From Glaciecola sp. (lineage in GTDB: Bacteria; Pseudomonadota; Gammaproteobacteria; Enterobacterales; Alteromonadaceae), in assembly GCA_029246415.1 (NCBI GenBank), contig JAQWNF010000007.1, positions 22,056 through 86,055 of the forward strand: 64,000 bases of DNA. The letters are read 5' to 3'. Positions 1 to 64,000 of the stretch are shown here, in pieces (position 1 is the stretch's first letter; every line of letters begins with the position of its first letter). The notes beneath the pieces are model-generated. The model was not told where the DNA came from, did no database searches, and worked only from the letters and a program-made list of their open reading frames with translations. The position numbers were made by a program, and so were the translations under genes.

Positions 1-1
1 T

Positions 2-766
2 GAGAGTTTAAAAGACACCGATCCTAAAGCCAAATCCTATCAAGAGTACCGAGATTATGCCGGCGTTGATGAAGGGATGAACGGTTTATCCACACGCTTC
101 GCCTTCAAAATATTATCACGGGTATTTAACTTTGATCACGCAGAGGTAGCAGCTAACCCTGTGCATTTATTTTATGTACTTGAACAGCAGATTGATCGCG
201 AGCAGTTTCCAATCGACATTGCTGAACGCTATAAAGAGTTTTTAAAAGGGTACCTGATCCCTAAATACGTTGAGTTTATCGGTAAAGAAATTCAAACCGC
301 GTATTTAGAATCATACTCAGAGTACGGCCAAAATCTATTTGATCGCTACGTGACTTATGCTGATTTTTGGATCCAAGATCAAGAATACCGCGATCCCGAA
401 ACAGGCCAGTTGTTTGACAGAGAAGCTCTTAATGCGGAATTAGAAAAAACTGAAAAACCGGCAGGAATAAGCAATCCAAAAGATTTCCGCAATGAGATCG
501 TGAATTTTGTATTACGTGCCCGTGCCGCTAATGACAGTATGAATCCGAAGTGGACCAGTTATGAAAAACTACGCACGGTTATTGAAAAGAAAATGTTTTC
601 TAACACCGAAGATTTACTACCTGTTATTTCATTTAACACTAAGTCTTCTGCGGATGATCAGAAAAAACACGACGATTTTGTCGCCCGCATGACTGAAAAA
701 GGATATACCCAGAAGCAGGTACGCTTACTCTGTGAATGGTATTTACGCGTTAGAAAGGCGTCTTAA
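2..766 (+). CDS. yeaG: PrkA-family serine protein kinase YeaG, C-terminal part
   Basis: This is the C-terminal 254 residues of a PrkA/YeaG protein kinase; the reading frame is open to the left edge, so the gene begins outside the window. The segment KSYQEYRDYAGVDEGMNG followed by STRFAFKILSRVFN is characteristic of the PrkA C-terminal domain. An internal ATG at 77 exists but the conserved frame continues upstream of it, so it is not the start. In Enterobacteria YeaG acts with YeaH in nitrogen-starvation and stationary-phase stress. Here yeaH follows after three bases and spoVR after that, the usual three-gene operon. Identity is secure; the kinase catalytic region itself is not in view. Confidence 0.93.
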   Translation, partial: ESLKDTDPKAKSYQEYRDYAGVDEGMNGLSTRFAFKILSRVFNFDHAEVAANPVHLFYVLEQQIDREQFPIDIAERYKEFLKGYLIPKYVEFIGKEIQTAYLESYSEYGQNLFDRYVTYADFWIQDQEYRDPETGQLFDREALNAELEKTEKPAGISNPKDFRNEIVNFVLRARAANDSMNPKWTSYEKLRTVIEKKMFSNTEDLLPVISFNTKSSADDQKKHDDFVARMTEKGYTQKQVRLLCEWYLRVRKAS

Positions 767-769
767 TCT

Positions 770-2056
770 ATGGCGCATTTTATTGACCGTCGATTAAATA
801 GTAAAGGTAAAAGCACTGTGAACAGGCAGCGCTTTTTACGTCGCTACAAAAATCAAATCAAGCGCTCTGTTGCTGATGCAGTAGGTCAGCGCAGTGTGAC
901 TGATGTCGAAACCGGAGAAAACATTAGCATCCCTACTCGGGATGTATTTGAGCCAGTTTTTCATACTGGCAAAGGAGGTAAGCGCGAACAAGTACATCCA
1001 GGTAACGACCAGTTCGCATCGGGAGATCGTATCGAGCGTCCTTTGGGAGGAGAAGGTGGAGGCGCCAGCGGTGATGGTGATGCCTCAGATAGTGGTGAAG
1101 GTCAGGACGAATTTAGTTTTCAAATTTCTAAAGATGAATACCTTGATTTGTTATTTGAGGATCTAGCTCTGCCCAACCTGCGCAAAACCCAACAAAAACA
1201 AATGATCCAATATGAGACGTTCCGCTCTGGGTATCAAACCGATGGCGTACCGAGTAATTTGGATATTGTGCGCTCGTTAAAAGGCTCTGTCGCCCGAAGA
1301 ATAGCGCTGACATCGGGTAAAAAACGTGAAATTAAACGTTTAAAAATGGAGATCCAAGCGTTTTTGGAAGACCCACATGAACACCCAATTGAAATCGCCG
1401 CCCTTGAAAAACGCATTGCCGAACTGGAAGGTAAAGTCAAACGCGTACCGTTTATCGACAGCTTTGATTTACGTTTTAAGAACTATGATAAACGTGCGAT
1501 CCCTTCCAGCAAAGCCGTCATGTTTTGTTTGATGGATGTATCAGGTTCAATGGATCAAGCTACAAAAGACATTGCAAAACGCTTTTATATCTTACTGTAT
1601 TTGTTTTTAACGCGAAATTATAAAGATGTAGAAGTCGTGTATATCCGCCATCATACTCAAGCCAAAGAAGTGGATGAACAGGAGTTCTTTTATTCCCAAG
1701 AAACCGGAGGTACGATTGTCTCTAGCGCACTTAAATTAATGTTGGATATAGTACAAACTCGCTACGATGCTGCCGAATGGAATGTCTATGCAGCCCAAGC
1801 GTCAGATGGTGATAACTGGGCAGATGACTCACCGAGTTGTAGACAAATCATGATCGATAAAATCTTGCCATTAACGCGTTATTATTCATACATCGAAATT
1901 ACTCAGCGCCAGCATCAAAGCCTATGGCGTGAGTATGAAACAATTGCGAGTAGTTTTGATAATTTTGCCATGAAACACATTCAAAGTGCCGAGGAGATTT
2001 TCCCCACATTTAGAGAGTTGTTTAAATCGCAAGATACAGCAAATGAAGGACAATGA
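770..2056 (+). CDS. yeaH: YeaH/DUF444 family VWA-domain protein
   Basis: A 428-residue DUF444 protein, the usual partner of YeaG. The N-terminus is basic (about residues 1-40), followed by a low-complexity Gly/Asp/Ser-rich linker at about 93-113, a charged helical section at about 180-225, and a C-terminal von Willebrand A-like fold. The metal-ion-dependent adhesion site is visible as DVSGS at residues 256-260. It starts three bases after yeaG and ends one base before the spoVR start, so the three genes are almost certainly co-transcribed. The biochemical role is not established; the link to the YeaG stress kinase is from family knowledge. Confidence 0.93.
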
Positions 2057-2057
2057 T

Positions 2058-3590
2058 ATGGGTAAACCTGAAGTAGATCCAACCAAACAGGATGGTATGT
2101 TATCAGATGGCCCTGATTGGACATTTTCTTTATTATCACAATACGAAGATGAAATTGATCGAGTTGCCAAAATTTACAAACTCGATACCTATCCTAACCA
2201 AATAGAAATCATTACCGCCGAACAAATGATGGATGCCTATGCCTCTATCGGCATGCCAATCAACTATTCACATTGGTCATTTGGTAAAAAGTTTATCTCC
2301 ACAGAACAAGGGTACCGACGCGGTCAAATGGGGCTTGCTTATGAAATAGTGATTAATTCCGAGCCGTGTATTTCTTATCTAATGGAAGAAAATACGATTA
2401 CCATGCAAGCACTGGTTATTGCGCATGCATGTTATGGACACAACTCGTTTTTTAAAGGCAATTACCTATTCCAAACTTGGACGGACGCCAGCTCTATTAT
2501 TGATTATTTGGTTTTTGCTAAAAAATTCGTCTCCGATTGTGAAGAAAAACACGGCGTTGATGAAGTCGAAAAAATCATGGATTCTTGCCACGCCTTAATG
2601 AACTATGGGGTCGATCGGTATAAGCGTCCGAGTAAGATCTCTATGGTCGAAGAGCAAGCCCGTCTTGCTGACCGCGCTGAATACTTACAATCGCAAGTGA
2701 ATGATTTATGGCGTACCCTGCCTCAATCTAATGATATTCCAGAAGTAAAAGAAGTGCGCTTTCCTACTGAGCCACAAGAAAACATCTTATACTTTATTGA
2801 AAAAAAAGCCCCTTTGTTAGAGCCGTGGCAACGTGAGCTGGTGCGTATTGTTCGCAAAGTCTCTCAATATTTTTATCCACAAAAGCAAACGCAAGTCATG
2901 AATGAGGGCTGGGCGTGTTTCTGGCATTACCATATTCTCAATCACCTGTATGACGAAGGGAAAGTGTCTGATAGTTTTATTATGGAGTTTTTGCATTCAC
3001 ATACTTCGGTGGTCGCGCAACCTGATTATAACTCACCTTATTATTCCGGTATCAATCCCTATGCATTGGGCTTTGCGATGTTTATGGACATTAAACGTAT
3101 GTGTACCGATCCAACTCCAGAAGATTACGAGGAGATGCCAGATGTTGCTGGAAAAGACTGGCTCGAAACCGTACATTTTGCGATGAAAAATTTCAAAGAT
3201 GAATCCTTTATTAGTCAATTTTTATCGCCTAAACTCATTCGTGATTTTAAATTTTTTGCGATTAACGATGATATGAAACAAGATTATATTGAGGTGTCGG
3301 CGATCCATAATGAACAAGGATATCGCTTAGTTCGCGAAAAACTCTCAGCACAATATAACTTAAGTAATCTGGAACCGAATATCCAAGTGTATAACGTCGA
3401 TGTTCGAGGTGATCGCTCATTGACACTGCGCTACATTCCACAAAATGATATTCCGTTGGCCAAATCACAACATCAAGTGATGAAGCATTTACATCGTTTA
3501 TGGGGCTTTGATGTGAAACTGGAGCAAGAAAATGAGGATGGTACTATCACAACATTAGCGCGTTGCCCTAGCGAATTTGATAAAAAATAA
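2058..3590 (+). CDS. SpoVR family protein (YcgB)
   Basis: A 510-residue SpoVR/YcgB family protein. The frame is open further upstream, but the ATG at 2058 gives the same length as E. coli YcgB and lies one base after the yeaH stop, behind the purine-rich GAAGGA. The conserved N-terminal block (DWTFSLLSQYEDEI) and the histidine-containing segment IAHACYGHNSFFKGNY at about residues 117-132 are both present. SpoVR was named for a role in Bacillus spore cortex formation; in non-spore-formers its role is unclear, but it is regularly encoded with yeaG-yeaH, as here. Confidence 0.92.
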   Translation: MGKPEVDPTKQDGMLSDGPDWTFSLLSQYEDEIDRVAKIYKLDTYPNQIEIITAEQMMDAYASIGMPINYSHWSFGKKFISTEQGYRRGQMGLAYEIVINSEPCISYLMEENTITMQALVIAHACYGHNSFFKGNYLFQTWTDASSIIDYLVFAKKFVSDCEEKHGVDEVEKIMDSCHALMNYGVDRYKRPSKISMVEEQARLADRAEYLQSQVNDLWRTLPQSNDIPEVKEVRFPTEPQENILYFIEKKAPLLEPWQRELVRIVRKVSQYFYPQKQTQVMNEGWACFWHYHILNHLYDEGKVSDSFIMEFLHSHTSVVAQPDYNSPYYSGINPYALGFAMFMDIKRMCTDPTPEDYEEMPDVAGKDWLETVHFAMKNFKDESFISQFLSPKLIRDFKFFAINDDMKQDYIEVSAIHNEQGYRLVREKLSAQYNLSNLEPNIQVYNVDVRGDRSLTLRYIPQNDIPLAKSQHQVMKHLHRLWGFDVKLEQENEDGTITTLARCPSEFDKK

Positions 3591-3660
3591 TCGTAAACAA
3601 TAGCTTGGCAAACATAAGCGAGGTTGCTCGGAGTCTTTAGTTTGTACATCAACTGAAGTG

Positions 3661-4890
3661 TTAAATTGCATTGGATTGCCCTCTACTTGTTAACACTGAG
3701 TGATGTGCAAACATCATCACTATGCCACCAAGCATGGTAGCTAACGCAGCACTGACAAACGCGGTGACCGCGCCAGTGCCGTCTAGCCATAATAAGCCAG
3801 CACCATAATTGCCCACCGCCCCACCTAAGCCAAAAGCGAGACTCACATACAATGCTTGTCCTTGAGTGTGAAAACGCTTTGCAAAAAAGCGGTGAATAAA
3901 ACTCACCGAAGCGGCATGCGTGACACCAAAACTAAATGCATGTAACAGTTGTGACAAACTTAATAACCACCACGTATCTGGCGTATAAGCGAGCATTAAC
4001 CAACGCACTGATGTCAGCCACATCGAAATAATGATTAACCATTTGATCCCAAAGCGCTGGATCAGTTTGCCCGCCACTAAAAATATACCTATCTCAGCCA
4101 ATACGCCTAGGGCTAAAAAGATCCCAGTTTGCGTACCTGTATAGCCTAGCTCCGCACTATACAGAGCGAAAAAACTATAGAAAGGCCCCATGCTAATTTG
4201 CAATAAACCCGAAGCGCCAATAAAACAGATAAACGGTAGAGTTAATGCCTTTTGCCATTCGTTGCTGCTATCGCCTTGAGAAGTAGCGTGCGTATCGACC
4301 TGAACGCTGCGGATGGCCAATGTACTCAAAAACACGGCAAACAAAATACTGGTGGTACCATATAGCACCACCTCTGTCGAAGTCAGATCTAGTATAGCGC
4401 CCATTGCTACGGTAAAAGCGATAAACCCCAGGCTGCCCCACATACGTAAACGCGAGTAACGATGGGGATCGCCTTGTACACAATCCATAGTGACGACTTC
4501 AATCTGAGGCAAAATCGCACTGACAAAAATCATCATGCCTGATAGCGCAGCGGTAATTAACCAAAAATCGTTGCCTAAATAAGCTAAACAGGTACTGACA
4601 CAGCTTAACAATGCGCCAACCCTTAGCATTAATAGGTTTTTACCGACTTTATCCGCTAAATAAGACCATAGATTGGGTCCTAAGATCCGCGCAAGGGTAA
4701 TAATGGCAAAAAGCTCACCGATTTGTTGTGAAGAAAACCCGCGACCATCCAAAAATACACCTAGGTAGGGAATGATCACGCCAACATGTCCGAAATACAA
4801 AAAGTACGTCAAACCCAGCAGGAGGATATTTGAAGGTGATAACGCCTTGTCTAAGACGTTATCAGGATTACTAGAAGTAGATGTGTTCAA
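3661..4890 (-). CDS. MFS transporter, HcaT/3-phenylpropionate-permease type
   Basis: A major facilitator superfamily permease of about 409 residues with around twelve hydrophobic segments. An early GLTYFLYFGHVGVIIPYLGVFL segment and the central loop pattern resemble the MFS_1_like/HcaT group of inner-membrane permeases. The open frame extends to an ATG at 4944, but that would overlap aroC by 53 bases; the TTG at 4890, one base after the aroC stop, is the more likely start and keeps the two genes coupled. The substrate cannot be inferred: neighbours are shikimate-pathway and translation genes. Confidence 0.75.
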   Translation of the reverse strand: MNTSTSSNPDNVLDKALSPSNILLLGLTYFLYFGHVGVIIPYLGVFLDGRGFSSQQIGELFAIITLARILGPNLWSYLADKVGKNLLMLRVGALLSCVSTCLAYLGNDFWLITAALSGMMIFVSAILPQIEVVTMDCVQGDPHRYSRLRMWGSLGFIAFTVAMGAILDLTSTEVVLYGTTSILFAVFLSTLAIRSVQVDTHATSQGDSSNEWQKALTLPFICFIGASGLLQISMGPFYSFFALYSAELGYTGTQTGIFLALGVLAEIGIFLVAGKLIQRFGIKWLIIISMWLTSVRWLMLAYTPDTWWLLSLSQLLHAFSFGVTHAASVSFIHRFFAKRFHTQGQALYVSLAFGLGGAVGNYGAGLLWLDGTGAVTAFVSAALATMLGGIVMMFAHHSVLTSRGQSNAI

Positions 4891-4891
4891 T

Positions 4892-5995
4892 TTAAGGTTT
4901 GATTGCACCTGGGATGACTGGAGTCGTAGAAACCACACCGGCATTTTGTCCGCGGTGGCGTAACAAGTGATCCATGATCACAATCGCTGCCATCGCTTCA
5001 GCAATCGGTACCGCTCTGATCCCAACACAAGGATCATGACGCCCCTTAGTAATAACATCCGTGGTTTTACCATCAACAGTGATAGTTTCACCCGGTACAG
5101 TGATCGAAGAAGTAGGCTTTAACGCCATGTGAACTAGCACATCTTGTCCTGTAGAAATACCACCTAACACGCCACCGGCATGGTTAGTAGCAAAGCCTTC
5201 AGGGGTCATGCGGTCGCGATGTTCACTGCCTTTTTGATTGATAACAGCAAAACCGTCACCTATCTCAACACCTTTAACGGCATTAATACCCATCATCGCG
5301 TGCGCTAAATCAGCATCTAAACGATCAAAAACAGGCTCACCTAAGCCTACAGGCATATTGGTAATTTGTACGGACACCTTTGCGCCAATCGAATCACCTG
5401 ACTTTTTAAGGTCGCGCATGTACTCGTCTAATGCTTCTAATTTGCTTGCATCAGGGCAGAAAAAAGGATTTGTGTTTGTTATGCTGTGATCGATTGTCTC
5501 AGCAACAACTGGACCTAGCTCAGATAAATACCCCAGTACTTCAATACCAAACTCTTGTTTGAGGTATTTTTTGGCGATAGCACCAGCCGCAACGCGAATC
5601 GCTGTTTCACGTGCTGAGCTTCGACCACCACCGCGATAATCGCGGGTACCAAATTTTTGTTGATACGTATAGTCAGCATGACCAGGGCGGAAACGGTCGG
5701 ATATTTTTGAGTAATCTTGACTGCGTTGATCTTTGTTTTTAATCAACACACCGATACTCGTACCAGTCGTCACCCCATCAAATACGCCGGATAAGATTTG
5801 TACTTCATCGTCTTCACGACGCGCAGTCGTATAGCGAGAAGTACCAGGTTTACGGCGATCTAAATCAACTTGTAAATCTTCTTCAGTTAATGCCATGCCC
5901 GGAGGGCAACCATCAATAACACCACCGATGGCGATGCCATGCGATTCGCCAAAAGTAGTAACGGTAAATAAACGACCAAAAGTATTGCCTGCCAC
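4892..5995 (-). CDS. aroC: Chorismate synthase
   Basis: Chorismate synthase converts 5-enolpyruvylshikimate-3-phosphate to chorismate, the last common step of aromatic amino acid synthesis, using reduced FMN. The 367-residue protein begins [10 protein letters not shown] and carries the family signatures GESHG near residue 17, the [10 protein letters not shown] segment, [12 protein letters not shown] and the C-terminal [17 protein letters not shown] block. It lies nine bases downstream of prmB and is followed by the MFS permease, all on the minus strand. The prmB-aroC order is conserved in Gammaproteobacteria. Confidence 0.97.
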
Positions 5996-6004
5996 GATAA
6001 ATCC

Positions 6005-6940
6005 TTACTGTTGTTGCCAATAGTCGACTAAGGTTTGACGGTCTACTGCAAAGACCCCTTGTCCACCTTGTTCAAAATCAATCCACTGTACTGCTAACCC
6101 AGGAAAACGAGTTAGCATGTGTACAGACGAGTTACCCACTTCAACAAATAACCAGCCATGTTCAGTTAAATGCTCTGGAGCTTGTTGTAATATTGTCTCA
6201 ACAATATCCAACCCATCATGTCCAGCGGCTAATGCCAATGCTGGTTCATGTAAAAATTCTTGCGGAAGATCTGACATATCCTCGGCGTCCACGTACGGAG
6301 GATTAGAGACGATCAAATCATATTTTTGTCCCATCACGCCACTAAACACATCCGATTGCACCGGATAGACTCGCTCGGCTAAGCCATGCTCAGTAATGTT
6401 TAGTGCAGCCACTTCTAGTGCATCTTCGGAAATATCTAGTGCGTCTACTTGCGCGTGAACAAATTGGTGAGCCAACGCAATCGCGATACAACCACCACCG
6501 GTACACAGATCCATAATTAACTGCGGAGGCTGTGTTAACCACTGAGCAAATTCATCATTAATCAGCTCTGCAAACGGTGAGCGAGGGATCAGCACTCGAT
6601 GGTCGACATAAAACGGATAACCCGCAAACCAAGCTTGATTAGTCAGGTAAGGTAACGGCTCTAACGTGTTAATACGTTGTGTTAACAGCGCGACAACTTG
6701 TTCTTTTTCAGCTTGCACTAAGCGTGCGTTAAACAATGCATCTGATGTTTTTTGTGCCATATCTGGCGGTAAAGACACGCTAAACAACACGATCACCACC
6801 GCTTCATCCCAAGCATTATCAGTGCCATGACCAAAATATACGTCGGATTGATTGAGTTGTGAAGTACAGTAGCGCACCCAATCTAATATTGAGTGTAGTT
6901 GCCCATAATCTTCTTGAGGAAAGGAATATAGCGATGTCAT
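6005..6940 (-). CDS. prmB: 50S ribosomal protein L3 glutamine methyltransferase
   Basis: PrmB methylates a glutamine of ribosomal protein L3 using S-adenosylmethionine. The 311-residue protein has the SAM-binding motif DLCTGGGCIAIALA in its middle third and the catalytic NPPY motif (SNPPYVDAED) that contacts the target glutamine. An N-terminal helical domain precedes the Rossmann fold. It is divergent from smrB and upstream of aroC, a conserved arrangement that separates it from its paralogue PrmC, which is normally next to prfA. Confidence 0.95.
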   Translation of the reverse strand: MTSLYSFPQEDYGQLHSILDWVRYCTSQLNQSDVYFGHGTDNAWDEAVVIVLFSVSLPPDMAQKTSDALFNARLVQAEKEQVVALLTQRINTLEPLPYLTNQAWFAGYPFYVDHRVLIPRSPFAELINDEFAQWLTQPPQLIMDLCTGGGCIAIALAHQFVHAQVDALDISEDALEVAALNITEHGLAERVYPVQSDVFSGVMGQKYDLIVSNPPYVDAEDMSDLPQEFLHEPALALAAGHDGLDIVETILQQAPEHLTEHGWLFVEVGNSSVHMLTRFPGLAVQWIDFEQGGQGVFAVDRQTLVDYWQQQ

Positions 6941-7034
6941 AGTTAACAGGTTGTTCTTGTTACAGATAATAACAGGTATAATACCTTAAAAGCGCCGATT
7001 CGGCATGTTCAATTTTACGGATGCAGGGATTTTT

Positions 7035-7727
7035 ATGAAAACCAATCTCACCAAAGGCAATATCAAAGCATTTTTAGCAAAAAATGCAGCGTCTTCTGCA
7101 ACCGCAGGAAAGACAGGTATCAATAAAGGTTTTGCTCACCGCGGCACAAATGACACCCCAGACACATTGGAACCGCAAGTGTCTTTCGCTGAATTACATC
7201 CAGATATTACACCAATTAGGCAAGATAAAATCGCCCCGCTTTCGACGAAAAAAACAGAGCCTCATGCAGTGCTCTCAAAGTATGTTAAACAGCGAAAACA
7301 ACGCAGCCAATTAGCAAGCAGCACGAAACAAAGAAATGCTGAATTTACGTTTAGTGATGGTTTTGAGGCGCACTTTCCTGAAGATACTGCGTTGACGTGG
7401 CATCAGGGGGATAAACGTAGCGCGGCATTGCTCAAGCGCTGTCGTCGAGGAGACTTCGCCCCAGAGTACGAGCTAGATTGCCATGGCATGACCAAGGCTC
7501 ACGCAAAAGAAGAATTAGCTGCATTGCTCGTGCAAGCATACAAGCAAGATATTGCTTGTGTCAGTGTTATGCATGGTCACGGAAGTGGCGTACTAAAGCG
7601 CGCCATCCCTAACTATATTATGCAGTATCCGCATATCATTGGGTTTTGCCAAGCACCTAAACAATGGGGCGGTCAAGCTGGGATTTTAGTCCTACTTAAC
7701 GTCCCACAATTGTCTCAGTATGAATAA
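7035..7727 (+). CDS. smrB: Smr-domain endonuclease SmrB, ribosome rescue
   Basis: SmrB is recruited to collided ribosomes and cleaves the mRNA between them. The Smr domain is at the C-terminal end: the DCHGMTKAHAKEEL block and the MHGHGSGVLKR loop are both intact. The frame opens at 7005, but the ATG at 7035 is preceded by GCAGGGA at good spacing and gives MKTNLTKGN, so it is preferred (230 residues). This is longer than the E. coli protein (183 residues) because of a basic, low-complexity N-terminal extension at about residues 1-110. It is divergent from prmB, as in many relatives. Confidence 0.9.
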   Translation: MKTNLTKGNIKAFLAKNAASSATAGKTGINKGFAHRGTNDTPDTLEPQVSFAELHPDITPIRQDKIAPLSTKKTEPHAVLSKYVKQRKQRSQLASSTKQRNAEFTFSDGFEAHFPEDTALTWHQGDKRSAALLKRCRRGDFAPEYELDCHGMTKAHAKEELAALLVQAYKQDIACVSVMHGHGSGVLKRAIPNYIMQYPHIIGFCQAPKQWGGQAGILVLLNVPQLSQYE

Positions 7728-7776
7728 CAAGTAGGCGTCCTTGCCCAATGATCCTTGAAACTGTATTGCCCCAATG

Positions 7777-7809
7777 ATTGCCTGACACTGCTAATGGCAA
7801 TTATTTTTT
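7777..7809 (+). terminator. Possible rho-independent terminator of smrB
   Basis: ATTGCC and GGCAAT form a short stem with a 13-base loop, followed by a T-rich run. It sits 50 bases after the smrB stop. The stem is short and the T-run doubles as the end of the small convergent gene at 7801-7926. Confidence 0.4.
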
Positions 7810-7926
7810 ATCATCAGCACTGTTATGAATAAACATGTATGCATAATAGGCACACATAATAACCATAATTAAAATACCTAAAATAGAGCCCCATGCGACT
7901 GGATCAGTTAAGAGTAATTGCAACAT
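7801..7926 (-). CDS. Small single-span membrane protein, DUF3149-like
   Basis: A 41-residue open frame, MLQLLLTDPVAWGSIL and onward, preceded by AGGTGA at correct spacing from the ATG. It has a short N-terminal stretch, one hydrophobic segment at about residues 13-33 and a charged tail ending ADDKK. Length and layout (short N-terminus with LLTDPVAWGSIL, one membrane span, polar tail) match the small DUF3149 inner-membrane proteins found in marine Gammaproteobacteria. No function is known. It is convergent with smrB and stands alone. Confidence 0.6.
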   Translation of the reverse strand: MLQLLLTDPVAWGSILGILIMVIMCAYYAYMFIHNSADDKK

Positions 7927-8100
7927 AAATCACCTGTTTGTTTGTGTTGTGAACTTATATTCAAAGTATAATCACAAGCACAAACCAGACACTGATCAAG
8001 ATCAATATTTGCCATTCAGTATTCACAAATCAGGAGAAAGGATTGATACAGATCAATCTTAGTAGGTGAGAAATCGCCCTAGATATTTTTAAACGACTTG

Positions 8101-8742
8101 TTAGCCAAAGAAAAGCTGCATGAACCAACCTCGGTTAAGGTCATCCTCGCATCGTTTGAGCTGACCAGCATAGGCCAAAGAACGGTTTTTGACTTTATTT
8201 GCAACACCACCAAGCCATGCTTTTTTACGATAGGTTTTGCGTTTATAACCGCCCCACCCTTCGTGATAATTTAGGTATTGACCGTGAGCGTCCCATTTAG
8301 ATACGCCATTGATGCGGTGTGACTGACTGATAAACCAGCCCATAAAATCAATGGCATCAGCAAAGTCATCGCGGTCAGCACCACTGTTACCGGTCGCTTT
8401 TATATAGTCATCCCAGGTCATGGTTTTAGCTTGAGAAAAACCATAGGCACTGGATACTCTGCCCCAAGGGATCAAGCCAAAGAAAATGTAATCTTTAGGT
8501 GGTAGAGCTTTTGCTTTGAAAGAACTTTCTTGGTACATCATGGCCATAGGCACATGAATTGGTACGCCATATTTGTCATTCATATCGACCGCGGCATCAT
8601 ACCAATCGTCTTTTTCAAAAAAAATAGCGCACAGATCATCAGGTTTTTTAGGTGGGGAAACGCTGCATCCTCCTAAAAATAAGACGATAAGCAGTGAACT
8701 CAATATAATTGAAAAATATGTTAATTTATTTTGAACTTTCAT
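8101..8742 (-). CDS. Transglycosylase SLT-domain lipoprotein
   Basis: A 213-residue lipoprotein. The N-terminus has a basic start, a hydrophobic core and a lipobox LGGC (lipidated Cys at about residue 26), so it should be anchored in the outer membrane facing the periplasm. The body resembles lytic transglycosylases of the SLT fold: the putative catalytic glutamate is in MMYQESSFKAKA at about residue 71, followed by SSAYGFSQAK and a C-terminal NYHEGWGGY block. It would cleave peptidoglycan glycan strands. It appears monocistronic. Confidence 0.8.
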   Translation of the reverse strand: MKVQNKLTYFSIILSSLLIVLFLGGCSVSPPKKPDDLCAIFFEKDDWYDAAVDMNDKYGVPIHVPMAMMYQESSFKAKALPPKDYIFFGLIPWGRVSSAYGFSQAKTMTWDDYIKATGNSGADRDDFADAIDFMGWFISQSHRINGVSKWDAHGQYLNYHEGWGGYKRKTYRKKAWLGGVANKVKNRSLAYAGQLKRCEDDLNRGWFMQLFFG

Positions 8743-8792
8743 AAAACGCCATGCTCTATATCTGTGTAGTATGTGTTTCCCTGGAATATTCT

Positions 8793-8821
8793 AGCCTGAC
8801 CAAGTAGTCAGGCTTTTTTTT
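8793..8821 (+). terminator. Strong plus-strand terminator with no gene in front
   Basis: AGCCTGAC and GTCAGGCT form a perfect 8-bp stem with a six-base loop, followed by eight T residues on the plus strand. Genes on both sides are on the minus strand, where the hairpin has no T-tract behind it. It therefore looks like the end of an unannotated plus-strand transcript (see findings). Confidence 0.7.
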
Positions 8822-8923
8822 GCCTATTCATTTGTGCCTATTCCATGGCGTCTTAATTTATTAGTTTGAACTTATTGGTTTAAATTTACTAGTTCGTAGT
8901 TACTAGCGTCTCAACTAGCACAA

Positions 8924-10501
8924 TTAGTAAGTAAGGTAAGCACTCAAAAACTCACTAAAATCGACCGTATCGGCTGACTCAATCTCATGCTGGCGCTCAA
9001 TTGAAGCATGTTGCATTGTAGCAAAATCAGCTTGGCTATAATACTCAAAATCGCGCGCCAATAATTGTGCTTGATGTTGTTCGGCTAAACGTTTACCAAA
9101 CACAGAGTTGTCTTCATTATTTTCAAGCATCGTCTTTAACATCATCCCTGAAGGAGTGAGGTCTGGGTCAATGACTTTTTTGAATTCTCGCTCAACGGCT
9201 TTTGTGTATTCATTGGTTTGATTAGCTTTATCGTACAAGGTTGCTACTTGCGACATCTCCACAAACATATTGTCAGCCCATTTAGCTAATGTCACCTCGT
9301 TTGCACCATCGGCTAACATTAGACCAGGTTCGCGACCACGTAACACAACTGTCGTTAAATTTTGTTCGGTTTGACGCATCTCAGCTTGTGACATTGAGCC
9401 ACTAGGCTTTAATAAACAATACAACAAAAATACATCTAAGAAATAAATCTGATTTTGATTTACTCCAATAGGTGAGTACGGGTCGATATCCAACGCGCGC
9501 ACTTCAATGTATTCAACCCCTCGTTGTGATAGCGCATCTGTTGGCTTCTCTCCTGATTTGGCGATTTGTTTTGGCCTAATTGGAGAGTAGAGTTCGTTTT
9601 CAATCTGCAGTACATTTTTGTTTAACTGTTGATAATCGCCATTTTCACCCGCAGGAATATACGCATATTGCTGCGAAGGCGTACGAATTGCTTTGCGCAC
9701 TGAACGCACATAACCATGCAGATTATTATAACAAATATCGAGTGCAGATTGAGCAGAGTTGGTATAGCCCAAGTCAGACATTCTAAGCGAAGTCGCATAA
9801 GGTAAATACAACGTGCCTTTACCTAGTTTAGAAAAGTCATAACCAGGCTCTCTGCCATGTAAAAATGAACGACAAATCGCCGGTGATGCACCATACAAAT
9901 AAGGGATCATCCAGCACATTCGACGATAATTACGGATCAAAGAAAAGTAACTTTCAGAGATGGCCTCTTGGCTCAGCGGTTGACCATGCATTTCACACCA
10001 CAGATCCCAAAATGGCTTTGGCAAAGAAAAGTTGAAATGCACCCCTGATATCGCCTGCATCATACTGCCATAACGGTTTTTTAAGCCTACGCGGTAAACA
10101 TGTTTCATTTTACCTATGTTAGAACTACCGTAATGCGCTAGTACAATATCGTCTTCATCACCAACAAAACATGGCATAGATAACGGCCAAATTTGTTCAT
10201 TATTGATTTGTAAATACACATGCGTATGTATGTCTGCTAACTGCGACAACGTGGTACTAATGGTCGCAGAAGGTGGCGTGATGAACTCTAATAGAGATTC
10301 AGAAAAATCCGTCGTAATCGTCTCATGCGTGAGTGCCGATCCTAGCGCTTGTGGATGCCCTAACTGCGACAACTTACCATCTGAGGTGACTCTTAAACCT
10401 TCACGTTCAATGCCATGTTGAGTTTCACACAATGTACTTAGGCGCTTGTGTTTGTATAAAAACGCAACTCGCTGCGTAAATGAAGTCGTATCTGATATCA
10501 A
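8924..10501 (-). CDS. gshA: Glutamate-cysteine ligase
   Basis: GshA joins L-glutamate and L-cysteine in the first step of glutathione synthesis. The 525-residue protein has the full length of the proteobacterial type and begins with the conserved HGIEREGLRV block (about residues 29-38), which is part of the active site. HYGSSNIGKMKHVYR and the SGVHFNFSLP segment are also typical. It is transcribed alone, divergent from the Hpt gene across a 153-base intergenic region. Confidence 0.96.
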   Translation of the reverse strand: MISDTTSFTQRVAFLYKHKRLSTLCETQHGIEREGLRVTSDGKLSQLGHPQALGSALTHETITTDFSESLLEFITPPSATISTTLSQLADIHTHVYLQINNEQIWPLSMPCFVGDEDDIVLAHYGSSNIGKMKHVYRVGLKNRYGSMMQAISGVHFNFSLPKPFWDLWCEMHGQPLSQEAISESYFSLIRNYRRMCWMIPYLYGASPAICRSFLHGREPGYDFSKLGKGTLYLPYATSLRMSDLGYTNSAQSALDICYNNLHGYVRSVRKAIRTPSQQYAYIPAGENGDYQQLNKNVLQIENELYSPIRPKQIAKSGEKPTDALSQRGVEYIEVRALDIDPYSPIGVNQNQIYFLDVFLLYCLLKPSGSMSQAEMRQTEQNLTTVVLRGREPGLMLADGANEVTLAKWADNMFVEMSQVATLYDKANQTNEYTKAVEREFKKVIDPDLTPSGMMLKTMLENNEDNSVFGKRLAEQHQAQLLARDFEYYSQADFATMQHASIERQHEIESADTVDFSEFLSAYLTY

Positions 10502-10654
10502 AATGAGGTCCGTATATTCTTTTTCGGGTAAATCCGCTATCTAACGATCATAAGCAAAAAATGCTGATTAATATAGTTAATTATTAAAAGAAATCTGGTA
10601 ATTAGTTATTTTTTCGCTACTATTAAAACATAAACAGTTCATGTTTGAGGCATC

Positions 10655-11209
10655 ATGGCTTATTTTAATTCAGAGTTCGCATTATCTCAACTCAATGGCA
10701 ATAAAGAATTATTGTGCCGCTTACTAAGCAAATTTAATGGCGAATACATCAACGCATCTCAGGAGCTACAGCAACAGTCTAATTCGAGTCAGTTTGACTC
10801 AGCCAGCTTGCTGGTTCACACCATCAAAGGTGTGGCAGGTAATTTAGGTATGTTACATTTGCACGAGCACGCCAAAATACTGGAACCAAAATGCAAACAA
10901 GGTACCGCTAGTGCCGACGAAATCACAGAGTTTGGTGACACGTTAAGCGCTACTATCCGTGCGACTGATCACTTTATTAAAAGTGAAGTTACCCCTCAGG
11001 CCGCAATAACGGAAGATGCAAATAATGAACAATTACTTCAATCTTTGGAAACTCTACTAAGCAAAAACCAATTTATTCCACCTGATAAACTCGCTCAATA
11101 TATGCATAATATTTCTATGTCTCCAGCGCAAAAAGATGATCTGTTACTGGCGATACAACAACTTAACTACGAGGCAGCGTTAACTTTGCTGCGCTCGATT
11201 AATAAGTGA
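10655..11209 (+). CDS. Stand-alone Hpt phosphotransfer protein
   Basis: A 184-residue protein with an N-terminal Hpt domain (about residues 1-110). The phospho-accepting histidine is H55 in LLVHTIKGVAGNLGM, with the normal Hxx-KG context. The remaining 75 residues are helical and hydrophilic without a recognised domain. Such proteins shuttle phosphoryl groups between hybrid kinases and response regulators in the cytoplasm. The hybrid kinase at 22540-25182 has no Hpt domain of its own and is a possible partner, but that is inference. The gene may be co-transcribed with the pseudouridine synthase nine bases downstream. Confidence 0.82.
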   Translation: MAYFNSEFALSQLNGNKELLCRLLSKFNGEYINASQELQQQSNSSQFDSASLLVHTIKGVAGNLGMLHLHEHAKILEPKCKQGTASADEITEFGDTLSATIRATDHFIKSEVTPQAAITEDANNEQLLQSLETLLSKNQFIPPDKLAQYMHNISMSPAQKDDLLLAIQQLNYEAALTLLRSINK

Positions 11210-11218
11210 CTTTCACCG

Positions 11219-11962
11219 ATGCAGGTATTATTTGACCATGTCGACTTTATGGTGATAGCAAAACCTGCTCGCGTCACTATGCATCAAGCCTCAACTGTTA
11301 CTTCATACCCTGCGATTTTACCTTTGCTGAGAGAATATTTGGCTAAACAAACAGCCAGCAAGCAGCTTGTTATTGCCTATGACCCTGCTACTTTGCACCT
11401 AGTCCATCGCTTGGATGATCATACCTCTGGTTGTTTAATTATTGCCAAACATGCTATTGCCGCAGAGCGCTTTCGTTTGTTATTTAGCAAACATCGAGTA
11501 CAAAAATACTACGTCGCGCTGAGTGACACCAAGGGCAAACGCAAGCAAGGTTGGGTCAAAGGTGACATGGTCAATAAACGACGTGGCCAGTGGGCATTAA
11601 CTAAAACGATGAACCAACCTGCCATCTCTTATTTTTTTCGACAAGGTTTAGGAAACGGTTTATATCTGTATTGGATAAAGCCGTTCAGTGGTAAAACTCA
11701 CCAAGTCAGAGTCGCATTAAAAAGTAACAGCAGTGCTATTTTAGGTGATACACATTACGGTGGTACGCCAGCTCAGCGTATTTATTTACATGCATATGCA
11801 TTACATTTTGAATATAACTCACAAGAAATTAATGTCGCATGTCCTGTTACTGATATGGAGCATGAAGCGGATTTTTCCGAAGCTAGCCTGTTTGATAACC
11901 CCGATGTTGCCAAGGTAATAGCAACAGAAAATCTACAGGAGCGTCCATGGCCGACAAGATGA
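11219..11962 (+). CDS. RluA-family pseudouridine synthase (TIGR01621 type)
   Basis: A 247-residue RNA pseudouridine synthase without an S4 domain. The catalytic aspartate is D66 in the signature HRLDDHTSG; the FSGKTHQVRVAL and ILGDTHYGG motifs of the RluA family follow. The size and sequence style fit the TIGR01621 subgroup; the RNA target is not known. It overlaps the panE-like gene by 16 bases, so the two are translationally coupled. Confidence 0.85.
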   Translation: MQVLFDHVDFMVIAKPARVTMHQASTVTSYPAILPLLREYLAKQTASKQLVIAYDPATLHLVHRLDDHTSGCLIIAKHAIAAERFRLLFSKHRVQKYYVALSDTKGKRKQGWVKGDMVNKRRGQWALTKTMNQPAISYFFRQGLGNGLYLYWIKPFSGKTHQVRVALKSNSSAILGDTHYGGTPAQRIYLHAYALHFEYNSQEINVACPVTDMEHEADFSEASLFDNPDVAKVIATENLQERPWPTR

Positions 11963-12969
11963 TCCCCACTATCCACATCATAGGTCAAGGTGTCATCGGT
12001 TCACTGCTCGCTACATCAGCATTACTGCAACAATTGCCAGTGCAGCAGTACATTAGAACAAAGCCTGCCAAGCACCTAAATCATACCAAACAACTAAATC
12101 ACACTAAGCAATTGCTGCATAGCGACAACCTTAGTGTGCAATGGCTTTCAGGACAGACGGTTGAGCTACCTGAGCCATATTTTTTAGATATTCTATCACC
12201 TAGTAATGAACAGCTATCAGGCTTAGTCATCATTCCAGTTAAAGCTTATCAAGTTGCTAACATACTAGCCCAATTACAAGGTAAGCTAGCGCCTGATGCA
12301 ACGTTAGTCTTGTTGCATAATGGAATGGGTAGTATTGAGGTTGCATTACGCTTGTTTCCAAACCACACCATCATTGCTGGTACAACGACCTTAGCAGGAT
12401 TTAAGCATCATTCTATAATTAAACACACCGCTTGGGGTCAGACGCAACTAGGGGTAGTTAGTGAGCATAAGCAAGGACCTGAGAATAACTTATCTAAGCT
12501 TGCCCCTCCATCTAATTTAGCGCCAAAACCAGAGCACATTTCACTCATTAATCTAGTGATACCTGAAGTTACTTGGCATGATGACATTTTAACTCCGTTG
12601 TTTACTAAATTGGCTGTCAATTGTGTGATTAACCCATTAACGGCGCTCCATGATGTGCGCAATGGTAAATTATCTTCTCCGCGGTTATTCGGTTTAATTA
12701 CAAAAATAGTTACCGAAGTCGTCGCGGTTGCGCTAACCCAAGAGGTATTGCTAGACAATGTTGCGCTATTCGAGAAAGTCATCACCGTCATTCACGACAC
12801 CAAAGACAATTACTCTTCTATGCATCAAGATATCAAACTCGGTAGAAAGTCAGAAATCGAACAAATTAATGGTTACGTGGTGGCATTAGGCATAGCCAAC
12901 GGAGTTGATGTCAGCCAAAACAAATCTTTATTACAACAAATCTTAGCCATAGAAAAAGCCGCTTATTAA
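11947..12969 (+). CDS. Ketopantoate reductase family protein (PanE/ApbA)
   Basis: A 340-residue member of the ketopantoate reductase family, which reduces 2-dehydropantoate to pantoate with NADPH for coenzyme A synthesis. The N-terminal Rossmann motif is GQGVIGSLLA (about residues 13-22), and the C-terminal domain has the KLAVNCVINPLTAL block with the conserved Lys and Asn. The ATG at 11947 follows CAGGAG at good spacing; an ATG at 11959 inside the ATGA overlap is the alternative. Odd features are a direct repeat (LNHTKQ twice, about residues 36-50) and a long insert near residue 180, so it may be a divergent relative and not the main PanE. Confidence 0.78.
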   Translation: MADKMIPTIHIIGQGVIGSLLATSALLQQLPVQQYIRTKPAKHLNHTKQLNHTKQLLHSDNLSVQWLSGQTVELPEPYFLDILSPSNEQLSGLVIIPVKAYQVANILAQLQGKLAPDATLVLLHNGMGSIEVALRLFPNHTIIAGTTTLAGFKHHSIIKHTAWGQTQLGVVSEHKQGPENNLSKLAPPSNLAPKPEHISLINLVIPEVTWHDDILTPLFTKLAVNCVINPLTALHDVRNGKLSSPRLFGLITKIVTEVVAVALTQEVLLDNVALFEKVITVIHDTKDNYSSMHQDIKLGRKSEIEQINGYVVALGIANGVDVSQNKSLLQQILAIEKAAY

Positions 12970-13009
12970 AGTGTCCAAGATTTTGGGAACACTTCAAAAC
13001 AGCGGCTTT
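12955..13009. terminator. Bidirectional terminator between panE-like gene and lysS
   Basis: AAAGCCGCT and AGCGGCTTT form the outer stem, and AAGTGTcC with GGaACACTT an inner one. The outer arms supply A and T runs on both sides, so the structure can serve both converging genes. It overlaps the last codons of the panE-like gene. Confidence 0.7.
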
Positions 13010-13030
13010 ATTTATTAATATTGTTGTTAA

Positions 13031-14587
13031 TTACTCTTCTGCAGATGAGTCTTGTGGCAACGGTTTCATATGTGGAAATAAAATCACGTCTTTGATTGTT
13101 GGGCTGTCTGAGAACAACATCACTAAACGATCAATTCCTATCCCTTCTCCAGCAGTCGGTGGTAAACCATACTCAAGCGCGGTGATATAGTCATCATCAA
13201 AATGCATTGCTTCATCATCGCCGGCATCTTTTTCTTCAACCTGCTTTTTAAAACGCGCAGCTTGATCTTCTGAGTCATTTAACTCTGAGAAACCATTAGC
13301 TAGTTCACGACCACCAACAAAAAACTCAAAGCGGTCAGTGACAAAATGATTATCATCGTTACGACGTGCAAGTGGTGACACTTCCCAAGGATATTGGGTT
13401 ATGAATGTCGGTTGATCTAGTTGCTCTTCAGCTGTGGCTTCAAAGATCTCACATAAGTATTTACCCGCACCCCAGATCCCGTCGACTTCAGGCTCTTTAA
13501 TATGCAGTTGCTTGGCCATCGCTTTAAGCTCAGGTAAATGAGCTTCTGGATCATTTATCGCTGCAGCATTGGCTTCTGGCCAATATTTCAAAATCGCATC
13601 ACCCATAGATAAGCGTTGGAATGGCTGGCCAAAATCATATTCTTTGGTTTCAATCACTTCACCATCGGTGTTTTTGACAGTATTCTTAACAATTGTCGAC
13701 CCTAACACTGTTTGTGCTAAATGCTTCAACATCTCTTCTGTCAAATCCATTAGATCGTTGTAATCGGCATAGGCTTGATAAAACTCAATCATGGTAAATT
13801 CAGGGTTGTGACGTGTCGATAAACCTTCATTACGGAAGTTACGGTTGATTTCGAATACTCGCTCAAAACCACCAACGACTAAGCGCTTAAGATAAAGCTC
13901 AGGCGCAATACGTAAATACATACCAATATCTAAGGCGTTGTGATGTGTAACAAACGGCTTAGCTGTCGCGCCGCCTGGGATCACTTGCAACATGGGTGTT
14001 TCTACTTCCATAAACTGACGTTCAGTGAGAAAACCACGAATACCATTGATTATTTTACTACGCATAAAGAACGTGTCACGTGTCTCAGGCGAAGTAATCA
14101 AGTCTACATAACGTTGACGATATTTGGTTTCTTGATCGGCTAACCCATGAAATTTCTCAGGAAGTGGACGTAAAGATTTAGTCAGTAACTCATACTCGTC
14201 CATATTGACGTACAAATCGCCTTTACCCGATTTATGTAACGTACCTTTCACACCAATGATGTCACCAATATCTAAGCTGCCGTAGCGCGCTTTGATATCT
14301 TTTTGGGTATCTTTAGAGGCATAGGCTTGAACCTGACCACTCATATCTTGCAATAATAAAAACGGTCCACGTTTGGCCATAATACGACCAGCGATACTCA
14401 CTACATGTCCTAACGTTTCTAGTGCTTCTTTATCTTGCTCACCAAAGTTAGACTGCAAGTCATCGGCATAAGCTTCACGACGAAAGCTGTTTGGAAATCC
14501 ATTGGATTTACATTGTGCGCGGATCGCATCTAATTTGGCACGGCGCTCAGCTACGAGTTTGTTATCATCTGAATGTTGGTCGGTCAT
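13031..14587 (-). CDS. lysS: Lysyl-tRNA synthetase, class II
   Basis: Charges tRNA-Lys with lysine. The 518-residue protein has an N-terminal OB-fold anticodon-binding domain (about residues 60-170) and a class II catalytic core: motif 2 is visible as [20 protein letters not shown] and motif 3 as the C-terminal [13 protein letters not shown]. The length is normal. It lies 29 bases downstream of prfB on the same strand, the same prfB-lysS arrangement as in E. coli. Confidence 0.97.
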
Positions 14588-14616
14588 TGCGTTTCCTAAA
14601 TCCTACTATGGTGTGA

Positions 14617-15715
14617 TTACAAGCCAGATTTTAAGCTAGCTTCAATAAATTTATTTAAATCGCCATCTAATACAGATTGCGTATTGCGGGTCTCTACCCC
14701 GGTTCGTAGATCTTTGATGCGCGAGTCATCTAGTACATACGAACGAATTTGGCTGCCCCAACCGATGTCTGATTTACTATCTTCCATCGCTTGTTTTTCG
14801 ACATTTTGTTTTTGTAGTTCATGTTCATACAGCTTGGCTTTTAGCTGCTTCATGGCTTGATCTTTATTTTTATGTTGCGAACGATCATTTTGGCATTGCA
14901 CGACGATATTTGTCGGTAAATGGGTTATGCGCACGGCTGAATCAGTTCGGTTAACATGCTGACCACCGGCACCAGAAGCGCGATATGTATCAATGCGTAA
15001 ATCCGAAGGATTAAGTTCAATATCAATATCGTCATTGATCTCAGGATAAATAAACGCAGAAGCAAATGATGTATGACGACGACTACCTGAATCAAATGGC
15101 GATTTACGCACTAAACGATGCACGCCAGTTTCTGTTCTTAACCAACCATAAGCGTATTCACCGCCAAAACGGATCGTCGCCGATTTAATGCCAGCGACAT
15201 CTCCATCAGAGACTTCAATCAATTCGGTTTTAAATCCGTTTTCTTCACCCCAACGCAAGTACATGCGTAACAACATGTTTGCCCAATCTTGTGCTTCCGT
15301 GCCGCCAGAGCCTGATTGAATATCCAAATAACAATCATTGCTATCATTTGGACCGGCAAACATACGGCGAAACTCAAGTAATTCTAAATGGGTTATGAGC
15401 TCAGCTAATTCGCTTTGCGTTTCGGCAAACGTGTCTTCGTCTTCTGCTTCAACGGCTAACTCTAATAGCCCTTCGACATCTTCTACACCTTGTTCAAGGG
15501 TCACGATGGTTTCCACAATTTGCTCTAAGGTGACTTTTTCTTTGCCTAGCGCCTGCGCTCGCTCTGGATCATTCCAGACGGCAGAGTCTTCTAGTTCACG
15601 ATTGACTTCTTCTAGACGTTCTTGCTTGGCAGCAAAGTCAAAGATACCCCCGAAGGGACGCGGTGCGCTCACGGATATCCGCTAAACTGAATGTAATTGG
15701 ATTAGTTTCAAACAT
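14617..15715 (-). CDS. prfB: Peptide chain release factor 2, with programmed +1 frameshift
   Basis: RF2 ends translation at UGA and UAA codons. The gene is in two frames: a 25-codon leader from ATG 15715 ([11 protein letters not shown] to RGYL) ends at an in-frame TGA at 15640-15638, and the main frame continues from the overlapping base to 14617, giving about 365 residues. The recoding site has the classical elements: an internal Shine-Dalgarno-like GGGGG, the slippery CTT and TGA followed by C. The GGQ peptidyl-release motif ([15 protein letters not shown]) is intact. Low RF2 raises frameshifting, so expression is self-controlled. lysS follows after 29 bases. Confidence 0.96.
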
Positions 15716-15858
15716 AATAATGCTGTGTGATGACTGAAATTTTGATGCAGAATTATAGCGAATTTCATGGAAAATGAATAGTAAAACAATGTTATTACGA
15801 CCAACTCTCCATGAAGTCCTGTGTTTCATCAATTAACTTGTATTGATGTATCTGTCGT

Positions 15859-16431
15859 TTATTTACTAAGTTGCGCTGTATATTCGGTCGCAATAGCGCC
15901 CAGTTTATGCAGTTTGGTGATAGTTTTTTCATCGTTCACCACACCCTGTTCGTCAACCAAAGTATGAACCTTGGCAATCGCTTGCTGAGTAGGATGCACC
16001 AACATACCCAAATTACCGAGTAACATCCGTAAACTAACCAAACCACGTACCCCCCCCAGTGCACCAGGTGAAGCGGCCATCAATACCGCCGATTTACCCT
16101 TGAATGGAGCTAAAGGCGCTTCTCCTTCGTCCATTCGCGACGCCCAATCAATCGCATTTTTTAACGCCGCACTAAAAGCTGAGTTATATTCTGGATTGGC
16201 GATAATAAAACCATCATGTTCAGTTAATAACGTTTTAAAGCGGCGTGCGGCTTCGGGCATACCACTTAGCGCTTCAAGATCTTCACTAAATAACGGTGCG
16301 ACATAATCAGCTAAATGCACTACCTTCACTTCAGCGCCAGCCGCTTTTGCACCTTGTGCTGCGCATACAGCGATAGCTTGGTTGTATGAGTTTTTACGTA
16401 AACTGCCACTAAATGCGAGTAATTTAACCAT
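15859..16431 (-). CDS. NADPH-dependent FMN reductase family protein
   Basis: A 190-residue flavodoxin-like reductase. The FMN phosphate-binding loop is GSLRKNSYN at about residues 9-17, and the NPEYNSAFSAALKNAIDW block typical of this family follows at about residue 79. Such enzymes reduce FMN, quinones or chromate with NAD(P)H in the cytoplasm; the exact substrate cannot be told. It stands alone, 143 bases beyond the prfB start on the same strand. Confidence 0.85.
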   Translation of the reverse strand: MVKLLAFSGSLRKNSYNQAIAVCAAQGAKAAGAEVKVVHLADYVAPLFSEDLEALSGMPEAARRFKTLLTEHDGFIIANPEYNSAFSAALKNAIDWASRMDEGEAPLAPFKGKSAVLMAASPGALGGVRGLVSLRMLLGNLGMLVHPTQQAIAKVHTLVDEQGVVNDEKTITKLHKLGAIATEYTAQLSK

Positions 16432-16512
16432 GCAGTTATCTCCTACTATATTATTGATAAGTTATAGGTAGCAAGTTAACCAACATGATTAAAGATACCA
16501 GTTAACATATGT

Positions 16513-17040
16513 TTAATCCGGATAAACTTGTGCTTTTTTTTGCGCATATAATGCTTGTTTTTCATTAAGTTGAACTAATTTTTCTAACAACTTAGGGTTA
16601 GATTTAACTAATTTTTCTACATGTTTCATCGATTCTTCACGTTCATCTTTTACGGCAAATTCAATTTGCTTTAAAGATGGATATGCACCGCCTGATGATA
16701 AAACATCTTGTGTTTCTTGTGCCATGCGATCTAACACGTATTGAGGGTGACACACACGCGTTTTAATGCGACTTCCTAAACGTGTTTGTTTACGACAAAC
16801 GATGGTGTATTTTTTGTTGTCGTTTAACGCGTTGTACATTTCATAAAAATCTAATTCCGCTGACTGCATTTCATCTTTGTAAAACAACAAGGGCACGGAG
16901 CCTGTTACACCAATGCGCTCAATATCTTCTTGGGCGCTTTTATTGGTATTTTCAGACGCATTTACAGCTGTACTGATTGTAGTGGCAAATGTGGCAAGTG
17001 ATAATGCCAATGCAATCGATTTGGTTAATTTAACGATCAT
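16513..17040 (-). CDS. Conserved-looking exported protein of unknown function
   Basis: A 175-residue protein with a clear Sec signal peptide (basic MIVKLTK, hydrophobic core, cleavage probably after AVNA near residue 28). The mature part is hydrophilic and helical, with two cysteines (IVCRKQ and RVCHPQ) that could form a disulfide in the periplasm, and a Lys/Glu-rich C-terminal half. I do not recognise a domain. Proteins with this layout occur in Alteromonadales but no role is known. It is monocistronic between argS and the flavin reductase. Confidence 0.65.
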   Translation of the reverse strand: MIVKLTKSIALALSLATFATTISTAVNASENTNKSAQEDIERIGVTGSVPLLFYKDEMQSAELDFYEMYNALNDNKKYTIVCRKQTRLGSRIKTRVCHPQYVLDRMAQETQDVLSSGGAYPSLKQIEFAVKDEREESMKHVEKLVKSNPKLLEKLVQLNEKQALYAQKKAQVYPD

Positions 17041-17171
17041 GATAATATTCCTTTTGGTTATCCCGTTTGTTAATTAGTTTTTAATTTAACTAGTCATACC
17101 TTACTTCCGTTCCACTAGTATAGGCATTAAAATTAACATCAGTTGTAAACCAATTGTGCAAATCAGACCGT

Positions 17172-17223
17172 AAATGTAAATAAAGTTTTCAATACATGGT
17201 ATTCAGCATTTTTATTTACATTT
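17172..17223. other. AT-rich 13-bp inverted repeat at the argS stop
   Basis: AAATGTAAATAAA and TTTATTTACATTT are perfect complements separated by 26 bases. The right arm includes the argS stop codon. It could act as a weak terminator, but the stem has only two G/C pairs. Confidence 0.4.
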
Positions 17224-18949
17224 TATCTAAGGTTGCTATACCTAATAAACCTAGACCATGTCCCATGGTTTCACTGCATAATGCACAAATCGCTAAACGA
17301 GAGGCTTTTTGTTCTGCGCTCACGTCGTCTTTTAAAATTGGGCAAGCCTCATAAAACTTCATGTATAAGCTAGCCAATTCATACAAATAGGTACACAACA
17401 CATGCGGTGCAGCATCATCGACCAATTGCTCTAACGTATCTTGATATTGCAGTAACTTGGTGACGAGTGACTTTTCTTGACTTGCTTCAACAGCAATAAC
17501 GGCATCACATGACGATATATCGACACCCGCTTTTCCAAAAATACTCTGAATACGGGTAAACGCATACTGCAAGTAAGGTGCAGTGTTTCCCTCAAAGCTC
17601 AACATGGCATCCCAATCAAAAATGTAGTCTGTCGTGCGGTTTTTACTTAAATCTGCATATTTCACTGCGCCAATGCCAATTTGTTCGGCCATTTGTGTCA
17701 GTGTGTCTGCAGAAAAATCGTTTTGCCGAGTAGCAAGTAACGCACTCGCTCTTTCCACAGCTTCATCGAGCAAATCAACTAGCTTAACGGTGCCACCTGT
17801 TCTAGTTTTAAATGGCTTGCCGTCTTTGCCTAACATCATACCAAAAGGACAGTGTTGATATTGGTCGTCAGCGGCTAAGAAGCCAGCTTTACGCGCAACA
17901 ATTTCAGTTTGTTTAAAGTGCAATGCTTGACGTGCATCGGTGAAAATCAGTGTTCGAGTCGCATTAAGTTGACCTTTACGGTAGCGGATTGCAGCCAAAT
18001 CGGTGGTGGCGTACAAATAGCCCCCGCCAGATTTTTGTACTATATATACTGCCGGCTTACCATTTTTATCGGCTAGCTCATCTAAAAAAACAACTTGTGC
18101 GCCCGCATCTTCCACGGCTACGCCTTGTGCTTGTAACTCACTGATCACATTGGCTAAGTCATGGTTGTAAGCAGACTCTCCCATCACGTCGTCGCGCGTC
18201 AACGTAACATTGAGTTTATGATAGACTTCTTCAGAATGGGCAATTGATACATCAATAAAGTTCTGCCATAAAGCTAAACACTGTGCGTCACCACCTTGTA
18301 GTTTCACGACATACTCACGTGCACGGTCGGCAAAGCCATCTTCATTATCAAAGCGTACTTTCGCTGCACGATAAAAATCTTCTAAATCAGAAAGCGCCGT
18401 TTCTGCTACTTCATTGGCTTGTAATTTATCATTGAGGTGGGCGAGCAACATACCAAACTGCGTGCCCCAATCTCCCATATGATTTTGACGCAACACGTTA
18501 TGCCCCATAAAGCCAAGAGTTTTAGCTACTGCGTCGCCAATAATGGTTGAACGTAAATGCCCTACATGCATTTCTTTGGCTAGATTCGGTGCCGAATAAT
18601 CAACGACTATGGTTTGCTCTGGTTGTGCTGGCACACCCACACGAGGATCGTGTAATGTTGCATTGGCTTGCTGCGCCAACCAATCAGCAGATAAATGAAT
18701 ATTGATAAAACCAGGACCGGCAATCTCACATTTGTCAGCAATATCACCGAGCTCTACTGCATCTAAGATTTGCTGCGCCACTTCGCGTGGTGGACAACGT
18801 TTGATTTTTGCCAAGCCCATCGCACCATTAAACTGATACTCTCCGAATTCAGGTCGAGTACTTTTACTAACTGGAACAGCGGCATCTGCTGCATCTAATG
18901 ACGCTAATGCAGTTTTAAAACGGGAAACTAAAATGGCTTGGATATTCAT
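17216..18949 (-). CDS. argS: Arginyl-tRNA synthetase, class I
   Basis: Charges tRNA-Arg with arginine. The 577-residue protein shows the ArgS N-terminal additional domain, the class I HIGH motif as HVGH in KEMHVGHLRSTIIGD (about residue 113), and the C-terminal DALR-type anticodon-binding domain. The canonical KMSKS is replaced by a GKDGKPFKTRTGG segment, which is normal for many ArgS enzymes. Length is normal. It is followed on the same strand by the unknown exported protein after 175 bases. Confidence 0.96.
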   Translation of the reverse strand: MNIQAILVSRFKTALASLDAADAAVPVSKSTRPEFGEYQFNGAMGLAKIKRCPPREVAQQILDAVELGDIADKCEIAGPGFINIHLSADWLAQQANATLHDPRVGVPAQPEQTIVVDYSAPNLAKEMHVGHLRSTIIGDAVAKTLGFMGHNVLRQNHMGDWGTQFGMLLAHLNDKLQANEVAETALSDLEDFYRAAKVRFDNEDGFADRAREYVVKLQGGDAQCLALWQNFIDVSIAHSEEVYHKLNVTLTRDDVMGESAYNHDLANVISELQAQGVAVEDAGAQVVFLDELADKNGKPAVYIVQKSGGGYLYATTDLAAIRYRKGQLNATRTLIFTDARQALHFKQTEIVARKAGFLAADDQYQHCPFGMMLGKDGKPFKTRTGGTVKLVDLLDEAVERASALLATRQNDFSADTLTQMAEQIGIGAVKYADLSKNRTTDYIFDWDAMLSFEGNTAPYLQYAFTRIQSIFGKAGVDISSCDAVIAVEASQEKSLVTKLLQYQDTLEQLVDDAAPHVLCTYLYELASLYMKFYEACPILKDDVSAEQKASRLAICALCSETMGHGLGLLGIATLDKM

Positions 18950-19001
18950 ATATATATTCTTTTATACTCTTAAAATTGTATTTGGCTATCGCTAAATGTG
19001 G

Positions 19002-20585
19002 TTACTGCTCACGTGTTGCAGTAAACGTAATATCTGGGTAACGTTCTAGTGCAAGGGACAAGTTAACCATAGTAGGCGCGATATACGTTAAGTTATCTCC
19101 CCCATCTAAGGCAAGATTGACTTGTGCTTTGCGTCTAAATTCATCCACTTTACGATGATCACCGTATACCCAACGGGCAGTCGCAACAGACACATGCTCA
19201 TAAATCGCATCGACGTTATACTCTGCTTTTAAACGTGCGACAACCACATCAAACTGCAACACACCAACGGCACCCACAATCAGATCGTTATTCATCAGTG
19301 GCCTAAATACTTGCACTGCGCCCTCTTCAGATAACTGAATCAAACCTTTCTGTAGTTGTTTCATTTTAAGCGGATCTTTGAGTCGAATACGCTTAAATAG
19401 CTCCGGAGCAAAGTTAGGTATACCTGAAAAGCGTACATCTTCTCCAGCAGTAAACGTATCGCCGATACGAATTGAGCCGTGATTATGTAAACCGATAATA
19501 TCACCTGCATATGCTTCTTCTAGTAGTGAACGGTCACCGGCTAAAAAGGTTAATGCATCTGACACGCGTACATCTTTACCGATTCGGGTATGACGCATTT
19601 TCATGCCTTTTTCGTATTTACCCGATACAATCCGACAAAACGCAATGCGATCGCGATGTTTAGGATCCATATTGGCTTGTATTTTAAATACAAACCCAGA
19701 GAATTTTTCTTCTTCTGCGGCAATGTCACGCACTTCGGTCTTGCGCGGCTGAGGTTTAGGTGCCCACTCAACTAATCCATCGAGCATGTGATCAACACCA
19801 TAATTACCCAAGGCGGTACCAAAGAACACAGGGGTGAGCTCTCCAGCTAAAAACTCTTCTTGATTGAACTCATGCGACGCACCTTGAACTAACTCCAACA
19901 TGTCACGTAACTCTTGAGCATACACACCGATGGCATCATCCAGCTCAGGGTTATCTACCCCTTTAATCACTTGACCGTCTTGGATGGTGTGTCCCATGCC
20001 TGTTTTGTATAAAATGGTCTCATCGCGGAGCAAGTGATAGACGCCTTTAAATTCTTTACCCATACCAATTGGCCAAGTAATAGGCGCACATTTGATATTC
20101 AGGATTTCTTCCACTTCGTCCATCAAATCAATTGGATCGCGGGTATCCCGATCTAATTTGTTCATAAAGGTAATAATCGGCGTGTCACGCAGACGCGTCA
20201 CTTCCATTAACTTGATAGTTCGTGCTTCAACCCCTTTGGCGGCATCAATGACCATTAAACATGAATCAACCGCAGTCAGTGTTCGATACGTATCTTCAGA
20301 GAAATCTTCGTGTCCTGGCGTATCGAGGAGATTGACTAAATGATCTGCATACGGAAATTGCATAACAGAGGTCGTGACCGAGATCCCCCGCTCTTTTTCC
20401 ATTTCCATCCAATCTGACTTGGCGTGTTGACCGGATTTTTTACCTTTAACCGTACCTGCTTTTTGCAACGCGTTCCCGAATAATAATACTTTTTCGGTGA
20501 TCGTAGTTTTACCTGCATCGGGGTGAGAGATAATAGCGAACGTTCTTCGCTTATTGATTTCATTGACAAAATTGCTATCACCCAT
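19002..20585 (-). CDS. prfC: Peptide chain release factor 3
   Basis: RF3 is a GTPase that removes RF1/RF2 from the ribosome after termination. The 527-residue protein has the G1 motif [12 protein letters not shown] (about residues 21-32), the G3 motif [12 protein letters not shown], and NKLD as G4. The C-terminal RF3 domain is complete. In E. coli prfC lies beside yjjG-rimI-holD; here the AbiE pair and a histidine kinase separate it from rimI-holD. Confidence 0.97.
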
Positions 20586-20675
20586 ACCTTAAAAATCCTA
20601 ATTTGTACTTATTTATAAATTTCCCCTTGGGGGCTGAAAGCGCACTATTCTAAATAACATGCGCAACGCTATATA

Positions 20676-21575
20676 TTATTGCGCCAAAACCTTGGCTAGG
20701 TCGTTCAATTGTTGCTGGTAAATTTCTGAGTTTTCCGTTTTAAATTTTTGTAAGTTCAAGAGCTTCCATTTCACTGATGGAAACGCCTGAAAATCATAAA
20801 TTGACCAGTCTGGCTGCAAACCATTATAACTTAACAAAAAGGCTTTATCGCTTTCATTTAAACTGGACTTTATCGTTTTGATTAATTGATCCCTTGTGAC
20901 TTCATATTCATCGTAACTAAACTCAATTTCGCTCATACCTTCAAATTGATTTTCAAACGCCATGCGCTGATCCAGTAAATGCGGATTTAGCATTTCATGG
21001 GTCGGACGATTACTACTCACCAACCCAAACAAAAAACCGCGCTTAATCTCATCCGTAAACCCTTCTCTATCTAAGAGAAGCTTCACATCAAATAAATCTC
21101 TTGGGTGCTGTCTGTCTATGGCTGCACAAATTTTGCCACCATACAGCTGCCCTAGTGGCACGAGCTGCATTGTACAAAACACGTCAAACTCTTCTTGAGC
21201 AGCTTCGCATAGTGGTTCTTTGGTAGCCTCAGCTATCAAGCCTCGTCCCACCATATTCACTTCAATCTTGATCATCAGACCAAACTCATCAAGCTGAAGC
21301 TTGCAGACTTTCTCTTTGTGCTGAACGCGTATCGATGGGCGCAAACCCTCGATACGTTCCTTTATGCGAGTAAGGGCTAAATTAATCCCCTCAAGTGTTT
21401 CGCCACGCTCTGCAATTTTAACAAAGGTTAAGTCGATATCAACCGACAGCCTTGGCATATCTCTAACAAAGAGATTGATTGCTGTGCCACCATGCATGGC
21501 AAAGCATGTTTCTTTAGCGACCTCTGGCAAGACATCTAAAAGTAATTTTACCTGTTTTATATAGGTGTTATTCAT
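20676..21575 (-). CDS. AbiEii/AbiGii-type nucleotidyltransferase toxin
   Basis: A 299-residue nucleotidyltransferase of the AbiEii toxin family, the toxic half of a type IV toxin-antitoxin system. The polymerase-beta-like active site is seen as MHGGTAINLFVRDMPRLSVDIDLTF: the GG motif near residue 29 and DIDLTF near 46. Characterised AbiEii toxins (MenT relatives) add nucleotides to tRNA or other targets and cause abortive phage infection or growth arrest. Its start overlaps the antitoxin stop by four bases (ATGA), giving translational coupling. Confidence 0.88.
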   Translation of the reverse strand: MNNTYIKQVKLLLDVLPEVAKETCFAMHGGTAINLFVRDMPRLSVDIDLTFVKIAERGETLEGINLALTRIKERIEGLRPSIRVQHKEKVCKLQLDEFGLMIKIEVNMVGRGLIAEATKEPLCEAAQEEFDVFCTMQLVPLGQLYGGKICAAIDRQHPRDLFDVKLLLDREGFTDEIKRGFLFGLVSSNRPTHEMLNPHLLDQRMAFENQFEGMSEIEFSYDEYEVTRDQLIKTIKSSLNESDKAFLLSYNGLQPDWSIYDFQAFPSVKWKLLNLQKFKTENSEIYQQQLNDLAKVLAQ

Positions 21576-22357
21576 GCCGTTTCAAGTCCATTGATTGAAT
21601 CCAGAGCTTTAGGAACCGTTATCTGGTATTTGGCGACATAGACGCCATCACTCACGATAGCGCGTTTACCTGAACCCAAATCGACCTTATCCAGATCGAG
21701 ATAATTGAGCCATTCATGACCAGCTTTATCTGCCAAATATAAAAACAAGCGTTTCACTTTAACTGAAGTACAGCATTCAAGTAATTTTTGTACTGTCGTT
21801 GGTCGCAAATTATTTAAGCCTTCCATAAGCTCAAACACTTCCATCAGCGGCTGAGAATTTGGTGCTAAATATAAACACTCCATCACCGCACGTGCTGGGC
21901 TGGATATCTTTACCTTAAAACTTTTATGGTCAATCTCAACTAAACCAAGCTCGGGCGGTAAAAAGCTCGTCATTTTGCTTTCTACATTTAAACCCCAATC
22001 TCGTTTTTTAAACCAAAGCGGCAAACTCTCGTCCTTACCACCAAAAAGCTGCACCCTCTTCGCAGACAGCTGCAAGTAGTGAGCTTTCCCCTGCAATGCT
22101 AGCGCCGTTTTAGCAGCTGGATGCACCAAGAGGCCTAGCTGTGACTGCAACGCATAGATGCCGCCTAGGTAATCCACCTGATCACCATGGCGTATCAAAG
22201 CTCCGGTGCCGATAGAATCAAACCACTGACTCTTCTTGTATTGCTTTTGCAAGTCAAGGCTATACCCATATTCTGTTAACCATGCCGAAGAGAGCACTAT
22301 GCCTGAAGGCTGAGTGCTTAGGAGATTGTTTAATTTGGACTCTCTTTCGGTATTCAT
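21572..22357 (-). CDS. AbiEi-type antitoxin/transcriptional repressor
   Basis: A 261-residue AbiEi antitoxin. It has an N-terminal winged-helix region (about residues 1-85, including SSAWLTEYGYS and the GGIYAL segment) and a C-terminal antitoxin domain with the SSPARAVMECLYL block at about 150. In type IV systems this protein counteracts the toxin without direct contact and represses its own promoter. A 23-bp palindrome at 22417-22439 upstream is a good operator candidate. It is divergent from the hybrid kinase. Confidence 0.85.
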   Translation of the reverse strand: MNTERESKLNNLLSTQPSGIVLSSAWLTEYGYSLDLQKQYKKSQWFDSIGTGALIRHGDQVDYLGGIYALQSQLGLLVHPAAKTALALQGKAHYLQLSAKRVQLFGGKDESLPLWFKKRDWGLNVESKMTSFLPPELGLVEIDHKSFKVKISSPARAVMECLYLAPNSQPLMEVFELMEGLNNLRPTTVQKLLECCTSVKVKRLFLYLADKAGHEWLNYLDLDKVDLGSGKRAIVSDGVYVAKYQITVPKALDSINGLETA

Positions 22358-22416
22358 ACTTCCAATATATCTGTTTTTTTAAACTACATCAACAAAAAGG
22401 TTTAAATTATCTATTA

Positions 22417-22439
22417 TTTAGGTATTTAAAATACCCAAA
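22417..22439. promoter_or_regulatory. Palindromic operator candidate between abiEi and the hybrid kinase
   Basis: GGTATTTAAAATACC is a perfect interrupted palindrome; flanking TTTA and CAAA extend it to about 23 bp. It lies 60 bases upstream of abiEi and 101 upstream of the kinase, so it may control either gene. Confidence 0.5.
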
Positions 22440-22539
22440 TACTGAAATTTTTAAACATATCCAGAAAAATATACAGACTAAAAGTACACTAATAGCTAAA
22501 AACCAGTACAAGGTCTATACTAAGGTATTGTTTTCGCTT

Positions 22540-25182
22540 ATGAGAGAATTTATGAGACATAAGTTGTTGTTCTGGCAGTTGTTTATTCCTACATGCTTAA
22601 TACTTGGGTTACTGGTATTAGTTTTATATGCGGAGATCTCTGAAAGCGAACTTAATGCGCAGCAACAAAAAATAGATCAAGTTACCTATCAAGTAAACCT
22701 ATTAAAAAACGAAATTGAAAGTGAACTACTCAGTGTTGAAAGAGATTTAGTACGTCTGCGCAATGAACAAGCCTTTACCCTCTTTGCCACACTTCCTACT
22801 CAAGCAAACAAGCATGAAATTGAAACCTCGTGGGTTAATATGCTTAAAACGCATCCTAACTTTCAACAGATACGCTATATCGATGCTTCTGGTATTGAGC
22901 AAGTGCGAGTCGAGCGCCAACAAAGTACAAATAATGTCGTTGCCACCAATGAATTCCAGAATAAACTAGACCGCCCTTATGTGCAAAGTGGCTTAGCCCT
23001 CAATAATAGTGAAATACTCGTTTCTGATTTCGATCTCAATCAAGAATTCGGCGAGATCGAACTGCCCATCCGCCCTACGATTAGATTTATTATTAAATTT
23101 GGAGATGAGCCCGAGCACCAAGGCATACTCGTAATCAATTATTTGTGTGTTGGCTTGTTTTCTAAGTTAGATTCTTTGATTGACACTCAATTAAGTTTAA
23201 TCAATCAAGATGGATATTATCTGCATAGTAATGACAGCAACAATAATTGGGGTTGGCTACTAGGTAATGATAATGCAACGTTAAGAGTCCAAGAGCCGCG
23301 ATTATGGTTTAAATTAAATCGTGTCACTGAGTTCAATGTACAAAATGATGGGGTCGACTTGTTTGGCAAGATCCTATTAACACCTGCAGGTGTCAATTCT
23401 CGATACCCTCAATTATTTTACACTTATCCATTAAGAGCAAGTGGGGCAAATGGCTTCTCCTTGATTGAAAATACGTATTTATGGATCATTTTATCCTGTG
23501 CAGTACTATTTATTGGAATGATGGTCTGGGTGTTCTACACCCTAGTTGATTTAGGTAAACAAAGAGAGCGCGCAGAACAAGCAAACTATAAAGCACAAAT
23601 GGCTGTTTCGGTTAAATCCAAATTCTTAGCCAATATGAGTCATGAAATCAGAACGCCATTAAATGGCATTATGGGATTCTTGCAACTTCTAGCCCTAGAG
23701 CCATTAAATAAAAAACAGCTAGGGTTTGCTGAAAGCGGCCTCAAATCCACACATTTACTATCCCAAGTGCTAAACGATATTTTAGATTTTAGTAAACTCG
23801 AAGCGAACAAACTCGTCTTACAACATTCAGCCTTTTCATTAGAATCGATGATCAACGATGTTGGTGTCCTAATGTCCGGCTCACTAAAAGATAAACGACT
23901 CGAGCTGTGGTTAGATATTGAGCCTAATTTGAATCTAGAGGTGTATGGTGACGAAATTAGACTTCGTCAAATATTAGTTAATCTAAGCAGCAATGCGGTA
24001 AAATTTACCGAAGAAGGCTTTGTAAAAATCAAAGTCATCCAGCAAGCACAAACTAACTCTCACATCAGTTTGAAATTTGAAGTCAGTGATTCCGGTATTG
24101 GGATTAATGAAGAGCAATTATCACGGATATTTAATAGTTTTGAACAAGCTAGTATGGAAGTGAATAAAAAGTATGGCGGCACTGGTTTAGGACTGAATAT
24201 TTCCGAAAATCTGTTAACCTTGATGGGAAGCAAGTTACAAGTTCAATCCAAGCCAATGGTCGGCTCTACATTTTATTTTGAACTTACATTAGAAAAAGCG
24301 ACAGCACTAGCTCCGCATATCTCGAAAGAAGTCACCCAACAATTGAATCGACGTTTGATGCAGCAACTACAGGTATTACTGTATTCAACGAACACCATTG
24401 GGAAAAATATCTTAGAAAAAATATGTGAAAATTTTGGCTGGGGCTCAGTCCATGCCGCCTCAATTGAGAGTGTTTTATCGATTCTATCTGAAAGACATAT
24501 AGGTGATGCCCCACGTATAGATGTAGTCGTGGTTGATAAACCAGAAGTCGATGCCAAAACATGGGTAGAGCTTGAGCAAATTAGAAATTGCATTGAAGCT
24601 AACGACGCACCATTGGTGTATTTATTAATTACACTATCATCTGATCTCAACGGAGAATTTGAAGAGATGCAACTCAACCTAATTGATGGACATTTTATTA
24701 AACCCCTCACGCCATCAATATTTTTTGAAGAAATAGCGGCCAAATTACTAGAACTTGATGCGACACCTGTATCCGAACAGCAGTATTCAACCAAGGATTT
24801 AGAAGGTATAGAGATTTTATTAGTAGAAGATAATTTTATTAATCAAGAAGTGGTCTCAAATATGCTGACGAATTTACACGCACACACTACGATCGCTGAA
24901 AACGGCAAAATGGCGTTAGATATATTACTAGCGCAACCTGAGCGATTTGATTTAATTTTAATGGATATGCAAATGCCCGTAATGGACGGAGTAACGGCGA
25001 CAACTCATATTCGTCAAGAGTTAGAGCTGACAGACATCCCGATTATAGCAATGACTGCCAATGCAATGGAGTCAGATAAACAAATGTGTTTTGATGCTGG
25101 AATGAATGATCATTTATCCAAACCATTTGATCAAAAAATGCTAATTGAAAAGATTATTCGCAACCTTGCCAACGCATTATAA
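22540..25182 (+). CDS. Hybrid sensor histidine kinase with two receiver domains
   Basis: A membrane-bound hybrid kinase of about 880 residues. Order of domains: transmembrane helix at about 12-30, periplasmic sensor at 31-310, second membrane helix at about 315-334, HisKA with the phospho-accepting H368 (MSHEIRTPLNG), HATPase with N, G1 and G2 boxes (GTGLGLNISENLL), a degenerate receiver at about 610-735, and a canonical receiver with acceptor near D809 (LILMDMQMPVMDG). There is no C-terminal Hpt domain, so it needs an external phosphotransfer protein. The frame is open further upstream (to 22282), but only the region from ATG 22540 (or 22552) looks like protein. It ends 29 bases inside the convergent rimI. 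Confidence 0.85.
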   Translation: MREFMRHKLLFWQLFIPTCLILGLLVLVLYAEISESELNAQQQKIDQVTYQVNLLKNEIESELLSVERDLVRLRNEQAFTLFATLPTQANKHEIETSWVNMLKTHPNFQQIRYIDASGIEQVRVERQQSTNNVVATNEFQNKLDRPYVQSGLALNNSEILVSDFDLNQEFGEIELPIRPTIRFIIKFGDEPEHQGILVINYLCVGLFSKLDSLIDTQLSLINQDGYYLHSNDSNNNWGWLLGNDNATLRVQEPRLWFKLNRVTEFNVQNDGVDLFGKILLTPAGVNSRYPQLFYTYPLRASGANGFSLIENTYLWIILSCAVLFIGMMVWVFYTLVDLGKQRERAEQANYKAQMAVSVKSKFLANMSHEIRTPLNGIMGFLQLLALEPLNKKQLGFAESGLKSTHLLSQVLNDILDFSKLEANKLVLQHSAFSLESMINDVGVLMSGSLKDKRLELWLDIEPNLNLEVYGDEIRLRQILVNLSSNAVKFTEEGFVKIKVIQQAQTNSHISLKFEVSDSGIGINEEQLSRIFNSFEQASMEVNKKYGGTGLGLNISENLLTLMGSKLQVQSKPMVGSTFYFELTLEKATALAPHISKEVTQQLNRRLMQQLQVLLYSTNTIGKNILEKICENFGWGSVHAASIESVLSILSERHIGDAPRIDVVVVDKPEVDAKTWVELEQIRNCIEANDAPLVYLLITLSSDLNGEFEEMQLNLIDGHFIKPLTPSIFFEEIAAKLLELDATPVSEQQYSTKDLEGIEILLVEDNFINQEVVSNMLTNLHAHTTIAENGKMALDILLAQPERFDLILMDMQMPVMDGVTATTHIRQELELTDIPIIAMTANAMESDKQMCFDAGMNDHLSKPFDQKMLIEKIIRNLANAL

Positions 25183-25630
25183 GCGCATCTTCGTGAGTGG
25201 CATTGCTGCACAAATTGTTAATGACGGGATAGTAATTTTTACGTACATCAATTTGCACAAAACCACTGGATTGGTATAACCCAATTGCGGCTTTATTAGA
25301 AGCACGCACTTCCAAGAAAAGGTCGTCTACTTGATTGAGTACCGCTTGCTGGAGTAATTGGTTCAGTAAGATCCGGCCGTACCCTTTCCCTTGAACACTT
25401 GGCGCTACCGCAATCTCTTCTAAGTTCCATTCTGTGAAACTTGCAGTTTTCAACGTTTGGACAATATAAAAACCAATACATTGTGTATCGCGCAACATCT
25501 GCATCGCGAGGTTAGGCGGGTTGAGTGATTGTTGAAATATATCAAGCGACCAAGTATCAGGCTGGGTTTGCTGCATTATGGCAAAGGCAGGTTGCCAACA
25601 AGCATGTGTTATTTCAGAAAATGTACACAT
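25154..25630 (-). CDS. rimI: Ribosomal protein bS18 alanine N-acetyltransferase RimI
   Basis: A GNAT-family acetyltransferase of 158 residues that acetylates the N-terminus of ribosomal protein S18. The acetyl-CoA-binding signature is VQGKGYGRILL at about residue 76, and the EVRASNKAAIGLYQSSGF block typical of RimI follows. Its start overlaps the end of holD by 22 bases, the same gene pair as in E. coli. The 3' end overlaps the convergent kinase gene by 29 bases. Confidence 0.9.
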   Translation of the reverse strand: MCTFSEITHACWQPAFAIMQQTQPDTWSLDIFQQSLNPPNLAMQMLRDTQCIGFYIVQTLKTASFTEWNLEEIAVAPSVQGKGYGRILLNQLLQQAVLNQVDDLFLEVRASNKAAIGLYQSSGFVQIDVRKNYYPVINNLCSNATHEDALIMRWQGCE

Positions 25631-25911
25631 AACTCAGCATAAATTGATGATTTGATCTTATCACGACTAGTATCAAGATTACTGCCCGAGAAAGGATAAG
25701 GTAAGGTAATATGCGCCGACGTTACGATTAGTTGCTCACCAAACACTACTTGCTCTTCAGTAAGAGGTTGATTAATCGCTATTGATAAATCAGATAGCAA
25801 TTGTGCTGGGACTTGAGGATATTCGACTGTTTTAGCGGTTGTATCATCGGTTTGGCTAATATATCGAGGGATCGATAAAGCTTGAAGAATTGCTTGTTGA
25901 TATGGTTGCAT
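25609..25911 (-). CDS. holD: DNA polymerase III psi subunit
   Basis: A 100-residue protein beginning MQPYQQAILQALSIPRY, the short region that in HolD contacts the chi subunit and clamp loader. The position directly before rimI strongly supports the call, because the sequence itself is poorly conserved in this family. The frame is open to 25971 but the ATG at 25911 matches the family start. It belongs to the replisome clamp-loader complex. Confidence 0.78.
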   Translation of the reverse strand: MQPYQQAILQALSIPRYISQTDDTTAKTVEYPQVPAQLLSDLSIAINQPLTEEQVVFGEQLIVTSAHITLPYPFSGSNLDTSRDKIKSSIYAELCVHFLK

Positions 25912-25978
25912 CGAATCGCTGCCGGTGTATTTCAAACTAATTGGGATGAGTATATCAAACCCACCCCACAAATCGTAC

Positions 25979-26434
25979 TTAATTCAACGCGATAATTTCC
26001 CATTCACCGACATTCACAGCAACCACTTTAACTTTAGTTTGTGCTTTAATTGCCGAAGCACTGACGAGCTTCCACTCTACCCCTGAATATTTATATTTAA
26101 CCTCACTGTTCGGCTCGATATCTTGTGCTAAAACAAAAGTAAATCCTACCAAATCAGAAGTAACGGGTTTATCTTCTTGGATGTTTTGTAATCCTTTAAA
26201 CGGCTTCCATAATACCAACGCTAGGACTGCTGTAAGCACTGCGATAATCAACAATGCATTGAGCAGATCATCACTGATAACCCCTATATACATAGTGACA
26301 CTAGTTATAATCGTTGCCGCCCCAATCATGAACAAAATAATAGTCGAAAAGCTCAGCACTGTGACTTCGACAATTAGAATAATCAAGCCAATAATAAACA
26401 AAGTTTCCGCTAAATTTTGTTCAAACCAATTCAT
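25979..26434 (-). CDS. NfeD family membrane protein
   Basis: A 151-residue NfeD-like protein with hydrophobic segments at about residues 10-28, 30-50 and 55-75 and a C-terminal OB-like domain (about 90-151). NfeD proteins are partners of stomatin/SPFH proteins in membrane quality control. It overlaps the end of the upstream SPFH gene by four bases, confirming a two-gene operon. Confidence 0.88.
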   Translation of the reverse strand: MNWFEQNLAETLFIIGLIILIVEVTVLSFSTIILFMIGAATIITSVTMYIGVISDDLLNALLIIAVLTAVLALVLWKPFKGLQNIQEDKPVTSDLVGFTFVLAQDIEPNSEVKYKYSGVEWKLVSASAIKAQTKVKVVAVNVGEWEIIALN

Positions 26435-27381
26435 GGTTTTGCTCCTTTATTCAAGCTGTTAATAATGGTGGTAGCTTGAGCCACTAAACTTGTCGCATCC
26501 GTGGCGCCATCAGGTAATAGTATTACGGAGGATTCTTTGGCAATAGCGTGTTTCGCTTCAATCGCTTTAGTTGCAAGATCCAGCTGAATGGCTTTTTGAC
26601 CCGCTTCAGTATTAGCTTGCTCACCGACTTTAGCTAACGCTTCAGCTTGCGCTTCGGCAACCGCAACTATCGCTTTGGCTTCACCTTCGGCACGGAGGAT
26701 TTGCTCCGCACGATCCGCTTCTGCTGCTAAAACTTGTGATTGCTTCTCACCTTCTGCGCGGTTGATCGCAGCTTGACGATCCCCTTCTGACTCAAGGATC
26801 TGTGCACGTTTAACTCGTTCAGCTTTCATCTGGGCTTCCATCGCTTCCATAACTGATGATGGCGGCGTAATATCCTTTATCTCATAACGCAATACCTGAA
26901 TTCCCCAAGGACCAGATGCTTCATTAATCGATGAGACAATATTAGCATTTAGCATATCGCGCTCTTCAAACGTTTTATCCAATTCCATCTTACCTAACTC
27001 AGAGCGCATCGTGGTTTGGGCTAGTTGAGTCACAGCAAATACATAATCATCTACACCATAAGAGGCTTTTTTAGGATCTAACACTCGAAAATACAGCACA
27101 CCGTCAACATGCAGACTGATGTTATCTTTAGTAATTGCTGACTGCTCAGGCACATCAACAGCTTGTTCTTTGAGACTTCGGTCTGCCGCAACCTGATCAA
27201 TAAATGGAACTAAAAAATTTAATCCCGCTTCTCGAGTAGATTGAAATTTACCAAATCGCTCAATCACGTAAGCGCGATTTTGCGGTACAAATTTTATGGA
27301 AAATTTAAGTATAACAATGACAAATATGACTAAAAATACAGGAATACTAAAAAAAGTATTAATTAAAACAGCTGGATCCAT
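26431..27381 (-). CDS. SPFH/stomatin-like protein (QmcA type)
   Basis: A 316-residue SPFH/band 7 protein with one N-terminal membrane anchor (about residues 5-26), the conserved VPQNRAYVIERFGKF start of the SPFH domain, and a long Ala/Glu-rich coiled coil (about 180-270). Such proteins form oligomeric rings on the inner membrane and are linked to protease control. Its stop overlaps the nfeD start. The combination with nfeD is widespread in proteobacteria. Confidence 0.9.
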   Translation of the reverse strand: MDPAVLINTFFSIPVFLVIFVIVILKFSIKFVPQNRAYVIERFGKFQSTREAGLNFLVPFIDQVAADRSLKEQAVDVPEQSAITKDNISLHVDGVLYFRVLDPKKASYGVDDYVFAVTQLAQTTMRSELGKMELDKTFEERDMLNANIVSSINEASGPWGIQVLRYEIKDITPPSSVMEAMEAQMKAERVKRAQILESEGDRQAAINRAEGEKQSQVLAAEADRAEQILRAEGEAKAIVAVAEAQAEALAKVGEQANTEAGQKAIQLDLATKAIEAKHAIAKESSVILLPDGATDATSLVAQATTIINSLNKGAKP

Positions 27382-27597
27382 GCGTGATGCTCCTAATAAA
27401 AAGTTAACCTCAACATAAAGTATATGAATAAGTCTAACCAGTGCAATGACGTAATTGTAAGTAGGTGTTGCAGTTGCGCTAGATCAATTCCACTTCACAT
27501 TTAGATCTAGCTCACCCTAAGGTCTTATTCATGATATTACGTAGATGCTTTACAGTGATTTGATACAAATTTAACAAAATACATGGAAAATTTACAA

Positions 27598-29487
27598 ATG
27601 AGCTATCAAACAGAATATACCAAATCGATTAACTCTCCTGCTGAGTTTTGGGGCGAAAAAGCACAAGCTTTACCTTGGTTTGTACCTCCTACGAATATTT
27701 TGAGTAAAGACGAAAACAACATGGATCGTTGGTTTGCAGATGGCATGATGAACACCAGCTTTATGGCGATTGATCATCATGTGCAAACTGGTCGAGGCGA
27801 GCAAGCAGCAATCATTTATGATTCTCCAGTAACCGATACTAAAAGCACACTAACCTACAATGAATTACTCACTCAGGTCTCTGCATTTGCAGGTGCATTG
27901 CGAGAAAAAGGCGTAAGCAAAGGCGATCGTGTCATTATATACATGCCGATGATCCCTGAGGCTGCTGTCGCCATGCTTGCGGTAGCGCGTTTAGGCGCAA
28001 TACATTCGGTTGTCTTCGGTGGCTTTGCACCACATGAACTCGCGATCCGAATTGATGATGCAACGCCTAAAGTCATCGTCACCGCTTCCTGTGGCGTCGA
28101 GATTAGTAAAGTCATAGCTTACAAGCCACTTGTTGATGAGGCAATTGAATTAGCCACGCATACGCCTGACAGTCTGATTATCTTCCAGCGCGACACTCTC
28201 ACCGCAGACTTAAGTCATCCTAGAGATTGTGATTGGGCTGATGTTATCGCCAGCGCTACTCCAGCAGAGCCCGTGCCGGTTAACGGTACTGATCCACTGT
28301 ACATTTTATATACCTCAGGTACTACTGGCGCGCCGAAAGGCGTAGTGCGAGATAACGGCGGACATGCTGTTGCCTTACATTATTCGATGTCAGCTATTTA
28401 TGATAACCAACCTGGTGATGTATTTTGGGCTGCATCGGATGTAGGCTGGGTAGTTGGCCATTCTTACATTATTTACGCCCCATTGTTAGCAGGTTGCACC
28501 ACTATTATGTATGAGGGAAAACCGGTTAGAACGCCCGATGCGGGCGGTTTTTGGCGTATGGTTCAAGAGTATAAAGTCAAAACGTTATTTGCTGCACCGA
28601 CAGCGTTTCGTGCCATCAAAAAAGAAGATCCCGAAGGTGCGTTAATTCGCGATTACGACTTATCCTCATTACAAAATATATTTATGGCAGGTGAACGACT
28701 CGATCCTCCTACTTATGATTGGACCGTTGAAAAAACGGGTAAACCCGTTATTGATCACTGGTGGCAAACCGAAACCGGTTGGGCAATTTGTGGCAACATG
28801 CTAGGTATTGAAAAAATGCCCGTTAAAGCAGGCTCTGCAACCCTACCTATCAGCGGCTTTAATGTGTGTATCTTGGATGATAATGGCGAAGAGTTACCAG
28901 CAGGAAAACAAGGTGCTATCGCAATCAAAGCCCCTCTACCACCTAGCTGCTTGCCTTCTATCTGGGGCAATTTTGAACGGTTTGAAAGTGCGTATTTAAC
29001 TGAATTCCCAGGCTATTATAGTACCGGTGATGGTGGTTATATTGATGCTCAAGGCTATGTATTTATTATGGGACGTACCGATGATGTCATTAACATTGCC
29101 GGACACCGTTTATCTACCGGAGAAATGGAAGAAGTCGTCGCGCAGCATCCTGCAGTTGCCGAATGTGCAGTCATTGGCGTAAAAGACAGTTTAAAAGGGC
29201 AATTACCTGTCGGTATGGTGATCTTAAAAGACGGTCAGGATATTAATGATGAAGCGCTTCATGCTGATATCAAAAAAGCATTGGTGAAAAACATTGGTCC
29301 CATTGCTTGCTTTAAAGACACCTTAATCGTCCCACGTTTACCAAAAACACGTTCTGGTAAAATTTTGCGTAAAATTTTACGTTCAATGGCTGATGGTCAA
29401 TCTTATACTGCTCCTTCAACCATTGATGATCCTGCATGCCTTGACGAAATGAAAGGGTTGATGCAATCTAGAAAGTGGATTGATTGA
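27598..29487 (+). CDS. prpE: Propionyl-CoA synthetase
   Basis: An acyl-CoA synthetase of about 629 residues that activates propionate (and possibly acrylate) to the CoA ester. The AMP-binding motif YTSGTTGAPKGVVRDNGGH is the PrpE form, and the WWQTETGW motif and C-terminal PKTRSGKILRK with the catalytic lysine are present. The ATG at 27598 (MSYQTEY) resembles the usual PrpE start; an ATG at 27583 is also in frame. There is no prpBCD nearby. Instead acuI follows after 78 bases, suggesting a shared role in propionate/acrylate metabolism. Confidence 0.9.
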   Translation: MSYQTEYTKSINSPAEFWGEKAQALPWFVPPTNILSKDENNMDRWFADGMMNTSFMAIDHHVQTGRGEQAAIIYDSPVTDTKSTLTYNELLTQVSAFAGALREKGVSKGDRVIIYMPMIPEAAVAMLAVARLGAIHSVVFGGFAPHELAIRIDDATPKVIVTASCGVEISKVIAYKPLVDEAIELATHTPDSLIIFQRDTLTADLSHPRDCDWADVIASATPAEPVPVNGTDPLYILYTSGTTGAPKGVVRDNGGHAVALHYSMSAIYDNQPGDVFWAASDVGWVVGHSYIIYAPLLAGCTTIMYEGKPVRTPDAGGFWRMVQEYKVKTLFAAPTAFRAIKKEDPEGALIRDYDLSSLQNIFMAGERLDPPTYDWTVEKTGKPVIDHWWQTETGWAICGNMLGIEKMPVKAGSATLPISGFNVCILDDNGEELPAGKQGAIAIKAPLPPSCLPSIWGNFERFESAYLTEFPGYYSTGDGGYIDAQGYVFIMGRTDDVINIAGHRLSTGEMEEVVAQHPAVAECAVIGVKDSLKGQLPVGMVILKDGQDINDEALHADIKKALVKNIGPIACFKDTLIVPRLPKTRSGKILRKILRSMADGQSYTAPSTIDDPACLDEMKGLMQSRKWID

Positions 29488-29565
29488 AGTGAAATGAATC
29501 GTGTGTGAATTAATTTGTGATAAACACATAATAATAACAATAATAAATGATTAAAAGGATGAGCT

Positions 29566-30540
29566 ATGTTTCAAGCATTACAACTAACTGACAAAGATAC
29601 GATTGCATTAACGCAATTAAATACCACTGACTTACCTGAAGGTGATGTGACAGTTTCTGTGAGTTATTCCACAATTAATTATAAAGATGCATTGGCTGTG
29701 ACTGGCAGTGCGCCGATTGCAAAATCATATCCTATGGTACCGGGTATTGATTTTAGTGGTGTGGTTACCGCATCAGACAACTCTGATTATGCAATTGGCG
29801 ATAAAGTGGTGCTTAATGGCTGGGGTGTCGGTGAAAAACATTGGGGTGGATTTGCGCAACAAGCACGCGTAAAGGGCAAGTGGCTTATCAAACTTCCACA
29901 AGGTCTCAGTGAAGCCGATGCTATGCGAATTGGTACAGCTGGGTATACCGCAATGTTATGTTGTAATGCGTTGCGCGAACATGGCGTAACGCCAGCGTCA
30001 GGTCCGATTATTGTGTCTGGCGCCACTGGTGGTGTAGGTAGTATTGCTGTGCACATTTTAGCCAAACGCGGTTATGAGGTGCATGCTTTATCAGGCAAAC
30101 CAGAACAAAGTGAATATTTACAACAACTTGGTGCTAAAGCCGTTATCGATCGCAAAGAATATTCAGACAAAGCCCGCGCACTCGGTCAGCAAATTTGGGC
30201 CGGCGCTGTTGATGTTGCAGGCTCTCATACATTAGCTAACATTATTGCAAATACCCAATATGGAGGCGTCATAACCGCTTGTGGTTTAGCCCAAGGTATG
30301 GATTTACCTTCGTCTGTTGCGCCATTTATATTGCGTGGAGTATCTCTAGTCGGTGTCGATAGTGTGTATTGCCCTGTTGCAAAACGTCAAGCCGCTTGGA
30401 ACGACTTAGCTGCAGAGATGGACATCGAACAATTATCAGATATTGCCCATACTATAGGCCTCGATGAGGTTGAAGACGCTTCAAAAGCATTAATGGCCGG
30501 TACAGTTACAGGTCGTTATTTGGTCGACTTACAAAAATAA
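29566..30540 (+). CDS. acuI: Acrylyl-CoA reductase (YhdH/AcuI family)
   Basis: A 324-residue zinc-free medium-chain reductase that reduces acryloyl-CoA to propionyl-CoA with NADPH. Typical features are the STINYKDALAVTG segment at about residue 34, the PGIDFSGVV block at about 63 and the nucleotide-binding GATGGVGSIAVHIL at about 149. A good Shine-Dalgarno (AAAAGGATGAG) precedes the ATG. With prpE just upstream this resembles the acrylate-detoxifying branch of dimethylsulfoniopropionate metabolism; no DMSP lyase or acryloyl-CoA hydratase gene is in the window. Confidence 0.88.
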   Translation: MFQALQLTDKDTIALTQLNTTDLPEGDVTVSVSYSTINYKDALAVTGSAPIAKSYPMVPGIDFSGVVTASDNSDYAIGDKVVLNGWGVGEKHWGGFAQQARVKGKWLIKLPQGLSEADAMRIGTAGYTAMLCCNALREHGVTPASGPIIVSGATGGVGSIAVHILAKRGYEVHALSGKPEQSEYLQQLGAKAVIDRKEYSDKARALGQQIWAGAVDVAGSHTLANIIANTQYGGVITACGLAQGMDLPSSVAPFILRGVSLVGVDSVYCPVAKRQAAWNDLAAEMDIEQLSDIAHTIGLDEVEDASKALMAGTVTGRYLVDLQK

Positions 30541-30618
30541 AGTCTAATATTTACTTGAGTTATTACTTGTTGCTCTTAAAATGGATATTTCATAATGTTT
30601 ATCATGGAGCAGTAAGTA

Positions 30619-32085
30619 ATGGACTCAACCCCCTCATCATCGCAAGCCCCTCATTCCCCACAAGCCCCTCAATCTTGTCAAAGCATCATCGCTAATTCAG
30701 GCGTGAAATTTGGTACCAGTGGCGCACGAGGATTAGTGACGGATTTCACTCCTGAGGTGTGTTACGCATTTGCTCTGGCATTTTTAAGCAGTATTCAATC
30801 TCGATTTTCATTTTCTAGCGTTTCCTTTGCCATCGATAATCGCCCAAGTAGTCCAGCAATGGCGACGGCGTGTATTCAAGCTGCACATGATTTAGGTCTA
30901 GCCACACAATACTATGGTGTGTGCCCTACTCCAGCATTAGCATTTGTTGCAATGCAAGATAAACAGCCTTGTATTATGATCACCGGCTCGCATATTCCAT
31001 TTGACCGCAACGGCTTAAAATTTTACAGACCTGATGGCGAGATCACCAAGATCGACGAGCAAGGTATTGTACACTCCTCTGCGATTGTCCCTCTTGACAT
31101 CAACATACAACCTTTACCAGACGTTAACCCAGACGGAGCAAATCGCTATGTTAAACGTGTAACAGACGTATTTCCTCCGGAGCTGTTAAAAGGTAAAAAA
31201 ATTGGTATTTTTGAACACTCTAGTGCAGGACGAGACATTTATCAGGGGCTGTTTGAAGCATTAGGTGCCGAAGTCACAGCGCTCGAACGCACAGATACGT
31301 TTGTGCCTATTGATACTGAGGCCGTCGCTGAAGAAGACAAACAAAAAGCCCTGGCATGGTCTGCTGCACACGGCTTTGATATGATTTATTCTACTGATGG
31401 GGATGGTGATCGCCCACTACTATCTGATGAGCATGGCAATTGGTTACGCGGGGATATTGTCGGATTGTTAACTGCCAAAGCACTGGGTATTCAAGCACTG
31501 GCTGTGCCCGTAAGTTGTAATACTGCGATTGAGAAATCGGGTTATTTTACAGCCGTTAGTCGTACCCAAATTGGTTCACCTTATGTGATTGCTGCTTTTC
31601 CTGAATTACACAAAGACTACCATGCGATTGCTGGTTTTGAAGCGAACGGTGGTTTTTTACTTGGCTCAGACGTAACCCTGAACGATACTGTGATCCATGC
31701 TTTACCTACGCGTGATGCGCTATTACCAGCAATTATGCTACTCAGTTTAAGTATTGAAAAACAATGCGGGATCAGTGCATTGGTCGCTGATTTGCCGCAA
31801 CGCTTTACCCAGAGCGATAGACTACAAAATTTTACCACACAAGACAGTCAAGCCCTGTTAGCAAAGCTTGCAGTTGATCCTAGTCCTTTGCTATCAGCCA
31901 TGGCTTTAAATGAGACGGTGAAGGCGCAAAACACAATTGACGGATTGCGTTTAACATTAAGTAATGGCGATATAGTGCACCTTCGTCCTAGTGGTAATGC
32001 TCCTGAACTGCGTTGTTATGCAGAAAGCTCAACAGCAAAAGTTGCATCGGATATAGTAACAAAGGCGTTAGCTGCGATAAAATAG
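30619..32085 (+). CDS. Alpha-D-phosphohexomutase (phosphomannomutase-like)
   Basis: A 488-residue phosphohexomutase. It shows KFGTSGARGLVTDF at the N-terminus, a GSH motif where the phosphoserine loop sits (MITGSHIPFDRNGLKFY), the metal-binding STDGDGDRP near residue 255, and a C-terminal RPSGNAPELRCY phosphate-binding loop. These enzymes interconvert hexose 1- and 6-phosphates for envelope sugars. The serine-loop sequence is not the standard TASHNP, so the exact sugar is uncertain. The N-terminus has a Pro/Ser/Gln-rich stretch of about 20 residues, and an internal start is possible. Confidence 0.82.
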   Translation: MDSTPSSSQAPHSPQAPQSCQSIIANSGVKFGTSGARGLVTDFTPEVCYAFALAFLSSIQSRFSFSSVSFAIDNRPSSPAMATACIQAAHDLGLATQYYGVCPTPALAFVAMQDKQPCIMITGSHIPFDRNGLKFYRPDGEITKIDEQGIVHSSAIVPLDINIQPLPDVNPDGANRYVKRVTDVFPPELLKGKKIGIFEHSSAGRDIYQGLFEALGAEVTALERTDTFVPIDTEAVAEEDKQKALAWSAAHGFDMIYSTDGDGDRPLLSDEHGNWLRGDIVGLLTAKALGIQALAVPVSCNTAIEKSGYFTAVSRTQIGSPYVIAAFPELHKDYHAIAGFEANGGFLLGSDVTLNDTVIHALPTRDALLPAIMLLSLSIEKQCGISALVADLPQRFTQSDRLQNFTTQDSQALLAKLAVDPSPLLSAMALNETVKAQNTIDGLRLTLSNGDIVHLRPSGNAPELRCYAESSTAKVASDIVTKALAAIK

Positions 32086-32155
32086 ACGATTTTCATCATA
32101 CTTTTGCCTAATTCTAGACTATGCTTATTTAGTATTAATTTTTTATTGGGTTGTT

Positions 32156-32642
32156 ATGATTGTTGCAAAATTACCTGCCAATGAACCGTTGCGCATACAG
32201 GCTCTCAATAGCTTAGCGATATTAGATACACCCGCAGAGGACGTGTTTGATAATCTGACACTAATGATTGCCAAACACCTTAATTTTCCAATTGTGGCGG
32301 TGAGTTTAGTAGACGTTAATCGACAATGGTTTAAATCCACTGTTGGTTTGAGTGTATGTGAAACAGGAAGAGATATTGCCTTTTGCGCTCATGCTATTGA
32401 ACACAATGGCATATTGGCAGTTCCAGATGCAAAAAAAGATATCCGCTTTGCCGATAACCCTCTCGTTACAAATGCCGCATCCATTACTTGATAGGCAAGA
32501 AGTACTGGAGGCATATCATGGTGCTGGTATGCAAATTACGCTTGCAACACCTTCTGATGATAATCAGCATTTTATGTTATCTGTGACTAAATTTGTATTA
32601 GATGACAGCATTGAGTTTATCGCTTGTATTGATGAAATTTAG
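32156..32642 (+). pseudogene. Broken GAF-domain sensor gene
   Basis: The first frame (MIVAKLPANEPLR to NPLVTNAASIT, 111 codons) is the start of a GAF domain as found at the N-terminus of diguanylate cyclases and sensor kinases: LDTPAEDVFDNLT, DVNRQWFKSTVGL and the DISFCAHAI-like block. It stops at 32490, just where FYAGAPL normally follows. A second frame continues with LLDRQEVLEAYHGAGMQITLA to IACIDEI before the stop at 32642, and this does not look like the missing GAF half. The gene seems to have lost its effector domain by deletion, leaving a frameshifted junction near 32480. Confidence 0.65.
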
Positions 32643-32731
32643 GGTTTTTCATAAGCACTACTACCGATAACCAGATCCTATGATATGATATTGGGCAATA
32701 ATTCATTGATAATGATTCCATTTCCCAATAT

Positions 32732-33511
32732 ATGTATACAATCAAACAAATAGATTCAATCGATCTAAGTGACAAAGTATCGCCAGAAGAATGGCAAGCG
32801 CGAATTGAATTAGCAGCCGCCTATCGTTTAATGGTTATCCATGGCTGGGATGATTTAATTCACACCCACATCTCCGCGCGCATTCCTGGTACCGAGCACT
32901 TATTAATCAATGCATTTGGTTTATGCTTTGAAGAAGTGACGGCTTCAAATTTAGTCAAAATTGATATCAACGGCAATGTCGTCGATCCAGACTCTCCGTT
33001 TACCATAAACCCTGCTGGCTTTACGATACATAGTGCAGTGCATATTGCTCGTCATGACGATCAGTGTGCATTTCATGTTCATCATGCCGATGCAATTGCC
33101 GTAGCTAGTTTACAATTTGGCTTACAGCCCTACTCCCAATATTCGGCGTTTGCGCTTGCTTCCATCGCCTACCATGACTATGAAGGTTTGGCCGTAGAGC
33201 CGGATGAAATACAACGCTTGCAAGACGATCTCGGCTCAGCTAACTTTATGTTATTACGCAATCATGGCGCACTCACTATGGGCTTAACCATTGGCGATGC
33301 GTTCATGCATATGTATGACTTGCTCAAAGCTTGCGAGATCCAAGTTAAAATCGATGCGAGTCGTGACGATCCTATTTTTGTTAAACAACGCATTATCGAT
33401 GGGATTAAGGCTCAAGCTGCAGTCGTGCATACCGGCCAAACCGGTGGGCAAAAAACATGGCCAGCAATGATGCGTCGCGTAAAGCGTTTGTATCCTGATT
33501 TTGATCAATAA
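32732..33511 (+). CDS. Class II aldolase/adducin family protein
   Basis: A 259-residue zinc-dependent aldolase-family protein. Putative metal ligands are the histidines of FHVHHADAIA (about residues 113-121) and the later RNHGAL (about 174-179); THISARIPG lies near residue 46. Family members cleave or epimerise phosphorylated or 2-keto-3-deoxy sugar acids. It is followed after 33 bases by an enolase-superfamily dehydratase, suggesting that it cleaves a 2-keto-3-deoxy acid. Adducin-like members without known activity also exist, so substrate is open. Confidence 0.8.
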   Translation: MYTIKQIDSIDLSDKVSPEEWQARIELAAAYRLMVIHGWDDLIHTHISARIPGTEHLLINAFGLCFEEVTASNLVKIDINGNVVDPDSPFTINPAGFTIHSAVHIARHDDQCAFHVHHADAIAVASLQFGLQPYSQYSAFALASIAYHDYEGLAVEPDEIQRLQDDLGSANFMLLRNHGALTMGLTIGDAFMHMYDLLKACEIQVKIDASRDDPIFVKQRIIDGIKAQAAVVHTGQTGGQKTWPAMMRRVKRLYPDFDQ

Positions 33512-33544
33512 ACCGTATTCCTTTATGTAATAAGCGAGACTGTA

Positions 33545-34720
33545 ATGAAAGTTACCCATGTAGAAATTTTTGATATTCACTGTCCAGAGCGTCCACCTTG
33601 GAATCCTATTTTTATCCGTGTGCATACCGACGAAGGTATTCATGGTGTCGGTGAAGCAGGCCTTGCTTATGATTGGGGCCATAGCGCCGCAGCAGCGATG
33701 ATCAAAGAGATCGTCGAAGCAGTATTAATCGGCCACGACCCATTTAAAACCGAGCAATTGTGGACTCGTATGTTCCGTGAAAGCTTCTGGGGATTAGGTG
33801 GTGGTCCAGTGCTGTATGCAGCAATGAGCGCAATTGATACCGCATTATGGGATATCAAAGGTAAAGCGTTAAATGTACCTGTCTACCAACTACTTGGTGG
33901 TAAAACCAATGATAATTTACGCACTTATGCCTCTCAGTTACAGTTCGATTGGGATGACGAATGTAATAAGTTAGTCGAGCCTGCGCAGTATGCCGAAGCA
34001 GCCTTAAAGGCCGTTGCACAAGGCTATGATGCCGTTAAAGTTGACCCAATTGTGTATGACGAGCACGGTGTTTCTAGTTTTGACCGCACTAATTTGTTCA
34101 CGCCAAAACAAATGCGTTTATTTGGTGATCGTCTTCGCGCAATCCGTGATGCCGTTGGCAGTGATGTGGATATTATTTTCGAGGCCCACTCTTTAATGGG
34201 CTGTGCTAGTGCTATTCAAATGGGTAGCGTAATTGAAGAAGTCGGCTGTATGATGTTTGAAGAGCCAGTCAATTATCTAAACTCAGCGGTGCATAAGAAA
34301 GTAGAACAAAATGTAAATGTGCCCATTGCAGGTGGTGAGCGTTTATACCATCGTTGGGATGTGCGTCCGTATTTTGAAGATCAAAGTATTGATGTATTAC
34401 AGCCTGATGTGGGTCTGTGTGGTGGCTTTACCGAGGCTAAAAAGGTCTGTGATTACGCCGATGTGTACGATATTCGCATTCAAGCACACGTATGCGGCGG
34501 GCCAGTTGCCACAGCAGCGGCGTTGCAACTCGAAGCGGCTATTCCTAATTTCTTGATCCATGAACATCATACCTACGCCATCAAATCGTGGAACCGTGAA
34601 TTGTGTATCCAAGACTATCAACCTGAAAATGGCAAATTTGTAGTACCTGACTTACCAGGAATTGGTATTGAGCTAAACGATGAAGTCGTGAAGCGCTCAC
34701 CGCATGTGATTGTTAAATAA
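33545..34720 (+). CDS. Enolase-superfamily sugar-acid dehydratase (mandelate racemase family)
   Basis: A 391-residue mandelate racemase/muconate-lactonizing family enzyme, closest in style to galactonate and related sugar-acid dehydratases. The capping domain ends at SAIDTALWDIKGKALNVPVY. In the barrel, metal ligands are the glutamates of IIFEAHS, MMFEEPV and IAGGERL, and the general base is the histidine in QAHVCGGP. The end, LPGIGIELNDEVV, matches the pattern in D-galactonate dehydratase. It would remove water from an aldonate to give a 2-keto-3-deoxy acid. The neighbouring lactonase, SDR and aldolase fit upstream and downstream steps. Confidence 0.83.
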   Translation: MKVTHVEIFDIHCPERPPWNPIFIRVHTDEGIHGVGEAGLAYDWGHSAAAAMIKEIVEAVLIGHDPFKTEQLWTRMFRESFWGLGGGPVLYAAMSAIDTALWDIKGKALNVPVYQLLGGKTNDNLRTYASQLQFDWDDECNKLVEPAQYAEAALKAVAQGYDAVKVDPIVYDEHGVSSFDRTNLFTPKQMRLFGDRLRAIRDAVGSDVDIIFEAHSLMGCASAIQMGSVIEEVGCMMFEEPVNYLNSAVHKKVEQNVNVPIAGGERLYHRWDVRPYFEDQSIDVLQPDVGLCGGFTEAKKVCDYADVYDIRIQAHVCGGPVATAAALQLEAAIPNFLIHEHHTYAIKSWNRELCIQDYQPENGKFVVPDLPGIGIELNDEVVKRSPHVIVK

Positions 34721-34742
34721 CTTAATTACTGCGTGTTAAGTT

Positions 34743-35639
34743 TCAAATAAAGTAAGTGAGCAGTGCGTTTTGCGAGAGTAAGGCGCGTTGTGTTTGTTGA
34801 GATAACTGCAACTCAGCAAGTATATCAACCACTTTTTGCCAATATTCTTGATATTCACAGCTAAACAATGTCAGCGGAAAATTACTCGCCAACATTATCC
34901 TTTCTTCGCCCCATACTTCTAACAATATGTTGATCGTCTGCTTGACGTGTTCATCACTGTAATCACGTTGGGCCATCTCCCACCCTGACGCTTTGACTTT
35001 AATCTGTGGGATACGCGCCAAACGTTGTAAATTGGATAGCCATTGAGCATAGGTTTGTTGATTGTGCGCTCCAAGCCCCACATGATTAATCACCCACGTA
35101 TTCACTAATGGTGTAGCTATGTTAGTTGCTTGATTGTTTTGGGCAAATAACTCACCAATAAGCTCGACAACCTCACTATCATTGACATCAAATTGCGCTT
35201 CAAATATCAGGCCTTGCTCACTTAAATACCTCAGATTCGTCAGCACTTGAGCCGACGTTAACAACGCTAACGCTTGTTCATCTAAGATATGTCGCACTCC
35301 CATAAAAGAAGGGTGCGCAGCTAATGCAGAAATTTGTGCAATAAAGTCCTCTGAAGGCAATGTTAAATCACAGCAAGCGATGGATCTGAAGGAAGGTGTT
35401 GTGGATTGTTGCTCTAAATAGTCGAGCTCGCGCCAAGGCTGTTGATTATCAAACCCAGCTTCAATATGGACGTAACTGTTTAAAGTGAATGGCGCACAGA
35501 GCGCCAAATCTTGTGAGGTAAAAGTGCGTTGGATCTTGGCTTTATCGGGCCAGAAAGGCGGATTTTGTGGTTGTAACCAGCCATATTGTCCTTGCTCTAA
35601 CGCAAATAAATGGACATGGGGATCAACAATCTTAATCAT
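34743..35639 (-). CDS. Amidohydrolase (COG3618, sugar lactonase type)
   Basis: A 298-residue metal-dependent amidohydrolase beginning with the DPHVHLF metal-binding motif, followed by GWLQPQNPPFW, GVRHILDEQ and VINHVGLG. This layout matches the COG3618 group that includes L-fuconolactone and L-rhamnonolactone hydrolases. It would open an aldonolactone made by a sugar dehydrogenase. It lies 36 bases downstream of the SDR gene on the minus strand and converges on the dehydratase gene with 22 bases between them. Confidence 0.8.
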   Translation of the reverse strand: MIKIVDPHVHLFALEQGQYGWLQPQNPPFWPDKAKIQRTFTSQDLALCAPFTLNSYVHIEAGFDNQQPWRELDYLEQQSTTPSFRSIACCDLTLPSEDFIAQISALAAHPSFMGVRHILDEQALALLTSAQVLTNLRYLSEQGLIFEAQFDVNDSEVVELIGELFAQNNQATNIATPLVNTWVINHVGLGAHNQQTYAQWLSNLQRLARIPQIKVKASGWEMAQRDYSDEHVKQTINILLEVWGEERIMLASNFPLTLFSCEYQEYWQKVVDILAELQLSQQTQRALLSQNALLTYFI

Positions 35640-35675
35640 TTTATAGATTTAGAAAGCAGTCTGGCGAGCTGAGTA

Positions 35676-36416
35676 TCATTGAGCCGCGTACCCACCATCC
35701 ATCACCTGCAATGCACCGGTAACGAAACTCGCTTCATCTGAGGCTAAAAACAACGCATACGCAGCGACTTCTTCAGGCAATCCAATACGCCCTAGAGGCT
35801 GAGATTGTGCTTCAAGTGCATGAATATCTTTGGCATTGGCACCCGAACGGGCAACGTAATTAGCAATCGCTTGTTGATACAAAGGTGTATCAATCGTACC
35901 CGGGCACAATGCGTTTGCGCGTATATTATACACGGCATAATCTAATGCAGTGGTTTTGGCCATTGAAGCAAGCGCATGTTTTGTTAAATTATAGGCAAAA
36001 GATTTTGCTTTACCCACTAGAGCTTGCTCAGAGGCAACCAAAATAATCGATCCTGATTTTGCCGCTTTCATACTAGGTAAGGTTGCTTGAATGGCGTGAT
36101 AAGCGCCTTTAACGTTTAACGCAAGCATTCCATCTAAAGTAGCCTCATCCGTGTGTTCGATATTAGCTGAAAGGTGTTTACCAGCATTACAGATCAAAGT
36201 AGAGATAGAATGTTGATCAGCAATATTTGCAATGGCGTGATGTACTGCATGGGAATCCGTCACATCCACTTGAATAAAATGGCCAACACTAGATGCTTGA
36301 ATATCCAAGTTAAAAACAAGGTAACCGGCATCAACAAAGCGCTCACAAATCGCTAAACCGATACCCGAAGAGCCGCCAGTAATGACAAGGGTTTTATTGT
36401 GTGTATGTTTGTCCAT
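35676..36416 (-). CDS. SDR family oxidoreductase
   Basis: A 246-residue classical short-chain dehydrogenase. The cofactor motif is TGGSSGIG at residues 13-20, the NAG motif is CNAG, and the catalytic residues are Ser in LVASEQ and YNLTK (Tyr-x-x-x-Lys). The aspartate in FNLDIQA suggests NAD preference. In this context it may oxidise a free sugar to its lactone, or a keto-deoxy acid at C4. It forms an apparent operon with the lactonase. Confidence 0.86.
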   Translation of the reverse strand: MDKHTHNKTLVITGGSSGIGLAICERFVDAGYLVFNLDIQASSVGHFIQVDVTDSHAVHHAIANIADQHSISTLICNAGKHLSANIEHTDEATLDGMLALNVKGAYHAIQATLPSMKAAKSGSIILVASEQALVGKAKSFAYNLTKHALASMAKTTALDYAVYNIRANALCPGTIDTPLYQQAIANYVARSGANAKDIHALEAQSQPLGRIGLPEEVAAYALFLASDEASFVTGALQVMDGGYAAQ

Positions 36417-36552
36417 GTTCTACTCACTTGTTTTTGGTGTTGTTGAATTTTAGTTGAATTTGAAATTTCTCATAATTTACCACAGTGATAATGATCCTTG
36501 CAGTAAAATTTTGTCTTATTGACATCCTGTCAAAAGTACTTATTCGTCAATA

Positions 36553-36987
36553 TTATGAGGCCTCATTGGTGCTTAAAAAGGCAAAAGCAACATTAAATGC
36601 TTGTTGTTGAAAGATTTTTAAACCCGTATCACTAAAATCAATTGGTATAGGATTATGGTTCAAGATCTCTTTAAGTTCAATGTTGCTGATTACTTGTACA
36701 TTTAGCTCCGGAATTAACTGGATCGCCGCTTCCATTTTAAAGCCTAATGCTCCGCCAGCAAACTTTCCTTTTAAAGGGCGTTCTTTGATGATAACGGCAT
36801 CGATCTTATAATCTTCAATTAACTTGGCAAATGTGCTTTGAAAGTAACGTAAATCTGAGGTCGTGTTCTTTTTGGTATATTCAATTTTACGCACTCGACA
36901 CTCAGGAATATTGATTAAACCGTCATGACTCGATAACAAACTGATGACCGCTTCAGTGCCTTTAATTTCAACGCCACATACTTGCAT
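36553..36987 (-). CDS. DUF3010 family protein
   Basis: A 144-residue protein starting MQVCGVEIKGTEAVISLL, the form typical of DUF3010 in Alteromonadales and Vibrionales. The beginning (GVEIKGTEAV) and the IKERPLKGKFAGGALGFKME block suggest an RNase H-like fold, but no function is established. It stands alone, divergent from the class II amidotransferase. A palindromic repeat element lies just upstream. Confidence 0.75.
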   Translation of the reverse strand: MQVCGVEIKGTEAVISLLSSHDGLINIPECRVRKIEYTKKNTTSDLRYFQSTFAKLIEDYKIDAVIIKERPLKGKFAGGALGFKMEAAIQLIPELNVQVISNIELKEILNHNPIPIDFSDTGLKIFQQQAFNVAFAFLSTNEAS

Positions 36988-37009
36988 TACTTACCCTTTA
37001 AATTTTTAC

Positions 37010-37055
37010 CGTAGGAAATTCGAGACCTATTATACGGTCATAAAAATCATAAGGG
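37010..37055. repeat. Dispersed palindromic element, copy A
   Basis: Copy of a ~47-bp palindromic repeat (others at 41804, 47032 and 61421). The core CGAGACCTATTATACGGTC is close to the CGAGACCTATTAACAGGTC of copy B. The outer arms are weaker here than in copies B and C. It lies between divergent genes. Confidence 0.55.
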
Positions 37056-37149
37056 TAGTTTAATCAAGTACTATCATCCTATTGTCCCAGTCTATCTAAG
37101 CTTGATATACTACAAAAAATCACAGGGAACAATCACAGGAATCCATCAC

Positions 37150-37929
37150 ATGTGCCAACTTATGGGAATGTCAGCCAATGTCCCTACCGATGCTAGATTT
37201 AGCTTCACAGGATTAGTGGAGCGCGCAGGAAGAACCGACATTCACAAAGATGGATGGGGCATTACCTTTTATCAAGGAAAAGGCGTACAAGAATTTCGTG
37301 ACCTGAAAGCCGGTTCAGATTGTGATGTCGCTAATTTTCTGAAATTACAGTGCATTAAAAGTGACATTGTCATCAGCCATATTCGTCAAGCTAACGTAGG
37401 TGCATTGACACTAGAAAACACCCACCCATTTCGCCGCGAATTATGGGGCGAAAACTGGACATTTGCCCACAACGGCCAATTAAAAGATATCCATTCAATC
37501 CTACCACTAGGGCGTTTTATCCCTATTGGCACCACGGATTCTGAACACATCTTTTGTTGGTTATTAGATCAAATTGAGCAAGCTTTTCCGACTAGACCTG
37601 AAGATCCGAATAAATTGTATGATTTCATTTATGCCAAACGCCAACAATTACATGAGTTTGATGTCTGTAATTTCTTACTGACCGATGGCCATGCATTGAT
37701 TGCGCATTGCTCTAACAATTTACATTGGGTAACACGCAGAGCTCCGTTTGGGCCTGCGTTATTAAAGGATCTTGAAATGAGCGTTGATTTTAGCCAAGAG
37801 ACCACACCTAATGATGTGGTCACGGTACTGGCTACTCAGCCGCTTACTACCAACGAGACTTGGGAAAAGATGCAGCCTGGCCAGATGGTCGTGTTTGCCG
37901 CAGGCGAGCTAATTAAGCAGTTCGGGTGA
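37150..37929 (+). CDS. Class II glutamine amidotransferase (YafJ family)
   Basis: A 259-residue glutamine amidotransferase of the Ntn-hydrolase fold. The ATG at 37150 is chosen over the upstream ATG at 37102 because it gives MCQLMGM, which after Met removal exposes the catalytic Cys. The ISHIRQANVGAL, ENTHPFRRELWGENWTFAHNGQL and GTTDSEHIF blocks are typical of YafJ. The acceptor substrate is unknown. Its last 17 bases overlap the end of the convergent pseC remnant. Confidence 0.85.
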   Translation: MCQLMGMSANVPTDARFSFTGLVERAGRTDIHKDGWGITFYQGKGVQEFRDLKAGSDCDVANFLKLQCIKSDIVISHIRQANVGALTLENTHPFRRELWGENWTFAHNGQLKDIHSILPLGRFIPIGTTDSEHIFCWLLDQIEQAFPTRPEDPNKLYDFIYAKRQQLHEFDVCNFLLTDGHALIAHCSNNLHWVTRRAPFGPALLKDLEMSVDFSQETTPNDVVTVLATQPLTTNETWEKMQPGQMVVFAAGELIKQFG

Positions 37930-38787
37930 TCCGCGATAAAATATCCACAACTCGATCTTGCTCCTTGTCCGTCATACCATGAAATAACGGCAAGCTAAGC
38001 GCACGTTCATAATAGCGTTCGGCATTAGGGAAATCGCCATGTTTAAAACCTAACGCTTGATAATATGGCTGAGTATGCACAGGAATATAGTGAATATTGA
38101 CGCCTAATTCTTGTTCGCGCATACGTGCAAACACTTCAGCTTGAGTCAATGAGATGTGCTCAAGTTGTAGTTGAATCGGATACAAATGCAAGGTCGAGTC
38201 ACACTCTTTGGATTGATATGGCGTAATTACCGGTAAATCAGCTAAAAGGGAATCATATCTTGCCTGTAAGCGTCGGCGTTGAGCCACAAAATCATCAACA
38301 CGATGTAACTGACTTAAGCCCAGCGAGGCATGAATATCGCTCATACGATAATTCGCACCAAGTGAAATTTGTTGGTACTCCCAATCACCAATAGGCTCGC
38401 GCGTCATTAATTCAGGATCACGGGTGATCCCATGATTACGTAGCACTTGCATACGTTTAGCTAACGCAGGCTGATTCGTCATGGCCATGCCACCTTCAGC
38501 GCTAGTAATGATTTTTACAGGATGAAAACTAAAGACACTAATATCACTATAACGACCTGAACCCACAGGCGCGCCAGCATACTTAGCACCAATGGCATGT
38601 GATGCATCTTCGATGATCCTAAATCCGTATTCTAGTGACAACGCATGGATCCGCGACATGTCACAAGGCTGTCCAGCAAAATCAACGCTGGCACTTTGGG
38701 ACCTTGCGTCAAAAAATCAGATTGCAGTACGTCCAACACAGCATCGATATCATCTTGATTAATAGATTGTTTGCCATAGGGGATCAT
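37913..38787 (-). pseudogene. pseC: pseC aminotransferase with internal deletion
   Basis: PseC is the PLP-dependent aminotransferase after PseB in pseudaminic acid synthesis. From ATG 38787 the frame reads MIPYGKQSINQDDI to FLTQGPKVP, a normal PseC start, then runs out of frame. In another frame the gene resumes at DFAGQPCDMSRIHAL and continues with HAIGAKYAG and FSFHPVKIITSAEGGMA, which carries the PLP lysine, to the normal end. About 95-100 residues are missing between these blocks, and the junction shifts the frame near 38685. The 248-residue remainder lacks the N-terminal part of the PLP-binding domain and should be inactive. Confidence 0.82.
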
Positions 38788-39803
38788 TAGTTCACCTCAA
38801 AGCTCGGATCAACATGGATCTTGATCAGTTCACGAATATCCTCAACAGATAACCATTTATCATTGGTGCCTGAGTTGTATTCAAATCCATAAGGGACTCT
38901 ATCGGCGTGGTGATGGGCTAGATAATCAGCTTCTTTATAGTTAAATGACACAGACGGCAATATTGCATAATAGTTACCTAAATCAATAGTGTGTAATGAG
39001 TCGGTGTCGGTGATCATTTCTTCATGGAGTTTTTCTCCTGGACGAACACCGATCAGTTGAATAGTGGAGTTCGGAGCAATCGCTTTAGCGACATCTAGGA
39101 TTTTATATGAAGGGATTTTAGGAATAAATATCTCACCACCTAAATGATGTTTCAACGCATACAAGACCATGTCGACGCCTTCTTGTAAGGGGATATTAAA
39201 GCGAGTCATAGCATCATGAGTCACAGGAATGACGCCTTCATTGCGTTTTTCCATGAAAAATGGAATGACTGAACCGCGTGAGCCCATGACGTTGCCATAG
39301 CGTACGACGCTGAAACGGATATTTTTCGAACCACGAATATTATTGGCTGCGGTAAACAACTTATCCGACGCCAATTTTGTGGCGCCATACAAATTGATCG
39401 GCGCACAGGCTTTATCGGTAGATAAGGCAACGACATCACTAACACCGGTCTCAAGTGCAGCATGGATCACGTTTTCAGCACCGGTAATATTAGTCCGAAT
39501 ACATTCGGTGGGATTATATTCAGCGGTATCGACTTGCTTCATTGCAGCGGTATGAATGATGATATCAACGCTTTCACACGCCATTTTAACTCGCTGCGCG
39601 TCGCGTACATCACCAATGAAAAAGCGTAATTGTGGGAACTGCTCATACGGATAGCGCTGTTTAAGTTCAAATTGTTTGAGCTCATCTCTTGAAAAAATGA
39701 TGATTTTTTTGACGCTTGGATAGCGGATCAAAATCGTTTCGATAAATTTTTTGCCAAACGAACCGGTACCACCAGTAATCAGTACGACTTTATTGTCAAA
39801 CAT
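38787..39803 (-). CDS. pseB: UDP-GlcNAc 4,6-dehydratase (inverting) PseB
   Basis: PseB performs the first step of pseudaminic acid synthesis, making the 4-keto-6-deoxy-AltNAc nucleotide sugar used for flagellin or surface glycans. The 338-residue protein shows the Rossmann motif ITGGTGSFGKKF (about residues 8-19), the KQVDTAEYNP segment, STDKACAPINLYGATKL containing the catalytic YxxxK-type site, and the GVRPGEKLHEEMI block. Its stop codon overlaps the pseC start by one base, so the two were an operon before pseC was damaged. Confidence 0.93.
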   Translation of the reverse strand: MFDNKVVLITGGTGSFGKKFIETILIRYPSVKKIIIFSRDELKQFELKQRYPYEQFPQLRFFIGDVRDAQRVKMACESVDIIIHTAAMKQVDTAEYNPTECIRTNITGAENVIHAALETGVSDVVALSTDKACAPINLYGATKLASDKLFTAANNIRGSKNIRFSVVRYGNVMGSRGSVIPFFMEKRNEGVIPVTHDAMTRFNIPLQEGVDMVLYALKHHLGGEIFIPKIPSYKILDVAKAIAPNSTIQLIGVRPGEKLHEEMITDTDSLHTIDLGNYYAILPSVSFNYKEADYLAHHHADRVPYGFEYNSGTNDKWLSVEDIRELIKIHVDPSFEVN

Positions 39804-39969
39804 AGCTGCTTTTCCGCATTAACTGTAATTAATATGAATAAAGCAAAGAATGTGCCATTGGTGAGTTAGACTGACCCTCGCTTGATCGTTATGGTAAAAC
39901 CAACCACAGCTCGGCGGTACCCGGGATGAAAAATTTAATTACCCAATTCTATCGAAGACAATTGACAAT

Positions 39970-40008
39970 AGTTGCTATAGGCAACTTATATGTATAGTTA
40001 TTGCAATA
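39970..40008. promoter_or_regulatory. Operator-like palindromes upstream of the Xre-RES pair
   Basis: AGTTGCTATAGGCAACT (perfect 6-bp arms) and TATTGCAATA (perfect palindrome) share a TTGC/GCAA core and lie 67-105 bases before the antitoxin start. They are likely binding sites for autorepression by the Xre antitoxin. Confidence 0.5.
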
Positions 40009-40074
40009 TGTGAATGACATACTATACTGGATATAGAAATAAGAGGTTATTTTATACTTTTTAAGGAGATAACA

Positions 40075-40446
40075 GTGTCGGTTGCAGCTCAGCTCACTCC
40101 CAATGCAGACGAAGTGCTGTGTAAGGCAGTATTTAATGCCAGTAAAGCACTGACTTTGCAACAAAAAGAACTGGCTAAAGTATTGGGGTTCGAGCCATGG
40201 GGATTATCAAGACTGAAAAATAAAGGAGTATTATCCCCCCATTCCAAACAAGGAGAATTAGCTTTATTGTTGATCCGTGTTTACCAATCGGTGCATGCGC
40301 TAGCAGGTGGTGATCCAATATGGATAAAACATTTCATGCGTTCAAATAACACCATGACAAAAGGCATACCTGCCGAACAACTACAAACCGTATCAGGATT
40401 ATATGATGTTTTAGGGTTTGTAGACGCAATGCGTAGTAAAACATAA
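40075..40446 (+). CDS. Xre/MbcA/ParS-type antitoxin
   Basis: A 123-residue antitoxin of the RES-Xre type. It has an N-terminal helix-turn-helix (LTLQQKELAKVLGFEPWGLSRLK, about residues 25-47) and a C-terminal toxin-binding region with GGDPIWIKHFMRSNN. The start is GTG at 40075, preceded by a strong AAGGAGAT at six bases. Its stop shares one base with the toxin ATG (TAATG). It neutralises the toxin and probably represses the operon. Confidence 0.86.
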   Translation: MSVAAQLTPNADEVLCKAVFNASKALTLQQKELAKVLGFEPWGLSRLKNKGVLSPHSKQGELALLLIRVYQSVHALAGGDPIWIKHFMRSNNTMTKGIPAEQLQTVSGLYDVLGFVDAMRSKT

Positions 40447-41207
40447 TGATCTGGCAGCAATGTGCTGGAGAACGACAGATAAAACCTCTATCGGGAAGCG
40501 TGTATCGGATTGTAGAAAACCAACAACCCATCGCCAATAGTTCAATTGTGGATACACTGGCAGAGCAATCAGTGTTAGAAGAAATGCTCAAAGTATCTGT
40601 GATGGGATCTAAAAATAATGTTGAGAATAAAAACCCGAAAACTTGTCATTACCTATTAAGTACTCCCTTCCGAGAGCCGCCGCTCAGACATGGTTCTCGT
40701 TTTGGAACACGACAATATCCTAGTATTTTTTATGGAGCAAGCGAGCTAAAAGGTGCACTAACCGAACATGCGTATTATCGGTTTCTTTTTGCCAGTTCAA
40801 TTATTGGGCCTTGGCCATCTGAGACACTATTATCCAGTCACACTGTTTTTAGTGTCAAATATCATACCCCGTTAGGGATCAAGTTAAACTCTCCGCCCTT
40901 TAATACGTTTGAGAGGGACTTAACAAATCCAACAAAATACACTGCTAGCCAACTTATCGGACTAGATATGCGTAACGGCCAAGTCGAGATGTTTACCTAT
41001 ACTAGCGCGCGCGATAACCGATATGAATGTGTGGGTATTTTCACCCCTCAAGTGTTTACCTCTTCTCATCCTGAAAGAGTTGAGTCATGGTTATGTGAAT
41101 TAACACCAACCTCTGTGCAGTATAAACAAGCTAACACTTTCACAACTCAAACATTACCATTATCGCAGTTTTTGATTGATGGTGAATTGCCTAATGCAGC
41201 GTTATGA
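40446..41207 (+). CDS. RES-domain toxin
   Basis: A 253-residue RES-domain protein, the toxin of the RES-Xre family that degrades NAD+. The conserved arginine (VYRIV at about residue 19), the GSRFGTRQYPSIFYGASELKGAL block and the glutamate in TEHAYYRF match the RES active-site pattern. Intact length and coupled antitoxin suggest a working module. It lies between pseB and an orphan Phd gene, in a region with several recombination scars. Confidence 0.85.
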   Translation: MIWQQCAGERQIKPLSGSVYRIVENQQPIANSSIVDTLAEQSVLEEMLKVSVMGSKNNVENKNPKTCHYLLSTPFREPPLRHGSRFGTRQYPSIFYGASELKGALTEHAYYRFLFASSIIGPWPSETLLSSHTVFSVKYHTPLGIKLNSPPFNTFERDLTNPTKYTASQLIGLDMRNGQVEMFTYTSARDNRYECVGIFTPQVFTSSHPERVESWLCELTPTSVQYKQANTFTTQTLPLSQFLIDGELPNAAL

Positions 41208-41329
41208 AAAGGTGATCTGTGAAGACGAATTTACAAAAAATAAATCCACCTTCATAAGATAATCAATTACTCACTTGCAACTTTTAACCTTCAGACGTTA
41301 ACTGCCGATCAGCAAGCTAATTACAGTCG

Positions 41330-41557
41330 TTAAGAACAATACACCTCATCCGTCTTTAAGCGTTCGATGATTGAGCCTTGCATACCAGGTAAAGCTAGTA
41401 GGTGCAGCGCTTCTTGGACTGCTTCCCAGTCTTTACTCGACAATAATACTGCATTGTGACGGTTACTAGTGATGATAACAGGGGCATTCGATTCAGCAAT
41501 GTCGTCAATTAAATGGTGTAGGGTTTTACGTGCTTCTCTTACAGTAATAGTATTCAT
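41330..41557 (-). CDS. Orphan Phd/YefM-type antitoxin
   Basis: A 75-residue Phd/YefM antitoxin: TVREARKTLHHLIDDIAESNAPVIITSNRHNAVLLS is the family N-terminal DNA-binding fold and EAVQEALHLLALPG the dimer helix. The C-terminal toxin-binding tail ends EVYCS. I find no YoeB or RelE frame downstream (41210-41330) or upstream, so the toxin appears to be lost. Such orphans can still repress related promoters or act as anti-addiction modules. Confidence 0.82.
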   Translation of the reverse strand: MNTITVREARKTLHHLIDDIAESNAPVIITSNRHNAVLLSSKDWEAVQEALHLLALPGMQGSIIERLKTDEVYCS

Positions 41558-41803
41558 GATTTTTTCCTTAAATATTTATCATTAAACTAGTCCGTCTTAG
41601 CAACCATTTTTATTTCATCTGACTCGCAATTCGCTTGTGTAATATGAAGATGTAAAGGTGAAGACAACCAATACATTTAGATTAGGTGACAATACGCACT
41701 GTATCTACTGTTCTAAAGATCAGTTTTCAGTTTTTCTGGTGAAGTTTTTTTCTTTTATATCAGGATCAAGGGGAGATACTGTGTATGTCACACGATTTTA
41801 ATT

Positions 41804-41849
41804 CCCTATGATTTTCGAGACCTATTAACAGGTCATCAAGATCCTAGGG
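41804..41849. repeat. Dispersed palindromic element, copy B
   Basis: CCCTATGATTTTCGAGACC and GGTCATCAAGATCCTAGGG are arms around ATTAACA-type centre. It is close in sequence and layout to copy C at 47032. It abuts the terminator hairpin of the prsT-like gene. The rest of 41558-41924 holds no gene that I can see. Confidence 0.65.
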
Positions 41850-41887
41850 AAAAAAATGAATGTGCTGTCATCATTACAGCACATTCA
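41850..41887 (-). terminator. Rho-independent terminator of the prsT-like gene
   Basis: On the minus strand TGAATGTGCTGT pairs perfectly with ACAGCACATTCA around a seven-base loop, followed by a run of seven T. It lies 38 bases after the stop of the TPR gene and directly abuts repeat copy B. Confidence 0.85.
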
Positions 41888-41924
41888 TTTATCGTAGTTG
41901 ACTGCGCACATTATTAAAAATTGT

Positions 41925-44100
41925 TTAGTTTAAGACAGCTAAACCTAATTTATCCAAGGTATAGTCTAAGTGCGCCTGGATCTCTGCTGAATCACCAGCC
42001 ATCGACAAGGCATGCTCCAAGTATTCTTTTCCTTTTGAATACTGGCCAGATAATGTCAACGCCCAACCTAAAGTGTCATAAAAGCCTGGAATATCATCGC
42101 GTAATTTAACCGCCTGTTTAGCATGCTCAATCGCTAAGTCATACTTAGACGTTTCAATGTATAAAAAAGCTAAATTATTGAGCGCTATTGATTGTTTGAT
42201 CACAGGAAGAGGCGACGTTAATAACTGACTATAATAGAAAATCGCTTGTTCATGATCACCAATATCTAGCAGATGCTCACTAAGGCTTTCTAATAAAAAA
42301 CCACGTTTGGGATGGCGTTTAATTAAAGCTTTTAATAACTCCGTTGTGTCATTTTCTCGTTTAATTTCTCGACTCAATTGCGTAAGTTTATAAATGGTAG
42401 CAATATCAGTAAAGCTGCCCTGCACTGCCTGAGTATATAAATCATACGCCGCTTTAGGTTGCTGTAATGAAACACTAATATCACCTTGCACAGCTAAAAA
42501 ACGTGATTTGTGAATAATCGTCGACATATCTAAAGTGTTCACTAATTGCTGAGCTCGCTGACTGTCGCCCTTTTCAACTAACCAACTAGCGTAGGTAATG
42601 ATGATATCTTCATCTTGAGGGGCTAACGAAGCCGCTTTCGCAAAGCTTTTTTCTGCTCCTGTAGTATATTGCATTGTGCGCTGCATCTTCGCTAAGTACA
42701 GTAACTTAGCAGGATTGGATTGCCATAAATCATGTAACATATCAAATTGGGTATTGCGCACGGCAATTTGGCCAAGATCATGTAACAATTTCACCCTAAT
42801 TATTTGAGGTTGTGCTGGTATTGATGTGGCCGTTCCTGACTCTCGATAATCTTGGATAATCTGTTCAACTCCGCTCAATGCTTCATCCAAGCGTCCCAAT
42901 TTACGTAACAGCTCTACTCTAAACAAACCTATAGAAGGATTGATAGTATCTCCTTCAACAATAGGATCAAGCATTGCATCAACATATCTCAGGCTTTCAG
43001 CAAAGCGCTGCATCTTCAGGTTGATTCATTTGATGGTATACCTGTGACAACAACACTAATGCATTCATATCATCTGGATTGTTTTCAAGATAAGCATTAA
43101 ATTTTCTAACCGATTGTTGCCAGTTTCCCCCTGAATAACTCGACATTGCATCAATCAACAATAATTGTGGATTTAATTGTTTGGTACGATCATCAATAAT
43201 GGATATACGATTGCTAATATAATCCAATGCTTTTTCTGATGCTTGACGCTGATTGGTTTGCTTAAATATTTCACTTTGAATATAAATTGCTAACGGATCA
43301 TTCGGCGTTAAAGCTAATGCACTTTCCAACGCATCTGATGCCTTATCCAACTGTCCATTTGCTATGTATGCATTGGCTAACGCTTTGTATGTGCTCGACT
43401 TTTGTGACTCTAACTGAAGTGATTGTTGATAATTTTGTATCGCAGAATCATAGTCCTGTTGTAAGCTGTTTAGGCGACCTTTTAGGTACCAAAATTTTGG
43501 TTCATCTTGAGCTAGTTTTGCTACTAAACTGAGCCTTTCATCAGCATTATTTAGGTCATTCAAATCTAAATAGATGTTGATTAACTCTAGTTGTACGTCT
43601 GGATCCTTAGGTGACAATATTGCGAGTTGATTCAGTTCGCGAATTGCAGCTTGTGAGTTACCTAATGCATAAAATGCACTGGCACGAATTAACTGATAAC
43701 GCTTTAAAGATTTAGTAGTTGGAGTGGATTTGGCATTCAGAGCCAATACTGCTTGGTATTTACTTTGTTCAAATAATGCAGTGGCAAGCAGCTCAATCAC
43801 ATTATTTTCGTCAGCCCCCATAGCTAAAGCTTTTTCAAACTCTGCTTGTGCTTCCGCCGGCATTTTTTTGTTTAGCAATATTTCGCCGTAAAGTAATTGT
43901 CCAGGAAGATGTGATGGGTGTTTTTTTAATAGATTACGGATATGAATATGGGCTTCATCATGCAAGCTCTGAGCAGATGCCATTAATGCTTTTTCATAAT
44001 CATCAGTATCAACCGTTGCATGTGCTGTGGTGCTAATTAATAAATTACTAAAGAAGCTTATAAACAAAAAGGCGAAAGCGCCCACTCTAAAAATCTTCAC
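41925..44100 (-). pseudogene. PrsT-like TPR protein of the PEP-CTERM system, frameshifted
   Basis: Two overlapping frames together make one protein of about 725 residues. The first (44100-42997, 367 codons) starts with a signal peptide (cleaved near TTAHA) and has repeated 34-residue TPR units such as AQAEFEKALAMGADENNVIELLATALFEQ, typical of PrsT proteins of exosortase loci. It ends QMNQPEDAALC. The second (43013-41925, 362 codons) begins QRFAESLRYVDAML and continues the TPR pattern. A one-base loss near 43010 explains the break. PrsT usually has around 900 residues, so this one is also short. No exosortase gene is in the window. Confidence 0.75.
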
Positions 44101-44216
44101 ATATCCTCCTTGATGTCATTCCATGATATTAAAGTGAAGGTAATATAAAAATTGTAAGAGCAAAAAATTAGCCGCAACAATTCATTACAAATTATAGCGA
44201 CTGATCAGAGGAATAA

Positions 44217-45023
44217 TTAAGCACGTTTTTTTCGACGTACCATTAAACCAAGTAATACCGTTGAAAATAAAATAGCGGTTGAGGGCGCACTAACATCATT
44301 AACAATTTTCATTGCGTAATCTTCGACTTCGCCTTGATGGTAATAACCAGTTGCTAACATCTGATAGTCATTGCCAAAATTAAGAGAGTTTTCGCAGATA
44401 ACTCGAGCACGCATCCACAATTCGCCAAGAATTGAGTCAATAGGTACTTGAATAGCACTACTAAAGAAACTACCAAATTCGTCGGGGCTGTTATAAGCTC
44501 CCAAATCATTGTTATAGAAGTTGTTTGCTAATGTTCCAGTGAAGGCGACACCTGAAGAATCTTCATCCTTCATCCACTTGTCATTCATCACTAAATCTAA
44601 TTCATTAAAAGTGCCCGTACCAAACCAGTCTAACCAAAGTTTGTATTCATCGTATTTGTGATTCCCCTCTTGTGAACGGGTAACATCAACTTGAAACTTA
44701 ACGAACTCGCCCTGCACTAAGTCATTACTTTGGTTGAAGTTAGACCAAGTGATACCATCGCTAGATGTTGCCCAAGACACACCATTATCACCCGCATCAA
44801 CTGCGTTAGGAGAAGATTCAGATGTCCAACCAATGTTATTATTATCATTAATCCCGATGGAATCACCGTATAATGACCCGTCAGAATTACCTAACTGTTG
44901 CCAGCGGTTGGTATCGTGACAAGCAGTGCCATAACTAGAAGGTGCATCACTGTAGTCACCTGAACCAGCGCTACAATTACTAATAGAACCCGCAAAAGCA
45001 GAGTGGGATGAGACCAATGCCAA
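44217..45023 (-). CDS. GEVED-domain exported protein with PEP-CTERM-like tail
   Basis: An exported surface-type protein of about 268 residues. The tail VSAPSTAILF, hydrophobic helix and RRKKRA is the PEP-CTERM variant common in Alteromonadales, a signal for exosortase processing. GEVEDYAMKI just before it marks a GEVED domain. The N-terminus has the end of a signal peptide (LALVSSHSAFA), but no ATG lies in frame before a stop; only TTG at 45023 and a poor ATA at about 45050 are available. The 5' end may be damaged, or an unusual start is used. It precedes the TPR gene on the same strand. Confidence 0.7.
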   Translation of the reverse strand: MALVSSHSAFAGSISNCSAGSGDYSDAPSSYGTACHDTNRWQQLGNSDGSLYGDSIGINDNNNIGWTSESSPNAVDAGDNGVSWATSSDGITWSNFNQSNDLVQGEFVKFQVDVTRSQEGNHKYDEYKLWLDWFGTGTFNELDLVMNDKWMKDEDSSGVAFTGTLANNFYNNDLGAYNSPDEFGSFFSSAIQVPIDSILGELWMRARVICENSLNFGNDYQMLATGYYHQGEVEDYAMKIVNDVSAPSTAILFSTVLLGLMVRRKKRA

Positions 45024-45191
45024 AAAATGGCCGATGAGGTTACTTAATATCGAAGTAGATTAGGAATACTGACGACTAGGTACTCTCCCTTGCGAACTAA
45101 TCTACTGCTTCAAATTAACAATAGACTAGCAGTCTGTGTTGTCAAGAATCTAACAGCGCTTGTTTGTGCGTTTTTTGAACAATATTTTTCA

Positions 45192-45393
45192 CAATTTACA
45201 TTTCGGTAGCCACTCTGCTGTTATCTCAATAATAACGAATGGATAACTAATGTAAACTGAGAAAAATAACTGCATTACTCAAGTGAGCAACGTATTCATT
45301 GCTACGTGTCATATTTAATATACGCCCTTAGTCATGAACAAATAAACTATGGTACATAATTGTCAAGTCTGCAACTGTACCAAAGATCAGTTT
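45192..45393 (+). repeat. ~200-bp direct repeat, copy 1 (left of galU)
   Basis: The segment from CAATTTACATTTCG to CAAAGATCAGTTT recurs at 46720-46919 in the same orientation with about 88-90% identity by eye. It lies 163 bases upstream of the galU start and may include its promoter. Nothing else was recognised in 45024-45537. Confidence 0.85.
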
Positions 45394-45555
45394 CAAACAT
45401 CCTAATATATTTATCTCTATCACAAATCCGCCATTTCCTAACAATACTTCATCAATCAAGAGTTCATGCATTGTCACCTCATTGATTTACATGGTAAAAT
45501 TGTAGATTAACAAGTGTAATAATAAACACCTTTAACAATGGAATTGAAGAACCTT

Positions 45556-46446
45556 ATGTCACAAGTCACCAAAGCTGTCATCCCTGTTGCAGGCCTCGGT
45601 ACCCGCATGTTACCTGCCACCAAAGCAATCCCCAAAGAGATGTTGCCTATAGTCGATCGCCCATTGATTCAATATGTGGTGAATGAATGTGTACAGGCAG
45701 GGATAAAAGAAATTATATTGGTGACGCATGCGTCTAAAAACAGTATTGAAAACCATTTTGATACCTCGTTTGAACTTGAAGCCACCTTGGAAAAAAGGGT
45801 TAAACGAAGCTTGTTAGAAGAAGTGCAATCTATTCTTCCAAAAGGTGTCACCATCATGCATGTTCGTCAAGGTGTCGCCAAAGGTTTGGGTCATGCAATA
45901 TTATGTGCGCAGCCATTGATTGGTGACTCACCGTTTGCGGTCGTATTGCCCGATGTGATTATTGATGATGCGCTAGCAAATCTAAAAAAAGATAACCTCG
46001 CGGATATGATCAAGCAATTTAACACTTCCAAAGTGTCGCAAATACTGGTCGAGGCCGTGCCAAATAGCTTAGTTGATCAGTTTGGTGTTGTCGATGTAGA
46101 TGGCGTTAAAATGCAAGCCGGTGAGTCAGCCAAAATACACAATATGGTTGAAAAGCCGCCTATTGACGAGGCCCCTTCGAACTTAGCAGTAGTGGGGCGC
46201 TATGTTTTGTCGCATAAAATATGGGATTTATTGGCGTTTACTCCACCAGGTGCCGGTGATGAAGTGCAGTTGACTGATGCAATTGCTACATTGATGAACC
46301 TAGAACAAGTAGATGCGTACTACATGACGGGCAAAAGCCATGATTGTGGCAGTAAACTTGGCTATATAAAGGCAAATGTCGAGTTTGCTTTGCGTAATCA
46401 AGAGTTTGGAGCTGAGTTTAGAGAGTTTTTGGCTGAGCTAAAATAG
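45556..46446 (+). CDS. galU: UTP-glucose-1-phosphate uridylyltransferase
   Basis: GalU makes UDP-glucose for glycans, lipopolysaccharide core and trehalose. The nucleotide-binding motif [18 protein letters not shown] is at the start, and the EKP motif ([13 protein letters not shown]), the VGRYVLS and [12 protein letters not shown] blocks are all intact. The ATG at 45556 ([10 protein letters not shown]) is preferred; an ATG at 45538 is also in frame without a good Shine-Dalgarno. About 297 residues, near normal length. It stands alone between two copies of a direct repeat, unlike typical galU neighbourhoods. Confidence 0.95.
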
Positions 46447-46506
46447 ATATCTTGCGTATTCCCCACTTTTAATACTTAAAATATCATTTACCTGCTGTAC
46501 GTAGCA

Positions 46507-46567
46507 TTTGAACGAGAACCTAGAGGGTTTAACTAAAACATTAGCCCTTAGGGTTTTATGGAGCAAC
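46507..46567 (+). repeat. Local ~60-bp repeat, copy 1
   Basis: The segment running from TTTGAACGAGAACCTAG through GCCCTTAGGGTTTTATG aligns with 46995-47053 (TTTGAATGCGAACCTTTAG through CCCTTAGGATTTTCATG). The second copy runs into palindromic element C; this one lacks the right palindrome arm. Confidence 0.55.
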
Positions 46568-46719
46568 GCGCTAGAATTAGTAAATACTTTTCGCCGTTAT
46601 ATTCAATAAAAGGCGTGAAACGCTTCATAGCCTGAGTAAATAATATTAAAACTGCCATTATCTGATCCAGATTATTGATCGCCCTCTTTTCAGTTTGTTG
46701 CCCAAACAATGCTTTTCAA

Positions 46720-46919
46720 CAATTTACATTTCGCTAGCCACTCTGGTGTTACCGCCTACATAACGAATGGATAACTAATGTAAACTGAGAAAAAACGGCA
46801 TCACTCAATTGAGTAACCTATTCATTGCTACGTGTCATATTTAACATATGGCCTTAGTCATGAACACATTAACTATGGTGCATAATTGTCAAAACTGCAA
46901 CTGTACCAAAAATCAGTTT
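46720..46919 (+). repeat. ~200-bp direct repeat, copy 2 (right of galU)
   Basis: The second copy of the repeat at 45192-45393. Shared blocks include ATAACGAATGGATAACTAAT, TATTCATTGCTACGTGTCAT and TGCAACTGTACCAAA. The two copies bracket galU exactly, 1528 bases apart. The surrounding 46447-47306 has no gene apart from these repeats. Confidence 0.85.
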
Positions 46920-46975
46920 TACACTTGTATCAGTTATATCTAATGTGTATTTCAATGCTTTACTGGCAAAACAAT

Positions 46976-46997
46976 CAGTTACATCCTTATAGATTTT
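46976..46997 (+). repeat. Short direct repeat (second copy at 47230-47251)
   Basis: A 22-base stretch beginning CAGTTACATCC and ending TATAGATTTT recurs at 47230-47251 with two differences (CAGTTACACCC, GATAGATTTT). It adds to the local repeat density downstream of galU. Confidence 0.5.
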
Positions 46998-47053
46998 GAA
47001 TGCGAACCTTTAGGGTTTCACTGAATTTTTTCCCTTAGGATTTTCATGACCAC
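46995..47053 (+). repeat. Local ~60-bp repeat, copy 2
   Basis: The partner of 46507-46567. It leads into the left arm of palindromic element C, so the element seems to have inserted into, or arisen within, the duplicated unit. Confidence 0.5.
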
Positions 47054-47079
47054 TTAACAGGTCATGAAAATCCTAGGGG
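47032..47079. repeat. Dispersed palindromic element, copy C (best palindrome)
   Basis: The arms CCCTTAGGATTTTCATGACC and GGTCATGAAAATCCTAGGGG pair over 20 bases with one mismatch, around an ACTTAACA loop. This is the most complete of four copies in the window. It has no T-tract, so it is not a standard terminator. Confidence 0.8.
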
Positions 47080-47306
47080 GTTATATTAACTAGTGTGCTC
47101 ACCAAGCTAACGAACGCGTTTTATAAACTGTATTCACGATGTCCCTTAATTATTTGTTAGTAGCTCCTAATTGAAGGCGCAACATTACCTTCCTGTTATG
47201 CTTGAATTGCTCACAACTGGCACAACAGACAGTTACACCCTGATAGATTTTACATTACGTTGTTGATGTCGACTTGATATATACGAGTTATTTTCAAAGG
47301 AGGGCA

Positions 47307-47606
47307 ATGATAAAAGATTTACATCCCGATCAAATTATCAAAGTATCTAGCGCTGACATGACGGCTGAACAACAACCTGTCACTGGTGGCGTTGATATTT
47401 CTAATTTATTCGCTGCAGGAGTCAGCGGCGCTATTGGAGGTGGTAGCGTTGGTGCAGGGCTAGGAACATTAGCTGGAGCAGGCGTGATGCGTGTTCCAGC
47501 AGCGGCAGTATTAGGATTAACAGGTGCTAGCATGGGTTTTATCGATAAATTTGCGAGAAAATCCAGTGATCAGAGCGAGGCGATGTCGCTGGGTAGTTCA
47601 CTCTGA
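47307..47606 (+). CDS. Small Gly/Ala-rich peptide, bacteriocin-like layout
   Basis: A 99-residue protein. The ATG at 47307 is fixed by a very strong Shine-Dalgarno, AAAGGAGGG, five bases before it; the longer frame from 47274 is not needed. The first 28 residues are hydrophilic and end in a double glycine (EQQPVTGG). The next 60 are rich in Gly and Ala with small-residue zippers (SGAIGGGSVGAGLGTLAGAG), amphipathic or membrane-active in look, followed by FIDKFARKSS. This is the layout of double-glycine-leader bacteriocins, but no transporter or immunity gene is nearby and I do not recognise a family. A Gly-zipper membrane protein is the alternative. Confidence 0.5.
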   Translation: MIKDLHPDQIIKVSSADMTAEQQPVTGGVDISNLFAAGVSGAIGGGSVGAGLGTLAGAGVMRVPAAAVLGLTGASMGFIDKFARKSSDQSEAMSLGSSL

Positions 47607-47712
47607 GTGAGCAAAGCCAACCCTCTGAGGTTGTTCTTAGCTCTGTGGATGAATCTGTTAAGACACTTCTAAAGCATCTTCAACTTGAACGGTGTCGGTT
47701 TCGTGTAACCGG

Positions 47713-48044
47713 TCATTTTAGACCGTTCTTGATAGCCTGACTAAGATCTAATTTAGCTACACTTACCTGTCTCACTATTCCTGCAGGTACTTTGTGATGC
47801 GTTTCGCCGTTGCTATTAGCAATCAGTACCGTTTTCCTATTTTTCTTAAGTAATGTGCCAGTGACCGTTGAACCATCGTGAATAAACTGCACTGTCATCC
47901 CCGGCCGCAGGGCGGCGAGCGCCTCTCTATCCTATTTCGCCTGCAACTCATCAATGCGCTCAACGACATACTGATTCAATTATGTAACTGGTCGATGGAT
48001 AAATGGCTGATGTCTATCGTTGTTTTTGTTTCGTTTTGAGTCAT
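47713..48044 (-). pseudogene. Decayed small protein gene of unknown function
   Basis: Three pieces on the minus strand form one former protein of about 105 residues. From ATG 48044 the frame reads MTQNETKTTIDISHLSIDQL and then stops. Eight extra bases later the sense continues in another frame as LNQYVVERIDELQAK, meets an in-frame TAG, and goes on as DREALAALRPGMTVQFIHDG to RQVSVAKLDL, ending at 47713. The last part alone could still be made from the ATG at 47898 (61 residues) and looks like a small beta-barrel. I do not recognise a family. Confidence 0.6.
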
Positions 48045-48488
48045 AACACTTTCACTTCTTATATCTGAGCGCTGACGGTTGTCTGCGAACAAGGCTTTCT
48101 AGCGCCCAGGAGCGATGAGACTACCCTCATCACAAGTATAGCATGGCGTTTCCCATTCTAGGAACCCGCCTTCAGGACACACCGACAGGTAGTCTGACAT
48201 AGAGGGGGATCAAACCGTGAGAATAACTGGCCATAAGGCGGTTTAAGCAGTATGTTAAAATAGCTAGTTAGCGCAGTTAAACGATGATAATATCAAATTC
48301 ACTTGTTTGATGGTCTTTAGGCTATGGTTTCCGAAAAATACTAAAAACGGACGATCAGCGGCACCTATCGATTGTAAAAACCTATCCCCTTTCAATAACT
48401 TACTATTTTATCTGGTCAATAAATTAATCGGCGATAATGCCAAAGCAGGGGTGACAAATACATGGTGAAAGATTTTTCTTTGCATCAA
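48045..48488. other. Intergenic stretch without recognisable content
   Basis: About 440 bases between the decayed small gene and the nucleotidyltransferase. I see no coding frame, tRNA or strong hairpin. It marks the left border of the defence island. Confidence 0.5.
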
Positions 48489-49406
48489 TTAATTAGTTTC
48501 TATCAATTGTAACTTTATTATATTTACTAACGTAGACGCTTCTTCGTATGAAATACCTTCACTGCGGTGTATATCCAGCATAAGCCAATCGAGTCGCTGC
48601 TCATTTAACCATAAATGCTGAGTAATAAAGAGTAGAGTATCCTTTGAAGCGAGTTGGCTAGCGTCGGATGCTATTTTCATAGCGCTTGCTGCAAACTCGT
48701 CATACTGGTGTTTTGCCATGAAATTTTGCTCGTAAAGTGCTTCGCGTATTGCTGGTATTTTTGCGTAATGCTTAACTAGATAAACAATATCCACCGCATC
48801 TTTTTTCCGTATATCTGGCTCTCTTTCAAACCAAGAAATCAGCTTTAAAATAAGCATTCCAGGAGGAGATGCCACGTTGATTTTAAGCTGTGGATGCTCT
48901 GATATATTAACAGGCAATGCATCTTGTAATGCCTCCTCAAACCCCATTACACTCATCACAATTTCGTGCTCTGGAGGCCAAGCAATGTCCTTGTGTTTTT
49001 CATTGGGGATCGCACTGTGTGCAAGTTCACCAAAGGGTATAATATCAATTTCCCATGGCATATTGGATGAATCCAGCATATTTAACTGGTGAATTTTATC
49101 TTTGTGTTCTTCAAATCCCAACTGCAGTAAAACCGCTTTCAACTGCTCAAATTGCGCCCATGTCTGCACATGAATGCCGAAGTCTACATCTCTCGTACCA
49201 CGCTCAATAGTCGCATTGTATCCATGAACCAAGACAATATCTCTAGCCGTCGCCCCCACCACTAAATATGGGATCGCTAAAGCTCTGGTGGCTTTATCAA
49301 CAAGTTGATAAAGTTCGACGAGTCCTTGTGGCAGTTTCCCTGCGATATTAAGCAAGGTATTTTCCATATAATCTTTTAGCTGCATCCATATTTCTAGGCT
49401 CAACAC
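48489..49406 (-). CDS. Nucleotidyltransferase, type IV toxin candidate (COG4849-like)
   Basis: A protein of up to 305 residues with a minimal nucleotidyltransferase active site: VVGATARDIVLVHG (about residues 46-59) and RGTRDVDFGIHV (about 68-79), the latter with the two metal-binding aspartates, then WEIDIIPFG with a third acidic residue. The C-terminal half is helical. It overlaps the upstream AbiEi-like gene by 59 bases from ATG 49406; the ATG at 49370 (MENTLLNIAG) is a likely alternative and would still overlap. The pair has the layout of AbiE-type toxin-antitoxin systems but is a different subfamily from the pair at 20676-22357. Confidence 0.75.
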   Translation of the reverse strand: MLSLEIWMQLKDYMENTLLNIAGKLPQGLVELYQLVDKATRALAIPYLVVGATARDIVLVHGYNATIERGTRDVDFGIHVQTWAQFEQLKAVLLQLGFEEHKDKIHQLNMLDSSNMPWEIDIIPFGELAHSAIPNEKHKDIAWPPEHEIVMSVMGFEEALQDALPVNISEHPQLKINVASPPGMLILKLISWFEREPDIRKKDAVDIVYLVKHYAKIPAIREALYEQNFMAKHQYDEFAASAMKIASDASQLASKDTLLFITQHLWLNEQRLDWLMLDIHRSEGISYEEASTLVNIIKLQLIETN

Positions 49407-50409
49407 TGGTAATTAAATTAGCGTAGACCAATAGAGGATGAGCCATTCCTGTTTGCTTCTCTTGTATTTTTCTACTCTCAAAAGGTGGCTCAACTAACAT
49501 AACTTTAATTTCAGGGATTTCATTATTTGCGGGCTTTCTCAAACGTGCAGCGTTTAAAAATGCGCGCTGATGTGCTGGCGCTATATAAATCAAAAAATCT
49601 TTTGCAGTGAGATAATCGTCATACCGTTGAGCGGCAAGCTCCCCTCCCCAGCACCCCTCAAAATCATTCACATCAATCGTCTTTAGTAATTCCGGGTTGT
49701 CAGTTGTGTATAAGTTTTGGTTCAACTTAGCCTGCATATTTTCAGGATACGCACCGAGCCACTTATCAAATAGTCTATGAGTATCTGTGAATGCCCTTTC
49801 GTTGTTACCTTTGTTAACCACAAAGCCTTGATATTCAAGATCATCGATTACTTGTTTAACCGTCCCAAGTGCCACTTCTGCCTGGCTTGCGATTGCTCGC
49901 ATGGGCTTATTTAAAAGCTCGGGATGGATTAAAAACATAAAAATAACCTTCATGCCTTTAGGCTGAAATGCTTTGCCGATTTGTTTACGCATTAGCACAT
50001 CTATATTTGGCTTCATTGGTTTTTTACCCTGTATGTCAATATATACAGGCGCATGATTGATATATGCGTTTCCCGCCGTATCCAGAAATTGAACATCGTG
50101 ATTTTTAAGTCGCTGGGCAAGCATAGGATTGACATATTCTGTAATTAAGAGCGTCTGAACGTCTGCTAAGCTTCCCTTCATTTTATCAATCAGTGTCGGT
50201 AAGTTTGCTGCATTTATCCATTTTTTGTATTCAAAATTGATGACGATATTAGACGGTAATAACGTTATCTGCCCAACTACATCTTTTGAAATGTCCTTCG
50301 GAGTATTATGCTCTAGGTAAACAAGCTCAGGTTCAAGGTTAGTTTGCCTGTTCAACATCTTCATAGCATCACCAACAACTTTTTTTACATTTATCTTATA
50401 CATAGGCAC
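49348..50409 (-). CDS. AbiEi-family antitoxin with winged-helix region
   Basis: A 353-residue protein similar in layout to the type IV AbiEi-family regulators encoded next to COG4849 nucleotidyltransferases. An N-terminal nuclease-like fold (VYIDIQGKKP at about residue 123) precedes a winged helix at about 155-205 (RAIASQAEVALGTVKQVIDDLEYQGFV), then a C-terminal GCWGGELAAQRYDDYL block typical of this group. It overlaps the toxin gene. A cluster of GTTCA half-sites and a perfect palindrome upstream suggest autorepression. It is the gene directly downstream of the condensin-like operon, 183 bases away. Confidence 0.75.
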   Translation of the reverse strand: MPMYKINVKKVVGDAMKMLNRQTNLEPELVYLEHNTPKDISKDVVGQITLLPSNIVINFEYKKWINAANLPTLIDKMKGSLADVQTLLITEYVNPMLAQRLKNHDVQFLDTAGNAYINHAPVYIDIQGKKPMKPNIDVLMRKQIGKAFQPKGMKVIFMFLIHPELLNKPMRAIASQAEVALGTVKQVIDDLEYQGFVVNKGNNERAFTDTHRLFDKWLGAYPENMQAKLNQNLYTTDNPELLKTIDVNDFEGCWGGELAAQRYDDYLTAKDFLIYIAPAHQRAFLNAARLRKPANNEIPEIKVMLVEPPFESRKIQEKQTGMAHPLLVYANLITSVEPRNMDAAKRLYGKYLA

Positions 50410-50413
50410 TTTT

Positions 50414-50533
50414 TGTTCACAATCTCGCCCCGTTCAATATAATTGAACAATATACCAAAATGAACAAATTTGCGAGTCTTTTGTACACAAATTAAACCTG
50501 TTCATTATTATTATACAGCCAGGTAAAATGAAC
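50414..50533. promoter_or_regulatory. Operator cluster upstream of the abiEi-like gene
   Basis: GTTCAATATAATTGAAC at 50432-50448 is a perfect palindrome 23 bases before the start codon. Further GTTCA or TGAAC half-sites are at 50415, 50461, 50500 and 50529. Six half-sites within 120 bases in an otherwise gene-free stretch point to cooperative repressor binding. Confidence 0.6.
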
Positions 50534-50592
50534 ACCGTGTTGATGGGATATTATGCGATGCCTTTAAGCCCGGCATTTAGCTTCTTTTTTAT

Positions 50593-51183
50593 CTACCGAT
50601 TGCGATAAGCACACAACACATTTTCACAAAATGCCGAACCTGCACTTGATAAAAAATAATGATTGGTGCTTGTAGCATAGACAAAGCCTCGAGCCACTAA
50701 AAAGCCAACGGCTTTATCCCATGAGTCAAAACGCAGCGCTTTGGCAATGGCTTTGTATTCCTCGTTTTGTGATATTTCAAACAAATCTTTCTCATTAAAA
50801 CCCAACGATACTTCACTCAACTGAGCCATATTGCGCCCGGTTATCTCAAAGTGACGCGCTAAAATTAACAAGATAGTTTGGACTTTTAATGCATGTTCGT
50901 CAGCTTCATCGGCGTCCCCATCAAACTGATTATTGATATAAAAAAACTCCCCTTGCACATGCTGCTCTAAACGCTTGCCAATGCATTGATATAATAGTGA
51001 AAACTCATCAATATACCGAAACAAATAGGTAAAGTGCGGATCCTCAAATAACACCCCAGATTGTTTGTTAAATTGCAGCTTAGGGATCACCTCCCCTTTG
51101 GTAAAACGTTGGTAAATTTGTGTACAAACGTCGTAATTGAGCTCGGCAAAGGTCCCTAATTTCTCAAGTTGTGTCGTATTCAT
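50593..51183 (-). CDS. Wadjet/Mks condensin subunit JetB-like (MksE)
   Basis: A 196-residue MukE/MksE-like protein. The FTYLFRYIDEFSLLYQCIGKRLEQ helix (about residues 51-74), the strand QGEFFYI right after it, and a C-terminal winged-helix end (RGFVYATSTNHYFLSSAG) match the KITE subunit MksE/JetB. This subunit binds DNA and the kleisin in the condensin complex. It is the last gene of the four-gene operon, five bases after jetA. The sequence is divergent, and the assignment rests partly on context. Confidence 0.78.
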   Translation of the reverse strand: MNTTQLEKLGTFAELNYDVCTQIYQRFTKGEVIPKLQFNKQSGVLFEDPHFTYLFRYIDEFSLLYQCIGKRLEQHVQGEFFYINNQFDGDADEADEHALKVQTILLILARHFEITGRNMAQLSEVSLGFNEKDLFEISQNEEYKAIAKALRFDSWDKAVGFLVARGFVYATSTNHYFLSSAGSAFCENVLCAYRNR

Positions 51184-51188
51184 TTGGG

Positions 51189-52649
51189 TTAATTCTCTTT
51201 TATTTCTGTGCTGACACAGCGAATTTTACGGTAGCGATAGGTTTGATGTGCATGCTGGATTTGCGCAAAACGATTCGTGGTCATAAAACGAAAGTTGTTG
51301 GCATTATTCGTTCTAGATTGCTGTTGACTCACCAAGACTTGCACGCCAGAAATCACATCATATAAGGCATATTCTGGAAATTCATCTTGTAAGCGTTGAT
51401 GCAGCATTTGAATAACATCATCGGTTGGCCGCAGCGTCATTTGCTGCAATACTTCACATAATCGCTCAAAGCGCTGTTGTCGCTCATCTGCTACTTTATC
51501 ATACCGAGTAAAACCGGACACTTGCGTAAAATCACCGATGTGCTTTAGATCCTGACAACGTGCATCGAGCTCATTGAAGATATTTTTGAAATAAGCATCA
51601 GAATGATGAAATGCAAAACCAACTGGCCGACGAAAGCCTTTTTGTTGGATCACAAAATCGGGCAATACAATGCCTTCACTGCCTAGTTTACTTTTGGTTA
51701 AACTGTTTGAATATGCATTATGTAAAGCGCTGCGAACAGAGTGTTGATAGAAATGCTCTAACGCATTAAAACGCTCAATACTGTCGCGTTGCTTATGAAT
51801 AAAGCGATTCACAGCTGATGCGGTTTGTTCAATCGGACGGTAAAAATTTAATAAACTTAATGCATAGCTTTGGCAACTATGGGCAAGGCGAACATGTTGG
51901 TGACTATCCAAAATTTGACTTATTTTTAGAATAATCGCATGCAAGCCTTCATACTCAGCATAAGTTGTATCTGGATTAAGGAACAATAATACCGGTAGCA
52001 TGTGGCGCTCATATAAATGCACAATCTCATCTAACCACACTTGCTTAGCACTTATATAGGTTTGTGTATCGATGTGGGTCTGTATACTTGTAGCTGTGAG
52101 TTGTTCGAGCTCTTGCCCGACCGACTGCATTTTGGTTACGTTTTGTTTGATATCACTTAACAAGCGCCCTAACTGCATGAATACATTATCCATAAACTCT
52201 ACAAAATCAGGATCTTCATCTAAAAAACTATACTGCCCAGATACTAATGCCTGTTGGGTTTGATTCAGAAATTGTAAATGGGTTTTAAGCTGGACATCAG
52301 TGAGCTTTTTAAACAGAGAAACATCACACAAGCGCACCACATCTAGCACTGAGCTTTGAAAATACAATCTAGTAGGACCTTGAGTAGCATCCACATCCAT
52401 AATGATATTCGCATTTAGCAAATTATCGGTGGCAAACGCAATACGCAAGCGTCGGCGCACATCGGCCTTAACATGCTGAGTATATAACTTGAGCTGCGTG
52501 AAAATCTGCTCTTCGGTAATATAATTGACTTTCTGGCTGTCCATTTGCTTGATGCATTCGGATAAAATCTTGCGATGAGTCAACATCGCTTGCAAGGTTT
52601 CAACGGTACCGAGTTGTTTATATTCATTTTTGAGCATACTTACAGCCAT
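51189..52649 (-). CDS. Wadjet/Mks kleisin subunit JetA-like (MksF)
   Basis: A 486-residue, largely helical protein. Its N-terminal region has a winged-helix look (ITEEQIFTQLKLYTQHVKADVRRRLRIAF, about residues 44-72), the centre is long helices (about 150-330), and the C-terminal part is compact. Length, helix content and position between the SMC-like and MksE-like genes match JetA/MksF, the kleisin that bridges the SMC heads. It overlaps jetC by 10 bases and is followed by jetB after 5, so synthesis is coupled. Confidence 0.75.
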   Translation of the reverse strand: MAVSMLKNEYKQLGTVETLQAMLTHRKILSECIKQMDSQKVNYITEEQIFTQLKLYTQHVKADVRRRLRIAFATDNLLNANIIMDVDATQGPTRLYFQSSVLDVVRLCDVSLFKKLTDVQLKTHLQFLNQTQQALVSGQYSFLDEDPDFVEFMDNVFMQLGRLLSDIKQNVTKMQSVGQELEQLTATSIQTHIDTQTYISAKQVWLDEIVHLYERHMLPVLLFLNPDTTYAEYEGLHAIILKISQILDSHQHVRLAHSCQSYALSLLNFYRPIEQTASAVNRFIHKQRDSIERFNALEHFYQHSVRSALHNAYSNSLTKSKLGSEGIVLPDFVIQQKGFRRPVGFAFHHSDAYFKNIFNELDARCQDLKHIGDFTQVSGFTRYDKVADERQQRFERLCEVLQQMTLRPTDDVIQMLHQRLQDEFPEYALYDVISGVQVLVSQQQSRTNNANNFRFMTTNRFAQIQHAHQTYRYRKIRCVSTEIKEN

Positions 52650-55522
52650 TGCGTTTGATCGGTCAATTCATCACTGAATGTCTCCGCCCCTGCCCAATAA
52701 ACACGGGCGCGCTCTTGATGATACGGCTTGTTGGTGTGCATGGCATCCATGACATGGCGTCGGCCAATCTTTGCTTGTAATTCGGCGCTAGTCGAATGTG
52801 TGCCTGCGGCCATCAACTTGAAACCCGACGCTGCTAAGTCATCGAGCCACCAATCAAATTGCCCAATATCAATATTGGCAATCTCGTCATAAACTACCGG
52901 TAGTGACGTCTCACAATCATGCGCCAATAAACGTTTTAACAAGATTTGGACTAATTTAATTTTGATCAGAGCAGCAGTAGAGTTACTTTGTTTTTTGTCT
53001 TCTTTGGTCGCTTTATTGTGTAATTGGACACGCGGTTCAAATGATTCAATGACTTTTTCCATCGTCAAGTTGAACGTGTCACTGCCTTTGAAAAAACGCT
53101 CGGCAAAGGCAACTAAACGCGCAAAAAAGTCATCCGACGGTAGCTGTTGGTTAAACAGATTTGTTTCATTGAGTTCGTGTACTAACGCCGAAAACTGTTG
53201 ATTGATCCCCACCTTAAACTCAACGGCTGCCACATTATTAATCGTGATACCAGAAAAATCACGATTGATCTGTTGTTCAAACTGTTTAATCAAATCGTAA
53301 TTTTGCACAATGATGGCTTTTTTAGTGCCAATGGTTTGGTTATGCTCTTCGATTTGGCGGTGTAACAAGGTACGCTGAGTATCGAGGTTGCCGTACACTT
53401 CGCTAATATCGTCGATTGCCGCCGAGATTTCCGGCCAAAAGGGTACCTCCCCAGTGATACCATGCTTATCAGTGATAATTCCCTTGTCTAAAAACCCACG
53501 AATTTGCTGTAACATTTGGCTTTGATATTGCCCTAAATGACTAGCACTCGTATTAAACAGCTCAAGCGACTCGGCATTGATATACCCATCAAATTCATTA
53601 CCTTTAGGTACGATTGCTAGCCATGTTTGATGTAACACTCTAAAGCTATTGAGTTGTTTTAGTAAGGATTGATGGGTGCGAATGTTATCTTGGCAACTAA
53701 GGTGCGCTTGCGTCGCTGCATCACGCTTGTCTTCTAACTTTTTCTTCTTAGTGGTACATGACTCAACATGTTGAGCCTGCTCTGTTTCTTTGCTTTTTAA
53801 CGCTAGAATCTCTTGGTGTAAAATATCGTAACGCCGCTGCATATACTCAGCATTATCTAGCGCCTCTAGATCCAATTCTAACACCGAAATTTGTTTTTTG
53901 AGTTGCGACACCGAATGCTCGGTATGTAACGGATCGGGATCCTCTATCGTTAAATCCGCTTTGTTTTTTTCTAGTGCATGAATTTCCGTTTCGAGCTTGT
54001 CTATTAACGCATCGAGATCTTGGGGTATAAATGCGACCCGTTCAACTTGGCTATCAAAAAACTGATAATGACTGGCAGCATCTTCAAATAAATCTGCAAA
54101 TTGCGCAATACTGGCCTTCTCTTGTTTATTGAGTCGTGTCCCTGGATTCGCTACGGCAAGGGTGGGATTGATCGAGTGCAACCAGTATAATTGTTCAGTC
54201 GATAACTGATTCGCGAGTGCTAGCTCGGTGTTTTCAGCATTATATCGTGCCCGTTTGAGTTGCTGTAAAAAATGCGCTAATTTGTTGTCTATTTTGGCTA
54301 TCTCAACCGCCCTATCCGCTTCACCCTGTTTGACTTTCAAGCGAGTTCGAACGTTGTACAATTCATCGCTCAACGCACTGTGAATATAGGTCAGGCTTTG
54401 TCCTGGAAATTCCGTTTTGAGCTTAGTAATATTGTTGAGTATTGTTTGGCATGAGGTCAGTTCTTTTTGCTTTTCGACCAAGCTACGCTTGTCTTGTTTG
54501 ACTGTCGATACCAGTTCATCCAACGTTTGCTTGGCATCAAAGTAAGCACTCTGCGCCGATTGCTGTTTATCAGCAAACAACTGCAACTGGGCTTGCATCT
54601 CAGCCGTACCGGTTTCCAACCACGCAATGCCTGGCTCCACGTCTGATAACATACTTAAATAAGTTAAAAACTTTGTCCGTGATTGAATAATTTTTTGATA
54701 ATCCGTTTCTAAATTAATAATATTGTTCAGTTGAGTTTCTTGTTGCTTGAGCTGTAAGTGCTTTTGTTTGAACTCACTAATGTCAAAAGACAAATGGTCT
54801 TGTGATGACTTTTTTCCTGTTTCTATTATGTTGGCCACCGCACTGATAAATGGCGTTTTATTTTTGCCCGTCGCGACAAACAAGAGTTTTATTAATGCGC
54901 GCAATGCATTGATATTTTGTGGCGTTTGCTCACTTAGCGGAAACAACGTATAAGTACTGTTATGCAGCGCCTTTTCATAAATGATAGACGCGACTTTGTG
55001 CTCATCTTTGGCTAGTTGCCACGTCTTGTCATGCTTTTGGATATAGTCATACACGGTTTTTTTGGATAGCTGTTCATTGCGCTGACCGATGCCGTATTCA
55101 TCATCTCCTTCAGTCCAAAACAAATGCTGGAGCTGCGCGTAAGGCAGCTGTGTAAACATCCGCTCGATTTTAAGACGCCCTGAGCCCGAGGCAGATATGA
55201 TTTGACAACAATGCGGCCCATCGAACAGGCGTTTCTCGTATTCTAGGATCAAAAAACTGTGCTTGGAAGGAAAATAGTGCTGAAACGTTTCTTCACTTTT
55301 ATACATCTCCCCATGAGAATCACTGAAACCAAAGTTCCGCTCTTGATGGCCAAACGAACATTCAGGCAGAAAAAACAGACGTATCGCATTGATTAAACTG
55401 GATTTACCCACATTACCTTGAGCCACCAACATACTATGAGCATCAACGTCTAATTCGGCATAAGCAAACTCACTTGAATCCACTGCAATGATCCGCTTAA
55501 CTCCAATAAATAACTGACTCAT
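52640..55522 (-). CDS. SMC-like ATPase JetC-like (MksB), anti-plasmid condensin motor
   Basis: A 960-residue SMC/MukB-like ATPase. The Walker A loop is AQGNVGKSSLINAIRLFF at residues 34-51 (GKSS at 39-42), and Walker B is VVYDE near D879-E880, with a D-loop-like NID after it. Between them lie long coiled coils (about residues 240-480 and 540-800), with a hinge-like part between. This is shorter than MukB or typical SMC proteins. In Wadjet, JetC hydrolyses ATP to extrude DNA loops until small circular DNA is detected. The gene follows jetD after 24 bases and overlaps jetA. Confidence 0.85.
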   Translation of the reverse strand: MSQLFIGVKRIIAVDSSEFAYAELDVDAHSMLVAQGNVGKSSLINAIRLFFLPECSFGHQERNFGFSDSHGEMYKSEETFQHYFPSKHSFLILEYEKRLFDGPHCCQIISASGSGRLKIERMFTQLPYAQLQHLFWTEGDDEYGIGQRNEQLSKKTVYDYIQKHDKTWQLAKDEHKVASIIYEKALHNSTYTLFPLSEQTPQNINALRALIKLLFVATGKNKTPFISAVANIIETGKKSSQDHLSFDISEFKQKHLQLKQQETQLNNIINLETDYQKIIQSRTKFLTYLSMLSDVEPGIAWLETGTAEMQAQLQLFADKQQSAQSAYFDAKQTLDELVSTVKQDKRSLVEKQKELTSCQTILNNITKLKTEFPGQSLTYIHSALSDELYNVRTRLKVKQGEADRAVEIAKIDNKLAHFLQQLKRARYNAENTELALANQLSTEQLYWLHSINPTLAVANPGTRLNKQEKASIAQFADLFEDAASHYQFFDSQVERVAFIPQDLDALIDKLETEIHALEKNKADLTIEDPDPLHTEHSVSQLKKQISVLELDLEALDNAEYMQRRYDILHQEILALKSKETEQAQHVESCTTKKKKLEDKRDAATQAHLSCQDNIRTHQSLLKQLNSFRVLHQTWLAIVPKGNEFDGYINAESLELFNTSASHLGQYQSQMLQQIRGFLDKGIITDKHGITGEVPFWPEISAAIDDISEVYGNLDTQRTLLHRQIEEHNQTIGTKKAIIVQNYDLIKQFEQQINRDFSGITINNVAAVEFKVGINQQFSALVHELNETNLFNQQLPSDDFFARLVAFAERFFKGSDTFNLTMEKVIESFEPRVQLHNKATKEDKKQSNSTAALIKIKLVQILLKRLLAHDCETSLPVVYDEIANIDIGQFDWWLDDLAASGFKLMAAGTHSTSAELQAKIGRRHVMDAMHTNKPYHQERARVYWAGAETFSDELTDQTQWL

Positions 55523-55546
55523 AACACTCCTTTATGTAAATAAACA

Positions 55547-56377
55547 TCAACGCTGTGCTGGAAGCACGTTCAGTAACGCTTCTTGCTCCATGAACTGACG
55601 AGTTGTGACAAATAATTCGTGTAACTCGCCCTGATTTAAAGACTGGCATAGAATAAGCGATTGCTGCCAATCAGTCACAGAGTTAGGGTTGAACGTAAAT
55701 AAATGCGCTAGCTTTGTTAACTCTGCCGGCGCTAAGAAAAGCACGCGTTTAGGATAACGCGCTTGAAGAATACTGGCAATATGCAACCCCTCATAATCAT
55801 AATCAAAGAAGCAATATAGGACTTCGTAAGGCGCTAAGATAGGCGCTAGTTTGTCATTCAATATGCGCTTTCCTCCTGCAAAATAGATATCACACTCATC
55901 AATAGGTACTGGACAATCAAAGTGTTCTAGGAAAGCTTGCCATTGAAAAAAGCAATCTTGGTTTTCAATTAACACCGCACACTTGGCCGGAGTATAAGGT
56001 AACGACACTAGTGTGTGATGTAACGTCGCTGCACAATGTAGTTGACGCTGTGGTAGTTGATCAGTCGTTACAGACATTGTGGAACTAGAAGGTAGTGCCG
56101 GAAAACACAACATATAAGCAGAATCGCACGTTACCGCGTGACTACTTTGTAGTAAATGCGCTGCTGCTGAAGCTCTGCTTTGTGCCGGTGTTGCTAGCTC
56201 TATTAATGTGTTGAATGCGGCTTGGTCCTTGATGGTAACTTGGTATTGTTTTTTATTTGCCTGCGTAATGGTAAACAAATCAGACCATTTATACTGAGGG
56301 GGTAACAATGTGATTAAACGCTCAAAATTCACAGGTTTATTGTCACTAATTTTTTGTAGCAAGGTGTGTAAGCTCAT
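55547..56377 (-). CDS. Toprim nuclease subunit JetD-like (MksG), short form
   Basis: A 276-residue protein with a Toprim-type nuclease site. Visible are LIEN with E138 (start at ATG 56377), FAGGK at about 167-170, and the metal site FDYDYEG with D192, D194 and G197. This is the E, GG, DxDxxG pattern of JetD/MksG, which cuts plasmid DNA in Wadjet systems. The EQEAL block near the C-terminus also fits. It is about 100 residues shorter than usual JetD, with a reduced N-terminal arm. The frame extends to 56428, but those 17 residues look non-natural. It is the first gene of the operon, an unusual place for jetD. Confidence 0.72.
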   Translation of the reverse strand: MSLHTLLQKISDNKPVNFERLITLLPPQYKWSDLFTITQANKKQYQVTIKDQAAFNTLIELATPAQSRASAAAHLLQSSHAVTCDSAYMLCFPALPSSSTMSVTTDQLPQRQLHCAATLHHTLVSLPYTPAKCAVLIENQDCFFQWQAFLEHFDCPVPIDECDIYFAGGKRILNDKLAPILAPYEVLYCFFDYDYEGLHIASILQARYPKRVLFLAPAELTKLAHLFTFNPNSVTDWQQSLILCQSLNQGELHELFVTTRQFMEQEALLNVLPAQR

Positions 56378-56609
56378 ACAGATAAAATCCAATTGGCATG
56401 CATGAGTTAAAAAGTACCACTTTTTCATTCGCTATTGAATGATTAAAGAATAGAACTATATGAATCGCCACCGATAACTTAGAGCTTATCTGAAGTTCTT
56501 TGGACTGCCCCCAGATTTATGGCCATATTCTGAAGGGCGCGTAGACAATACCGCAGAAATCGCTGGGTAGTTCACATTCGTCAGTTATTCATAGGGACAG
56601 TCACTTAGA

Positions 56610-56894
56610 TTAACCAAGTGCTCTCAAAACCGCTTGAGGCTCTTTTGCAACGACATTAAGCAAAGCAAGTGCTGGGCCATGGGGATTTCGATCACCTCTT
56701 TCCCAATGACGTAGAGTAGAAACACTGATACAAAATTTAGAGGCAAACTCCATTTGAGTCATTCCAAGATTTTGCCGTATTTCAGCCACATTTACTTCTG
56801 GGGCTCTATGAATTTTGGCAGCAACTTTCTTGCCATCGTTCAGATCTATTGCTTCTTTTAAACCTTGAGCAATACTTTCAAATGCACTAGTCAT
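56610..56894 (-). CDS. HigA/NadS-type antitoxin (orphan)
   Basis: A 94-residue XRE-family antitoxin. It has the NadS-like N-terminus (AFESIAQGLKEAIDL), a helix-turn-helix at about residues 38-65 (IRQNLGMTQMEFASKFCISVSTLRHWERG) and the RNPHGPALALLNVVAKEP end. The usual partner is a RelE/HigB toxin directly upstream, here reduced to a 27-codon remnant at 56919-57002. The gene lies 232 bases before the condensin-like operon on the same strand, so it could have become its regulator. Confidence 0.85.
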   Translation of the reverse strand: MTSAFESIAQGLKEAIDLNDGKKVAAKIHRAPEVNVAEIRQNLGMTQMEFASKFCISVSTLRHWERGDRNPHGPALALLNVVAKEPQAVLRALG

Positions 56895-56918
56895 TTTGTT
56901 TCTCCAAAGATTTTACTA

Positions 56919-57002
56919 CTAATATTTTTTACACTCTGATTCAGTTAAAAGAGAATCAGCACGTTTAATATACTCTGGAAGCTCAGCGATGGTAATTTGC
57001 AT
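56919..57002 (-). pseudogene. Truncated HigB/RelE toxin remnant
   Basis: A frame of 27 codons, MQITIAELPEYIKRADSLL to ECKKY, then TAG. It matches the first helix of the RelE-type toxins that pair with NadS/HigA antitoxins (ELPEFIKRAEKLL form), but about 80 residues are gone. It ends 24 bases before the antitoxin start, the normal spacing. The toxin is surely dead. Confidence 0.7.
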
Positions 57003-57174
57003 ATTTAGATTATAATCCAATGGATTACTTAAATCAAAGATATAATAGGTGCCCGAACACTAAGCCTTAGATCCTTGCGCACAATGGTGAAGGTCGATCG
57101 AAAAATCACTGCTAAATTATATGTAACTGCCCATCAAATCATAGTGTTGATATGTAATAGCTAATCATCTTTGT

Positions 57175-57243
57175 ATTTTTTGATGTGGTGTGATATGTTT
57201 TGATATATAACCCATTATCATTGATACATCAAGGTACATCAAA
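57175..57243 (+). promoter_or_regulatory. Promoter/operator region of hipBA with phased TGAT repeats
   Basis: TGATGTGGTG, TGATATGTTT and TGATATATAA begin at 57181, 57191 and 57201, exactly ten bases apart, on one face of the helix. Two TACATCAA repeats follow just before the hipB start at 57244. They are likely HipB binding sites. Confidence 0.55.
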
Positions 57244-57555
57244 ATGAGCTATGTAACAGAGCAGATACTAGAAAGCCTTCGAGAAGCTCGGGTACGCAAA
57301 GGTTTTAGCCAAAGAGCGCTGAGCGCGCGTTCTGGTGTGCCTCAAAGCCATATATCGAAAATCGAGTCTGGCGGCGTTGATTTAAGAATGTCCAGTTTGA
57401 TTGCACTTGCCCGTGTACTCGACCTAGAATTATTTGTCGCACCCAAAAAGTCTATACCTGCCATTAAGTCAATCATTCATAGCAGCCAAGGGAGCATCGA
57501 CGAAGGTGAGGCAATGTCGCCTGCATATCGGTTAGAGGAAGACGACGATGACTAA
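57244..57555 (+). CDS. hipB: HipB-like antitoxin/repressor
   Basis: A 103-residue XRE-family protein. The helix-turn-helix is at about residues 16-55 (RKGFSQRALSARSGVPQSHISKIESGGVDLRM), and the acidic C-terminal tail (EEDDDD) could contact the toxin. It binds operator DNA and HipA. Its stop overlaps the hipA start by eight bases, giving coupling. Confidence 0.88.
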   Translation: MSYVTEQILESLREARVRKGFSQRALSARSGVPQSHISKIESGGVDLRMSSLIALARVLDLELFVAPKKSIPAIKSIIHSSQGSIDEGEAMSPAYRLEEDDDD

Positions 57556-58777
57556 TCATGTTTCTACGCTCAACGTGTTGCTCTACGGTGAGCCCATCGC
57601 AACGATTACCAACGTGGGTAATGACAGAACGCTGTTTGCTTTTATGGATTCGTACATTTATGACGAATCACGGCCTGTGTTAGGGCTTAGTTTTAAAGAT
57701 CCGCTAGGTGGCTTACTGACTAATTTCAAACCGACGCAAGCTAAGTTAACCCCTTTTTTCTCTAACCTTTTACCAGAAGAAACTATGCGAAATTACCTGG
57801 CAGAGCGTGCCGGTGTTAATCCAGCGCGGGAGTTTTTCCTATTATGGGTACTGGGACAGGATTTAGCAGGCGCGATCACGGTTGAACCAGCAGATGGTGA
57901 AGCTTTACCACCTAATGTTCATCAAGACACAGAAGATGCAACGAAAACAGACGGCCCAATGCGTTTTTCATTGGCGGGAGTGCAATTGAAGTTTTCAGCT
58001 ATGCAGCAGGCAAATGGCGGTATGACGATCCCAGCAACCGGCCAAGGTGGATCTTGGATTGTAAAATTACCGTCATCTCGATTTGAAGCTGTGCCAGAAA
58101 ATGAATATTCGATGATGGAACTGGCTAGAATGTTGGGAATGGACGTACCAGAAACGCAGTTGCTCCCTATTAATCAGATTGCTAATATCCCAAATGGCAT
58201 TGGCAAATTTGGTGACTCATTTAACAATGCTCAGGCGTTTGTGATCAAGCGTTTCGACCGTGCAGAGGGTCAAGCTGTGCACATTGAGGACTTTGCACAA
58301 GTGTTTGGCGTTTATCCTGAAGATAAATACAAAAAAGCGAGTATGCGGAATATTGCACAGGTTATCGGCATTGAAGGGCAAGACGACGATATTACAGAAT
58401 TGACTCGCCGATTGGTGTTCAATACGCTAATTGGAAATGCCGATATGCATTTAAAAAATTGGTCTGTGATCTACAAAGATAAGCGCACAGCGTCTATTGC
58501 ACCTGCTTATGACTTTGTTTCAACCATTGCTTATATCCCAGATGATAGTGCATCGCTAAAGGTAAGTCGAAGCAAAAAGTTCGAAGATTTCACGCTGGAT
58601 GAACTATCACACTTGGCGGCTAAAGCCATGTTGCCAGAAAAATTGGTGTTAAATACCGCAAAGCAAACTGTCGCAGACTTTCATGAGGTATGGGCGAAAG
58701 AAAAAGCGCATTTACCCCTGACTAAGTCAGTGATTAAAGCCATCGAGACACACTTAAAAATCATACCGCTGCGCTGA
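57548..58777 (+). CDS. hipA: HipA-like serine/threonine kinase toxin
   Basis: A 409-residue HipA kinase. It has an N-terminal HipA couple domain, an SLAGVQLK loop at 141-148 (S141 being the likely autophosphorylation site), the catalytic D299 in GNADMHLKN and the metal-binding D322 in AYDFV. HipA kinases phosphorylate aminoacyl-tRNA synthetases (GltX in E. coli) and cause persistence. All key residues are present, so the module looks functional. A scrap of another antidote gene follows at 58812. Confidence 0.88.
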   Translation: MTNHVSTLNVLLYGEPIATITNVGNDRTLFAFMDSYIYDESRPVLGLSFKDPLGGLLTNFKPTQAKLTPFFSNLLPEETMRNYLAERAGVNPAREFFLLWVLGQDLAGAITVEPADGEALPPNVHQDTEDATKTDGPMRFSLAGVQLKFSAMQQANGGMTIPATGQGGSWIVKLPSSRFEAVPENEYSMMELARMLGMDVPETQLLPINQIANIPNGIGKFGDSFNNAQAFVIKRFDRAEGQAVHIEDFAQVFGVYPEDKYKKASMRNIAQVIGIEGQDDDITELTRRLVFNTLIGNADMHLKNWSVIYKDKRTASIAPAYDFVSTIAYIPDDSASLKVSRSKKFEDFTLDELSHLAAKAMLPEKLVLNTAKQTVADFHEVWAKEKAHLPLTKSVIKAIETHLKIIPLR

Positions 58778-58811
58778 ATCACGAGTCGCTAGAGCGTGCA
58801 TAAGAAGTGTT

Positions 58812-58856
58812 GAAAAAGTGATGAAAGTGCTTAATGTTGATATACACATGGCATAA
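58812..58856 (+). pseudogene. 3' scrap of an addiction-module antidote gene
   Basis: The 15-codon frame EKVMKVLNVDIHMA then TAA is nearly identical at the DNA level to the end of the gene at 60045-60314 (KKVMKVLNIDIKV). The shared block AAAAAGTGATGAAAGTGC and the bases after it run for about 30 bases with one difference. Confidence 0.65.
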
Positions 58857-58880
58857 AATTTCTCAGGATAGACGCCCTAT

Positions 58881-58902
58881 TATTGTGATACTATTGTGAT
58901 AC
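58881..58902 (+). promoter_or_regulatory. Tandem 11-bp operator candidate of phd-parE
   Basis: TATTGTGATAC is repeated perfectly and head-to-tail at 58881 and 58892, 29 bases before the antitoxin start. Spacing of one helical turn suggests repressor sites overlapping the promoter. Confidence 0.6.
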
Positions 58903-58930
58903 ATTTTTTGATGTTTAAATAGGATTTCTC

Positions 58931-59188
58931 ATGAGAGTTGAACTTGTTACGACGCTTAAGCGTCAAGCCACTAAAATTTTAGCGGATCTTCATATATCTA
59001 AAGAACCAGTGTTAATTACTGAACATGGTCAACCATCTGCCTATTTAGTCGATGTTGATGATTATGAGTTTATGCAACAGCGAATGGCAATTCTTGAAGG
59101 CGTTGCTCGCGGTGAACAAGCAATTAAAAATGGTCATACATTTTCAAATCAAGAAGCAAAAGAGAAAATGAGCAAGTGGCTGAAATAG
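58931..59188 (+). CDS. Phd/YefM-type antitoxin
   Basis: An 85-residue antitoxin. The N-terminal RVELVTTLKRQATKILADLH and the HGQPSAYLVDVDDYEFM block are the Phd fold; the C-terminal part (NGHTFSNQEAKEKMSKWL) would cover the toxin. It overlaps the ParE toxin by 13 bases. It is not close to the other Phd proteins of the window. Confidence 0.87.
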   Translation: MRVELVTTLKRQATKILADLHISKEPVLITEHGQPSAYLVDVDDYEFMQQRMAILEGVARGEQAIKNGHTFSNQEAKEKMSKWLK

Positions 59189-59475
59189 TTTGGACATCAA
59201 CAGCTCTAGACGACTTAAACGATATAGCTGAGTATATTGCTTTAAGTAACCTTTCCGCGGCTAAGAAATTGACTCAAAAAGTATTTGAGAAAATATCCAG
59301 ATTAGAAGACTATCCTGAATCAGGTAAGAGACCACAGGAATTAATTAACTTAAATTATCGTGAAGTCATTGTTAATCCTTGTCGTATTTTCTATAAAGTA
59401 GATGGTGACAAAGTTTATATTTTGCATGTAATGCGGCAAGAAAGAGAACTTCGTAGATTTCTTCTACGGAGTTAA
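59176..59475 (+). CDS. RelE/ParE-family toxin
   Basis: A 99-residue ParE-like toxin: IVWTSTALDDLNDIAEYIAL at the N-terminus, LEDYPESGKRPQEL in the middle and REVIVNPCRIFYKVDGDKVYILHVMRQER at the end are family hallmarks. ParE members poison DNA gyrase; RelE members cut mRNA at the ribosome, and the sequence is more ParE-like. The module appears complete. Confidence 0.88.
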   Translation: MAEIVWTSTALDDLNDIAEYIALSNLSAAKKLTQKVFEKISRLEDYPESGKRPQELINLNYREVIVNPCRIFYKVDGDKVYILHVMRQERELRRFLLRS

Positions 59476-59493
59476 ATACGGCTAATCGGGTAG

Positions 59494-59781
59494 TCAGAGA
59501 TCTCTAACCTCCAGCCCCACAACACTGCGACCATTGGTCGACTTATCGCTTCGCTATCATCGTTTTATCATCTATTAAATCTTAAAGATATTACCAAACA
59601 CGCTGATATCGCGTTGCTGTTCAAGAAAATCAGGCGAAAAAAAGGCTCAGCACAAGTTCAAGCAGAGCCTCTCACCGACAATGTAAAAATGACCCATCAA
59701 GCATTAATCAAATTTTACAAGATATCCAATACCGCAGTCATGGGATTTGATGGATTGATGGTTAGTGGGATTAATCGTTAA
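59494..59781 (+). pseudogene. Tyrosine recombinase (integrase) fragment
   Basis: A 95-codon frame with no start codon at its left end. The text NTATIGRLIASLSSFYHLLNL, then KDITKHADIALLFKKIRRKK and AEPLTDNVK, is the core-binding region of phage-type tyrosine recombinases (NTIRRRLAALS, KGIRR, APLT pattern). After PLTDN the sequence leaves the family and stops, so the catalytic domain is missing. It lies between phd-parE and the orphan antidote gene. It supports past mobility of this island. Confidence 0.5.
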
Positions 59782-59996
59782 AACGGCTTTTTTTATCGCT
59801 CAACAAAGTGATGTTGGCGAGTCTCGACCTATCAATCGGCGAGCGGACAAAAGAATGAAGCTAATTGACTGACGACGACAGTATTAAGGATAACCCTGCA
59901 ATTGCCTTATCAGTAAACTTCATCATTATTAAAAAGCGTTGTCCCTGCTAATTAGTACGCTTAATAAAAGGAGTTTTCGCTATCAGACTTGAATAA

Positions 59997-60012
59997 GTAG
60001 CTTTTAAGCTAC
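59997..60012. promoter_or_regulatory. Palindromic operator candidate of the antidote gene
   Basis: GTAGCTTTTAAGCTAC has perfect 7-bp arms and lies 33 bases before the gene at 60045. It is the likely autoregulatory site. Confidence 0.55.
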
Positions 60013-60044
60013 ACTGTATTAATGAACAGGTCGAGATATAGTTT

Positions 60045-60314
60045 ATGAAAACCAAACCATTTCATCCATTTGACTACATGGAAACTCAGGAAGAAATTAA
60101 CGAATTTTTGATTGAGTGTTTCAATGATGATGATCCTAAGGTATTTATTGGAGCACTCAATAATCTAGTAAAGAAACATGGAGTGGCTGATATTGCAGAA
60201 ACAATTGGTGTTAATCGTGAGAGTTTGTATAAATCATTTAATGGTAAAGTTAGTCCGCGATGGGACACTATCAAAAAAGTGATGAAAGTGCTTAATATTG
60301 ATATAAAGGTTTAG
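60045..60314 (+). CDS. Addiction-module antidote protein (HigA-like), orphan
   Basis: An 89-residue antidote protein of the COG3636 group: FHPFDYMETQEEINEFL at the N-terminus, then a helix-turn-helix at about residues 48-75 (GVADIAETIGVNRESLYKSFNGKVSPRW) and KVMKVLNIDIKV at the end. The normal toxin (a HigB-like killer protein) is encoded just upstream in relatives, but 59782-60044 holds none. The antidote is therefore an orphan, with its own promoter and palindrome. Confidence 0.85.
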   Translation: MKTKPFHPFDYMETQEEINEFLIECFNDDDPKVFIGALNNLVKKHGVADIAETIGVNRESLYKSFNGKVSPRWDTIKKVMKVLNIDIKV

Positions 60315-60355
60315 TAATCCAATTGAGCACCCTAACTCTAAATGCAAGAAGGAGG

Positions 60356-60655
60356 TTACTTTAAGTGTTTTTGTGGTAGTTGTGATTGTCCAAGGACTGC
60401 AACGATCAAAATAAGACACTCTTCTTTAATGAAGTAAGCCGTGTGTCTGCCAATGGGAAAATAAAAGCCATTTGGATATAGGTCATCACAGCTTTTTCCA
60501 ACATCCGGATTCTCAGCGAGCATCTGAAATCCAGAAAGAAGTGTACCTCTGTAGTCGTGCCAATGCATTTCTGAAAAATTTGTAATTGTGTAACTTTTGA
60601 TTTTTCGTAAATGAATCTGAGCTAATTTACTAAGTTTATATTCGGAATTTTGCAT
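60356..60655 (-). CDS. RelE/ParE-family toxin (second module)
   Basis: A 99-residue ParE-type toxin: EYKLSKLAQIHLRKIKSYTI, LAENPDVGKSCDDLYPNGFYFPIGRHTAYFI, and a C-terminal IVAVLGQSQLPQKHL. The GRHTAYF segment resembles the ParE2 group. It lies seven bases after its antitoxin on the minus strand and faces the orphan antidote gene. Confidence 0.86.
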   Translation of the reverse strand: MQNSEYKLSKLAQIHLRKIKSYTITNFSEMHWHDYRGTLLSGFQMLAENPDVGKSCDDLYPNGFYFPIGRHTAYFIKEECLILIVAVLGQSQLPQKHLK

Positions 60656-60662
60656 ACTTTAG

Positions 60663-60905
60663 TTATAACGTGTTTAAAAAGTTTTTACCGTCGACCACGT
60701 TATTTTTTGCGAAGTCTTCTTTCGCCGACTCAAAGCAGTGTATTATGTATTCAGCTTTCATAGCTTCAAGCTCTTCATAGTCTTTAATCGACATCACAAC
60801 AACAGCATCTTTGCTGTTCTTGCTGATTTTAATTGGTTCACGTTGAGCGTTTAGAAGTAGCTCACCGAAATTACGTTTAGCATCATTTGCTGTTAATGTA
60901 TTCAT
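60663..60905 (-). CDS. Phd/YefM-type antitoxin (second module)
   Basis: An 80-residue antitoxin: TLTANDAKRNFGELLLNAQREPIKISKNSKDAVVVMS is the Phd/YefM DNA-binding part, EELEAMKAEY the dimer helix. The C-terminal tail ends DGKNFLNTL. Together with the downstream toxin it forms an intact module. A GCACA/TGTGC palindrome upstream is the probable operator. Confidence 0.88.
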   Translation of the reverse strand: MNTLTANDAKRNFGELLLNAQREPIKISKNSKDAVVVMSIKDYEELEAMKAEYIIHCFESAKEDFAKNNVVDGKNFLNTL

Positions 60906-60949
60906 TAGTAAGATCCAAATTTATGATTGTGGTTGCATTATAGCCTAAC

Positions 60950-60962
60950 GCACAAAATGTGC
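60950..60962. promoter_or_regulatory. Palindromic operator candidate of the second phd-parE
   Basis: GCACAAAATGTGC has perfect 5-bp arms; TTTGTGCG about 22 bases further is another half-site. It lies 45 bases upstream of the antitoxin start. Confidence 0.5.
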
Positions 60963-61018
60963 AAATTAATCAAATCGCGCTATTTGTGCGGTAAGGTATG
61001 TCCGTCCGGTAAACACCA

Positions 61019-61105
61019 CTAATCGAGACTAACGTTCCAAGGTAATAATGTGCCGATATCGTATTTGCGGGTAGCTTCAGGTTGTATCCTTACATTTTCA
61101 AACAT
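61019..61105 (-). pseudogene. Possible transposase C-terminal scrap
   Basis: A 28-codon frame ending RKYDIGTLLPWNVSLD. The LLPWN ending recalls the C-terminus of some IS66-type transposases. The frame starts one base inside the end of the antitoxin scrap. The match is short and the call is tentative. Confidence 0.25.
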
Positions 61106-61206
61106 TATTTATTAATGATCCTTGATTTCATCTCGTCCCAACTTGAACTAGCATCTGGATTTTTTTCAAATTGTATTACACGGCGGTTAAGCTCAGCCTT
61201 TTGTGT
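61105..61206 (-). pseudogene. Addiction-module component (TIGR02574-like) C-terminal scrap
   Basis: A 33-codon frame without a start, reading QKAELNRRVIQFEKNPDASS then SWDEMKSRI. This is the C-terminal pattern of the small antitoxins of the putative addiction-module component family (ELDRRLxxYExNPxxxxSWxEVKxRI). The N-terminal half is missing. Confidence 0.55.
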
Positions 61207-61420
61207 TTAGTCATTTGAGAGAATAAGTGTAATTGATAATGCCACCGTGTAACACGGCGCATCACCTAAGCCAAACCCTATCGCATAGGGCATTCAGAAT
61301 CTACTGACCTTCAGAACAGTTCGAAATTGCAAAAATATCTGATAATCAAACCAAGTAGATTATAAATAGAACCCGAAAAAATCATCCCAGTTATCCACTA
61401 CCGTTACACACCTTAATGAT

Positions 61421-61466
61421 CCCTTAGCACCGTCATGACCACTTAACAGCTCCTGAAAATCTTACG
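61421..61466. repeat. Dispersed palindromic element, copy D (degenerate)
   Basis: CCCTTAGCACCGTCATGACC, then ACTTAACAGC and TCCTGAAAATCTTACG. The centre CATGACCACTTAACAG is identical to copy C, while the arms have drifted. The surrounding stretch 61207-62096 has no gene that I can support. Confidence 0.6.
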
Positions 61467-62042
61467 CCTTAAACGTCGCTTGTTATGTACCTAGTGCAAT
61501 GCACTAACACTGTATATTAGCGCTGTGTGTCACCGCTGTGTATTTGGGGTTCGATTACAAAAAAACAGCGGGTCATTTTACCTTGTCGCTGGCACTACCT
61601 ACCTCTTCAACAATTGCAATTTCTACACTGTAGTCATTTGTTTATTTACATCCTCGGAAATTTTTTAACTCACTCGATGACTTAATACAATGCAAAATTA
61701 ATTCATCATAAAAAACAATGATTTGCGTGAATCTAACAAAAAAAACCAAAAAAGTTCAAGAAAAATGAAAACGCGTCCTACTTTAGAGAATAAGGGCTGT
61801 ATGGACTGAAGCGCGTTGCTCAGTGTGTCAAACAAGAGCACAGCAACACAGAGGTAGTAAATGCCATCCAACGATTGGCATAGATAGGTAAGTTCTACAC
61901 TGATCAATGAACCCCGATTTGGGTTCATCACACGCTTAGCTCACAGCATGAGTTAAGCCTATTAAAGTGATTAATATATTAAAGAGAATATGAAAGAAGG
62001 CGGAAAGATGAAAACAACACAACAGTTACACTGTAGTGGTCA

Positions 62043-62064
62043 AGCGATAAGGGCACTTATCGCT
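62043..62064. other. Perfect hairpin downstream of the dehydratase gene
   Basis: AGCGATAAG and CTTATCGCT form a 9-bp stem with a four-base loop, 33 bases after the stop codon at 62097. No T-tract follows on the minus strand, so termination is uncertain. Confidence 0.4.
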
Positions 62065-62096
62065 CATTAAATCATTTGGCTTTGTTTTGTTACTTT

Positions 62097-64000
62097 TTAT
62101 GGTTTATCTGAAGTACTACCCGTCTTACGCAGTTCAAATGGGACAATTTTCGACTTGTTTTCGGCGGTATCTTGATAATTAAGTACCGGGGAGACTTGCT
62201 TTGCCATATATAACCTATCGACGATGGGGTCGTTAGGCTTATAGGCGGTAGGCGCGTCAATCAGTATGTCGCGTATAGCTTGGTGGTCAAACTCATGGCA
62301 GGCTGTGTCCAGTTGTTTGATGATGGTGTTCAGCTCATCCCATGGTAGCATCAACTCTTGGGCTGTCATGATACACGGGTGTGAGGTCTCATCCACATTA
62401 TCGCCTATCAATAACTCTTCATATAACTTCTCGCCAGGTCGAAGGCCTGTTGTGGTAATAGCAATATCCCCATGAGGGTTCATTTTATCTTGTAACTCTA
62501 AACCTGAGAGACGAATGAGCTTTACGGCCAGGTCATAAATCTTAACCGGCTCGCCCATATCAAGTACAAACACGTCGCCGCCCTTGCCCATTGCGCCAGC
62601 TTGTAAGACTAACTGCGCTGCCTCAGGAATGGTCATAAAATAGCGCGTGATGTCATTGTGCGTGAGTGTTATTGGGCCACCACCTTTAATTTGCTGTCTA
62701 AATAGCGGGACCACCGAGCCTGATGAGCCCAGTACATTGCCAAAACGTACCATACAAAAACGCGTCGTTGATTGCTCTTTGGATAGCGCTTGTAATACCA
62801 GCTCAGCCATGCGCTTGGTCGCCCCCATAATATTGGTCGGCCTGACCGCTTTATCGGTAGAAACCAATACAAAGGTGTCCACTTTGGCAGCAATCGCCGC
62901 TTGTGCACAATACAGGGTACCAAAGATATTGTTACGCACCCCTTCTACCGTATTATTCTCAACCAATGGCACATGCTTGTACGCTGCGGCGTGATACACA
63001 GTATCAACTTTGAATGCCTTCATGACATTTTCAAGTCGGTTAACACGCTGTACTGAGCCGATTAGCGGGATGATTTCCACATTCACCTGCGCATTAGCCG
63101 CAAGCTCATTCAACTCTCTATCGATGGAATATAAACCGTATTCTGATAGCTCAAACAATACCAGTGTACTGGGTTGTAATTGAATGATTTGACGACACAA
63201 CTCTGAGCCAATGGAGCCGCCAGCACCAGTGACCATGACGATTTTATGGTAGATATTAGATTGCAACAAATCACTGCGCGGAGAAATCGCATCACGTCCG
63301 AGTAAATCCTCAATCTCAACGTCTTTTATCTCATCTGTCGCTGCTTTTCCCTCGATGACATCTTTGATATTAGGAATGGTTTGAACCGCAACGCCAAAGC
63401 CCTCTAATTGACTTAATATAACTTTACGTTGTGAACGTGAAATACTTGGTAAGGCCAATAATATTTTTTGTACATGCTCATTTTTGAGGACTTGATGTAA
63501 TTGGTCAACACCAATAACCTTAATACCTTGAATAATACTGCCTCGTTTATCCTTATCATCATCAATAAACGCAATTGGCATGTAATCAGCGCCGCTGTTT
63601 AAGCCAATCGCTAATTGTCGACCCGCACTGCCAGCCCCATAAATGAGGACAGATTGTTTAATCTCACCGATTAAACTACTATAAATGGCGCGCAATAATA
63701 AACGAGAGCCACCGATAAACATCAAGGCCAGGGCAAAATAAATAATGGGGACAGATTTTGGTAAGCTAGCGGATAAAAAGAAATCACTGACCATTAACAC
63801 CGATGTCGAGCCTGCTATGGCAGCGACAATTGACCACATGGCCTGAGAGGATAAATAACGAAGAATGGCACGGTATAAACCAAATTTCATGAAAATAGCA
63901 ACACTGACCGGCACCATTACGAGTGCGACTTGCCAATAGCCTGACTCTAAAAATATAGATGTACTTTCAACACGAAGAAGCAATGCGCCCCAGAAAGCCA
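62097..64000 (-). CDS. Membrane nucleotide-sugar 4,6-dehydratase (WbpM/PglF/CapD family), 5' end outside the window
   Basis: A polysaccharide biosynthesis protein, over 630 residues in view and open to the right edge. The visible N-terminal part has membrane helices (VALVMVPVSVAIFMKFG onward), followed by a first Rossmann region (IYGAGSAGRQLAIGL) and the catalytic dehydratase domain with VTGAGGSIGSELCRQI, VSTDKAVRPTNIMGATKRMAEL (catalytic region) and GLRPGEKLYEELL. Such enzymes make 4-keto-6-deoxy-HexNAc for O-antigen, capsule or glycoprotein glycans. It is probably the last gene of a surface-glycan locus that continues to the right. Confidence 0.9.
   Translation of the reverse strand, partial: AFWGALLLRVESTSIFLESGYWQVALVMVPVSVAIFMKFGLYRAILRYLSSQAMWSIVAAIAGSTSVLMVSDFFLSASLPKSVPIIYFALALMFIGGSRLLLRAIYSSLIGEIKQSVLIYGAGSAGRQLAIGLNSGADYMPIAFIDDDKDKRGSIIQGIKVIGVDQLHQVLKNEHVQKILLALPSISRSQRKVILSQLEGFGVAVQTIPNIKDVIEGKAATDEIKDVEIEDLLGRDAISPRSDLLQSNIYHKIVMVTGAGGSIGSELCRQIIQLQPSTLVLFELSEYGLYSIDRELNELAANAQVNVEIIPLIGSVQRVNRLENVMKAFKVDTVYHAAAYKHVPLVENNTVEGVRNNIFGTLYCAQAAIAAKVDTFVLVSTDKAVRPTNIMGATKRMAELVLQALSKEQSTTRFCMVRFGNVLGSSGSVVPLFRQQIKGGGPITLTHNDITRYFMTIPEAAQLVLQAGAMGKGGDVFVLDMGEPVKIYDLAVKLIRLSGLELQDKMNPHGDIAITTTGLRPGEKLYEELLIGDNVDETSHPCIMTAQELMLPWDELNTIIKQLDTACHEFDHQAIRDILIDAPTAYKPNDPIVDRLYMAKQVSPVLNYQDTAENKSKIVPFELRKTGSTSDKP

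Follow-up and report, generated by a model that had tools for sequence, protein, structure and literature searches.

A conserved Wadjet/MksBEFG-like operon in D-C-A-B order whose nuclease gene appears detachable from its motor

Introduction

Wadjet systems of types I–III (JetABCD) unite an SMC protein, a kleisin, a KITE protein and a Toprim nuclease in one operon in the order A-B-C-D, and the MksBEFG system of Corynebacterium and Pseudomonas, with the order mksFEBG, is named as a type I Wadjet (PMC10123090). MksBEF of the chromosomal type found in P. aeruginosa carries no nuclease. How Wadjet, MukBEF and MksBEF are related is described as unresolved in a review (PMC10586767), which suggests that MksBEF arose through loss of JetD. 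Here we describe an operon from a Glaciecola genome that holds the same kinds of genes in the order D-C-A-B. We consider, by analogy with the systems above, that its four genes likely encode a Wadjet/MksBEFG-like DNA motor and a nuclease partner that would cut invading plasmids (probability roughly 0.8), and we follow the fate of the nuclease gene among relatives, mainly in Marinobacter.

Results and discussion

Layout of the operon in the window

The operon occupies positions 50593–56377 on the minus strand of the window (the whole 64,000-nucleotide stretch of DNA that was analysed) and comprises, in transcript order, genes D (Toprim), C (SMC-like ATPase), A (kleisin) and B (KITE) (Table 1). 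The open frame of D reaches from 55547 to 56428; we placed its start at the ATG at 56377, which yields 276 aa and agrees with the start in relatives. D and C are separated by 24 nt, C and A overlap by 10 nt, and A and B lie 5 nt apart. The initial annotation had described four packed minus-strand genes in this subunit order, bound by overlaps or gaps of 5–24 bases; this layout was recovered in the reading frames, and its motif positions in our motif check. G+C content was 0.415 for the operon and 0.413 for the window. Toxin-antitoxin genes surround the operon (window 40446–60655), with AbiEi/AbiEii downstream, an HTH antitoxin, HTH-HipA and two ParE genes upstream, and RES further away. This context, to which the initial annotation had drawn attention, is real in the window but belongs to the window genome; many relatives have different neighbours and occupy chromosomal sites that recur among them.

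Table 1. Genes and motifs of the D-C-A-B operon in window coordinates
Feature	Position	Strand	Basis
D: predicted Toprim nuclease subunit, 276 aa, JetD/MksG/TopoVI-A/Spo11-like	55547..56377	-	model and conserved residues
Toprim DxD motif (D192, D194; DYD 192-194)	55796..55804	-	invariant in 38/38
Toprim Glu E138, predicted catalytic	55964..55966	-	invariant in 38/38
C-terminal FMEQE motif of D (its counterpart usually survives deletion of the gene in Marinobacter)	55580..55594	-	F, E, Q, E invariant in 38 aligned Toprims
C: SMC-like ATPase, 960 aa	52640..55522	-	invariant Walker A, QSNST and Walker B (19 aligned SMCs); hhalign head match to another SMC family
Walker A of C (AQGNVGKSS, residues 34-42)	55397..55423	-	motif check
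QSNST, ABC-signature position of C by analogy	52976..52990	-	invariant in 19 aligned SMCs
Walker B Asp-Glu of C (D879-E880)	52883..52888	-	invariant in 19 aligned SMCs
A: kleisin, 486 aa, predicted MukF-like fold	51189..52649	-	predicted model
B: KITE protein, 196 aa, MksE family	50593..51183	-	PF21980 MksE, 50.7 bits (cut-off 27)

Assignment of the four subunits

Structure comparison placed the predicted model of the Toprim protein nearest to MksG, TopoVI-A, JetD and Spo11, and the model and the alignment of 38 family members, in which E138, D192 and D194 are invariant, together indicate a JetD-type Toprim fold with a Glu and a DxD motif. The JetD_C profile was matched by 23 of these 38 proteins and by none in the window host's own genome. 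Matches of the PADLOC JetD1 model to the window Toprim (E = 0.0019) and to the Toprim of locus L009 (E = 1.5e-5) were weak, as was the hhalign match between the Toprim profile and the JetD of locus L111. The first 82 residues are modelled as helices with one strand pair and fall outside the span of the structure matches; the 38-protein alignment has no conserved Tyr there and therefore probably no topoisomerase-type CAP tyrosine in this region, while Y184 inside the Toprim domain is near-invariant (37/38) and is a candidate tyrosine. A Ser-His pair just N-terminal of the Toprim fold (S79-H80, window 56138–56143) is invariant in all 38 proteins.

The product of gene C is, by its motifs rather than by any profile, an SMC-like ATPase: G36, N37, G39, K40, S42, D879 and E880 are invariant in 19 aligned proteins. 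Its profile gave no useful hhalign match to E. coli MukB (E = 0.03) and reached E = 1.3e-4 (probability 53%) against an SMC encoded beside a type I JetD; PADLOC JetC1 matched the SMC of locus L008 weakly (E = 3.5e-7, best stretch residues 262–449). A single clade for all D-C-A-B SMC heads is neither shown nor rejected (support 50/7).

For the kleisin, the nearest structure to the predicted model was MukF, with a VIA score of 14.1 against 11.7 for unrelated helical proteins (about 2 higher) and a large rmsd. Pfam KicB (PF03882, MukF N-terminal) matched neither the kleisin, a difference from MukBEF, nor any other protein of the host genome. The KITE protein scored above the Pfam MksE cut-off (Table 1), and hhalign comparisons with single E. 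coli MukF and MukE sequences were weak. Foldseek returned no match at E = 0.001 or better for either the Toprim or the kleisin model, and PDB sequence searches with profiles of all four subunits, and with single Toprim and SMC proteins, gave nothing beyond chance or coiled-coil matches. We also considered that an N-terminal KITE motif, possibly a nuclease dock, might decay after loss of the Toprim gene; the data did not bear this out, the motif being not relaxed in Toprim-less genomes.

An MksBEFG-like operon in F-E-B-G order was found in Marinobacter (L131, positions 4229–9749); its SMC has 923 aa and its Toprim protein 303 aa. Beside that SMC, the 960 residues of gene C's product are ordinary, and the special shortness ascribed to it in the initial annotation falls away. 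The companion claim that the nuclease is about 100 residues short holds against JetD/MksG chains of 365–374 aa (7til), 368 aa (8b7f) and 411 aa (L111), but not against the protein in the MksG position of L131, than which it is just 27 aa shorter.

Relationship to described systems

The operon contains the gene set of a Wadjet in the broad sense: an SMC recognised from its motifs, a kleisin recognised from its predicted fold, a KITE and a Toprim gene. It differs from types I–III in its order, and the PADLOC JetA, JetB and JetC models had no match among the window proteins, JetD1 matching only weakly. The membership of the KITE in the MksE family is shared with MksBEFG. In the naming of that system, however, the order here is G-B-F-E, as opposed to mksFEBG (PMC10123090), the Toprim protein has 276 aa, and at sequence level A and C match solved structures only by chance or through coiled coil. 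MksBEF without nuclease resembles the C-A-B genes left in 11 D-less Marinobacter genomes described below, although in 14 of 15 such loci part of the nuclease gene persists next to that of the SMC, and the lineage is separate. Taken together, the conserved D-C-A-B order, the Toprim and kleisin models and the MksE-family KITE bear out the proposal of a divergent four-gene Wadjet/MksBEF-like system with its own order, and at the level of sequence D-C-A-B is a real, conserved lineage of the Wadjet/MksBEFG kind that stands outside types I–III by profile or order. Among the titles and abstract openings of openly licensed papers, we found none on DUF7281, on the D-C-A-B order or on serial in-place nuclease losses.

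Distribution and chromosomal settings

A scan of named genomes with two short exact patterns, which is not a census, yielded 64 loci (L001–L064), 43 of them titled Marinobacter and the rest mostly Colwellia, Pseudoalteromonas, Methylophaga, Halomonas and kin. Complete D-C-A-B operons made up 46 loci; three more followed this order but with the C or A frame disrupted, five were partial (consistent with contig ends), nine were C-A-B without D, and one (L063) was a short match. The four-gene arrangement is not due to chance, because these four genes recur in this order in 46 of the 64 loci, and the genome survey that the initial annotation had called for returned no order other than D-C-A-B in this set. 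More distant D-C-A-B loci occur in the window's class (L109, L110, L113, L114) and in Marinobacter (L129, L130, L132). SMC relatives were encoded in two of 72,556 plasmid records, both distant, and in none of 50,697 phage records.

Marinobacter loci lie mainly at two chromosomal settings, although several fit neither: one beside topoisomerase III-like, Sua5-like and chemotaxis-receptor-like genes, the other beside an NADH:flavin oxidoreductase-like gene (all named by reading sequences). Recurring sites are less typical of fast-turnover defence, and suggest long residence rather than rapid turnover. In three loci (L033, L049, L051) the Toprim gene is present and the SMC or kleisin frame is broken, through real decay or sequencing error. 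L129 and L130 represent a deeper D-C-A-B subfamily in Marinobacter (SMC 26–28% identical), which co-occurs with the main system in genomes G510 and G524.

Loss and relocation of the nuclease gene in Marinobacter

Among 124 Marinobacter genomes searched, 73 gave a match and 62 were counted as carriers of this SMC, including three broken or cut SMCs (G496, G505, G526) and one at 38% identity (G523). The 11 distant matches set aside as SMC-negative fell into two groups: four genomes (G449, G479, G484, G548) hold a second D-C-A-B subfamily, whose own Toprim, at 31–32% identity, lies beside the SMC, and seven (G455, G469, G472, G481, G493, G498, G539) matched over a short stretch of other frames, the frame being 925 aa long in six genomes. 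In the 62 carriers, the Toprim gene was full-length and adjacent in 45, cut by a contig end in two, present only elsewhere in four (one frame broken) and absent in 11, so that the nuclease gene beside the SMC has been lost or relocated in 15; absence in draft genomes may reflect missing sequence, and the two genomes with a cut Toprim (G505, G528) were not scored as losses. The Toprim was present in 49 of the 62 SMC-positive genomes (one broken frame) and in none of the 62 SMC-negative ones, although four of the latter carry the distant Toprim next to the distant SMC and a further four matched weakly over part of the protein (Fisher p = 9e-24 over 122 genomes, G505 and G528 left out and kinship ignored).

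The C, A and B frames are open in all 15 loci without an adjacent Toprim gene, and in 14 of them a Toprim remnant bearing MEQE runs into the SMC start. Flanking gene families were common to other D-C-A-B loci in eight of the nine Toprim-less loci compared (the exception being L058), and no new gene was seen to recur at the position vacated by D. A 65-row tree requires 11 changes to explain the 15 unlinked loci and 10 to explain the 11 Toprim-free genomes, and a 60-row tree gave seven; both trees were built quickly and some of their branches are weak, and the counts should be taken to mean "several". We infer from these sequences that the Toprim gene has been lost repeatedly in Marinobacter with the core genes kept.

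In three of the genomes with a relocated Toprim, the layout suggests that two loci underwent reciprocal loss. At one site, G433 (L058) has the intact core next to what is left of a Toprim gene; at another, an intact Toprim gene precedes a 47-residue remnant of the SMC. M. excellens HL-55 (L043) and isolate M30B21 (L054) carry the core at the first setting and a Toprim at the second. On one side, the neighbours of these two Toprims match genes that other loci have 0.8–5.7 kb ahead of their SMC; on the opposite side they match a gene about 5 kb past the SMC start in L015, L020, L024 and L050, i.e., just beyond C-A-B. Their Toprims fall in a 22-row group of largely second-setting Toprims (SH-aLRT 96, quick tree), and their cores group with the first-setting cores L023 and L045; the L054 Toprim frame is broken near its end. 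The simplest reading of the sequences is that these three genomes held two copies of the system that lost opposite parts, leaving one set split over two places, and the separated Toprim and core may cooperate in trans. The fourth genome with a relocated gene (L011) has a solitary Toprim at yet another location.

Selection on the core genes

Our main dN/dS comparison covered 39 of the 57 loci L008–L064 for the SMC and 37 for the kleisin and KITE, nine Toprim-less loci among them, and left out 18 loci (not Marinobacter-like, partial or broken) and L001–L007. When each of the nine Toprim-less loci was set against its two nearest Toprim-bearing relatives, dN/dS was 0.039–0.164 for C, 0.025–0.149 for A and 0.048–0.228 for B; core genes are under purifying selection in Toprim-less loci, where measured. 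Between pairs of D-less loci, core dN/dS was 0.035–0.063 (L127/L128, L027/L125, L022/L123). The pair L008/L011 had a higher dN/dS, at 0.12–0.14. L127 and L128 (dS 0.66–1.02, dN/dS 0.042–0.063) share the sequence that flanks the deletion on either side, and with this common junction the constraint on the core most likely post-dates the loss. The junctions of L027/L125 and L022/L123 are not clearly shared, and their dN/dS may cover time before the loss. Median SMC dN/dS was 0.090 for pairs with and without Toprim versus 0.066 for pairs in which both have it; this slightly higher value and the unrelaxed KITE motif are also compatible with recent losses.

A detachable nuclease and its alternatives

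By analogy with Wadjet, as outlined in the review cited above (PMC10586767), A, B and C would form a dimeric motor that extrudes DNA loops, and on a small circle this motor would bring D into an active state in which it cuts. D would then be the effector of a motor with a second use, and the motor without the nuclease would have a function of its own, probably DNA organisation as for MksBEF. The dependence is one-way, as this D was not found without this C in the Marinobacter genomes searched and C is often without D, which is expected if D is the effector of a dual-use motor. In Marinobacter the Toprim gene is frequently absent or displaced, yet C, A and B remain intact and constrained; repeated loss, an own function of the motor and a nuclease acting in trans from another locus all become plausible, and the nuclease appears, from sequence comparison, detachable. 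That D-C-A-B amounts to a fourth Wadjet lineage, whose motor has a cellular task of its own, repeatedly sheds its detachable nuclease to become a plain condensin and can also be re-armed in trans by the leftover nuclease of a second copy, is a bolder proposal that we regard as evenly poised.

That the Toprim-less loci are instead decaying defence operons, with a motor that has no function of its own, seems unlikely to us. The losses are scattered close to the tree tips, and the unrelaxed KITE motif and the higher median SMC dN/dS of pairs with and without Toprim would suit such decay, but the open frames in all 15 loci and the low dN/dS of L127/L128 at considerable dS, across a common junction, speak for a maintained core. 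Somewhat harder to sustain is a mainly chromosome-organising, MksBEF-like condensin with the Toprim as an accessory for DNA topology or repair rather than plasmid defence. Presence in 62 of 124 Marinobacter genomes, many at recurring sites, fits that idea, as does retention of C without a full-length Toprim in 11 of the 62, in which the A and B frames are open and, in those measured, subject to purifying selection. Yet the system is missing from the other 62, and the KITE family of the window was not found in nine other same-genus genomes searched. Moreover, the window host already encodes ScpA, a subunit of SMC-ScpAB, and has no MukF match, and D-C-A-B is therefore an added system. The N-terminal region of D also has no conserved Tyr that a topological role might call for, with Y184 staying a candidate.

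OLD nucleases combine an ATPase and a Toprim domain in a single polypeptide, whereas here the two are on separate genes. A Toprim nuclease paired with an ATPase of the OLD, RecN or Rad50/Lamassu kind would account for the PADLOC LmuB match (E = 0.0013, residues 471–786) and for the OLD Toprim chains at Foldseek ranks 8, 9 and 12. We nevertheless hold it to be highly improbable: a non-condensin ATPase and small proteins without a MukF/MukE fold were the outcomes that the initial annotation had named as fatal to its own proposal, and we found a predicted MukF-like kleisin and an MksE-family KITE encoded alongside, and a Toprim model that best matches MksG, TopoVI and JetD.

If the reading of a motor with a detachable nuclease is right, Marinobacter seems to repeat the proposed JetD-loss step in a different lineage, and would be a place to watch and test the step from Wadjet to MksBEF gene by gene, its Toprim-less members being living examples of a defence machine turning into a chromosome organiser. 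Among related species some have the nuclease and others retain only a remnant of its gene, so that what the bare motor does, and whether a relocated nuclease acts in trans, would be directly testable. The operon would also add a conserved anti-plasmid candidate that PADLOC defence profiles do not name.

Related SMC-nuclease loci in C-B-A-D order

Systems with a DUF7281-type Toprim and the order C-B-A-D (L104–L108) are related to D-C-A-B through the Toprim (hhalign E = 1.8e-8) and the SMC head (E = 9.6e-11), but differ in order, in the length of the SMC (1,225–1,282 aa) and in kleisins that gave no hhalign match to the D-C-A-B kleisin. This C-B-A-D family (e.g., L105, positions 2455–8806) was found in five of 60 relatives searched and is hardly named by PADLOC. 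In L104, a Toprim gene of the D-C-A-B family (positions 1643–2476) lies 68 bases ahead of a C-B-A-D operon with a DUF7281-type Toprim of its own, making a five-gene locus with two nuclease-like genes.
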